Assembly (NCBI GenBank): GCA_944371445.1 | Contig: CALVXR010000010.1 | Location: 1-33,871 of the forward strand | Origin: an uncultured Bacilli bacterium | GTDB lineage: Bacteria > Bacillota_I > Bacilli_A > RF39 > UBA660 | Length of the DNA: 33,871 nucleotides | Direction of reading: 5' to 3' | Part shown: in pieces, positions 1 to 33,871 of the stretch | Layout: each line of letters starts with the position of its first letter | Position numbering within the stretch: position 1 is the first letter of the stretch | Made by a program: the position numbers and the translations under genes | Notes under the pieces: generated by a model | The model's input: only the letters and a program-made list of their open reading frames with translations | Database searches by the model: none | What the model was told of the DNA's origin: nothing

Positions 1-247
1 AAGGCATATGACTAAATACTCAACAATATTAAATATATTGTCAGTTCATTCTAGTAAGCCAAGAGAAAATAAATATGCCTATGATTCAAGTAAGAGTGCA
101 ATAGAGCAATTAACATAGGAACTAGCACTGGAATTTTCTAGTAGAAATATTACAGTGAATGAATTATCCTTTGGTACTGTTAATACCAATATGAATAAAG
201 ATTTAACAGAACATGAAAAAGAGATTGCAAAAAATAAAGTTATTTAA
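1..247 (+). pseudogene. 3' part of an SDR-family oxidoreductase, interrupted by a nonsense codon
   Basis: Reading from base 2 (first Met codon at 8-10) gives the C-terminal half of a short-chain dehydrogenase/reductase: an NILSVHSSKP strand, then the catalytic YxxxK motif (Y-D-S-S-K in YAYDSSKSAIEQL), then ELALEFSSRNITVNELSFGTVNT, which is the usual segment after the active-site helix. A TAG at 116-118 interrupts the helix at a place where SDRs normally have Lys or Arg (LTKELALEF); one A-to-T change of AAG would explain it. The same frame then runs on in recognisable SDR sequence to TAA at 245-247. TAG is a normal stop elsewhere here (6367-6369, 22539-22541), so recoding is unlikely. The N-terminal Rossmann half lies outside the window, so I cannot tell whether it is intact. 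Substrate unknown. Confidence 0.8.
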
Positions 248-347
248 TAAACTTTAGTAAATTTAAGAAAATGAAAAAGCCTTATAATATAAGACTTTAA
301 CTAATTATTAAATTGTTACGAACTGATATTAAGATTTCCCCCATGAT

Positions 348-370
348 CCCCTAGAAATAGGGGCATTTTT
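348..370 (+). terminator. Intrinsic terminator (GAAA tetraloop)
   Basis: Perfect 6-bp stem CCCCTA (348-353) / TAGGGG (358-363) closed by GAAA, followed by CATTTTT. It lies about 100 bases downstream of the SDR pseudogene stop and is probably the terminator of that old transcription unit. Confidence 0.7.
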
Positions 371-716
371 AAATATATATATTTAACTAAAGTATTACGA
401 TTATATTAAAATAAATAATTTTATAAAATTAATGTAGTTTTTATATAAATATAATTATTACTATGTTATTGCTTTAAAAAAACATAAATAAAAAACAAGT
501 TTTTGATAAAAAGGCAAAATGCCCCTTTCCCCATATGAAGATACATGAGAATAAACTTGTTTATTATGTTCAACTGTATAATATTGAATCTTATAATTCT
601 AACGTGAAAAACTTAATTTTTATTAAGAAAAGGACTTATATAGGTCAGCCTTTTTTCTGACAGTTGAAATTTGTAAATGTTATTATATATTAGTTTTAGA
701 AAGTTTGCAAGTTAGG

Positions 717-746
717 TTGCGGACGCAGTCTGCCGTATGATATAAT
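717..746 (+). promoter_or_regulatory. Promoter of the 771/902 operon (extended -10)
   Basis: TATAAT at 741-746 is preceded by TG at 738-739 (TGATATAAT). A weak -35, TTGCGG, lies at 717-722 with an 18-base spacer. The region between holds an unusually GC-rich hairpin, GCGGAC (719-724) / GTCTGC (728-733), with one G-U pair; it may be an operator. Confidence 0.6.
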
Positions 747-770
747 CATTATAAGAATGGAGTAGTTATT

Positions 771-905
771 ATGGCTAATGAATATAAAAAAGATTTTAAT
801 AAAATAATGAATAATAGTAAAGATATGCCAAAAATTAAAAATATAAAATATTATGTTAAAGATTTTGAAAAATATTTAATTAGTTTTGATGAGGTGAATG
901 TATGA
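771..905 (+). CDS. 44-aa hypothetical protein translationally coupled to the 902 gene
   Basis: Short ORF starting MANEYKKDFNKIMNN and ending YLISFDEVNV. It is charged and Lys-rich, with no membrane segment and no motif that I recognise. A promoter lies 25 bases upstream, and GGAGT at 759-763 can act as ribosome binding site. Its stop TGA (903-905) overlaps the start of the next gene in an ATGA arrangement, which argues that it is really translated: the ribosome ending here would start the kinase-like protein. It could be a functional small partner or only a leader that delivers ribosomes. Function unknown. Confidence 0.55.
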   Translation: MANEYKKDFNKIMNNSKDMPKIKNIKYYVKDFEKYLISFDEVNV

Positions 906-1585
906 AAATTATAATAGATGGAAAAGAATATAATGAAGAAGAATCAACTTATTTAGGGGAAGGAAAAGAAGGTGAAAGTTATAAAATTGGAAACAAAGTA
1001 GTAAAATTATTATATAATTATCCTAAAAAACTTTATTTAAATAAAGACGATGTAGAAAGATTAAAAAATATTAAAGTAAAAATACTAGATCATCCAATAA
1101 CTTCAGCAACTGATGATAATGGAACTTATTTAGGACCAGTTTCTACTTATGTAAGACATTGTGGCTATCATAACTTTGACAATTTAAAAAGTGAAAAATT
1201 TATTCAAAATATTGATTCTATGGTAGAAGATAGTAAAGTTTATGCTGCTAATAATTATTTAATTGGTGACTTACAATATGATGATACTATTTTTGATGAG
1301 AATGGTAATTTTCACTTAATAGATTCTGGTTCTTATGATTATAAACCCAATATGAATCCAAAAGAATTAGAAAAAATTAATTTAGAAGAAATCGATTATT
1401 ATTTATTGGAAGAAGTAATTAATAATTTACTTATAAAGAAAAAAATAGGAAGCAAGAAAAGAGAAATTATAAAAAGAAGAATACTAGAAGAAGCGAAAAA
1501 TTATGAAAGCTTATCAGAATATTTAAAAAATGAATTAAGTAAAGTTACAACAGTAAGCGAGTATATTGGGCATATTAGAAAATAA
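902..1585 (+). CDS. Divergent protein-kinase-fold protein (227 aa)
   Basis: Residues 18-36 (YLGEGKEGESYKIGNKVVKLL) resemble a glycine-rich nucleotide loop followed by the beta-3 lysine (Lys35). Residues 121-144 (IGDLQYDDTIFDENGNFHLIDSGS) resemble the HGDLxxxNIxxDxxGxxxLIDFG block of small kinase and aminoglycoside-phosphotransferase-like folds: Asp123 fits the catalytic Asp, Asp128 stands where Asn is usual, and D141-S-G takes the place of DFG. The rest is charged and helical, without membrane segments. The Asn-to-Asp change leaves activity uncertain, so it may be an atypical kinase or a pseudokinase. The gene is coupled by ATGA overlap to the preceding 44-aa ORF and followed at once by a terminator. 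A second kinase-like protein with the same signature lies at 13582-14448. Fold assignment is by motif reading only. Confidence 0.6.
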   Translation: MKIIIDGKEYNEEESTYLGEGKEGESYKIGNKVVKLLYNYPKKLYLNKDDVERLKNIKVKILDHPITSATDDNGTYLGPVSTYVRHCGYHNFDNLKSEKFIQNIDSMVEDSKVYAANNYLIGDLQYDDTIFDENGNFHLIDSGSYDYKPNMNPKELEKINLEEIDYYLLEEVINNLLIKKKIGSKKREIIKRRILEEAKNYESLSEYLKNELSKVTTVSEYIGHIRK

Positions 1586-1609
1586 ATTATCTTTAATGAT
1601 AATTTTTTT
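1584..1609 (+). terminator. Intrinsic terminator after the 902 gene
   Basis: 8-bp perfect stem AAATTATC (1584-1591) / GATAATTT (1598-1605) with loop TTTAAT and a run of seven T. The stem begins inside the stop codon. Confidence 0.8.
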
Positions 1610-1610
1610 A

Positions 1611-1650
1611 TTGACAATAGTGTTATAACTGTTATATAGTATATATAACA
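1611..1650 (+). promoter_or_regulatory. Promoter with a perfect palindromic operator upstream of the GntR gene
   Basis: A consensus -35, TTGACA (1611-1616), is followed after 18 bases by TATAGT (1635-1640). A perfect 9-bp inverted repeat, TGTTATATA (1630-1638) and TATATAACA (1642-1650) with GTA between, covers the -10 and the likely start of transcription. A further half-site, TGTTATA, lies at 1621-1627. Because the next gene is a GntR/YtrA repressor, this is the probable autoregulatory operator. Confidence 0.75.
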
Positions 1651-1664
1651 AAGGAAGTGATATA

Positions 1665-2045
1665 TTGAATATAATAATAAGCAATAGTAGTGATATTCCA
1701 ATATTTAAACAAATAGAAAATTCAATTAAAGAAGCAATAATAAAAGGTGAATTAAAAGAACAAGAATTATTACCTTCAGTTAGAGGACTTGCGAATGATT
1801 TAAAAATAAGTTTTTTAACTGTTAAAAGGGCTTATGATGAATTAGAAGAAGAAGGCTTTATTAAAACTATTAGAAGCAAAGGAAGTTTTGTTGCTCCTAA
1901 AAACTTAGAATTAATTAGAGAAGAAAAACTAAAAGAAATTCAAAACTTAATTGAAAAAATATACGATATATCTAAAGTATCAGGAATAACTAAAGAAGAT
2001 GTTCAAGAATTATTTCAAATAATATTTGAGGAGGAAAATATATGA
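1665..2045 (+). CDS. GntR-family transcriptional regulator, YtrA type (126 aa)
   Basis: Residues 10-77 form the GntR winged helix-turn-helix: PIFKQIENSIKEAIIKGEL, then LPSVRGLANDLKISFLTVKRAYDELEEEGFI and the wing SKGSFVA. Only about 50 residues follow, which is the short all-helical dimerisation tail of the YtrA subfamily and not a large ligand-binding domain. The start is TTG at 1665 with AAGGAAGTGA at 1651-1660 as ribosome binding site. The gene overlaps the ABC ATPase by ATGA, as is typical for YtrA regulators that control a linked exporter, often induced by cell-wall-active peptides. The operator at 1630-1650 suggests autorepression. Ligand or inducer unknown. Confidence 0.88.
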   Translation: MNIIISNSSDIPIFKQIENSIKEAIIKGELKEQELLPSVRGLANDLKISFLTVKRAYDELEEEGFIKTIRSKGSFVAPKNLELIREEKLKEIQNLIEKIYDISKVSGITKEDVQELFQIIFEEENI

Positions 2046-2899
2046 AAGAAAATATAGAACTTATAAATGTATCTAAAGAATATAAAGATTTTAAACTAGA
2101 TAATATAAATTTTACTGTAAAAGAAGGAACTATAGTAGGATTAATAGGTGAAAATGGAGTAGGAAAAACAACAACAATAAAATCAATACTAAATATGAAT
2201 AATCCTAAAGGAAGTATTAAAGTATTTGGTAAAGATATAAAAAAATATGAAAAAGAAGTAAAAGAAGAAATTGGAACATTACTTGATGATAGCTATTTAT
2301 CTGAGTATTTAACTGCTAAACAAATAAATTTTATTATGAAAGATATGTATAAAAAATGGGATGAAAACAAATATAATAGTTATTTAAAAGAATTTAAATT
2401 ACCAAGTAATAAACTAATTAAAGAATTTTCTAGTGGAATGAAAATGAAATTAAAAATAGCAACTATTCTCTCACATAATCCAAAACTACTAATTTTAGAT
2501 GAACCAACAAGTGGACTAGATCCAATTGTAAGAAATGAAATATTAGATATTTTTAGAAAATATATAGAAGAAGATGAAAGTAGATCTATTTTAATTTCAA
2601 GCCATATAACAACCGATTTAGAACATATTGCAGATTATATTATTCTTATTAAAGATGGAAAAATAATTTTTAATTTACCTGTAACATCTTTATTAGAAGA
2701 ATATGGCATTTTAAGATGTACAGAAGAAGAATTTAAAAATATAGATGAAGAAGATTATATAAACTATAAAAAAGAAAAATATAGTTATAATGTTTTAATA
2801 AATGATAAAGATAAATTTAAAAATAAATATAATTTAAAAACTATTGATAAACCAACTATTGAAGATATTATGCTATTTTATATAAAGGGGGATAAATAA
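2042..2899 (+). CDS. ABC transporter ATP-binding protein (YtrB/EcsA-like, 285 aa)
   Basis: ATPase of an ABC-2-type exporter. Walker A is GENGVGKTT (36-44, Lys42); the signature is the variant FSSGMKMKL; Walker B is LLILDEPTSGLD; the H-loop is in SSHI. About 80 residues beyond the ATPase core form the C-terminal tail common in exporter ATPases of this type. The start overlaps the stop of the GntR gene by 4 bases, and the permease follows after one base, so the three genes are one operon. By analogy with ytr-type loci it probably exports, or protects against, a cell-wall-active compound; the substrate cannot be read from the sequence. Confidence 0.9.
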   Translation: MKENIELINVSKEYKDFKLDNINFTVKEGTIVGLIGENGVGKTTTIKSILNMNNPKGSIKVFGKDIKKYEKEVKEEIGTLLDDSYLSEYLTAKQINFIMKDMYKKWDENKYNSYLKEFKLPSNKLIKEFSSGMKMKLKIATILSHNPKLLILDEPTSGLDPIVRNEILDIFRKYIEEDESRSILISSHITTDLEHIADYIILIKDGKIIFNLPVTSLLEEYGILRCTEEEFKNIDEEDYINYKKEKYSYNVLINDKDKFKNKYNLKTIDKPTIEDIMLFYIKGDK

Positions 2900-2900
2900 T

Positions 2901-3572
2901 ATGAACACTATTAAAGCTTTAATAAAAAAAGATTTATATAATTTATCTAGTTATAAAGTATCAATTATGATTGTAGTTATTTTTTGCTCACTTGCTATTA
3001 TTTCTACCGGTTCAGTTAATTACGGTCCAATTATGATAAGCACTATTATAGGAATGAGTAGTTTATCAACATTTAATTATGATGAAATATCAAAAGCAAA
3101 TAAATTTATATTAACACTTCCAGTAAGTAAAAAAGAAATAATATTATCAAAATATATTCTAACAATTTCATCTATTATTATAGGAGGTATTTTGGGATAT
3201 TTTCTTAGTATAGCACTTGCAAGTACTATGAATTTGTTTAATGAAAATAAAATAGATATTAATTTAATGAGACTTTTATATTCTACTGTAGGTGGTCTTT
3301 TTGGGATATCATTAGTAGAAGCTATACAAATACCAAGTATATATAAATGGGGTGCTGAAAAAGGAAGAATTCAAATGTTTGCGATTATATTTAGTATTAT
3401 TGTAATAAGTGCGATTGGATTTTTCTTTATAACTAAATTAAATGTTGATATAACCAATATAGAAAACTTTTTAAATAATTATGGTATAATATTTTTAATA
3501 ATTCTTACTATGATAATGTATTATATTTCATATAAAATATCTTATAAAATATATAAAAATAAAGAAGAATAG
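2901..3572 (+). CDS. ABC-2 type permease (223 aa)
   Basis: Integral membrane partner of the preceding ATPase. It has about six hydrophobic segments (near residues 20-35, 45-58, 85-110, 125-145, 158-178 and 190-212) and the conserved short block KANKFILTLPVSKKEIILSKY between segments 2 and 3, which is characteristic of the ABC2_membrane_5 family found with YtrA-type regulators. There is no signal peptide or catalytic domain. Spacing of one base to the ATPase and a terminator directly after it close the operon. Confidence 0.85.
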   Translation: MNTIKALIKKDLYNLSSYKVSIMIVVIFCSLAIISTGSVNYGPIMISTIIGMSSLSTFNYDEISKANKFILTLPVSKKEIILSKYILTISSIIIGGILGYFLSIALASTMNLFNENKIDINLMRLLYSTVGGLFGISLVEAIQIPSIYKWGAEKGRIQMFAIIFSIIVISAIGFFFITKLNVDITNIENFLNNYGIIFLIILTMIMYYISYKISYKIYKNKEE

Positions 3573-3581
3573 AAATATAAC

Positions 3582-3608
3582 AAAAGTGTAATAAAAATTA
3601 CGCTTTTT
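3582..3608 (+). terminator. Intrinsic terminator of the GntR-ABC operon
   Basis: 11-bp stem AAAAGTGTAAT (3582-3592) / ATTACGCTTTT (3597-3607) with one G-U pair, loop AAAA, and T at the end. Confidence 0.8.
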
Positions 3609-3611
3609 ATT

Positions 3612-3620
3612 TGCTATAAT
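3612..3620 (+). promoter_or_regulatory. Extended -10 promoter of the Bce-type transporter
   Basis: TGCTATAAT at 3612-3620, 24 bases upstream of the ATPase start. No good -35 is visible because the preceding terminator occupies that position. Confidence 0.6.
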
Positions 3621-3644
3621 TTTAGTAGATGAAAGGAAGAGAAT

Positions 3645-4415
3645 ATGAAAGAAATTTTAAAATTAGAAAATGTAAAAAAATACTATGGTAAAAAAAGTAA
3701 TATAATTACAAAAGCAGTAAATGGTATTTCTTTTATAGTAAATGAAGGAGAATTTGTAGCTATTATGGGAGCATCTGGTTCTGGAAAAACTACACTTTTA
3801 AACTGTATTTCAACTATTGATGATGTAACTAGTGGTAGTATTATTTTAGATAATAAAGATATAACAGAAATAAAAGAAAAAGATCTAGCTGATTTTAGAA
3901 GAAAAGAATTAGGTTTTATTTTTCAGGACTTTAATTTACTTGATACTTTAACTATAGAAGAAAATATAGCTTTAGCACTTATAATTAATAAAGAAAAAAT
4001 AAATGATATTGATGATAAAGTTAGTGATATTGCTAGTAAATTAGATATAAAAGATATACTAAAAAAATATCCATATGAAGTATCAGGGGGACAAAAACAA
4101 AGATGTGCATGTGCAAGAGCTCTTATAAGTAATCCTAAATTAATTTTAGCTGACGAACCCACAGGAGCACTTGATTCAAAATCAGCCAGAATGCTTCTTG
4201 AAACTATGAGTAATATGAATGAAAAACTAAAAGCCACTATTCTTATGGTAACCCATGATTCATTTAGTGCTAGTTTCTGTAATAGAGTAATTTTTATTAA
4301 AGATGGTAGAATATTTAATGAAATCTTAAAAGGGGATAAAACTAGAAAAGAATTTTTTAATGAAATATTAGATGTGCTTACTTTACTTGGAGGAGATGTA
4401 AGTGATGTTAAGTAA
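3645..4415 (+). CDS. bceA-like: BceA-like ABC transporter ATP-binding protein (256 aa)
   Basis: ATPase of the MacB/LolD/BceA group. Walker A is GASGSGKTT (42-50, Lys48); the Q-loop is in FIFQDFNLLDTLTIEENI; the signature is VSGGQKQR; Walker B is LILADEPTGALD; the H-loop is MVTHD. The phrase FNLLDTLTIEENIALALI is typical of BceA proteins. It is followed, with an 11-base overlap, by a 10-TM BceB-like permease and then by a two-component system, the full arrangement of peptide-antibiotic sensing and detoxification modules such as bacitracin BceABRS. Ribosome binding site GGAAGAG upstream. Which peptide is recognised cannot be inferred. Confidence 0.9.
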   Translation: MKEILKLENVKKYYGKKSNIITKAVNGISFIVNEGEFVAIMGASGSGKTTLLNCISTIDDVTSGSIILDNKDITEIKEKDLADFRRKELGFIFQDFNLLDTLTIEENIALALIINKEKINDIDDKVSDIASKLDIKDILKKYPYEVSGGQKQRCACARALISNPKLILADEPTGALDSKSARMLLETMSNMNEKLKATILMVTHDSFSASFCNRVIFIKDGRIFNEILKGDKTRKEFFNEILDVLTLLGGDVSDVK

Positions 4416-6369
4416 ACTTGCATTTAGGAATGCTAAAAGAAGTATAAAAGATTATGTAATCTATTTGATTACTGTAACTTTAGCTTTTTCACTTATCTTT
4501 GCTTTTAATCTAGTAGGTAGTTCTAAAGAAGTTTTAGGTTTATCAGATGTAATGAATAACTTTAAATATTCTATGTATATAGTAAATGTTTTTATAGTAA
4601 TTGTAGTATGTTTTTTAATAAATTATACAATCAAATTTATGTTTAGTAAAAGAAGTAAAGAATTTGGAACTTATATGATACTTGGAATAAAGAAAAAGCA
4701 AATATCTAATTTATTTACCTTAGAAAATATAATATTAGGTTTCTTTTCTTTAATAATATCAATTCCTATAGGTTATATTTTTAGTCTTTTTATGTCTTTT
4801 ATTATAGTAAGTATTTTTGAACTACCTAACTCTGTTAAAATAGATTTTAATTTAAATTCTGTTTTACTACTTTTATTATATTTTTTAGTTATTTATATTT
4901 TTGTATTATTTCTAGCACGAAAAAGAATAAAGAAAATGAAAATATATGATTTATTATATTACGATAAACAAAACGAAAAGATTAAAAAAAGTAATAATAA
5001 AATAAGAAATATCATATTTATAATATCTTTAATATTAGGTATTTCAGCTCTTGTCTTATTCAGTAATCAGTTTACTGGAGTAGGACAGGAACCTTCTATG
5101 TTTATTATATTTATCTGTTTAATTTTAGCAATAATAAGTATTTATGGAGTAACTATAACTTTATCAGATTTTATTTTAAATATAGTTCTTAAAAATAAAA
5201 AATTAAAATATAGTAAAGATAATCTTTTTATAGCTAGAACATTTTCATCAAAAGTAAAAACAATGAGTTTTACTTTAGGTACTCTAACTTTTTTAATAAC
5301 TATCACTTTAATAGCGCTTAATATATCTAGTTTATTTAAAGGTATGTTTGATTACCAGTTAGAACTTAACTCTCCATATGATATAAGTGTTGAAGATGAT
5401 AAAAATAATTTAAATAATTATATAGATTTTATTTCAAAAAATTATACTATTGAAGATAAACTAATTTATGATAGTTATAAAGATCTTAATAATAATATAA
5501 GTAGTTCAGTAGATAATTATCCAGGATGGAGAAGTACTGATCAAATAATTAAGTTAAGTGATTATAATAAATTATTAGAACTTAAAGGTGATAAAAAAGT
5601 TACTCTTAATGAGGATGAATATATATTACATGTAACTAAAGAATTTCAAGATTTTATAAAAGATAGAGATAAAATAAAAGGAATTAAGTTATCAAATAAT
5701 ATAAAATTAAAACAAAAAGATTTTGTTAATAAAGGTTATACATATGCATGGGGAACTGGATATGGATTTGTAGTAGTAGTTCCAGATAAAGCAGTAGAAG
5801 GTTTAGAAGTAGAAGAATCACATTTAATAGTAAATACTAAAGAAGAAACAACAGAAAAATTTGCTAAAGAATTAGTAAAATTAAGAGAGCCTGATTTGTG
5901 TGAAAAAGATGAAAATGATTATATGGTCTGTTATTCACTTGCCAATGTTAGAGTAAGAGGTCAAGAGGAAGCTAATAATGATGGTTTTATAACAATAACA
6001 TCATTTGTATGTTTTTATATAGCTTTTGTCTTTATTGCAGTAACTGGTACTATTTTAGCTATTCAATCATTAAGTGATTCTACTAAATATAAATATCGTT
6101 ATAGTGTTTTAAGTAAGTTAGGAGTAGGTGATAATAAACTTTATAAAACAATTTTTAAACAGTTATTAATATTCTTTATATTTCCAATTATATATCCAGT
6201 TAATATAAGTTTTTCTGTAATTAACTCTATGAATAGAATTTTTAAAATAGCTTTAGTAAATGATACTATTTATATAAATTATTTTATAATTAATTTTCTT
6301 ATTTTCTTAATTATTTATATAATATATTTTACAGCAACATATTTTGGATTTAAAAGAAATATTGAATAG
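4405..6369 (+). CDS. bceB-like: BceB-like FtsX-type permease (654 aa)
   Basis: Membrane subunit of a BceAB transporter. It opens with the family's LSKLAFRNAKRSIKDYVIYLITVTLAFSL block and a first membrane helix. Ten hydrophobic helices are visible: four in the first 170 residues, further pairs near 200-260 and 290-310, a roughly 200-residue extracellular domain between about 312 and 530 (the peptide-sensing loop of the family), and three C-terminal helices. The KRSKEFGTYMILGIKKKQI cytoplasmic segment is the FtsX-domain signature. ATG at 4405 is preferred; an in-frame GTG lies at 4402, and both are served by GGAGGAG at 4389-4395 inside the end of the ATPase gene. The stop is TAG. It probably senses and releases lipid-II-binding peptides together with the adjacent kinase. 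Confidence 0.9.
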   Translation: MLSKLAFRNAKRSIKDYVIYLITVTLAFSLIFAFNLVGSSKEVLGLSDVMNNFKYSMYIVNVFIVIVVCFLINYTIKFMFSKRSKEFGTYMILGIKKKQISNLFTLENIILGFFSLIISIPIGYIFSLFMSFIIVSIFELPNSVKIDFNLNSVLLLLLYFLVIYIFVLFLARKRIKKMKIYDLLYYDKQNEKIKKSNNKIRNIIFIISLILGISALVLFSNQFTGVGQEPSMFIIFICLILAIISIYGVTITLSDFILNIVLKNKKLKYSKDNLFIARTFSSKVKTMSFTLGTLTFLITITLIALNISSLFKGMFDYQLELNSPYDISVEDDKNNLNNYIDFISKNYTIEDKLIYDSYKDLNNNISSSVDNYPGWRSTDQIIKLSDYNKLLELKGDKKVTLNEDEYILHVTKEFQDFIKDRDKIKGIKLSNNIKLKQKDFVNKGYTYAWGTGYGFVVVVPDKAVEGLEVEESHLIVNTKEETTEKFAKELVKLREPDLCEKDENDYMVCYSLANVRVRGQEEANNDGFITITSFVCFYIAFVFIAVTGTILAIQSLSDSTKYKYRYSVLSKLGVGDNKLYKTIFKQLLIFFIFPIIYPVNISFSVINSMNRIFKIALVNDTIYINYFIINFLIFLIIYIIYFTATYFGFKRNIE

Positions 6370-6381
6370 TAAATATCAGTT

Positions 6382-6416
6382 AAAAATTATATAAAAATAA
6401 ATTTATATAATTTTTT
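6382..6416 (+). terminator. Intrinsic terminator after the permease gene
   Basis: A perfect 14-bp A/T-only stem, AAAAATTATATAAA (6382-6395) and TTTATATAATTTTT (6402-6415), with a 6-base loop and a T run. It separates the transporter genes from the two-component system, which has its own promoter. Confidence 0.75.
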
Positions 6417-6429
6417 CTTTATAATTTAA

Positions 6430-6438
6430 TGATATAAT
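6430..6438 (+). promoter_or_regulatory. Extended -10 promoter of the two-component system
   Basis: TGATATAAT at 6430-6438, ending 15 bases before the GTG start of the response regulator; the preceding T-rich terminator gives only a poor -35. Confidence 0.55.
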
Positions 6439-6453
6439 ATAGAAGGTGATAAT

Positions 6454-7110
6454 GTGATTGCAATTATAGAAGATGATAAAATAATAAGAGAAGAACTTTC
6501 AATACTATTAAAAAATAATAACTATGAAACTATTATAATAACTGATTTTGAAAATATAGAAAAGAAGTTAAATAATTATAGTATAGATTTAATATTATTA
6601 GATATAAATCTTCCATATGAAAACGGATTTGAAATATGCAAAAAAATAAAAAAAGAATACAATATTCCAGTTATATTTGTAACTAGTAAAAATACAGATG
6701 AAGACGAACTTTTAAGTATAAGAGTAGGTGGTATAGATTTTATAACTAAACCATATAACAAAAATATTTTACTTGAAAAAATTAAAAGAGCTTTAAATTA
6801 TAATAATCCAATTAAATATAAAGAAATTACTAAAGAAGGTTATACTTTAGATTTACATTTATCTTTACTAAAAAAAGATAATAAAAGTGTAGAACTTACA
6901 AGAAATGAATTTTTAATACTTTATTATTTTTTTACAAATGAAAATAGAATTATAACAAAAGAAGAATTACTTGAATATTTATGGAATGATAAATATTATT
7001 TAGATGAAAATATTTTAACAGTTAATATTAATAGATTAAGAAAAAAAGCAAGTGAACTTAGCGTAAATAGTTTAATAAAGACTATAAGAGGAAAGGGATA
7101 TAAATTATGA
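6454..7110 (+). CDS. bceR-like: OmpR-family response regulator, BceR-like (218 aa)
   Basis: The receiver domain (1-115) has the acidic pocket E6-D7-D8, the phospho-acceptor Asp50 in LILLDINLP, Thr77 in FVTSK and Lys99 in FITKPYN. A C-terminal OmpR-type winged helix (about 122-218) ends in the family's INRLRKKASELSVNSLIKTIRGKGYKL. The start is GTG with AGAAGGTGAT as ribosome binding site. It overlaps the kinase gene by ATGA. It probably activates the adjacent bceAB-like promoter when the transporter encounters a peptide; no direct-repeat BceR box was evident at the transporter promoter. Confidence 0.9.
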   Translation: MIAIIEDDKIIREELSILLKNNNYETIIITDFENIEKKLNNYSIDLILLDINLPYENGFEICKKIKKEYNIPVIFVTSKNTDEDELLSIRVGGIDFITKPYNKNILLEKIKRALNYNNPIKYKEITKEGYTLDLHLSLLKKDNKSVELTRNEFLILYYFFTNENRIITKEELLEYLWNDKYYLDENILTVNINRLRKKASELSVNSLIKTIRGKGYKL

Positions 7111-8111
7111 AATTTATTAATTTTATAGAAGAAAAAATATTTTTTATTCTCTTTCAAATAAGTTTTATATTTTTAATTTCACTTTTATTATTACTTAATG
7201 ATATAAAATTAGATTTAGTTATTTTATTAGTATTTATATTAATTATATATAATATAATTTATCTTATATTAGAATATATAAAAATAAGTAAAAAAGAAAA
7301 ACAAATAAGAAATTTAGTAGATAATTTAAAAGAAAAATATTTAATAGCAGAACTCCTTCCAAAACCTAATGAACTTATAAATAAATCATATTATTATGCT
7401 TTAAAAAAAGCTTGTAAATCTATGAATGATAAAATAAGTAATTTAGAAAAAGAACAATTAGAATATGAGGAATATATAGAAAGTTTTGTTCATGAGATAA
7501 AAACACCCATATCAGCTTTATCACTAGTATTTGATAATAATAAAAATTATGATTTAAAAGAAGAAGTAGAAAAAATAGATAATTTAGTAGAGCAGATGCT
7601 TTTTTATGCAAGAAGTGACACAACAGAAAAAGATTACTTTATTAAAGAATTAAAATTAGATGAAATAATTCATGCTGTTTTATTAAATTATAAAAACTAT
7701 ATATTAAAAAAGAAAATAACATTAAATGTAGAAAATAATAGTTATACTATTTTTACAGATGAAAAGTGGTTAAAATTTATTATTTCACAAATAATTCAAA
7801 ACTCAATTAAATATTTAGATAAAAATAATAGTGAAATAACAATAAAAACAGAAGAAAATGCTAATAATATAATTTTACATATTATAGATAATGGATGCGG
7901 AATAAAATCATGCGATTTACCTAGAGTTTTTGATAAAGGATTTACAGGAACTAATAGAAAAAAAGAACATTCTACTGGAATGGGATTATATTTATCTTAT
8001 AAATTATGTAATCTTTTAGGATTAAAAATAACTATAGATTCAGTTAAGGATAAATATACAGAAGTAAAAATTATTTTTCCTAAAAGTAATATATATAATA
8101 TAAAAAAATAA
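7107..8111 (+). CDS. bceS-like: BceS-like intramembrane-sensing histidine kinase (334 aa)
   Basis: Two N-terminal membrane helices (about 11-30 and 36-57) with almost no extracellular loop between them, as in kinases that sense through a BceAB transporter and not directly. The H-box is ESFVHEIKTPISAL (His129), the N-box SQIIQNSIKY (Asn232), the G1 box DNGCGI (from Asp261), the F-box VFDKGFTG and the G2 box STGMGLYLSY. It overlaps the regulator gene by 4 bases. No obvious terminator lies between it and the next promoter. Confidence 0.9.
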   Translation: MKFINFIEEKIFFILFQISFIFLISLLLLLNDIKLDLVILLVFILIIYNIIYLILEYIKISKKEKQIRNLVDNLKEKYLIAELLPKPNELINKSYYYALKKACKSMNDKISNLEKEQLEYEEYIESFVHEIKTPISALSLVFDNNKNYDLKEEVEKIDNLVEQMLFYARSDTTEKDYFIKELKLDEIIHAVLLNYKNYILKKKITLNVENNSYTIFTDEKWLKFIISQIIQNSIKYLDKNNSEITIKTEENANNIILHIIDNGCGIKSCDLPRVFDKGFTGTNRKKEHSTGMGLYLSYKLCNLLGLKITIDSVKDKYTEVKIIFPKSNIYNIKK

Positions 8112-8116
8112 AATAT

Positions 8117-8144
8117 TTGTATTTTAATGTCATCATGATATAAT
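8117..8144 (+). promoter_or_regulatory. Promoter of the first membrane-anchored XRE gene
   Basis: TTGTAT (8117-8122), 16-base spacer, extended -10 TGATATAAT (8136-8144). Confidence 0.6.
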
Positions 8145-8178
8145 ATATATTAGTTTGATAGAAGTTTGGATGTGAAAT

Positions 8179-8874
8179 ATGAATCAAGAAAAATTTGGAA
8201 ACTTTATAAAAGAAATAAGAAAAAAAAATAACTTAACTCAAAAACAACTAGCAGATAAATATCATGTAACATATCAAGCTGTAAGTAAATGGGAAAATGG
8301 TAAAAATATGCCAGATACTTCTTTAATAAAACAAATGAGTAAAGATTTTAATGTTAGTTTAGAAGAATTATTTGAAGGTGAATATAAAGAGAAAAAAGAA
8401 CATAAAAAAAGAAATATATTAATATTAATAATTATTATATTAATAGTATCATTTTTGTTATTTTTATTTTTACATAAAGATGATGAATTTGAATTCAAAA
8501 CTTTATCTAGTAGTTGTAATAATTTTGAAGTATCAGGAAATATTGCATACAATAAAAATAAGTCTTCAATTTACATAACAGATATTAGTTATTGTGGTAA
8601 GGAAAACCCGGAAAGTTATAATAATATAGAATGTATTTTATATGAAAAAGATAAAGATATAGAGAAAAAAATAAGTTCTTATAAGTATGAAAAAAAAGAA
8701 CCTATAAAATTAGAAGATTATTTAAAAGAACTAACATTTGCTATAGATGACTATGAAATGCTTTGTAAAGAGTATTCTAAAAATAGTTTATATTTGTTAA
8801 TAAAAGCATCGAATGATAATGAAAAAGTAACTACATATAAAATTCCGTTATCATTAAATACATGTCCAAAGTAA
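8179..8874 (+). CDS. Membrane-anchored XRE-family regulator (231 aa)
   Basis: An N-terminal HTH_3 domain (residues 6-62: FIKEIRKKNNLTQKQLADKYHVTYQAVSKWENG) is followed by a Lys-rich linker, one membrane helix (about 80-98) and a 130-residue extracellular part with four or five cysteines and no motif that I recognise. The topology (DNA-binding domain inside, unknown domain outside) suggests a one-component sensor that reads an external signal and acts at a nearby promoter. The start ATG at 8179 has only a weak ribosome binding site. It is monocistronic, with its own promoter and a terminator. A relative of the same layout lies at 11064; the two flank the arylsulfotransferase gene. Confidence 0.8.
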   Translation: MNQEKFGNFIKEIRKKNNLTQKQLADKYHVTYQAVSKWENGKNMPDTSLIKQMSKDFNVSLEELFEGEYKEKKEHKKRNILILIIIILIVSFLLFLFLHKDDEFEFKTLSSSCNNFEVSGNIAYNKNKSSIYITDISYCGKENPESYNNIECILYEKDKDIEKKISSYKYEKKEPIKLEDYLKELTFAIDDYEMLCKEYSKNSLYLLIKASNDNEKVTTYKIPLSLNTCPK

Positions 8875-8897
8875 CTCAACTAAATGTTGAGTTTTTT
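8873..8897 (+). terminator. Intrinsic terminator after the XRE gene
   Basis: 8-bp perfect stem AACTCAAC (8873-8880) / GTTGAGTT (8886-8893), loop TAAAT, followed by T. The stem starts within the stop codon. Confidence 0.85.
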
Positions 8898-8911
8898 CAA
8901 CTAATAATTTA

Positions 8912-8940
8912 TTGAATTAAAATAAAAACTTTTATATAAT
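8912..8940 (+). promoter_or_regulatory. Promoter of the arylsulfotransferase gene
   Basis: TTGAAT (8912-8917), 17-base spacer, TATAAT (8935-8940), with the gene start 24 bases further on. One of the best -35/-10 pairs in the window. Confidence 0.75.
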
Positions 8941-8963
8941 CAAATTGTAAAGGAGAGTAGAAT

Positions 8964-10931
8964 ATGAAAAAGAAAAATATGTTAAAAGTTATAATAGGAA
9001 TCTTTTTACTGATTATAATAGGAATTTTAATATTAGCTTTAGTATTAAATAAAAAATTAGAAAATAAAATAGAAGTTGATACTAAAAAAAGTTTAGTTAC
9101 TACACAATATGAAAAAGAAAGTAAATTTAAAACAGAAGGATATACAGTAGATAAGCCTAATATAATTTTAGATTCATATAAAGCATCACCACTTACAGCT
9201 TTAATACTTTTTGAAACAGAAGAAGAAGTAGAACCTGTTATTACTGTAAAAGGTAAAGATGAAAATACAACTTTTACTCATAAATTTAGTAAAAGTAAAA
9301 AACATTATATAGAAGTATATGGATTATATCCAGATAAAGAAAATGAAGTTGAAATAAAATTTAATACAAAAGGAAAAGAAATTATAAAAACATATAAAAT
9401 AAAAACAGATAAATTACCAGAAGACTTTATTTTACCAACGAGTGTAAAAGCAGATAAAGAAAAATTAAATAATGATTTATATTTTTTTACACCATCATCT
9501 AAAGGATACACCTGTGCATATGATGTTAATGGTGATGTTAGATGGTATTTAAGTAATTATGCTTTATGGGATAATACTAGACTTGAAAATGGGCATATGT
9601 TAATAAGTACAGAAAGATTAATTAATGACCCATATTATATGACAGGCCTATATGAAATTGATATGCTTGGTAAAATATATATGGAATATTCATTACCAGG
9701 TGGATATCATCACGATTACTTTGAAATGCCAAATGGAAATCTTTTAGTTGCTTCAGATGATTTTTATAATAGAAATGGAACAGTTGAAGATTACATTGTA
9801 GAGCTTGATAGAAAAACTGGTGAAATAGTAAAAACATTTGATTTAAAAGATATATTAAAAATGGAAGATGGAAAAAGTGAAAACTGGTCTAACTATGATT
9901 GGTTCCATAATAATTCAGTATGGTATGATGAAAAAACAAACTCTATTACATTATCAGGAAGACATCAAGATGCAGTTATAAATATAGATTATAAAACAGG
10001 AAAGCTAAAATGGATAATAGGTGATCCTACTTCTTGGAGTAAGGAATATCAAAAATATTTCTTTAAACCAATAGGTGATGATTTTGAATGGCAGTGGAGT
10101 CAGCATGCCGCTATGATAACACCAGAAGGATATGTATTTATCCTTGATAATGGTAATAATAAATCTAAAATAAAAGAAGAATATGTAAGTGCTGAAGATA
10201 GTTATACAAGAGGGGTTATGTATGAAATAAATACAGACGATATGACTATTAAACAAGTTTTTGAATATGGTAAAGAAAGAGGAAGTGACTTTTACTCACC
10301 ATATATATCAGATGTTGATTATTTAGATAAAGATCATTATATCGTTCATTCAGGTGGTATTGTATATGTAGATGGAAAAAACTCAAATCAACCAGCAGGA
10401 TTTAGTAAAAATACAACTTTAAAATCAGATACTGTAGAACTATTAAATGATGAAGTTATTTTTGAAATAGTATTACCAACTAATAATTATAGAGTTGAAA
10501 AACAAAGTTTATATAATGATTCAGAATTTAAGTTAGGTAAAGCAGAAAGAATTGGTAGTTTAGGGAAAACAAAAGAGACTGAAACAAAAGTAGGAGTATT
10601 AACTAAAGTAAAGGATATAGATGAAAAATATAAAAAATATAATATAAATTTTACAAAAGAAGAAGATAGACTAGTATTTAAAGGACAGTTTAAAAGAGGA
10701 CAAAATGTAAACGTTATATTATATAAAGATTTCAAAGCAGTATATTATAAACAAAGTATTAGTAAAAAACCATATACAGCTTTGTGTGTAGATATATTTA
10801 CAGAAGAAGAAAATAAAAATGGTCTTTCAATTACAAGATATATAAATAGCGAAGGCTTAAATGGTAAATATTCTATTTATGTAGAAATAGATGGAATACT
10901 GTACAATACAAAAGAATATGTAGAATTTTAA
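8964..10931 (+). CDS. assT-like: Membrane-anchored arylsulfate sulfotransferase, ASST family (655 aa)
   Basis: PAPS-independent sulfotransferase that moves sulfate from a phenolic sulfate ester to another phenol through a sulfo-histidine intermediate. A Lys-rich start and one helix (about 8-28) anchor it outside the membrane. Residues 65-150 form the N-terminal beta domain, and the rest is a beta-propeller with repeated blades. The family's active-site residues are recognisable: GGYHHDYFEMPNG (His249/250), DWFHNNSVW (His315), LSGRHQD (Arg333) and WQWSQHAAM (His381), matching His252, His356, Arg374 and His436 of the E. coli enzyme. Own promoter (8912-8940), ribosome binding site AAAGGAGAG, own terminator. 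No dsbA/dsbL partner is seen, and only one cysteine precedes the propeller core. Substrate unknown; host- or diet-derived phenolic sulfates would fit a gut bacterium. Confidence 0.88.
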   Translation: MKKKNMLKVIIGIFLLIIIGILILALVLNKKLENKIEVDTKKSLVTTQYEKESKFKTEGYTVDKPNIILDSYKASPLTALILFETEEEVEPVITVKGKDENTTFTHKFSKSKKHYIEVYGLYPDKENEVEIKFNTKGKEIIKTYKIKTDKLPEDFILPTSVKADKEKLNNDLYFFTPSSKGYTCAYDVNGDVRWYLSNYALWDNTRLENGHMLISTERLINDPYYMTGLYEIDMLGKIYMEYSLPGGYHHDYFEMPNGNLLVASDDFYNRNGTVEDYIVELDRKTGEIVKTFDLKDILKMEDGKSENWSNYDWFHNNSVWYDEKTNSITLSGRHQDAVINIDYKTGKLKWIIGDPTSWSKEYQKYFFKPIGDDFEWQWSQHAAMITPEGYVFILDNGNNKSKIKEEYVSAEDSYTRGVMYEINTDDMTIKQVFEYGKERGSDFYSPYISDVDYLDKDHYIVHSGGIVYVDGKNSNQPAGFSKNTTLKSDTVELLNDEVIFEIVLPTNNYRVEKQSLYNDSEFKLGKAERIGSLGKTKETETKVGVLTKVKDIDEKYKKYNINFTKEEDRLVFKGQFKRGQNVNVILYKDFKAVYYKQSISKKPYTALCVDIFTEEENKNGLSITRYINSEGLNGKYSIYVEIDGILYNTKEYVEF

Positions 10932-10938
10932 TATAGTT

Positions 10939-10966
10939 AAATAGATAATTATAAGTTATCTATTTT
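10939..10966 (+). terminator. Intrinsic terminator after the arylsulfotransferase gene
   Basis: 10-bp perfect stem AAATAGATAA (10939-10948) / TTATCTATTT (10956-10965), loop of 7, T tail. Confidence 0.85.
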
Positions 10967-10969
10967 TCG

Positions 10970-10995
10970 TGTTATAATTAATGTATTAATTATAA
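10970..10995 (+). promoter_or_regulatory. Extended -10 promoter with a perfect 10-bp inverted repeat
   Basis: TGTTATAAT at 10970-10978. TTATAATTAA (10972-10981) and TTAATTATAA (10986-10995) form a perfect inverted repeat with TGTA between, so the -10 box is one half-site. A repressor bound here would block the promoter; the XRE protein encoded 70 bases downstream is the natural candidate. Confidence 0.6.
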
Positions 10996-11063
10996 AGTAA
11001 ACCTATGGTATGTTTAAAAAATAAATAAATTTTGATAATATTGCTTATGAAAAGAGGGATATT

Positions 11064-11792
11064 ATGGATATGGAAAAAATAGGAAAATTTATTTCAGAAA
11101 AAAGAAAAGAGAAAAATCTTACTCAAGAAAAATTAGCAGAAAAACTTTGTATAAGTAAAAATGCTGTAAGTAAATGGGAACGAGGCTTAAACTTACCAGA
11201 TGTATCACTTATGAATGATTTGTGTAAAATTTTAGATATTTCTTTAAATGAATTATTTGCTGGAGAAAAAATAAATAAAGATATTTTAAAAAAGTCAGAA
11301 AAAAATATCTTTGAAATATTAAAATTAAGAAATAAAGAAAGAAAAAAGTATAAAAATTTTATTTTAGTAATCTTAGTAATTTTTTTAATTATGTTTTTAT
11401 TGCTTATAAAAAATATTTTAGTTAATTACGGATTTATTTATGATGATAATTTAAAATATTCAAAAGTATATATAGTAGGAGAAGATAATATTAAAGGAAA
11501 TGTTAATATAAATGAATTTGGTAAATTAAGCATAGACTTTGATATTGGAGCAAATAAATATGGAATGGCAGTATTTAAAAATCCAAGTAAAGCATTTAAA
11601 AGGTTAAAAAAAGATTATTCTGAAGGTATCAAGTTAATTCAAAATGAATTTAAATTACTTCCACTTAACAATTTCACTTTCAGAAAATATAAAATATATG
11701 GATGGCAAGTAACTAAAGGAACAAAAAAAGAAAAAGAAATGGCAAGATTTATAACAGAATTTTTAGATATATATGAAAATAGTTTTAATTAA
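11064..11792 (+). CDS. Membrane-anchored XRE-family regulator (242 aa)
   Basis: HTH_3 domain at residues 6-64 (FISEKRKEKNLTQEKLAEKLCISKNAVSKWERGLNLPD), a charged linker, one membrane helix (about 98-116) and a 125-residue extracellular part without recognisable motif. This is the same plan as the protein at 8179, but the outer domains are not alike at first sight. ATG at 11064 follows AGAGGG at a proper distance; a second Met two codons later is possible. The palindrome over its promoter suggests autoregulation. No clear terminator follows. What it senses is unknown; proximity to the arylsulfotransferase is the only contextual hint. Confidence 0.8.
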   Translation: MDMEKIGKFISEKRKEKNLTQEKLAEKLCISKNAVSKWERGLNLPDVSLMNDLCKILDISLNELFAGEKINKDILKKSEKNIFEILKLRNKERKKYKNFILVILVIFLIMFLLLIKNILVNYGFIYDDNLKYSKVYIVGEDNIKGNVNINEFGKLSIDFDIGANKYGMAVFKNPSKAFKRLKKDYSEGIKLIQNEFKLLPLNNFTFRKYKIYGWQVTKGTKKEKEMARFITEFLDIYENSFN

Positions 11793-11886
11793 AATATAAA
11801 AATAACTTCATATATATTACTGATTACTACTTTTAATTATTATAAAGAATGTTAACTCTTTTTGCACATTTTCCTCATTTTGTAGG

Positions 11887-11915
11887 TAGAAAATACTAAT
11901 TTAAAATAGTATAAT
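11887..11915 (+). promoter_or_regulatory. Promoter of the soluble XRE gene
   Basis: TAGAAA (11887-11892), 17-base spacer, TATAAT (11910-11915), 17 bases before the start codon. Confidence 0.55.
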
Positions 11916-11932
11916 AAGAAAAAGGAGGATTT

Positions 11933-12385
11933 ATGAATATAGGAAATAATTTAGTAGATGCAAGAAAAAAAGCTAATCTTTCACAAGAAGAAGTGGCTTT
12001 TAAATTAAATGTTACAAGGCAAACAATATCAAAATGGGAATTAGGTGAAACAGTTCCATCAGCTATAAAAATTAAGAAATTAGCCGATATTTATAATGTT
12101 AGTATAGATGAACTTGTTGATGATGATAAAATATTAAAAGAAATAAGAGATGTTATTAATAGAACTAATTTTAAAAATGTAAATGAAACGGATTGGACTA
12201 GTGTTTGGAGTAAGAAATATCCTGTTTTAAAAACTTATCAAAAGGAAGTAAACATAGATAAATATAAAAAAGAAATAAGAAATTTATTAAAAAGTTTAAT
12301 GAAAGATTATGGGTATAGTGAATTAGATGCTATGTTAGTATTAAAAGATATACTAGCTCATAATTATAAAAATATTGATAAGTAA
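11933..12385 (+). CDS. XRE-family transcriptional regulator (150 aa)
   Basis: HTH_3 domain at residues 3-62 (LVDARKKANLSQEEVAFKLNVTRQTISKWELGETVP). The remaining 85 residues are charged and helical, with no membrane segment, unlike the two XRE proteins upstream. AAAGGAGG lies six bases before ATG. The VanY-like gene starts 28 bases after the stop without an intervening terminator, so the two are probably co-transcribed and the regulator may control the peptidase gene. Confidence 0.82.
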   Translation: MNIGNNLVDARKKANLSQEEVAFKLNVTRQTISKWELGETVPSAIKIKKLADIYNVSIDELVDDDKILKEIRDVINRTNFKNVNETDWTSVWSKKYPVLKTYQKEVNIDKYKKEIRNLLKSLMKDYGYSELDAMLVLKDILAHNYKNIDK

Positions 12386-12413
12386 TATTTTTAATAAAAT
12401 TATAGGTGGTACT

Positions 12414-13496
12414 ATGAAAAAAAAGATTATTACATTACTTATTTTATTAATACTTTTGCTTTTTTTATATTTTATATTTATAAGAAAAACTAAAGTTGTG
12501 TTTAATAGTAACATGTTAGCAGAAATAAATAGTAATAAATATATATTAGATTATATAAAAGAAATAGAAAATGGTAAATTAATAACAAAAAATAAGAAAA
12601 TAGATACAAGTTCTTTAGGGAAAAAAATAATAAAGATAAAAGTTAAAGATTTATGGAAAATAAAAGAATATAAATTTATAGTAAATGTTAAAGATACACA
12701 AAAGCCGATTATTGAAAGTAACACCGAATTTAAAACATTTACTGGTAAGGAGATAGATTTATTAAATGGAGTAAAGGTAACTGATAACTCTAAAGAAAAT
12801 TTAACAGTTACTATAATAGGAGAATATGATTTTTATAAAGCAGGAACTTATAATTTAAAATATTATACTAAAGATTCATCTAATAATGAAACATATAAAG
12901 ATTTTATTTTAAAAGTAGAAGATGATCCTAATAATAAAGTATATAAAACTAGTAAAGGTTATAATTTATATATAAAAGATGGAGTAGCTAGTATAAACGG
13001 AATAGTGCTTGCTAATAAAAGTTATAGTTTACCATCTAATTATGGAAGTAAACTAACAGATGAAACAATGTTAAATTTTAATAAAATGAAAGGTGATGCT
13101 TTAAAAGAAGGAATAAATTTAAATATAATAAGTGGTTTTAGATCATATAATGATCAAAATATTATTTATAATAATTATGTAAAAAAAGATGGAAAGAAAT
13201 TAGCTGATACATACTCAGCAAGGCCAGGACACTCAGAGCATCAAACAGGTTTTGCTATGGATATAAATTCATTAAAAACTGATTTTCAATATACAAAAGA
13301 AGGTATCTGGCTTAATAATAATGCCTACAAATATGGTTTTATTTTAAGATATCCTAAGGGAAAAGAAAATATAACTGGTTATATGTTTGAACCATGGCAT
13401 TATAGATATGTAGGCGAACTTTCCAAAACACTTTATAATAATGGTTCTTGGATTACATTAGAAGAATATTTTGGAATAGACAGTTATTATAGATAA
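12414..13496 (+). CDS. vanY-like: VanY-family D-alanyl-D-alanine carboxypeptidase (360 aa)
   Basis: Zinc peptidase that trims the terminal D-Ala from peptidoglycan stem peptides outside the membrane. The start chosen is ATG 12414, with AGGTGG at 12404-12409, which puts the signal-anchor helix (KKKIITLLILLILLLFLYFIFI) at the very N-terminus; an in-frame ATG at 12375 would add 13 residues and overlap the preceding gene. Residues about 92-170 form an Ig-like DUF5011-type domain (KDTQKPII to KDSSNNETYKDF). The catalytic domain (about 230-350) has SEHQTGFAMD, the SxHxxGxAxD zinc motif (His276, Asp283), and EPWHYRYVG with Glu326 and His329. All ligands are present, so it should be active. No van resistance genes are near, so a housekeeping or stress role in wall remodelling is more likely than glycopeptide resistance. 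Confidence 0.88.
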   Translation: MKKKIITLLILLILLLFLYFIFIRKTKVVFNSNMLAEINSNKYILDYIKEIENGKLITKNKKIDTSSLGKKIIKIKVKDLWKIKEYKFIVNVKDTQKPIIESNTEFKTFTGKEIDLLNGVKVTDNSKENLTVTIIGEYDFYKAGTYNLKYYTKDSSNNETYKDFILKVEDDPNNKVYKTSKGYNLYIKDGVASINGIVLANKSYSLPSNYGSKLTDETMLNFNKMKGDALKEGINLNIISGFRSYNDQNIIYNNYVKKDGKKLADTYSARPGHSEHQTGFAMDINSLKTDFQYTKEGIWLNNNAYKYGFILRYPKGKENITGYMFEPWHYRYVGELSKTLYNNGSWITLEEYFGIDSYYR

Positions 13497-13524
13497 AACT
13501 TTTAGAATTTTTTAAAAGTTTTTT
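13495..13524 (+). terminator. Intrinsic terminator after the VanY-like gene
   Basis: 10-bp stem AAAACTTTTA (13495-13504) / TAAAAGTTTT (13513-13522) with an 8-base loop and T tail. Confidence 0.75.
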
Positions 13525-13526
13525 AT

Positions 13527-13555
13527 TTGCTTTTTTATATAACTTATATTATAAT
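13527..13555 (+). promoter_or_regulatory. Promoter of the second kinase-like gene
   Basis: TTGCTT (13527-13532), 17-base spacer, TATAAT (13550-13555). Confidence 0.6.
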
Positions 13556-13581
13556 ACATCTTCAAGGGGGAAATTTAAAGT

Positions 13582-14448
13582 ATGAAAAAAAGAATATTAA
13601 CTAGAAATTTAATAAATAATTTAACATTATATAAGACTACAGGTAATGCTACTATATTTAAAATGAAAAATGGTGATATTTTAAAAATATTTAGTCCATT
13701 TTATCTGACTATGGCAAAAATAGGTGGTATTAATTTAGAAAAAAAAATAGAAGATTCTGAAAAAGTAAAGTTATCTGATGAAATAAAAAAGCCAGTTATG
13801 TCTTTTTATGATGAAAAAAATACATTTATAGGATACTCTTGTAATCCAGCAACTGGAATAAGTTATAATGAAAGAGAAGATATGTTATCATTAAGTCAAA
13901 GAGAAGATTTATATATGTATGGTGATATATTTACAAAACTTGAAAAAATTGTTAAAGAATCAGATGCAGTTTTTCCAGACTTATGTACATGTGATAATAT
14001 ATTTATTGATGAGAATAATAATATACAATTAATTGATTATGATGGATTACAAGTTGGAAATCAAAAAGTTATGCAAATATCAACAACCTTAGGTGACGAT
14101 AGAATGTATTATAATTCTAAGTATATGAAAAATGATCTTTTTACTAAAAATTTAGATAAAAAAAGTTTAATTTTATTATATTTTTTATCTGCATTTAATA
14201 CCAATTTAAATATGGTTGGTAAAAAAATTCCAGAGACAGGAGAAATCATTACTTTAGATATGTTTTTTGAATTTCTTGGCATAGAAGATTATGATTTTAT
14301 GAATAAAGTAAGTAAAATATTTAATGATAAAGTAGAAAATGAATATCTTGGAGAATCTTTATATGATATAGCCGAATCATATAATATGATTGCTATTCCA
14401 GCACCAATGAGAAAAGGATATTATGTAAAGAGATTAACTAGAAAATAA
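13582..14448 (+). CDS. Kinase-fold-like protein of unknown function (288 aa)
   Basis: Residues 17-38 (YKTTGNATIFKMKNGDILKIF) look like a nucleotide loop and beta-3 lysine. Residues 132-156 (FPDLCTCDNIFIDENNNIQLIDYDGLQV) look like the catalytic and metal-binding loops of small protein-kinase folds: Asp133, Asn139 and Asp152 of an IDYDG motif, with one extra residue between the Asp and the Asn compared with the usual spacing. No membrane segment. AAGGGGG lies 11 bases upstream of the ATG, a long spacing. It has its own promoter and no obvious operon partner. It shares with the 902 protein the pattern Asp, then FIDENxNxxLID, and about half a kinase domain in length on each side. Substrate unknown; activity is plausible but unproven. 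Confidence 0.55.
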   Translation: MKKRILTRNLINNLTLYKTTGNATIFKMKNGDILKIFSPFYLTMAKIGGINLEKKIEDSEKVKLSDEIKKPVMSFYDEKNTFIGYSCNPATGISYNEREDMLSLSQREDLYMYGDIFTKLEKIVKESDAVFPDLCTCDNIFIDENNNIQLIDYDGLQVGNQKVMQISTTLGDDRMYYNSKYMKNDLFTKNLDKKSLILLYFLSAFNTNLNMVGKKIPETGEIITLDMFFEFLGIEDYDFMNKVSKIFNDKVENEYLGESLYDIAESYNMIAIPAPMRKGYYVKRLTRK

Positions 14449-14554
14449 AAATAATCATATTCGATTTTCATTTTTAATAATATTATGAAAAACTATTTAG
14501 ATAAATATTTATATTTTATTTATATTAATTAAACGAAAAATTTTTATAAAAAAC

Positions 14555-14583
14555 TTACACAAAAAAATAAATTGTGTTATAAT
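14555..14583 (+). promoter_or_regulatory. Extended -10 promoter of the MATE gene
   Basis: TGTTATAAT at 14575-14583, with TTACAC (14555-14560) as a weak -35 at 17 bases. Transcription would start near 14590, within the structured leader or just before it. Confidence 0.6.
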
Positions 14584-14584
14584 G

Positions 14585-14639
14585 TAAACTGTCGTGCAGT
14601 TTAAACGTAAGTCCAGACAAAGATTTACGTTATTTTTTT
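14585..14639 (+). promoter_or_regulatory. Structured leader ending in a terminator-like hairpin before the MATE gene
   Basis: Two hairpins in tandem. The first is TAAACTG (14585-14591) / CAGTTTA (14597-14603) with loop TCGTG. The second is AACGTAA (14604-14610) / TTACGTT (14625-14631), whose loop holds GTC/GAC, followed by A and seven T (14633-14639). The ribosome binding site comes only after this T run, so the second hairpin would stop transcription before the gene: an attenuator arrangement. I cannot match it to a known riboswitch class. Because the first hairpin lies so near the -10, it may be an operator in DNA and not an RNA element. Confidence 0.5.
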
Positions 14640-14656
14640 GGATAGGGAGGATTTTT

Positions 14657-16618
14657 ATGAAAGAATTAGATTTAGGAAAAGAAAAAATTAATAAACTTTT
14701 ATTAGCGTTTTCTATTCCATGTATTATAAGTATGCTTATAAATTCTATCTATAATATTGTAGATCAGATATTTATAGGAAAAGGAGTAGGAACAATTGGA
14801 AATGCTGCTACGAATGTTATTTTTCCAGTTGTAATTATTTGTAATGCACTAGCACAATTAATAGGCAATGGATGTGCTGCTAACTTAAGTCTTCGTCTTG
14901 GTGAAGGAAATAAAGAAGAGGCTAAAAAAAGTATTGGTTCATCAGTCACTTTACTTTTTATATCATCTTTTATACTAGCTATTTTAGGTGAGATATTTTT
15001 ACCAGTATTAGTTAATATTTTTGGATGTACTAGTAGTGTTTATGATTCAGCTATTACATATGGTAGAATTATATTAATTGGAGCACCATTTATGATAATC
15101 TATACAGCTTTGTCATCTTTTATTAGAGCCGATGGTTCACCAAAATATTCAATGACTATATTAGTTATAGGAGCTGTAATTAATCTTATTCTAGATCCAA
15201 TATTTATTTTTCCATTAAAAATGGGAGTTGCTGGAGGAGCACTTGCTACTATAATAGGTCAGTTTGTGTCATTTATATTAGCTGTTTTATATCTAAGAAA
15301 AACAAAAACAATAAAATTAAAACTAAAAGATTTTGCTTTAAACAAATCAGTATTAAAAACAATGAGTTTAGGTGTATCAAGTTTTGTTACTCAAACAACC
15401 GTACTTGCACTTTTTGTAGTTATGAATAACTTAATGACTAAATATGGTGTTGATACTAAATATGGAGCAGATATACCACTTTCTGTATATGGAATAATTT
15501 CTAAAATTAATAATATATACATATCTAGTGTTTTAGGAATAGCAATTGGTGCACAACCAATTATGGGATTTAATTATGGTGCTAGAAATTATAAAAGAGT
15601 AAAAGAAACTATTAAAAAAGTTTTATTTATAGGTCTAATTATTGGATTTGTATTTAATATTGTTATTCTAGTTTTCCCAAAACCAATAATTTCTATATTT
15701 ATTACTAAAACTGATCCAAACTATGATTTATTTATGGAATTTGCAGTTAAGTTTGCTAGAATATTTTTATTAGTATGTGCGATAAATGCTTTAGAATTAT
15801 GTTCCGGTATTATTATTCAGTCACTTGGAAATGTAAAAAAGGCAACACTTACAACATTTACAAGACAAATAATATTATTTATTCCAATAGCCTTTATTTT
15901 ATGTCATTTTAAAGGATTATATGGAGCTTTATATGCTGGACCTATTGCAGATATTTTATGTTTTATATTTATTTTCTTCTTACTTAGAAGTGAATATAAG
16001 AAGTTAAAAGAAGATAAGGTAGAATATGAAGTTACAGAAAACATAAATGTAGATACTAACTTTAAAACAGATTATGTTATTACAATAAACCGTGAATATG
16101 GTAGTGGTGGAAGATATGTTGGAAAAATACTATCAGAAATGCTAAAAGTGCCATGTTATGATAAAGAAATAATATCTTTATCAGCAGAAAAATCAGGATT
16201 AGATAATGATTTTATTAAAGAAAATGAAGAAAGTAGAAAATCTTATTATGGAACTGATAATGATATTTTTATAGCAGAATCTAAAGTTATTAAAAATATA
16301 GCTAAAAATCCATCTATTATTATAGGAAGATGTTCAAATTATGTACTTAGAAATAATAAAAAAATAATAAATGTCTTTTTATATAGTGATATGAAAAATA
16401 AAGAAAAAAGAGTTACAAAATATTATAATATTCCAAAAGAAAATGCTAAAAAGCAAATAGAAAAAATAAATAAACAAAGAGCTAAATATTATAAATTTTA
16501 TACTGGATGTAAATGGAATGACATAGAAAACTATGATATAGCTTTAAATACAGATGTGTTAGGTGTAAATAAAACAGCAGAAGTATTAAAAGAATTTATT
16601 TTATCTAAAAACAATTAA
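14657..16618 (+). CDS. MATE efflux transporter fused to a cytidylate-kinase-like domain (653 aa)
   Basis: Residues 1-450 form a 12-helix MATE antiporter (LLLAFSIPCIISMLINSIYNIVDQIFIG at the start, IRADGSPKYSM, LGIAIGAQPIMGFNYGARNYKRVK at the middle). After a 20-residue charged linker, residues 472-653 form a cytidylate-kinase-like P-loop domain: DYVITINREYGSGGRYVGK, VPCYDKEII, then SIIIGRCSNYVL and an RVTKYY segment. ATG 14657 is preferred because GGGAGG lies at 14645-14650; reading further upstream would run into the leader hairpin. The kinase-like part sits at the C-terminus and should be cytoplasmic. Its substrate is unknown. It could phosphorylate a nucleotide-like compound handled by the transporter, or regulate transport. 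A leader with an attenuator-like hairpin precedes the gene. Confidence 0.88.
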   Translation: MKELDLGKEKINKLLLAFSIPCIISMLINSIYNIVDQIFIGKGVGTIGNAATNVIFPVVIICNALAQLIGNGCAANLSLRLGEGNKEEAKKSIGSSVTLLFISSFILAILGEIFLPVLVNIFGCTSSVYDSAITYGRIILIGAPFMIIYTALSSFIRADGSPKYSMTILVIGAVINLILDPIFIFPLKMGVAGGALATIIGQFVSFILAVLYLRKTKTIKLKLKDFALNKSVLKTMSLGVSSFVTQTTVLALFVVMNNLMTKYGVDTKYGADIPLSVYGIISKINNIYISSVLGIAIGAQPIMGFNYGARNYKRVKETIKKVLFIGLIIGFVFNIVILVFPKPIISIFITKTDPNYDLFMEFAVKFARIFLLVCAINALELCSGIIIQSLGNVKKATLTTFTRQIILFIPIAFILCHFKGLYGALYAGPIADILCFIFIFFLLRSEYKKLKEDKVEYEVTENINVDTNFKTDYVITINREYGSGGRYVGKILSEMLKVPCYDKEIISLSAEKSGLDNDFIKENEESRKSYYGTDNDIFIAESKVIKNIAKNPSIIIGRCSNYVLRNNKKIINVFLYSDMKNKEKRVTKYYNIPKENAKKQIEKINKQRAKYYKFYTGCKWNDIENYDIALNTDVLGVNKTAEVLKEFILSKNN

Positions 16619-16645
16619 AATTACTTTAAATAGTAATTTTTTTTT
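16617..16645 (+). terminator. Intrinsic terminator after the MATE fusion gene
   Basis: 9-bp stem AAAATTACT (16617-16625) / AGTAATTTT (16632-16640), loop TTAAAT, then more T. Confidence 0.85.
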
Positions 16646-16664
16646 GAAATTATTATTAAACTGA

Positions 16665-16673
16665 TGTTATAAT
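16665..16673 (+). promoter_or_regulatory. Extended -10 promoter of the RNB gene
   Basis: TGTTATAAT at 16665-16673, 30 bases before the start codon; no good -35. Confidence 0.55.
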
Positions 16674-16703
16674 AAAAATAAATATATATATAAGGAGTTA
16701 CAT

Positions 16704-18617
16704 ATGAATTATTATGATATAAAAAAATTAATAGATTTCATAAAAGAGCAAGATAGTGTTGAACTGAAAAAAATGAGGCACAAGAAATATCACATAATTT
16801 TACTTGAATATTTAGAGAGTGAATTAAGTTCTTTTGATTATGAGAAAAATAATTCATATGATATTTTGAAACAAATATTTAAACCATTATCAATGCTTGA
16901 ATACAATAGTACAGAAAGAAATTATATATATAATAAACTTCAAGATATTAGATTTATTATAAAAGAACTACTAGTTAATAAACCTAAAGATATAGATAAA
17001 GGAAATGATAACTACAAAATATTAAAAAAATGTATAGATAGAATAGAAATATTATCTCTTTCAATTTTATATAATCATCAAAAAAGGTACTCTAATAAAA
17101 AAATAGAATTAGCTAAATTTATCATTTTTGAAATAAAAAATATCAATATATTAGAAGACTATTTTTTTAAATATCCATATTTAATTAATTTTTTAGAAGA
17201 AGAAAATAAGGAAATATTATTAGACTTAATTTATTCATATATAGAAGCTTTGAAAAAACATATAAAAGATAAGAAAAATGGTTATTTAGATGAATTATTA
17301 TATTATGAAGAAGCTTTAAATGGTATTTTAAAAGCACCCAAATTAAAACTTAGTACGCCACTCAAATATGAACTTATTAAAATACTAAATAATGAAGTAA
17401 GCAATGCTTCTTTTGAATATACACTTAAACAAAAAAATAGATTCATTTTCTTTATAAATTTATTACTTTTTAAAATAGAAGGCTTGGAGTATGAGTTTGA
17501 TATAGAAAGTTTAAGTTATAAATATGATATTGATTTAGCTTTCAATAAAGCTGTAGAATTAGAAACATCAAATATATGTTTTCATATAAAAAAAAGTAAT
17601 AAAGAAAACTCTAATGAATTTATTTATACATTTGATAAAGAAAACACTAAAGATTATGATGATGGATTATCAATATCTTATAAAGATGGTATTTATCATC
17701 TTGGAATTCATATAGCTGATCCTTTAAAAATTATACCAATAAACAGTATTGTATTTGACGAAGCATATCATAGGACAACATCAATTTATTTACCTGGTAA
17801 AACTTTGAATATGTACCCAGAAATTTTTTCTACTGATTTATTTAGTTTAAAAGAAAAACATTATAGAAATGTAAGATCTTACTATTTTGATATAGATGCA
17901 AAAAATGGTCAAATAATAAACGAATATTTTGAAAAAAAATATACTTTTATTTCTAAAAACTGCACATATGATGAATTTGCACAAGTATTAAGTCATGGAA
18001 CGGATGATACAAATTTAGAACAGACAATTTATTATTTATCTAAAATAAGTTTACTGCTTAAAAATTACTTTAAATTTGATGAATTATATATTAAAAAAAA
18101 TAGAGTAAAAGATAATATTACATCTACAAATATTATTGGAAATACAAGTGGAGAAAAAGTAGTGGAAAGTGCTATGGTATTTACTAATCATAGAGTTGCT
18201 AAATATTTTTCAGATAGAGATTTACCTTTTCCATACAGAAATCATATTTTAAATGAAGTATTTTTAAAAGAATTAAAAAAATATAAAGAGATATTTAAGG
18301 ATGATTCTAGTAATAAAGATGTTCTAGCACAAATAAATTTTATGATGAACATGTACCCTAAATCATATTATGAATCTGTCTCTAAAGGTCATGATGGTCT
18401 AGGTGTATCTTGTTATTCACACGTTACTAGTCCAATAAGAAGAATGGCTGATAATATTGCTAATATATGTGAAGATAAATTATATTTTAGTAATGCTAGT
18501 ATAGAAGAAGTAAAAGCTTTAAGAGAGTATGTTCAATTATCATGTGAATATATAAATAATAAGAGTGTAGCAACTGAAAAATTTTACTCAGAATACTCAA
18601 AAAAAATATATTCATAA
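16704..18617 (+). CDS. RNB-domain 3'-5' exoribonuclease-like protein with a novel N-terminus (637 aa)
   Basis: Residues 300-600 are a clear RNase II/R catalytic domain. TFDKENTKDYDDG supplies the four metal-binding aspartates (Asp311, 317, 319, 320); LGIHIADPLKII, HRTTSIYLPGKTLNMYPE, VFTNHRVAKYF, GHDGLGVSCYSHVTSPIRRMADN (Arg579/580) are the standard RNB blocks, all intact. The N-terminal 290 residues are long charged helices with Lys, Glu and Ile and show no cold-shock OB folds; only about 30 residues follow the RNB domain, so the S1 domain is missing too. Normal RNase R is about 700-800 aa with both. Ribosome binding site AAGGAGTT, own promoter. It probably degrades RNA, but how it binds RNA is not clear. 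The N-terminal part could be a specificity domain unknown to me. Confidence 0.8.
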   Translation: MNYYDIKKLIDFIKEQDSVELKKMRHKKYHIILLEYLESELSSFDYEKNNSYDILKQIFKPLSMLEYNSTERNYIYNKLQDIRFIIKELLVNKPKDIDKGNDNYKILKKCIDRIEILSLSILYNHQKRYSNKKIELAKFIIFEIKNINILEDYFFKYPYLINFLEEENKEILLDLIYSYIEALKKHIKDKKNGYLDELLYYEEALNGILKAPKLKLSTPLKYELIKILNNEVSNASFEYTLKQKNRFIFFINLLLFKIEGLEYEFDIESLSYKYDIDLAFNKAVELETSNICFHIKKSNKENSNEFIYTFDKENTKDYDDGLSISYKDGIYHLGIHIADPLKIIPINSIVFDEAYHRTTSIYLPGKTLNMYPEIFSTDLFSLKEKHYRNVRSYYFDIDAKNGQIINEYFEKKYTFISKNCTYDEFAQVLSHGTDDTNLEQTIYYLSKISLLLKNYFKFDELYIKKNRVKDNITSTNIIGNTSGEKVVESAMVFTNHRVAKYFSDRDLPFPYRNHILNEVFLKELKKYKEIFKDDSSNKDVLAQINFMMNMYPKSYYESVSKGHDGLGVSCYSHVTSPIRRMADNIANICEDKLYFSNASIEEVKALREYVQLSCEYINNKSVATEKFYSEYSKKIYS

Positions 18618-18651
18618 AAAAATAGTTTTAAATTATTTTATAAAACTATTT
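18616..18651 (-). terminator. Terminator between the convergent RNB and TVP38 genes
   Basis: Perfect 11-bp stem AAATAGTTTTA (18620-18630) / TAAAACTATTT (18641-18651) with a 10-base loop. The A run before it gives seven T on the minus strand, so it mainly serves the minus-strand gene; on the plus strand the T tail is short. Confidence 0.8.
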
Positions 18652-19232
18652 ACATAAGGCATAATATATATAAATAAACTATAAAAAATTAAAGTAAGTG
18701 GTTTACATAGAATAATAGTTTTTATAAATTCTTTATATCCAATATGAGTAATACCTGCTATATAACAAAGTAAATCATCAGGAGCTCCCGGTATTAATAT
18801 ACCAAAGAAAAACACTTTATCGAACTTTTTTTCTTTAATATAATTTAAATATTTATCAACGGTTTCTTCTTTAAAAATTTTTCTAATGATTCCCATACCA
18901 TATTTTTTAGATAAACTAAAAGAAATAACTGAACCAATGCATAATCCAATATAATTATAAATAAATCCTTCTACTGGTCCAAATGCTAGAACACCAGCTA
19001 AACAACTAGCACCTCCCGGTATTACAGGAAAAATAACTTGAATAATTTGGATAAAAATAAATATAAGTGGTGCTAATAAACCGAAGCTTTTCATATATTT
19101 TATTAAATTTTCATTTGAAGAAAAAATTCTATATTTAAAAGCATATATAATAAAAATAATAATTAAAATAGTCATTATTATAGTGATTATTTGAAATATC
19201 ATTTTTAAAGAATTATCTTTTACCTTTTGCAT
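18633..19232 (-). CDS. TVP38/TMEM64-family (DedA-like, VTT domain) membrane protein (199 aa)
   Basis: Polytopic membrane protein with five or six helices. The VTT signature is visible in residues 60-110: QVIFPVIPGGASCLAGVLAFG, then GLCIGSVISFSLSKKYG, a reentrant-loop pattern; residues 145-165 (ILIPGAPDDLLCYIAGITHIGYKEF) form the second conserved half with the Pro-Gly-Ala-Pro-Asp motif. Family members act in lipid scrambling or undecaprenyl-phosphate and proton-linked transport, so a role in lipid carrier recycling is likely, but the substrate is not shown here. On the minus strand, AAAGGTGG precedes the ATG. The gene is divergent from the 19371 gene and shares its promoter region. Confidence 0.82.
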   Translation of the reverse strand: MQKVKDNSLKMIFQIITIIMTILIIIFIIYAFKYRIFSSNENLIKYMKSFGLLAPLIFIFIQIIQVIFPVIPGGASCLAGVLAFGPVEGFIYNYIGLCIGSVISFSLSKKYGMGIIRKIFKEETVDKYLNYIKEKKFDKVFFFGILIPGAPDDLLCYIAGITHIGYKEFIKTIILCKPLTLIFYSLFIYIMPYVNSFIK

Positions 19233-19284
19233 ATACTACCACCTTTAATTAATATTTTCTAAAATATAAATTTAATACAATATA

Positions 19285-19293
19285 ATTATAACA
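19285..19293 (-). promoter_or_regulatory. Extended -10 promoter of the TVP38 gene
   Basis: On the minus strand TGTTATAAT reads from 19293 to 19285, about 53 bases before the ATG. It is the exact reverse complement of the plus-strand box at 19322-19330. Confidence 0.6.
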
Positions 19294-19321
19294 TTATTTA
19301 AAAAATAATAAATTACAATTT

Positions 19322-19330
19322 TGTTATAAT
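19322..19330 (+). promoter_or_regulatory. Extended -10 promoter of the 19371 gene
   Basis: TGTTATAAT at 19322-19330, mirrored by the minus-strand box 28 bases away; no good -35. Confidence 0.6.
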
Positions 19331-19370
19331 AAACATTTATATTTATTATAAAGAAAGAAGATGAATTTAC

Positions 19371-19892
19371 ATGAAACAATTATTTAATGAAAATAGAATA
19401 CGAGAAGAATTTGACTTATATTATTCACAATTAAGACTAATATACGAAAGTATAAATTTTGAAAAGTTAAGAACTTTTTGTTATCTAAGATTAAAAGATA
19501 GTAAAAAAGATATTTATCATAATTTTGTTATGGAATTTGATGATGATAAAGATGAAATATATAAAATAATTACAATAGACATAGAAAATTCAAATGTTTT
19601 TATAGAATTTTTAGAAACAATAAATGAAGAATATTCAGTTTTTAATAAAATTGTAATAAATAATAAATTTGATATAATTTATTCTAAAAAGTTAGTTAAA
19701 TTAGATAATAATAATCCAGTTCATTTTATACCTATTTTTGAAAAAGTATGGCGATATGATTTAGAAACTATTAATTTGAGACTTGATGAAGAAAATGACT
19801 ATACAGAAAATAATTCAAATTTATTAAATTCACAAGATATATCTGATATAGAAAAACAAATATTACATAAAGTAAAAAAATATAATTTATAA
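19371..19892 (+). CDS. Hypothetical protein (173 aa)
   Basis: I do not recognise this protein. It is acidic, soluble (no membrane segment or signal peptide) and predicted alpha/beta from the alternation of charged and hydrophobic stretches; the C-terminal 40 residues are Asn/Asp-rich followed by a Lys-rich end. The ribosome binding site before ATG 19371 is weak (AGAAGA). Its stop lies close upstream of the NfeD promoter, so it is probably a separate transcript. Divergent promoter with the TVP38 gene. Confidence 0.65.
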   Translation: MKQLFNENRIREEFDLYYSQLRLIYESINFEKLRTFCYLRLKDSKKDIYHNFVMEFDDDKDEIYKIITIDIENSNVFIEFLETINEEYSVFNKIVINNKFDIIYSKKLVKLDNNNPVHFIPIFEKVWRYDLETINLRLDEENDYTENNSNLLNSQDISDIEKQILHKVKKYNL

Positions 19893-19896
19893 TTAT

Positions 19897-19924
19897 TTGC
19901 TTTTAAATAAAACAAGTGTATAAT
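19897..19924 (+). promoter_or_regulatory. Promoter of the NfeD-SPFH operon
   Basis: TTGCTT (19897-19902), 16-base spacer, TATAAT (19919-19924). The ATG at 19923 falls inside this -10 box, so it cannot be the start used from this promoter; this supports the later ATG at 19941. Confidence 0.6.
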
Positions 19925-19940
19925 GAAAGTAGGTGATGTT

Positions 19941-20354
19941 ATGCAGTATATGTGGCTTATAGTTTCTATATTTTTAGGTGTTATTGAACTTATTACAATA
20001 AATCTTACAACAATATGGTTTGTAGTGAGTGCTATTTGTGCCTTACTTGTTTCATTTTTTATAGATAGTTTTTTAATTCAAATGTGTATTTTTGTTATAT
20101 TAGGGATTGTTTTATTAATCACAACTAAGCCTATGCTTACAAAAATGTTAAAAATAAAAGATGAAAAAACTAATATAGATAGAGTAATTGGAATGATTGC
20201 AGTTGTAACAGAGGATATTAGTAAAAATAATATAGGAGAAGTTAAAGTAGATGGAAAAAGATGGAGCGCTATCTCAGATAAAGAAATAAAAAAAGGTACT
20301 AATGTTAAAGTACTTGAAGTAAATGGTGTAAAATTAAAAGTAGAGGAGGAATAG
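19941..20354 (+). CDS. nfeD-like: NfeD-like membrane protein (137 aa)
   Basis: Short NfeD form: three hydrophobic segments in the first 75 residues, a KPMLTK turn, then a small beta-rich OB-like domain (about 85-137) with the family's IGMIAVVTEDI, GEVKVDGKRWSAISDKEIKKGTNVKVLEVNGVKLKVE pattern. ATG 19941 is chosen: AGTAGGTGAT is its ribosome binding site, and the ATG six codons earlier overlaps the promoter. It is followed after one base by an SPFH protein, its standard partner: NfeD and stomatin-like proteins form membrane microdomain complexes. Confidence 0.85.
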   Translation: MQYMWLIVSIFLGVIELITINLTTIWFVVSAICALLVSFFIDSFLIQMCIFVILGIVLLITTKPMLTKMLKIKDEKTNIDRVIGMIAVVTEDISKNNIGEVKVDGKRWSAISDKEIKKGTNVKVLEVNGVKLKVEEE

Positions 20355-20355
20355 T

Positions 20356-21243
20356 ATGGATTTTTTAATTATTTTATTTATTATTGTTATTATATTTGTT
20401 ATTCCAAATATAAAAATAGTACCACAAGCTAAAAGTTATGTTATAGAAAGACTTGGATCTTATTATACAACTTGGAAAAATGGATTACATGTAAAATTAC
20501 CTTTTATAGATAGAGTATCTAATATAGTTACTTTAAAAGAAATAGTAAAAGATTTTGCTCCACAACCAGTAATTACTAAGGATAATGTTACAATGCAAAT
20601 AGACACTGTAGTGTATTTTCAAATAACTGATCCTAAACTTTATACATATGGAGTTGAAGCTCCTATTAATGCTATTGAAAATTTAACAGCAACTACACTT
20701 CGTAATATAATAGGTGAATTAGAATTAGATCAAACTTTAACATCAAGAGATATTATTAACTCTAAAATGCGTGCTATATTAGATGAAGCAACTGATCCTT
20801 GGGGAATAAAAGTAAATAGAGTTGAAGTTAAAAATATTATTCCACCAAAAGATATCCAAGATGCAATGGAAAAACAAATGAGAGCTGAAAGAGAAAGAAG
20901 AGAAAAAATTCTTCAAGCTGAAGGTGAAAAAAAATCAAGTATATTAATTGCAGAAGGTGAAAAAGAAAGTGCTATTTTAAGAGCTGAAGCTGAAAAAGAA
21001 TCACAAATTAAAAGAGCAGAAGGAGAAGCAGAAGCAATATTAAAATTAAAAACAGCTGAAGCTGAAGGGATAAGACTTTTAAAAGAAGCTGGTGCAGATA
21101 ATAAAGTTTTAACTTTAAAAAGTTTTGAAGCTTTAAATAATTTAGCAAATGGAACATCTACTAAAATAATAGTTCCATCAAATCTTCAAAATGTAGCAAC
21201 CATAGGAACAACTATTAAAGAAATGTTAGATGATAAAAAGTAA
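20356..21243 (+). CDS. qmcA-like: SPFH/band-7 (stomatin-like, QmcA-type) protein (295 aa)
   Basis: One N-terminal membrane helix (about 2-18), then the band-7 domain (20-175) with QAKSYVIERLGSYYTTWKNGLH, LPFIDRV, DNVTMQIDTVVYFQITDP and the conserved ENLTATTLRNIIGELELDQTL block, then an Ala/Glu-rich coiled coil (about 172-240, repeats of the type AEGEKESAILRAEAEKE) and a short C-terminal tail. Such proteins oligomerise on the membrane and organise lipid microdomains or guard proteases. Ribosome binding site AGAGGAGGA within the end of the NfeD gene. The terminator-like hairpin directly after the stop has only a short T run. Confidence 0.9.
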   Translation: MDFLIILFIIVIIFVIPNIKIVPQAKSYVIERLGSYYTTWKNGLHVKLPFIDRVSNIVTLKEIVKDFAPQPVITKDNVTMQIDTVVYFQITDPKLYTYGVEAPINAIENLTATTLRNIIGELELDQTLTSRDIINSKMRAILDEATDPWGIKVNRVEVKNIIPPKDIQDAMEKQMRAERERREKILQAEGEKKSSILIAEGEKESAILRAEAEKESQIKRAEGEAEAILKLKTAEAEGIRLLKEAGADNKVLTLKSFEALNNLANGTSTKIIVPSNLQNVATIGTTIKEMLDDKK

Positions 21244-21265
21244 CTAGCTTTTGTTAGTTACTTTT
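21236..21265 (+). terminator. Hairpin after the SPFH gene, possible partial terminator
   Basis: Perfect 11-bp stem AAAAGTAACTA (21236-21246) / TAGTTACTTTT (21255-21265). The stem includes the stop codon; only four T close it and no T tail follows, so read-through into the 21286 gene, 20 bases away, is plausible. Confidence 0.6.
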
Positions 21266-21285
21266 AGTTAGAAAAGGAGAAATAT

Positions 21286-21618
21286 ATGAATATTGAAATA
21301 AAAAAAATGCTACCATATTTAATTATAACTTTACTATTTTTTTGTATAATGCCTCTTTTTATTAAGGAAACTGGTAGTGGAATGGTAACTTTATTAGTAT
21401 TAAATCCATTATTAGTTTTGGTAATATCAACCATTTATTCTAAAAAAGAAAAATTTAATATTATTTTTTGTATTATACAATCATTTTTATTTATAATAAC
21501 AATTTTAACAATCTTAAATTTAAGTGCATTTATATACATACTTTATTACTTTATAGTTTCTGTTATTGGCTCATTTATTGGGAATTCTATTAGAAAGTAT
21601 CAAGATAGAATTAGATGA
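21286..21618 (+). CDS. Small integral membrane protein (110 aa), unknown function
   Basis: Four hydrophobic segments (about 9-26, 32-50, 57-76 and 80-98) with a short Lys-rich loop (YSKKEKF) and a basic end RKYQDRIR. No motif that I recognise. AAAAGGAGA before the ATG is a good ribosome binding site. No separate promoter is obvious, so it is probably read from the NfeD-SPFH operon through the hairpin at 21236-21265, and could be a small partner of that complex. Inference from position only. Confidence 0.65.
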   Translation: MNIEIKKMLPYLIITLLFFCIMPLFIKETGSGMVTLLVLNPLLVLVISTIYSKKEKFNIIFCIIQSFLFIITILTILNLSAFIYILYYFIVSVIGSFIGNSIRKYQDRIR

Positions 21619-21634
21619 AAATATCCTTTAAAAT

Positions 21635-21664
21635 AAATTCTTACGAAATTGTAAGAATTTTTTT
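21635..21664 (+). terminator. Intrinsic terminator after the 21286 gene
   Basis: 10-bp stem AAATTCTTAC (21635-21644) / GTAAGAATTT (21651-21660), loop GAAATT, T tail. Confidence 0.87.
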
Positions 21665-21674
21665 GTATTTTATT

Positions 21675-21683
21675 TGATATAAT
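21675..21683 (+). promoter_or_regulatory. Extended -10 promoter of the small ORF at 21704
   Basis: TGATATAAT at 21675-21683, 20 bases before the ATG of the 43-aa ORF. Confidence 0.55.
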
Positions 21684-21703
21684 TAATTAAAGAAGGTGTA
21701 ATA

Positions 21704-21835
21704 ATGAAATATTTGACTACATTATTTTATTCGTTTGAAATTCTTTTTTCATACATCGTTTTAATAATATTTATACCTTTTATATTTATAGTTCTAATTA
21801 TAAAAAAAAATAAAAGAAATAAATATAATTATTAA
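21704..21835 (+). CDS. 43-aa single-pass membrane protein
   Basis: Short ORF MKYLTTLFYSFEILFSY... with one long hydrophobic helix (about 12-33) and a basic tail IIKKNKRNKYNY, which by the positive-inside rule would stay in the cytoplasm. Evidence that it is a gene: own extended -10 promoter, ribosome binding site AGAAGGTG at 21691-21698 with good spacing, and an upstream terminator that isolates it. Function unknown; it could be a regulator of a membrane complex, a type I toxin-like peptide, or a leader. No antisense RNA gene is obvious opposite it. Confidence 0.6.
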   Translation: MKYLTTLFYSFEILFSYIVLIIFIPFIFIVLIIKKNKRNKYNY

Positions 21836-21864
21836 TTTACATATAAATTAAGATAAGGTATAAT
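21836..21864 (+). promoter_or_regulatory. Promoter of the SanA gene
   Basis: TTTACA (21836-21841), 17-base spacer, TATAAT (21859-21864). The -35 starts right after the stop codon of the 43-aa ORF. Confidence 0.7.
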
Positions 21865-21881
21865 TATTATGGAGGGATAAT

Positions 21882-22541
21882 ATGAAACTTAGATACTTAT
21901 TTTTAATACCTATCTTAATTATTGGAATCCCAGTCTTAGCTTTATTTTTAATAGATGGATATATTAAATTAAGTACAAGAAGTAATATTATTTCTAAAGA
22001 AGAAGCTTACAATATTAATGCAGATTGTATATTAGTATTAGGTGCAGGAGTAATTGCCAACAGTACTCCGTCACCAATTTTAAAAGATAGGCTTAATACA
22101 AGTATAGATTTATATAATAATGGGCTTACTAAAAAAATGCTTATGAGTGGTGATCATAGAGCAAATGATTATAATGAGGTTGGGGTTATGAAAAACTATG
22201 TAACCTCTAATGGTGTTGCTAGCGTAGATGTGTTTTTAGATCATAGTGGACTTTCTACATATGAAAGTATTTATAGGGCTAAAGAAAAATTTGGCGTAAA
22301 AAAAATGATTGTAGTAACACAAACTTATCATTTATATAGAGCTTTATATATAGCTAAAAAACTTGGAATAGAAGTATATGGAGTAACTTCCAGTACTGAT
22401 GAAAAAATGATATCAAAAGAAACTAAGAAAAGAGAATTCTTAGCTCGCCTTAAAGACTTTTGGATTACCAATACTGAAATAGTAGAAGATAGCGTTGGTG
22501 ATAAAATAGATATAACTGGTAATGGAGATTCTACTAATTAG
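21882..22541 (+). CDS. sanA-like: SanA/YdcF-family (DUF218) protein (219 aa)
   Basis: A membrane anchor (about 5-26) is followed by a DUF218 domain: ADCILVLGAGV, SPILKDRLNTSIDLYNNGL, KKMLMSGDHR, NEVGVMKNYVTSNGV, DHSGLSTYESIYRAK, VVTQTYHLYRALYIAKKLG. These are the conserved blocks of the SanA/vancomycin-exclusion family, which is linked to envelope barrier function; the biochemical activity is not settled. Ribosome binding site GGAGGG, own promoter, own terminator. The stop is TAG. Confidence 0.88.
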   Translation: MKLRYLFLIPILIIGIPVLALFLIDGYIKLSTRSNIISKEEAYNINADCILVLGAGVIANSTPSPILKDRLNTSIDLYNNGLTKKMLMSGDHRANDYNEVGVMKNYVTSNGVASVDVFLDHSGLSTYESIYRAKEKFGVKKMIVVTQTYHLYRALYIAKKLGIEVYGVTSSTDEKMISKETKKREFLARLKDFWITNTEIVEDSVGDKIDITGNGDSTN

Positions 22542-22566
22542 TGTACTGTAAAGGTATACTTTTTTG
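22540..22566 (+). terminator. Intrinsic terminator after the SanA gene
   Basis: 7-bp stem AGTGTAC (22540-22546) / GTATACT (22554-22560) with one G-U pair, followed by six more T. It overlaps the stop codon and excludes any start of the next gene before it. Confidence 0.8.
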
Positions 22567-22615
22567 TTTGTTTTTTTTAAAAGATTATGTTACTATTTAT
22601 ACTAGAGGTGGTTAT

Positions 22616-23986
22616 ATGATAAAGATAAATCCTTATATTTTTAGAGGTTATGATATTAGAGGAGTATATCCAGAAACAATAAATGAAGAAGTAGCTTATA
22701 TAGTTGGAAAATCTTATGGAAGCTATATACAAGATTTAGGTAAACATAAATGTATTATAGCTCATGATAATAGATTTTCTTCAGAAGCTTTAACTGATAA
22801 TTTAATAAAAGGAATTAGAGAAACAGGGGTAGATGTAGTTTATCTAGGACTTACTACAACTCCAATGTATTATTATGCGTCTATTTTACTCAAAATACCA
22901 TCTGGTATAATGGTTACTGCAAGTCATAATCCAAAAGATGACAATGGGTTTAAAATGGCATTTGATGAAAGAGGCAATGCTAGAGGAAAAATGATAGAAG
23001 AGTTTTATAATTATACAGTAAAAGGTGAGTTTAAAATAGGAGAAGGAACTCTAACTAATTATAATATTTATGATGAATATATAAATCTTATGCATGATAG
23101 TTTAGATTTTGGTGATAAAAAGCTAAAAGTTGTTATTGATTTAGGAAATGGTACAACAAGTGTGATAGCTGAAAAACTATATGAATCTTTTCCTAATTTA
23201 GAAGTAACAACATTATTTGGAGAAAGTGATCCAACATTTCCAAATCATCATCCAGATCCTTGTGTAGAAAGTAATTTAGATGCTTTAAAAAAGAAAGTAG
23301 TAGAAATAGGTGCTGATGTTGGACTTGGTTTTGATGGTGATGGTGATAGAGTAGGTGTAGTAGATGAAAAAGGTAACTATATCGCTACAGATAAATATAT
23401 GATAATTATTATTAGAGATATTATTAATAAAGTAGCAAATAAAACATTTTTATATGATGTTAAATGTTCTAAATGTTTAGAAGACGAAATAATTAGATTA
23501 GGTGGAACTCCTTATTTGTCTAGAACAGGTAATTCTTACACAAAAGCAGGAGTACTTGATAATAATCTTCCTTTTGGAGGAGAACTTTCAGGTCATGTTT
23601 ACTTTAATGATAAGTTTAAAGGATTTGATAGTGGCCTTTATGCAGGACTTAGACTTCTTGAAATACTTTCTAGAACTGATAAAAAAGTAAGTGAACTTTT
23701 AGATGGAATTAACAAATATTATTCAACACCTGAAATAAAATTTGCATCTAAAGATGAAATAAAAAATGAGGTAGTTGAAAAAATAAAAGATTATTCTAAA
23801 GATAAAGGATATAAAATGATTACTATTGATGGACTTAAAGTTATATTCGAAGATGGATGGGCTTTAGTTAGAGTGTCTAATACTGGTCCAAATATAACAG
23901 CTAGATTTGAAGCAAGTACAGAATCTAGATTAAAAGAGATAGAAAATGAGTTTACTAATTTAATAAATAAATACAATGAAAAATAA
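22616..23986 (+). CDS. manB/pgcA-like: Phosphomannomutase/phosphoglucomutase (456 aa)
   Basis: Alpha-D-phosphohexomutase that interconverts hexose 1- and 6-phosphates (mannose and/or glucose) for nucleotide-sugar synthesis. Four domains in order: RGYDIRGVYPE at the start, the phosphoserine loop TASHNPKDDNGFK (Ser103), the metal loop DGDGDR (Asp240, 242, 244), the sugar-specificity loop GELSGHVYF, and the phosphate-binding loop RVSNTGPNITARFEA in domain 4. Length and motifs match the PMM/PGM group more than GlmM (no GlmM GEQSGH). ATG 22616 is used because AGAGGTGG precedes it and the upstream in-frame part is the SanA terminator. No sugar pathway genes are adjacent. Confidence 0.92.
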   Translation: MIKINPYIFRGYDIRGVYPETINEEVAYIVGKSYGSYIQDLGKHKCIIAHDNRFSSEALTDNLIKGIRETGVDVVYLGLTTTPMYYYASILLKIPSGIMVTASHNPKDDNGFKMAFDERGNARGKMIEEFYNYTVKGEFKIGEGTLTNYNIYDEYINLMHDSLDFGDKKLKVVIDLGNGTTSVIAEKLYESFPNLEVTTLFGESDPTFPNHHPDPCVESNLDALKKKVVEIGADVGLGFDGDGDRVGVVDEKGNYIATDKYMIIIIRDIINKVANKTFLYDVKCSKCLEDEIIRLGGTPYLSRTGNSYTKAGVLDNNLPFGGELSGHVYFNDKFKGFDSGLYAGLRLLEILSRTDKKVSELLDGINKYYSTPEIKFASKDEIKNEVVEKIKDYSKDKGYKMITIDGLKVIFEDGWALVRVSNTGPNITARFEASTESRLKEIENEFTNLINKYNEK

Positions 23987-24008
23987 CACTTATTAGGTGT
24001 TATTTTTT
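23979..24008. terminator. Bidirectional terminator, copy 1 of a repeated element
   Basis: 11-bp stem AAAAATAACAC (23979-23989) / GTGTTATTTTT (23997-24007) with loop TTATTAG. Both convergent genes end inside it: TAA at 23984-23986 on the plus strand and TAA at 24002-24000 on the minus strand. A near-identical copy (27 of 29 bases) lies at 27939-27967. Confidence 0.88.
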
Positions 24009-24563
24009 GATTAAAACTTTTTTATATGTTTCAATTAAGTCAGGATCATTTTGATTTTTAGGTAAATTGTCTAAATCAAAAAATTTCATTTCTTTTGATT
24101 CTGTATCCCATTTTAATTGGCCACTATAATTATTAATAAGATATAAAGCTGTATTATTTATTACAACATCACCATTAGGATATTCGTTTTTTCTGCTTTT
24201 TCCAGATACTATGGCTATTAAATTTAAGTCTTCTTCTTTGACATCAAGATTGGTTTCTTCTTTTATTTCTCTAATGATTGTATCTTCAAATCTTTCTCCA
24301 AGTTCTTGACATCCACCAGGAAGTCCCCATTTATCTCTATCAGCACGGCTTTGAAGTAGTATTTGTTTTTTTTCATTTACTATAATTGCGGCTGCTCCAT
24401 CTTGTAAAAGAACGAATTTATGTTTTAAATCACCCATACAAAGTCTTGTAAATACAGGATATCCAATTTGATTACTTAATTTAATAATTTCTTCACTGGT
24501 TAGTGAGCTTATTAGCTTTACAAACTCTTCATAAGGTAAATGTTTTATTTTTTCTATCGTCAT
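24000..24563 (-). CDS. Nudix hydrolase (187 aa)
   Basis: Hydrolyses a nucleoside diphosphate linked to another group. The Nudix box GX5EX7REUXEEXGU is present at residues 84-106 as G84, E90, R98-E99, E102-E103, with Asn105 where Gly is usual; the metal-binding glutamates are intact. The preceding KWGLPGG is typical. About 50 residues before the Nudix fold (HLPYEEFVKLISSLTSEEIIKL) are helical and not part of the standard domain. AAAGGAGG stands before the ATG. It is divergent from the 1071-aa gene. Substrate unknown: members of this kind act on ADP-ribose, dinucleotides or oxidised nucleotides. Confidence 0.88.
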   Translation of the reverse strand: MTIEKIKHLPYEEFVKLISSLTSEEIIKLSNQIGYPVFTRLCMGDLKHKFVLLQDGAAAIIVNEKKQILLQSRADRDKWGLPGGCQELGERFEDTIIREIKEETNLDVKEEDLNLIAIVSGKSRKNEYPNGDVVINNTALYLINNYSGQLKWDTESKEMKFFDLDNLPKNQNDPDLIETYKKVLIKK

Positions 24564-24583
24564 CTTAGTTCCTCCTTTCGCTT

Positions 24584-24612
24584 ATTATAGCACATATAAT
24601 AGACTATTTCCA
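24584..24612 (-). promoter_or_regulatory. Promoter of the Nudix gene
   Basis: On the minus strand: TGGAAA (24612-24607), about 17 bases, extended -10 TGCTATAAT (24592-24584). Confidence 0.6.
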
Positions 24613-24636
24613 GCAATATATTTTTTATAAAAAACA

Positions 24637-24665
24637 TTGAAAATAATATATAACAAGTATATAAT
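24637..24665 (+). promoter_or_regulatory. Promoter of the 1071-aa gene
   Basis: TTGAAA (24637-24642), 17-base spacer, TATAAT (24660-24665). Strong by both boxes. Confidence 0.7.
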
Positions 24666-24679
24666 ATATTACACATTTT

Positions 24680-24697
24680 AAAGCTGGGTAGCTTTTG
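24680..24697 (+). other. 5'-leader hairpin of the 1071-aa gene
   Basis: 6-bp perfect stem AAAGCT (24680-24685) / AGCTTT (24690-24695) with GGGT loop, at the very 5' end of the predicted transcript (start near 24672). It may stabilise the mRNA; the T run after it is short, so termination is less likely. Confidence 0.4.
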
Positions 24698-24724
24698 ATA
24701 TAAAAAGAGAGAAGGATATAAGTA

Positions 24725-27700
24725 ATGAAAAATTTTTTAAGTATCGTATTAAAAAATAGGGGTTATATATTTTGTAAAGAAGGATTATTTAATAAAAATG
24801 GTCTAAAAATTACAAATGCAATAATTACATCAAAGCTTCCTTCTAATTTAATTATGAATGAGAAACAAAAAGACATAATAAGAAAAGTTTTTATAAATAG
24901 CAATAATATATTTAATGAAGATACACCAGATTTTATTAAAGGTGATATTTCTTGTATGAAAGCATCTATCAGTAGAAATGTAGATAGTATTAAATATATA
25001 GATAAAATTCTAAATGAAATAAAAAACTATATTATTATAGAAGCTATTAAACAAAAATATGTAATAAGAGAGAACAGTGATTACTTTTTAAGGATGAATT
25101 ATGAAGTTATTTTAAATTCAATAAGAATAGATGCACAATCAGCCAATTATTCTATTTGGTTTTATCTTAACGATAATGAAAAAGAAAAGTTAATTTCTGA
25201 ATTGCTACAAAGTGATTATGTTTTATCAAAAAAGCATAATCGTTATTTATATAATAACAGAGATATTGTTCTAAATTCTATAAAAAAAGATATTAATAGT
25301 TTTAAATATGCTAGTAAAAAATTTATTGATGATGAAGAAATTTTTAATTACTTATTTTTAAATGGATATAATTTTGATAAAGATACTTTATCTTTAAAGA
25401 AAATTAAATGGCTTCAGAATGAAGATTTCTCGAATCTTGTATTTAAATCATTAGGTATATATAAAGAAACATCAAGTCCACTTTTTTGTCAAAGATTTAG
25501 TAAAATTTTTAGTGATATGGTTAATGTTAAACCTACAATTAAAATGTTTTCTAATGTGTTTGAATTAATTGCTGAAGAAAAATGGAGAAAACATAAAAAT
25601 AATAATTTTTATACTAATATATTTGGAAAAATTTGCTCTGCGTTAAAAAATGCTGATAATTTTGAAAATGCAATAAATAATACATTTTTTATAAATGAAA
25701 TGAAAGAAACTTTAGGAACTAAATATTATAGTTTATATAAAGCAATGAATGAATATTTTAATATATATCATAGTGACATAGATGATAAAATAGATAAATT
25801 AAGTGAGTGTAAAAATACAATAGCGTCTCTATCAGCTCTTTATATATCTATTAAAAAAGAAAAATATAAAAAGGAAATAATAAATAAAAATAATAAATGG
25901 TTAAAAAGATTTTTCATATTAAACACAAACAATCCAGTTATCTATAATAGAATACTGAGTGAAAGAAGAAAAGAAAAATTTAGAAATTTTTATAGAAGAG
26001 GAAAAAATGATATTAGAATTTTTCTTGGTGAATTAGAAGAAAAATATAGTACTTATATAGACCAAAAAATTGTTAGAAAATTAATATATAATTTTATTAG
26101 AAATCAGTATTCTAAAATAGAAGATATTATTGATAAACCTTTAGGATATAATGAATATGAAAGATATAAAAAGGCTATTAAATTGATTAATAGATTAAAT
26201 AGTAATTATATAAAATATGCTAGTTTAGAAGTTCATAATTATAAAGATATAATTGTTTATGATAGTGCAAAAAAAGAATATATTTATACTGGAACTATTT
26301 TTGAAGATAATAAGATAGAAGAGTTTAATTATTATAAAAAAATAGCTAATACTTTTGATAAAATTAAAAGAGAAATAACTATAAAGATAAATGAAATACA
26401 AATAGAAAATACTGATATTAATTCAAAGTTATATGATAAAAATATACCATTTACGGATGAATATTACGAATTTAATCTAGAATATTTAGAACATTTCGAT
26501 ATTGTAGATTTAATCAAAGAATGTTTAAATGATAGAACAGAATTTTATGAGGATAGTTTTATTGACGATGAATCTTATAAATATTTATATGATTTATTAA
26601 TTAATAATGGGTTACTTTGGTTATTACTTTTTCAAAAAAATGAAGTAAATTGTATGTTAGGATTAAACTATATTAATCCTAATGAAATAGTAAGTTTATT
26701 TGATAACACATTTAAAATTATTAATTTATCAAATAATATTAATTTACTAAATTCATATGATATATTTCTTATTAATAGAATATATAAGTATGGTGACGGA
26801 AATTCTATAGCAACTTTAGGTATAGATATAATGCAAAGATTATGTAAAAGTACCTCACATACATCTAATAAAGTTAATAAGATTATTACAATAGCAAGAG
26901 ATTTAGTTTGTGAAATGAGTAAAAGAAAAGAATCAACTGTACCTTATGTTTATGGGCAGTATTTAAATTATAAATATTCTATGTATGATTCACAAGATGC
27001 TGATTTATTACTTTGTGGAATAAAAACAGATTCATGTTTTAAAATAGGTGGAACAGATAATGATTTTATGCATTATTGTGCTCTTAATAAAAATGGATTT
27101 ATAATAAAAATTACAGATATAGATAATAATTTTATTGCTAGAGCATCAGGATTTAGACATGGAAATTGTATATTTGTAAATCAGCTAAGAACAATTTATG
27201 ATGAAGGTGGAAATGAATACACAGGAAAGTCTTATTATGAAAAAAAAGACATAATAGAAACTTTTAAAGTTGCATGTCAGAATATAATAGATGTATCACA
27301 AAATAATAAAGAAGAACTTGATAAAATTGATTTTGCATTTGCTACACAAAGTTATATATTAGATAATTATCCTTCTAATGTTTCATATGAACTACAAGAT
27401 TATATTGGATGTTCACCAATGGATCTTTCAAGTAGTAACTGGAAAGAGTTTGTTCTAAGTACAAAAAATTTACAAACTATAGAAGATTATTATGATTATT
27501 TTATGACTGATTATGGTGATTATAAGCTCATTTGTATAGCAAATTCAAAAAATAATGATAAAATAGAAGTAACTGATTTAAATTTAAAAGATGTAAAGGC
27601 ACTTTACGAACGAAAAAGGAATGAAATTATTGTATCAACTTCACAAGATAAAGTATCTACCGATAAAGTAAATAAGATAAGTGGTATAAAATCTTATTTT

Positions 27701-27940
27701 GATAATAGTGAGTTTGAAATAGTTAAAATTCCTAAACATGCTCTTATATTAACTGGAGATAACTGGTATATTATTTATAAAAATGGTATTATAAATTCAT
27801 GTTTACTTGATTTTGATGAAAGTGCTAAAGTGGAATTTAACTTTATTAAAAATATATTAGAAAATATTAAAATAATATCAACAGAAACTATAGATGTTTC
27901 TAAATTAAAGGAAAAAGTTAAATCATTAAAATATAAGTAA
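24725..27940 (+). CDS. Large protein of unknown function (1071 aa) with DUF4116-like repeats
   Basis: N-terminal residues 70-215 hold three copies of a helical repeat resembling DUF4116: DISCMKASISRNVDSIKYI (about 74-92), YEVILNSIRIDAQSANYSI (126-144) and RDIVLNSIKKDINSFKYAS (179-197). Residues 220-740 are helical, Lys/Asn/Ile-rich, with no motif that I recognise. Residues 757-880 are different and compact: GIKTDSCFKIGG (Ser770, Cys771, Gly775, Gly776), then GFIIKITDIDNNFIARASGFRHGNCIFVNQL. This resembles, from memory, a GNAT-like module in which TxxCxxIGG is followed by D-x-x-G-x-x-x-A-x-S; I cannot prove this. No signal peptide or membrane helix, so cytoplasmic. The ribosome binding site AGAAGGAT is good. 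It has a strong promoter and is divergent from the Nudix gene. Function unknown. Confidence 0.72.
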   Translation: MKNFLSIVLKNRGYIFCKEGLFNKNGLKITNAIITSKLPSNLIMNEKQKDIIRKVFINSNNIFNEDTPDFIKGDISCMKASISRNVDSIKYIDKILNEIKNYIIIEAIKQKYVIRENSDYFLRMNYEVILNSIRIDAQSANYSIWFYLNDNEKEKLISELLQSDYVLSKKHNRYLYNNRDIVLNSIKKDINSFKYASKKFIDDEEIFNYLFLNGYNFDKDTLSLKKIKWLQNEDFSNLVFKSLGIYKETSSPLFCQRFSKIFSDMVNVKPTIKMFSNVFELIAEEKWRKHKNNNFYTNIFGKICSALKNADNFENAINNTFFINEMKETLGTKYYSLYKAMNEYFNIYHSDIDDKIDKLSECKNTIASLSALYISIKKEKYKKEIINKNNKWLKRFFILNTNNPVIYNRILSERRKEKFRNFYRRGKNDIRIFLGELEEKYSTYIDQKIVRKLIYNFIRNQYSKIEDIIDKPLGYNEYERYKKAIKLINRLNSNYIKYASLEVHNYKDIIVYDSAKKEYIYTGTIFEDNKIEEFNYYKKIANTFDKIKREITIKINEIQIENTDINSKLYDKNIPFTDEYYEFNLEYLEHFDIVDLIKECLNDRTEFYEDSFIDDESYKYLYDLLINNGLLWLLLFQKNEVNCMLGLNYINPNEIVSLFDNTFKIINLSNNINLLNSYDIFLINRIYKYGDGNSIATLGIDIMQRLCKSTSHTSNKVNKIITIARDLVCEMSKRKESTVPYVYGQYLNYKYSMYDSQDADLLLCGIKTDSCFKIGGTDNDFMHYCALNKNGFIIKITDIDNNFIARASGFRHGNCIFVNQLRTIYDEGGNEYTGKSYYEKKDIIETFKVACQNIIDVSQNNKEELDKIDFAFATQSYILDNYPSNVSYELQDYIGCSPMDLSSSNWKEFVLSTKNLQTIEDYYDYFMTDYGDYKLICIANSKNNDKIEVTDLNLKDVKALYERKRNEIIVSTSQDKVSTDKVNKISGIKSYFDNSEFEIVKIPKHALILTGDNWYIIYKNGIINSCLLDFDESAKVEFNFIKNILENIKIISTETIDVSKLKEKVKSLKYK

Positions 27941-27968
27941 AAATAACACAAATTAGGTGTTATTTTTT
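27939..27968. terminator. Bidirectional terminator, copy 2 of a repeated element
   Basis: 11-bp stem AAAAATAACAC (27939-27949) / GTGTTATTTTT (27957-27967) with loop AAATTAG. Only two loop bases differ from the copy at 23979-24007. The minus-strand gene ends at TAA (27962-27960) at the same place in the hairpin as the Nudix gene in copy 1. Confidence 0.88.
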
Positions 27969-28832
27969 ATATCTATTAAAATTAATAATAAAAATAATAA
28001 TTAAATTAAGTAATATAATTACTATAAAAAGCATATATATTTGCTTTTGGATACTTATTAAATTATTGTTAAAAGTTAAATGAATACCAAATGTTTCATA
28101 TAAAATATGATGAGTATTAGTAGGGTAATGATTTAAAATATCAGTTGTAATACTACTTGTTTGAATATTTCTTAAAATACTTGTTGTTTGACAAAGTGGA
28201 AAGTAAAAGAAAATATTTCTAATAATCTCTGGATAATAACCAATCGGAATATAAACACCTGTAAAAAATCCAATAACAACTCCATAAAGAGTTTGAAAGG
28301 TAGAAAATGAGTTAAAATTATTTAATTTAATACTGATTATTAAAATAAGTAAAGTAGCTATAATATTAGATAAAGTAATTATAAATAGAGAAGATATTAT
28401 TACTCTTAAAGAACTATGATAATCATAATGAAGTATAAAGAATATTTCTATACCTATATAAGATATTATAGTTATAATCATAGATATTATAAAAGAAGCT
28501 AAAAAGTATGAATATATAATTTTAATATATGATATAGGAGTTATTCTAAAGTCTTTAATAATACTATTATAATTATCTTTTACAAATATAAAAATAATAG
28601 ACAATACACTAGTAGCACCTATTACAATAAGTAGTCCAGAAGTCATTAATTTATCTACAAATAAATTATTTAAGTTACTTAAAAAACCATAATCAGCTAC
28701 TGCTTTAATAGTAAAATCACGAATAAATAAAAAATATAAAGATAAGATAACTAAAGATGATAGAAAGCTAAGTATAATGTTTATAGGACTTTTAATAAAT
28801 AGTAATAAATGTCTATATATTAGTGTTTTCAT
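27960..28832 (-). CDS. ABC-2 type permease (290 aa)
   Basis: Membrane partner of the ATPase that precedes it on the minus strand. Six helices: about 16-36, 62-82, 105-130, 140-165, 175-198 and a last one at 263-283. The segment GVVIGFFTGVYIPIGYYPEIIRNIFFYFPLCQTTSILR is the conserved ABC-2 family stretch before the last helix, as in drug and polysaccharide exporters. The start overlaps the end of the ATPase gene by 20 bases (ATG at 28832), so translation is probably coupled. Substrate unknown. Confidence 0.87.
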   Translation of the reverse strand: MKTLIYRHLLLFIKSPINIILSFLSSLVILSLYFLFIRDFTIKAVADYGFLSNLNNLFVDKLMTSGLLIVIGATSVLSIIFIFVKDNYNSIIKDFRITPISYIKIIYSYFLASFIISMIITIISYIGIEIFFILHYDYHSSLRVIISSLFIITLSNIIATLLILIISIKLNNFNSFSTFQTLYGVVIGFFTGVYIPIGYYPEIIRNIFFYFPLCQTTSILRNIQTSSITTDILNHYPTNTHHILYETFGIHLTFNNNLISIQKQIYMLFIVIILLNLIIIFIINFNRYKK

Positions 28833-29667
28833 TATGAACTAAATATAAAAATATATCTTCTAAATTACTATTTGATAAAGAAAAAGTATCTATTTTATTT
28901 AAGTCCAAACATCTTATATATAAAAGTGCTTTATTTATATCTTTAATTTCTTTTTTTATAGAATTATCTTTAAAATTAACTTCAAGTATTTTTTTACTAT
29001 AATTTTTTATTAAATTATTATAACTTCCATTAAAAACAATTTTACCTTTATGTAAAATACATAAATTAGTAGCTAAGCTTGCTTCTTCTATATAATGTGA
29101 AGAAAAGAAAATAGTTAGATTTTTTTCTTTGTTTAATTTTAATAAAAAATTCCAGAGTTTTTTTCTTGTTTCAATATCGAGTGCGGTTGTTGGTTCATCC
29201 ATTATAATTATATCTGGATTTGTTATTAAAGCTCTAATTATCATAGCAAGTCTTTTCTCACCACCAGAACAGAACTTATATTTTTTATTTAAAATAGAAT
29301 TTAATGATAATTCTTTAGATAAAGTCATAATTCTTTTTTTTAAAATTTCTTTTTTTATATTATACATTTTACCTCTTATAAATAAATTTTCATATATTGT
29401 AAGTTCATCATCAAAGGTATTTTCCTGAAAAACAACTCCTATTTTATTTTTATCTATTTTTTTATTATTCATAAGAACGTAACCTTTAGTAGGTAATAAA
29501 ATATCTAGTATTATATTAAGTAATGTACTTTTACCAGCACCATTTAAACCTAGAAATGCAAATATACTTCCTTTAGGTATATTAAATGAAATATTATTAA
29601 GTACAATTTTGTTATCATATTTTTTTTGAATATTTTGGATAGAAATAACTGAATTAATATAGATCAC
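28813..29667 (-). CDS. ABC-2 exporter ATP-binding protein (284 aa)
   Basis: ABC ATPase: Walker A GLNGAGKST (40-48, Lys46), Q-loop in VVFQEN, signature CSGGEKRLAM, Walker B IIIMDEPTTALD, H-loop SSHYIEEAS, then a C-terminal tail of about 75 residues. It is first in a two-gene minus-strand operon with the permease. The start is uncertain: the only canonical upstream start in frame, GTG at 29667-29665, lies inside AGGGTGAT (29670-29663), which is the best ribosome binding site here, so initiation may be at GTG without a separate site or at ATT (29658-29656). It is an exporter pair of the drug/antibiotic-resistance type. Confidence 0.88.
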   Translation of the reverse strand: MIYINSVISIQNIQKKYDNKIVLNNISFNIPKGSIFAFLGLNGAGKSTLLNIILDILLPTKGYVLMNNKKIDKNKIGVVFQENTFDDELTIYENLFIRGKMYNIKKEILKKRIMTLSKELSLNSILNKKYKFCSGGEKRLAMIIRALITNPDIIIMDEPTTALDIETRKKLWNFLLKLNKEKNLTIFFSSHYIEEASLATNLCILHKGKIVFNGSYNNLIKNYSKKILEVNFKDNSIKKEIKDINKALLYIRCLDLNKIDTFSLSNSNLEDIFLYLVHNENTNI

Positions 29668-29686
29668 CCTAATTAAATATATTCAA

Positions 29687-29692
29687 ATTATA
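29687..29692 (-). promoter_or_regulatory. -10 box of the ABC-2 operon
   Basis: Minus-strand TATAAT at 29692-29687, about 20 bases before the start. The possible -35, TTCTAT (29716-29711), is weak. Confidence 0.4.
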
Positions 29693-29803
29693 TAAATATT
29701 AATAAGTAAAATAGAATAAAAATTTTTTTAGTTGATTTTTATAATATAATAGCAAAGTTGATTATTATATATTAAGCAAAAATATCAAAAAAATAGAAGA
29801 TAA

Positions 29804-29830
29804 TAAAAAAACCAACTATTTCTAGTTAGT
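29804..29830 (-). terminator. Terminator of the tRNA-Thr transcript
   Basis: On the minus strand an 8-bp stem, ACTAACTA (29830-29823) / TAGTTGGT (29818-29811) with one G-U pair and GAAA loop, followed by seven T. A further small hairpin (29844-29862) lies between it and the tRNA. Confidence 0.78.
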
Positions 29831-29874
29831 AATCTATTACTACCTCAAATAAAAATTTTGAGTATAAATCAATC

Positions 29875-29948
29875 TGGTGCCACCTGTAAGAATCGAACTT
29901 ACCACTAATCCTTACCATGGATTTGTTATACCACTTAACTAAGGTGGC
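29875..29948 (-). tRNA. trnT: tRNA-Thr (anticodon GGT)
   Basis: The minus strand folds as a full cloverleaf: acceptor GCCACCT / AGGTGGC, anticodon stem AATCC / GGATT with loop ATGGTAA (U33, anticodon GGU), T stem GTAAG / CTTAC with TTCGATT loop, and an encoded discriminator A plus CCA (29878-29875). Minus-strand extended -10 TGATATAAT is at 29965-29957. Confidence 0.93.
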
Positions 29949-29956
29949 CTAAAATA

Positions 29957-29965
29957 ATTATATCA
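29957..29965 (-). promoter_or_regulatory. Extended -10 promoter of tRNA-Thr
   Basis: Minus-strand TGATATAAT, nine bases before the mature 5' end of the tRNA. Confidence 0.6.
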
Positions 29966-29993
29966 AAAAAACTGTAAATAATGAATTAAAATG

Positions 29994-30021
29994 TTCACAA
30001 AATAAAAAAATGTGATACAAT
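29994..30021 (+). promoter_or_regulatory. Promoter of tRNA-Gln
   Basis: TTCACA (29994-29999), 16-base spacer, extended -10 TGATACAAT (30013-30021); the tRNA begins at 30033. Confidence 0.6.
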
Positions 30022-30032
30022 ATATTTGTAAT

Positions 30033-30106
30033 TGCTCCATAGCCAAGTGGTAAGGCATCGGACTCTGACTCCGTGAGCGTTAGTTCGAATCTAACTGGAG
30101 CAGCCA
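30033..30106 (+). tRNA. trnQ: tRNA-Gln (anticodon CTG)
   Basis: Acceptor TGCTCCA / TGGAGCA, D stem GCC/GGC, anticodon stem TCGGA / TCCGT with loop CTCTGAC (anticodon CUG), T stem GTTAG / CTAAC, discriminator G and encoded CCA. The first anticodon-stem pair (27-43) is a T-T mismatch; the other four pair. The frame agrees with E. coli tRNA-Gln. Confidence 0.9.
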
Positions 30107-30115
30107 ATTATGAAT

Positions 30116-30145
30116 AAAATAGGTGTAAAAACATCTATTTTTTTT
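30116..30145 (+). terminator. Terminator of the tRNA-Gln transcript
   Basis: 11-bp stem AAAATAGGTGT (30116-30126) / ACATCTATTTT (30131-30141) with one G-U pair, loop AAAA, T to 30145. Confidence 0.82.
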
Positions 30146-30172
30146 ATAATTATTGACTAAATAATTATAAAA
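30142..30172 (+). promoter_or_regulatory. 13-bp perfect inverted repeat at the suf promoter
   Basis: TTTATAATTATT (30143-30154) and AATAATTATAAA (30160-30171), extended to 13 bp with T30142-A30172, around a GACTA centre. The -35 TTGACT (30153-30158) overlaps it, so a bound protein would block the promoter. Confidence 0.55.
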
Positions 30173-30188
30173 CGTGTATACTTATAAT
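30153..30188 (+). promoter_or_regulatory. Promoter of the suf-tetR-CDF operon
   Basis: TTGACT (30153-30158), 18-base spacer, TATACT (30177-30182); a second -10-like TATAAT follows at 30183-30188. Confidence 0.65.
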
Positions 30189-30190
30189 GT

Positions 30191-30212
30191 AATATGAAAT
30201 ATATTTCATATT
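30191..30212 (+). promoter_or_regulatory. 22-bp perfect palindrome (likely TetR operator)
   Basis: AATATGAAAT (30191-30200), AT, then ATTTCATATT (30203-30212). It sits between the -10 and the ribosome binding site of sufC. Size, perfect symmetry and position fit the operator of the TetR-family regulator encoded third in the operon. Confidence 0.7.
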
Positions 30213-30227
30213 AAGAAAGGAGAAAAT

Positions 30228-30941
30228 ATGCTAGAACTTATTAATATATGTTTTGAAAGAGAAGGTAAAAAAATACTAGATAATATAAATTTAAAATTAG
30301 ATATAGATAAATTTTATGTAATAACAGGCCCAAATGGTAGTGGAAAATCAACACTTGCTAAAATAATTATGGGAATTAAAAATCCAGATAGTGGTAAAAT
30401 TTTATTAAATGGAATAGATATAACAGATATGCCAATTAATGAAAGATCTAAACTTGGAATAGGTTTTGCATTCCAAAATCCAGTTCGTTTTAAAGGTATT
30501 ACTGTTTATGATTTATTAAGTATATCTTCAAATAAAAAAATAGATAAAAAAGAGGCTTGCACACTTTTACATAAAGTAGGATTATGTGCTAGAGAATATA
30601 TAGATAGAGAAGTAAATGATTCATTATCAGGTGGAGAACTTAAAAGAATAGAAATCGCAACTATTATGGCTAAAAATCCTAATCTTACTATTTTTGATGA
30701 ACCAGAAGCTGGAATAGATTTATGGAGTTTTCAAAACTTAATTGAAATTTTTAAAGAAATAAGTAATAAAAAAGAAGGAACTACTTTAGTAATTTCTCAT
30801 CAAGAGAGAATTCTTAATATAGCAGATGAAATAATACTTATGGAAAAAGGTAAAATAAAAGAAAAAGGTAATAAAGACACTATGATGAAAAATATGTTTG
30901 AAGAAAGTAAATGTATAAAAGGGGGTAAACCTTGTGAATAA
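30228..30941 (+). CDS. sufC (smsC-like): SufC-type Fe-S assembly ATPase (237 aa)
   Basis: ABC-type ATPase that drives Fe-S cluster assembly with SufB. Walker A GPNGSGKST (34-42, Lys40), Q-loop IGFAFQNPV, signature LSGGELKR, Walker B LTIFDEPEAGIDLWSF, H-loop ISHQE. The SufC-like DEPEAGID block, in place of the longer SufC DExDSGLD, is that of the compact SUF-like systems. Ends in KCIKGGKPCE. AAAGGAGAAA stands before the ATG. It overlaps the next gene by 8 bases. Operon with a SufB-type scaffold, but no SufS, SufU or SufD is in the window. Confidence 0.88.
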   Translation: MLELINICFEREGKKILDNINLKLDIDKFYVITGPNGSGKSTLAKIIMGIKNPDSGKILLNGIDITDMPINERSKLGIGFAFQNPVRFKGITVYDLLSISSNKKIDKKEACTLLHKVGLCAREYIDREVNDSLSGGELKRIEIATIMAKNPNLTIFDEPEAGIDLWSFQNLIEIFKEISNKKEGTTLVISHQERILNIADEIILMEKGKIKEKGNKDTMMKNMFEESKCIKGGKPCE

Positions 30942-31851
30942 TGTAGATGAAAAATTACTAGATAAAATAATAGATACTAAAAAAAATAAAGTAGAAGTTA
31001 TTAATATAAGAAAAAATGGTAAAAGTATTAAAAGAAAAGTAAATGAATATATAGATATAGTATCAAAAGAAAATGGAAGCGGAATTGATATCTATGTAAA
31101 AGAAAACGTTTTATTTGGAATAGTACATATTCCTGTAATAATAACAGAAAGTGGTCTTACAGATGTTGTATATAATGATTTTCATATAGGAAAAAACTCT
31201 AATGTAGCAATTTTAGCAGGATGTGGAATACATAACGATAAGCATAAAGATTCAGAACATGATGGAATACATAGATTTTTTATAGAAGAAGGAGCAAAAG
31301 TAAAATATATAGAAAAACATTATGGAGAAGGAATAGGTAAAGGTAAAAGAATTTTAAACCCAGTAACTGAAATAGAAATGAAAAAAAATTCTAGTATGAC
31401 TATGGAAACCGCACAAATAAAAGGTGTTGATTATACACATAGAATAACTAAAGCAAATCTAGAAGAAGGAGCGACTCTTGTAATAAATGAAAAAATAATG
31501 ACTAGTAATAATGAAAAAGCAATAACAGAATTTTTAGTTAATTTAAATGGTGAAAATGCAAGTTCTCATGTAACTTCTAGATCAGTTGCTGAAAATAGTT
31601 CATACCAAGAATTTAAATCAAATGTAATTGGAAACGCTAAATCATTTGCACACGTAGAATGTGATGCAATATTAAAAGACGATGCTAATATAAAAGCTAT
31701 TCCAGAAATATTTGCTAAAAACTCAAATGCTAATCTAATTCATGAAGCAGCAATAGGTAAAATAGCAGGTGAACAACTTATGAAACTAATGAGTTTAGGA
31801 TTAAGTGAAAAAGAAGCAGAAAAAGCAATAATAAAAGGATTTTTAAAATAA
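30934..31851 (+). CDS. sufB (smsB-like): SufB/SufD-family Fe-S scaffold protein (305 aa)
   Basis: A single short SufBD protein, much shorter than SufB of the full SUF system (about 480 aa). The right-handed beta-helix core is visible as repeated strands (KGVDYTHRITKANLEEGATLVINEKIMTS and so on). In the C-terminal part, SFAHVECDAIL holds Cys243, which fits the cluster-binding Cys405 of E. coli SufB, and LIHEAAIGKI holds His270-Glu271, which fit its His433-Glu434. So the key ligands are present. The gap to SufC is an 8-base overlap, and its stop overlaps the TetR gene start by one base. As a two-gene SufBC it matches the SUF-like minimal (SMS) systems known from anaerobes. Confidence 0.85.
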   Translation: MNNVDEKLLDKIIDTKKNKVEVINIRKNGKSIKRKVNEYIDIVSKENGSGIDIYVKENVLFGIVHIPVIITESGLTDVVYNDFHIGKNSNVAILAGCGIHNDKHKDSEHDGIHRFFIEEGAKVKYIEKHYGEGIGKGKRILNPVTEIEMKKNSSMTMETAQIKGVDYTHRITKANLEEGATLVINEKIMTSNNEKAITEFLVNLNGENASSHVTSRSVAENSSYQEFKSNVIGNAKSFAHVECDAILKDDANIKAIPEIFAKNSNANLIHEAAIGKIAGEQLMKLMSLGLSEKEAEKAIIKGFLK

Positions 31852-32462
31852 TGGGAGAAGTTAGAAAACCAGTAAAGAAAAGTTCAATAGCTAAAAGAAA
31901 TAAAATAATAGAAAAAGGCTTTGAACTTATGTGTGAAAAAGGATACCATAATGTAAATACAATAGATATTGCTAAATACTCAGGAGTATCAACTGGAATA
32001 ATATATCAGTATTTTAAAGATAAAAAAGATATCTTTATAGAAGGCGCTAAACTCTATTTAGATAAAATAATGTTTCCTACTAAATGTTTATTAGGTAAAA
32101 ACTTAATATCTAAAAAAACTTTAGAAGAAAAAATAACATTAATAATTGATGATTCAGTTAAAATGCACACTTTATCACAAAATGCTCATAAAGAACTAAT
32201 GATGATGTGCACACTTGATAAAAGCATTTCTAATATATTTAAAGAAAAAGAAAATGAATTTATAGAATTTATTATGAAATCACTTTCAAAAGAAAATATA
32301 GAAATTTCTAATTTAAAAGAAAAAGCTCATATAATATTTAATTTAATAGATTCATTATGTCATGAAATATCATATCATAAAGGTAATTATAATTATGATA
32401 TAATGAAAAAAGAAATAGTAAAAGTAATTGTAAGTATGCTTGGAGGTTGTTATGAAAAATAA
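31851..32462 (+). CDS. TetR-family transcriptional regulator (203 aa)
   Basis: N-terminal TetR helix-turn-helix (residues 17-62: KRNKIIEKGFELMCEKGYHNVNTIDIAKYSGVSTGIIYQYFKDKKDIF). The ligand-binding part is helical and contains several Cys, Met and His residues (HKELMMMCTLDK, DSLCHEISYHKG), which could bind metal or clusters; this is inference. The start ATG shares one base with the sufB stop. AGGATT (31837-31842) lies within sufB as a weak ribosome binding site. The gene is in the middle of the suf operon, and a perfect 22-bp palindrome is present at the operon promoter, so autorepression is likely. Confidence 0.87.
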   Translation: MGEVRKPVKKSSIAKRNKIIEKGFELMCEKGYHNVNTIDIAKYSGVSTGIIYQYFKDKKDIFIEGAKLYLDKIMFPTKCLLGKNLISKKTLEEKITLIIDDSVKMHTLSQNAHKELMMMCTLDKSISNIFKEKENEFIEFIMKSLSKENIEISNLKEKAHIIFNLIDSLCHEISYHKGNYNYDIMKKEIVKVIVSMLGGCYEK

Positions 32463-33333
32463 AACAGATAAAAATATTTTAATAGCATTTTTACTTAATA
32501 TATCATTTTCAATAATAGAATTTGTTGGCGGAATATTTACTAGTAGTATTGCAATAATATCAGATGCTATTCATGATTTAGTGGATGCTATAAGCATTGG
32601 TATTTCTTACTTTCTAGAGAAAAAAAGTAAAAATAAACCTGATTGTAAATATACATATGGTTACATTAGATATTCTGTATTAGGTGCATTTATAATGGCA
32701 AGTATGTTATCAGCAGGTTCTATTTTAGTGATTATAGCATCAGTAAATAGGTTAATTAATCCAGTTGTTGTAAATTATAATGGTATGATAATTATATCTA
32801 TACTAGGAATTGTTTTTAATTTACTTGCTGCATACAAAACTAAAGAAGGAGATTCTTTAAATCAAAAAGCAGTTAATTTACATATGCTTGAAGATGTACT
32901 AGGATGGATAGTTGTATTTATAGGAAGTATTTTAATTAAGTTTACTAATATTAATTATATTGATTCTATTATGAGTATTTTTATAGCTATTTTTATATTA
33001 ATGCATGCTATGGAAAATTTAAAATCAGTATTAGATTTATTTTTAGAAAAAGTTCCAAGAAATATAGATGTAGATAATATAAAAGAAAAATTACTTAATA
33101 TAGAAGGTATAACAGATGTTCATCACATTCATATTTGGAGTATAGATGGATATAATAATTATGCAACTATGCATGTAGTTTGTAATGATAAAAATATAAA
33201 ACAAAAAATTAAACAAGAGTTATTAAAAGAAAATATAAGTCATGTGACAATTGAAATAGAAAGTAAAGAAGAAGATTGTAATGAAAAAGAATGTAAATTA
33301 AAAGAAGAACATATACATCATCACCATCATTAA
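32452..33333 (+). CDS. Cation diffusion facilitator metal exporter, His-tailed (293 aa)
   Basis: CDF-family antiporter with six helices in the first 205 residues. Metal sites: SDAIHDLVDA in helix 2 (His41, Asp45; Asp38 near) and VNLHMLEDVLGW in helix 5 (His144, Asp148), the 2-His-2-Asp site of zinc-type CDF members. The C-terminal cytoplasmic domain (from ILMHAMENLKSVLDLFLEKVP) has GITDVHHIHIWSIDG. The tail contains two Cys and ends HIHHHHH, probably a metal buffer. ATG 32452 is chosen because GGAGG lies five bases upstream; an upstream in-frame TTG at 32440 would include that site. It overlaps tetR by 11 bases. It should export Zn(II), Fe(II) or a similar ion. Confidence 0.9.
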   Translation: MKNKTDKNILIAFLLNISFSIIEFVGGIFTSSIAIISDAIHDLVDAISIGISYFLEKKSKNKPDCKYTYGYIRYSVLGAFIMASMLSAGSILVIIASVNRLINPVVVNYNGMIIISILGIVFNLLAAYKTKEGDSLNQKAVNLHMLEDVLGWIVVFIGSILIKFTNINYIDSIMSIFIAIFILMHAMENLKSVLDLFLEKVPRNIDVDNIKEKLLNIEGITDVHHIHIWSIDGYNNYATMHVVCNDKNIKQKIKQELLKENISHVTIEIESKEEDCNEKECKLKEEHIHHHHH

Positions 33334-33335
33334 TT

Positions 33336-33375
33336 AGTCATTTATATGACTTTTTTTAATGACTTTTTTTAATGA
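33336..33375 (+). terminator. Terminator of the suf operon with a duplicated arm
   Basis: Stem AGTCAT (33336-33341) / ATGACT (33346-33351), loop TTAT, then T. The 13-base unit ATGACTTTTTTTA occurs twice in tandem (33346-33358 and 33359-33371). Confidence 0.78.
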
Positions 33376-33380
33376 AGTTA

Positions 33381-33409
33381 TTGTTAAATAAAAATATATG
33401 TGCTAAAAT
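33381..33409 (+). promoter_or_regulatory. Promoter of tRNA-Glu
   Basis: TTGTTA (33381-33386), 17-base spacer, extended -10 TGCTAAAAT (33401-33409). The tRNA starts at 33428. Confidence 0.6.
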
Positions 33410-33427
33410 GATATTGTTATCTGTTAT

Positions 33428-33504
33428 GGTCTGTTGGTGAAGTGGCTTAACACACTGCCCTCTCAAGGCAGCATTCACGGGTTCGAAACCCGTACAGACT
33501 ACCA
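33428..33504 (+). tRNA. trnE: tRNA-Glu (anticodon CTC)
   Basis: Acceptor GGTCTGT / ACAGACT (one G-U), anticodon stem CTGCC / GGCAG with loop CTCTCAA (U33, anticodon CUC), T stem ACGGG / CCCGT with TTCGAAA loop, discriminator A with encoded CCA to 33504. Confidence 0.88.
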
Positions 33505-33550
33505 TATGAAATAATACTTTATATTAAAGTTTAGTTATATATTAAGGCCT

Positions 33551-33580
33551 AATAAAAATAATTTATTGGATTTTTATTTT
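33551..33580 (+). terminator. Possible terminator of tRNA-Glu
   Basis: 9-bp A/T-only stem AATAAAAAT (33551-33559) / ATTTTTATT (33570-33578), loop 10 bases, short T tail. Weak. Confidence 0.45.
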
Positions 33581-33642
33581 GAATAAATATTTCATAATTT
33601 TAATTTATATATATAGACAAAAAGTGTAAATATAAATATTTA

Positions 33643-33671
33643 TTTACATAATTAAAATGATTTTGTATAAT
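33643..33671 (+). promoter_or_regulatory. Promoter upstream of the last gene
   Basis: TTTACA (33643-33648), 17-base spacer, TATAAT (33666-33671). Confidence 0.7.
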
Positions 33672-33711
33672 TGAAATAAAGTAGGAAAGTAAAAAAAGAC
33701 CTTGTTAGAAG

Positions 33712-33743
33712 AACTGTGTAAATTGAAATTATACAGTTTTTTT
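33712..33743 (+). terminator. Terminator-like hairpin in the leader of the last gene
   Basis: 10-bp stem AACTGTGTAA (33712-33721) / TTATACAGTT (33729-33738) with one G-U pair, followed by T to 33743. It lies after the promoter and before the ribosome binding site GGGAGG (33747-33752), so it is an attenuator candidate. Confidence 0.7.
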
Positions 33744-33756
33744 GATGGGAGGAAAA

Positions 33757-33871
33757 ATGGAAGTAAAAGATTGGGCAAAAAAAGAATTAGAAAAATTATA
33801 TGTAAATGTATTTATAATAGAAGAAGAAACATATGTAAGAAAAGAAGAAGAAATAAAAAAACAAAAAATAT
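33757..33871 (+). CDS. 5' end of a gene of unknown function (truncated by the window)
   Basis: Starts ATG at 33757 after GGGAGG (33747-33752): MEVKDWAKKELEKLYVNVFI, then a Glu/Lys-rich stretch. The first 38 residues are charged and helical, without signal peptide. I cannot assign a family. The open frame continues to the window end. Its leader has a terminator-like hairpin, so expression may depend on a decision in the leader. Confidence 0.6.
   Translation, partial: MEVKDWAKKELEKLYVNVFIIEEETYVRKEEEIKKQKI

Follow-up and report, generated by a model that had tools for sequence, protein, structure and literature searches.

The gene and its start signals

The window analysed here, a stretch of 33,871 nt from an uncultured Bacilli bacterium, contains a large open reading frame (ORF) for which the first-pass annotation had found no role, and the question raised by this locus is what kind of protein it encodes. 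The ORF and its putative start signals are as follows:

24637..24665, + strand: promoter-like site TTGAAA-17-TATAAT, matching 11 of 12 positions, the best of the region
24710..24715, + strand: AGAAGG, resembling a ribosome-binding site and 9 nt upstream of the ATG, as seen in the sequence itself
24725..27940, + strand: ORF of 1071 aa with an ATG start and full-length relatives at 29–43% identity

The coordinates, length and frame previously assigned to the ORF are exact, and the ORF is real. It was also credited with a strong promoter of its own, and the site listed above is indeed the best candidate, but the region, which is AT-rich, contains no excess of promoter-like sites (40 in total versus 45.5 from shuffles), and the 'strong promoter' is therefore to be read as a consensus match only. 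As judged from pairs of close relatives, the gene is under purifying selection, since dN/dS was approximately 0.1–0.5 in both halves. The protein has no strongly hydrophobic segment (best 19-residue Kyte-Doolittle mean 0.97), in line with the earlier statement that no signal peptide or transporter was seen.

Elsewhere in the window, Pfam matches showed the unusual pairing of a MatE transporter with a cytidylate-kinase-like domain in a single protein of 674 aa (14594–16618, + strand), and an arylsulfotransferase (ASST) gene (8964–10931, + strand, E 1e-101) was present in this genome of 1.2 Mb. A pair of 655-aa proteins that looked like a duplication was found not to be one.

The C-terminal domain has a predicted GNAT-like fold

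An AlphaFold2 model of the protein, based on 34 sequences (the protein and 33 relatives), had a mean pLDDT of 85.5, with low confidence for the first 40 residues. Together with the repeats and conserved positions described below, it divides the protein into the following parts:

24929..25360, + strand: three DUF4116-like helical repeats (residues ~69–109, 120–162 and 173–212), from their cores, a weak Pfam match for the third and the helices of the model
25361..26929, + strand: all-helical middle region (residues 213–735), from AlphaFold2 secondary structure with pLDDT mostly 80–93
26942..27877, + strand: C-terminal alpha/beta domain of GNAT-like fold (residues 740–1051), from AlphaFold2, Foldseek and conservation
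27035..27037, + strand: codon of Cys771, invariant in 65/65 aligned members

A compact C-terminal domain had been proposed at residues 757–880. Such a domain is predicted with high confidence (pLDDT 87 and pTM 0.87 when folded alone), but these limits are too narrow, and it extends from approximately residue 740 to 1051, including the TDSCFKIGG (from residue 768) and ARASGFRHGN (from residue 805) motifs. When the domain was compared with the PDB using Foldseek, the match list consisted almost throughout of GNAT-fold proteins, with Gcn5 as best match (E 1.3e-3, probability 0.99), and with VipF, NatD, SpeG, RimI, PanZ (4cry) and leucyl/phenylalanyl-tRNA-protein transferase among the others; the last of these we take to be a protein of GNAT-like fold that transfers aminoacyl groups. 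Target-normalised TM-scores reached a maximum of about 0.5, with PanZ among the best (0.51). The earlier impression of a GNAT-like domain is thus supported by the composition of the list, though with borderline E-values; no PDB match fell below E 0.001, and hence 'GNAT-like' is the right strength of wording for this predicted fold. There was no Pfam acetyltransferase match to the 1071-aa protein, and hhalign comparison of the domain profile with the ordinary GNATs of the same genome was not significant.

An invariant cysteine and a missing acyl-CoA signature

The cysteine that had looked conserved from the single sequence proved to be invariant: Gly765 and Cys771 are present in all 65 aligned family members, while Pro740 and Arg811 are each kept in 63, Asn814 in 55 (with Asp in nine more) and Asp929 in 54. 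In the predicted secondary structure Cys771 is located in the loop that connects helices 1 and 2 of the domain, and Arg811 to Asn814 lie at the turn preceding strand 4. In GNATs, the loop connecting helices 1 and 2 borders the substrate site.

We scored the acyl-CoA signature as R/Q-x-x-G-x-G/A between strand 4 and helix 3. In the expected stretch it was missing from all but one of the 65 family members and from all 34 close ones, as compared to its presence in 7/9 ordinary GNATs of the same genome, which served as control, and in 1.7% of shuffles.

Helical repeats precede the domain

The N-terminal part had been described as three repeats resembling DUF4116. The repeats are real, with the core S[IL]xx[DN]xxS[IFA]xY at residues 81, 132 and 185 (spacing 51 and 53), and three copies of this core were not obtained in any of 20000 shuffles of the sequence, but the stricter pattern originally proposed fits the third copy only (at residue 180). 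The likeness to DUF4116 is weakly supported: Pfam DUF4116 (PF13475) matches residues 178–206, corresponding to the third repeat alone, at E 4.5e-4 and 20.2 bits, which is below the Pfam gathering cut-off of 24.9. Eight of the 34 aligned proteins have a DUF4116 match at E ≤ 0.01, and the relatives contain from zero to four copies of a loose repeat pattern. The model is nearly all-helical from approximately residue 45 to 735. An alpha-solenoid model of the DUF4116 family has been published (PMC8078820).

A lineage-restricted family in reduced genomes

The C-terminal domain was present in 77 of 243 sampled genomes from the same taxonomic family, and in a sample of 392 genomes from the phylum the matches came from six members of that family and from a single outside genome, the latter match being weak and running across a stop codon. 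Five genomes of the same genus were searched for a close relative of the full 1071-aa protein and contained none, and a second, divergent family member is encoded in the same genome on another contig (C35). Most family proteins have a length of 600 to 1900 aa and carry the domain at the C-terminus or close to it, behind varied N-termini, and adjacent copies were seen at several loci (L056, L057, L071, L074, L091/L126, L110 and L112). The relatives originate from metagenome-assembled genomes labelled as uncultured Bacilli, Tenericutes, Erysipelotrichaceae and others, and two of the record titles mention the goat jejunum or ileum. Homology extends to a second subfamily, whose motif is TDCCQ...AQSWVWRN...FDNIE (CCQ subfamily) and which aligns in the same register by hhalign (96%, E 4e-9).

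Pfam, NCBIfam, PHROGs and PADLOC all lack a model that spans the shared domain as it occurs in the 1071-aa protein, which bears out the earlier view that no known family accounts for this protein, and matches to these libraries among the relatives were few and isolated. The domain defines a large, diverse and lineage-restricted family, with a predicted GNAT-like fold, that is absent from the libraries searched. Roughly one in three sampled genomes of the taxonomic family is a carrier, mostly 0.8–1.7 Mb in size and with one or more of these genes, and genes this large take up an appreciable part of so limited a coding capacity.

A metallopeptidase gene recurs next to family members

The divergently oriented Nudix gene in the window had led to the suggestion that a Nudix hydrolase and the 1071-aa protein act on a common nucleotide-linked metabolite. 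This link is to be discarded, as only 1/91 loci, the window's own, had an ORF with a Nudix motif within three genes of the family member, some of these loci being the same contig in two collections. Close relatives of the window's Nudix gene (76–77% identical) occur in two other genomes (G002 and G008), where the genes next to them do not belong to the family.

What recurs instead in the window's subfamily is a co-oriented partner gene immediately upstream, which encodes an M20/M28/M42-like metallopeptidase with the motifs HMDTV and G-[GA]-DDRCG, with weak Pfam matches below the cut-off. It overlaps the family gene by 4–47 bp or ends 21 bp before it, and adjoins it in intact form on seven contigs (L099, L103 with the peptidase gene at 4928–5830, L105, L109, L110, L113 and L114, the last identical to L086). 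A 79-aa fragment of it remains at L102, and at L101 it is located three genes away. Its carriers are spread across the tree, none of the 213 ORFs of control regions matched it by motif, and the window's genome contained no match to it.

Members of the CCQ subfamily are directly followed on the same strand by another gene family in 11 loci (including L056, L057, L058 and L063–L067), with products of 161–344 aa. Both tested members contained an aldehyde-dehydrogenase-like segment, which is not long enough to form a complete enzyme of this type. At L113 and L114 (= L086), where the peptidase gene precedes the family member, an ASCH-domain gene directly follows it, and related ankyrin-looking repeat proteins are encoded beside family members at L055, L062, L077 and L103, with the one tested lacking a Pfam match. 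The other neighbours are mostly unrelated housekeeping genes, and few are defence-like.

Possible function of the protein

Our preferred reading, to which we assign a probability of about 0.4, is that the 1071-aa protein is a cytoplasmic enzyme in which the helical rod binds a macromolecule and the C-terminal GNAT-like domain transfers a small group. The helical-repeat solenoid would bind a particular macromolecule and present the target to the C-terminal domain, which may then transfer an acyl or aminoacyl group to it, with Cys771 and Arg811 as putative active-site residues. The donor would not be bound in the usual CoA-dependent manner, possible candidates being an aminoacyl-tRNA, a carrier protein and a Cys771-bound thioester, while the adjoining M20/M28/M42-like peptidase of several relatives may reverse the modification or prepare for it. 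If one shared tool is combined with exchangeable recognition parts, the C-terminal part is expected to be the more conserved, and mean identity to the relatives was indeed 46% for this part versus 30% for the N-terminal part. We counted in favour of the enzyme the list of GNATs from Foldseek, the confidence of the model, the conservation of Cys771, Gly765 and Arg811, the varied N-termini, purifying selection and the recurrent peptidase. Counted against it were the lack of PDB matches at E <0.001, of a Pfam acetyltransferase match and of the acyl-CoA motif, the non-significant profile comparison with GNATs, and the lack of the peptidase in the window's genome. A much bolder version, in which these proteins form a new enzyme family that uses a GNAT-like fold without CoA by means of the invariant cysteine, as a common tool behind changeable rods, with the peptidase as counter-enzyme and in use in one gut lineage with small genomes, we regard as quite improbable.

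The main rival is that the domain is a non-catalytic binding module of GNAT fold, comparable to PanZ acting on PanD, which would sense a ligand or partner and make the whole protein a scaffold or regulator. The absence of the acyl-CoA motif and the high rank of PanZ in target-normalised TM-score both agree with this, but an invariant Cys771 and a near-invariant polar Arg811 in such divergent proteins fit chemistry better, and we consider such a module rather unlikely.

A distant tie to the PcfJ-like proteins of plasmids and phages is suggested by a fold search of viral proteins, which returned several of these proteins (best E 0.02, probability 0.82; another with TMt 0.54), and by a non-significant profile alignment with PcfJ-like PF14284 in which the cysteines of both families are in register. 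Furthermore, a phage protein has the core in common with the family: ORF68 of Microcystis phage MaMV-DC (AGR48633.1, L129:3573–5666), a hypothetical protein of 697 aa with the CCQ/AQSW/FDN core, matches the CCQ subfamily at E 1e-6, and four viral contigs encode relatives that are 84% identical to it. That the 1071-aa protein belongs to the PcfJ-like proteins or is related to them, being now chromosomal and retaining the role of PcfJ, is nevertheless quite improbable: membership of PF14284 by sequence was rejected, with profile comparisons and Pfam both negative, PF14284 found nothing in the window's genome, and one family query gave no plasmid relatives. Phage records contained no relative when the whole 1071-aa protein was used as query, and two family profiles found none in viral contigs.

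A role as anti-phage defence effector, with the rod sensing a phage component and the C-terminal domain modifying a host target, would be in keeping with the patchy distribution (77/243 genomes), the tandem genes and the divergent paralogues. It is very unlikely, as there was no PADLOC model for the 1071-aa protein, only single weak hits (E ≥ 0.013) were obtained among 35 family members, the neighbourhood is mostly housekeeping with few defence-like genes (in a PADLOC scan of the family loci alone), and there is no sign of positive selection. Export of the protein with an action on host or protist cells, for which the animal gut origin of part of the relatives (from record titles) and the structural match to the Legionella acetyltransferase VipF could be cited, is hardly credible given that the protein lacks a hydrophobic or signal-like segment and that the GNAT matches are general rather than VipF-specific.

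With domain limits, a predicted fold, an invariant cysteine and, in relatives, an adjoining partner enzyme now defined, the function of the family is directly testable.

Comparison with known systems

The N-terminal part resembles DUF4116 repeats (PF13475) in its period of 51–53 residues, in the sequence of the third repeat and in its helical, solenoid-like model, and differs in remaining below the cut-off and in that only three repeats are present and the long helical stretch after them has no known family. With the PcfJ-like proteins (PF14284) the protein shares a possible fold match and, in that non-significant alignment, the register of the conserved cysteine, whereas significant sequence or profile matches to them were absent. 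MaMV-DC ORF68 has a different N-terminus and no Arg at the position of Arg811, but has in common the C-terminal core with its Cys motif. Compared to the GNAT superfamily (Gcn5, NatD, SpeG, PanZ and leucyl/phenylalanyl-tRNA-protein transferase), the C-terminal domain has an invariant cysteine instead of the acyl-CoA signature, an extra end segment (to residue 1051) and no detectable sequence relation, but it shares with these proteins the predicted order of strands and helices and the overall fold.
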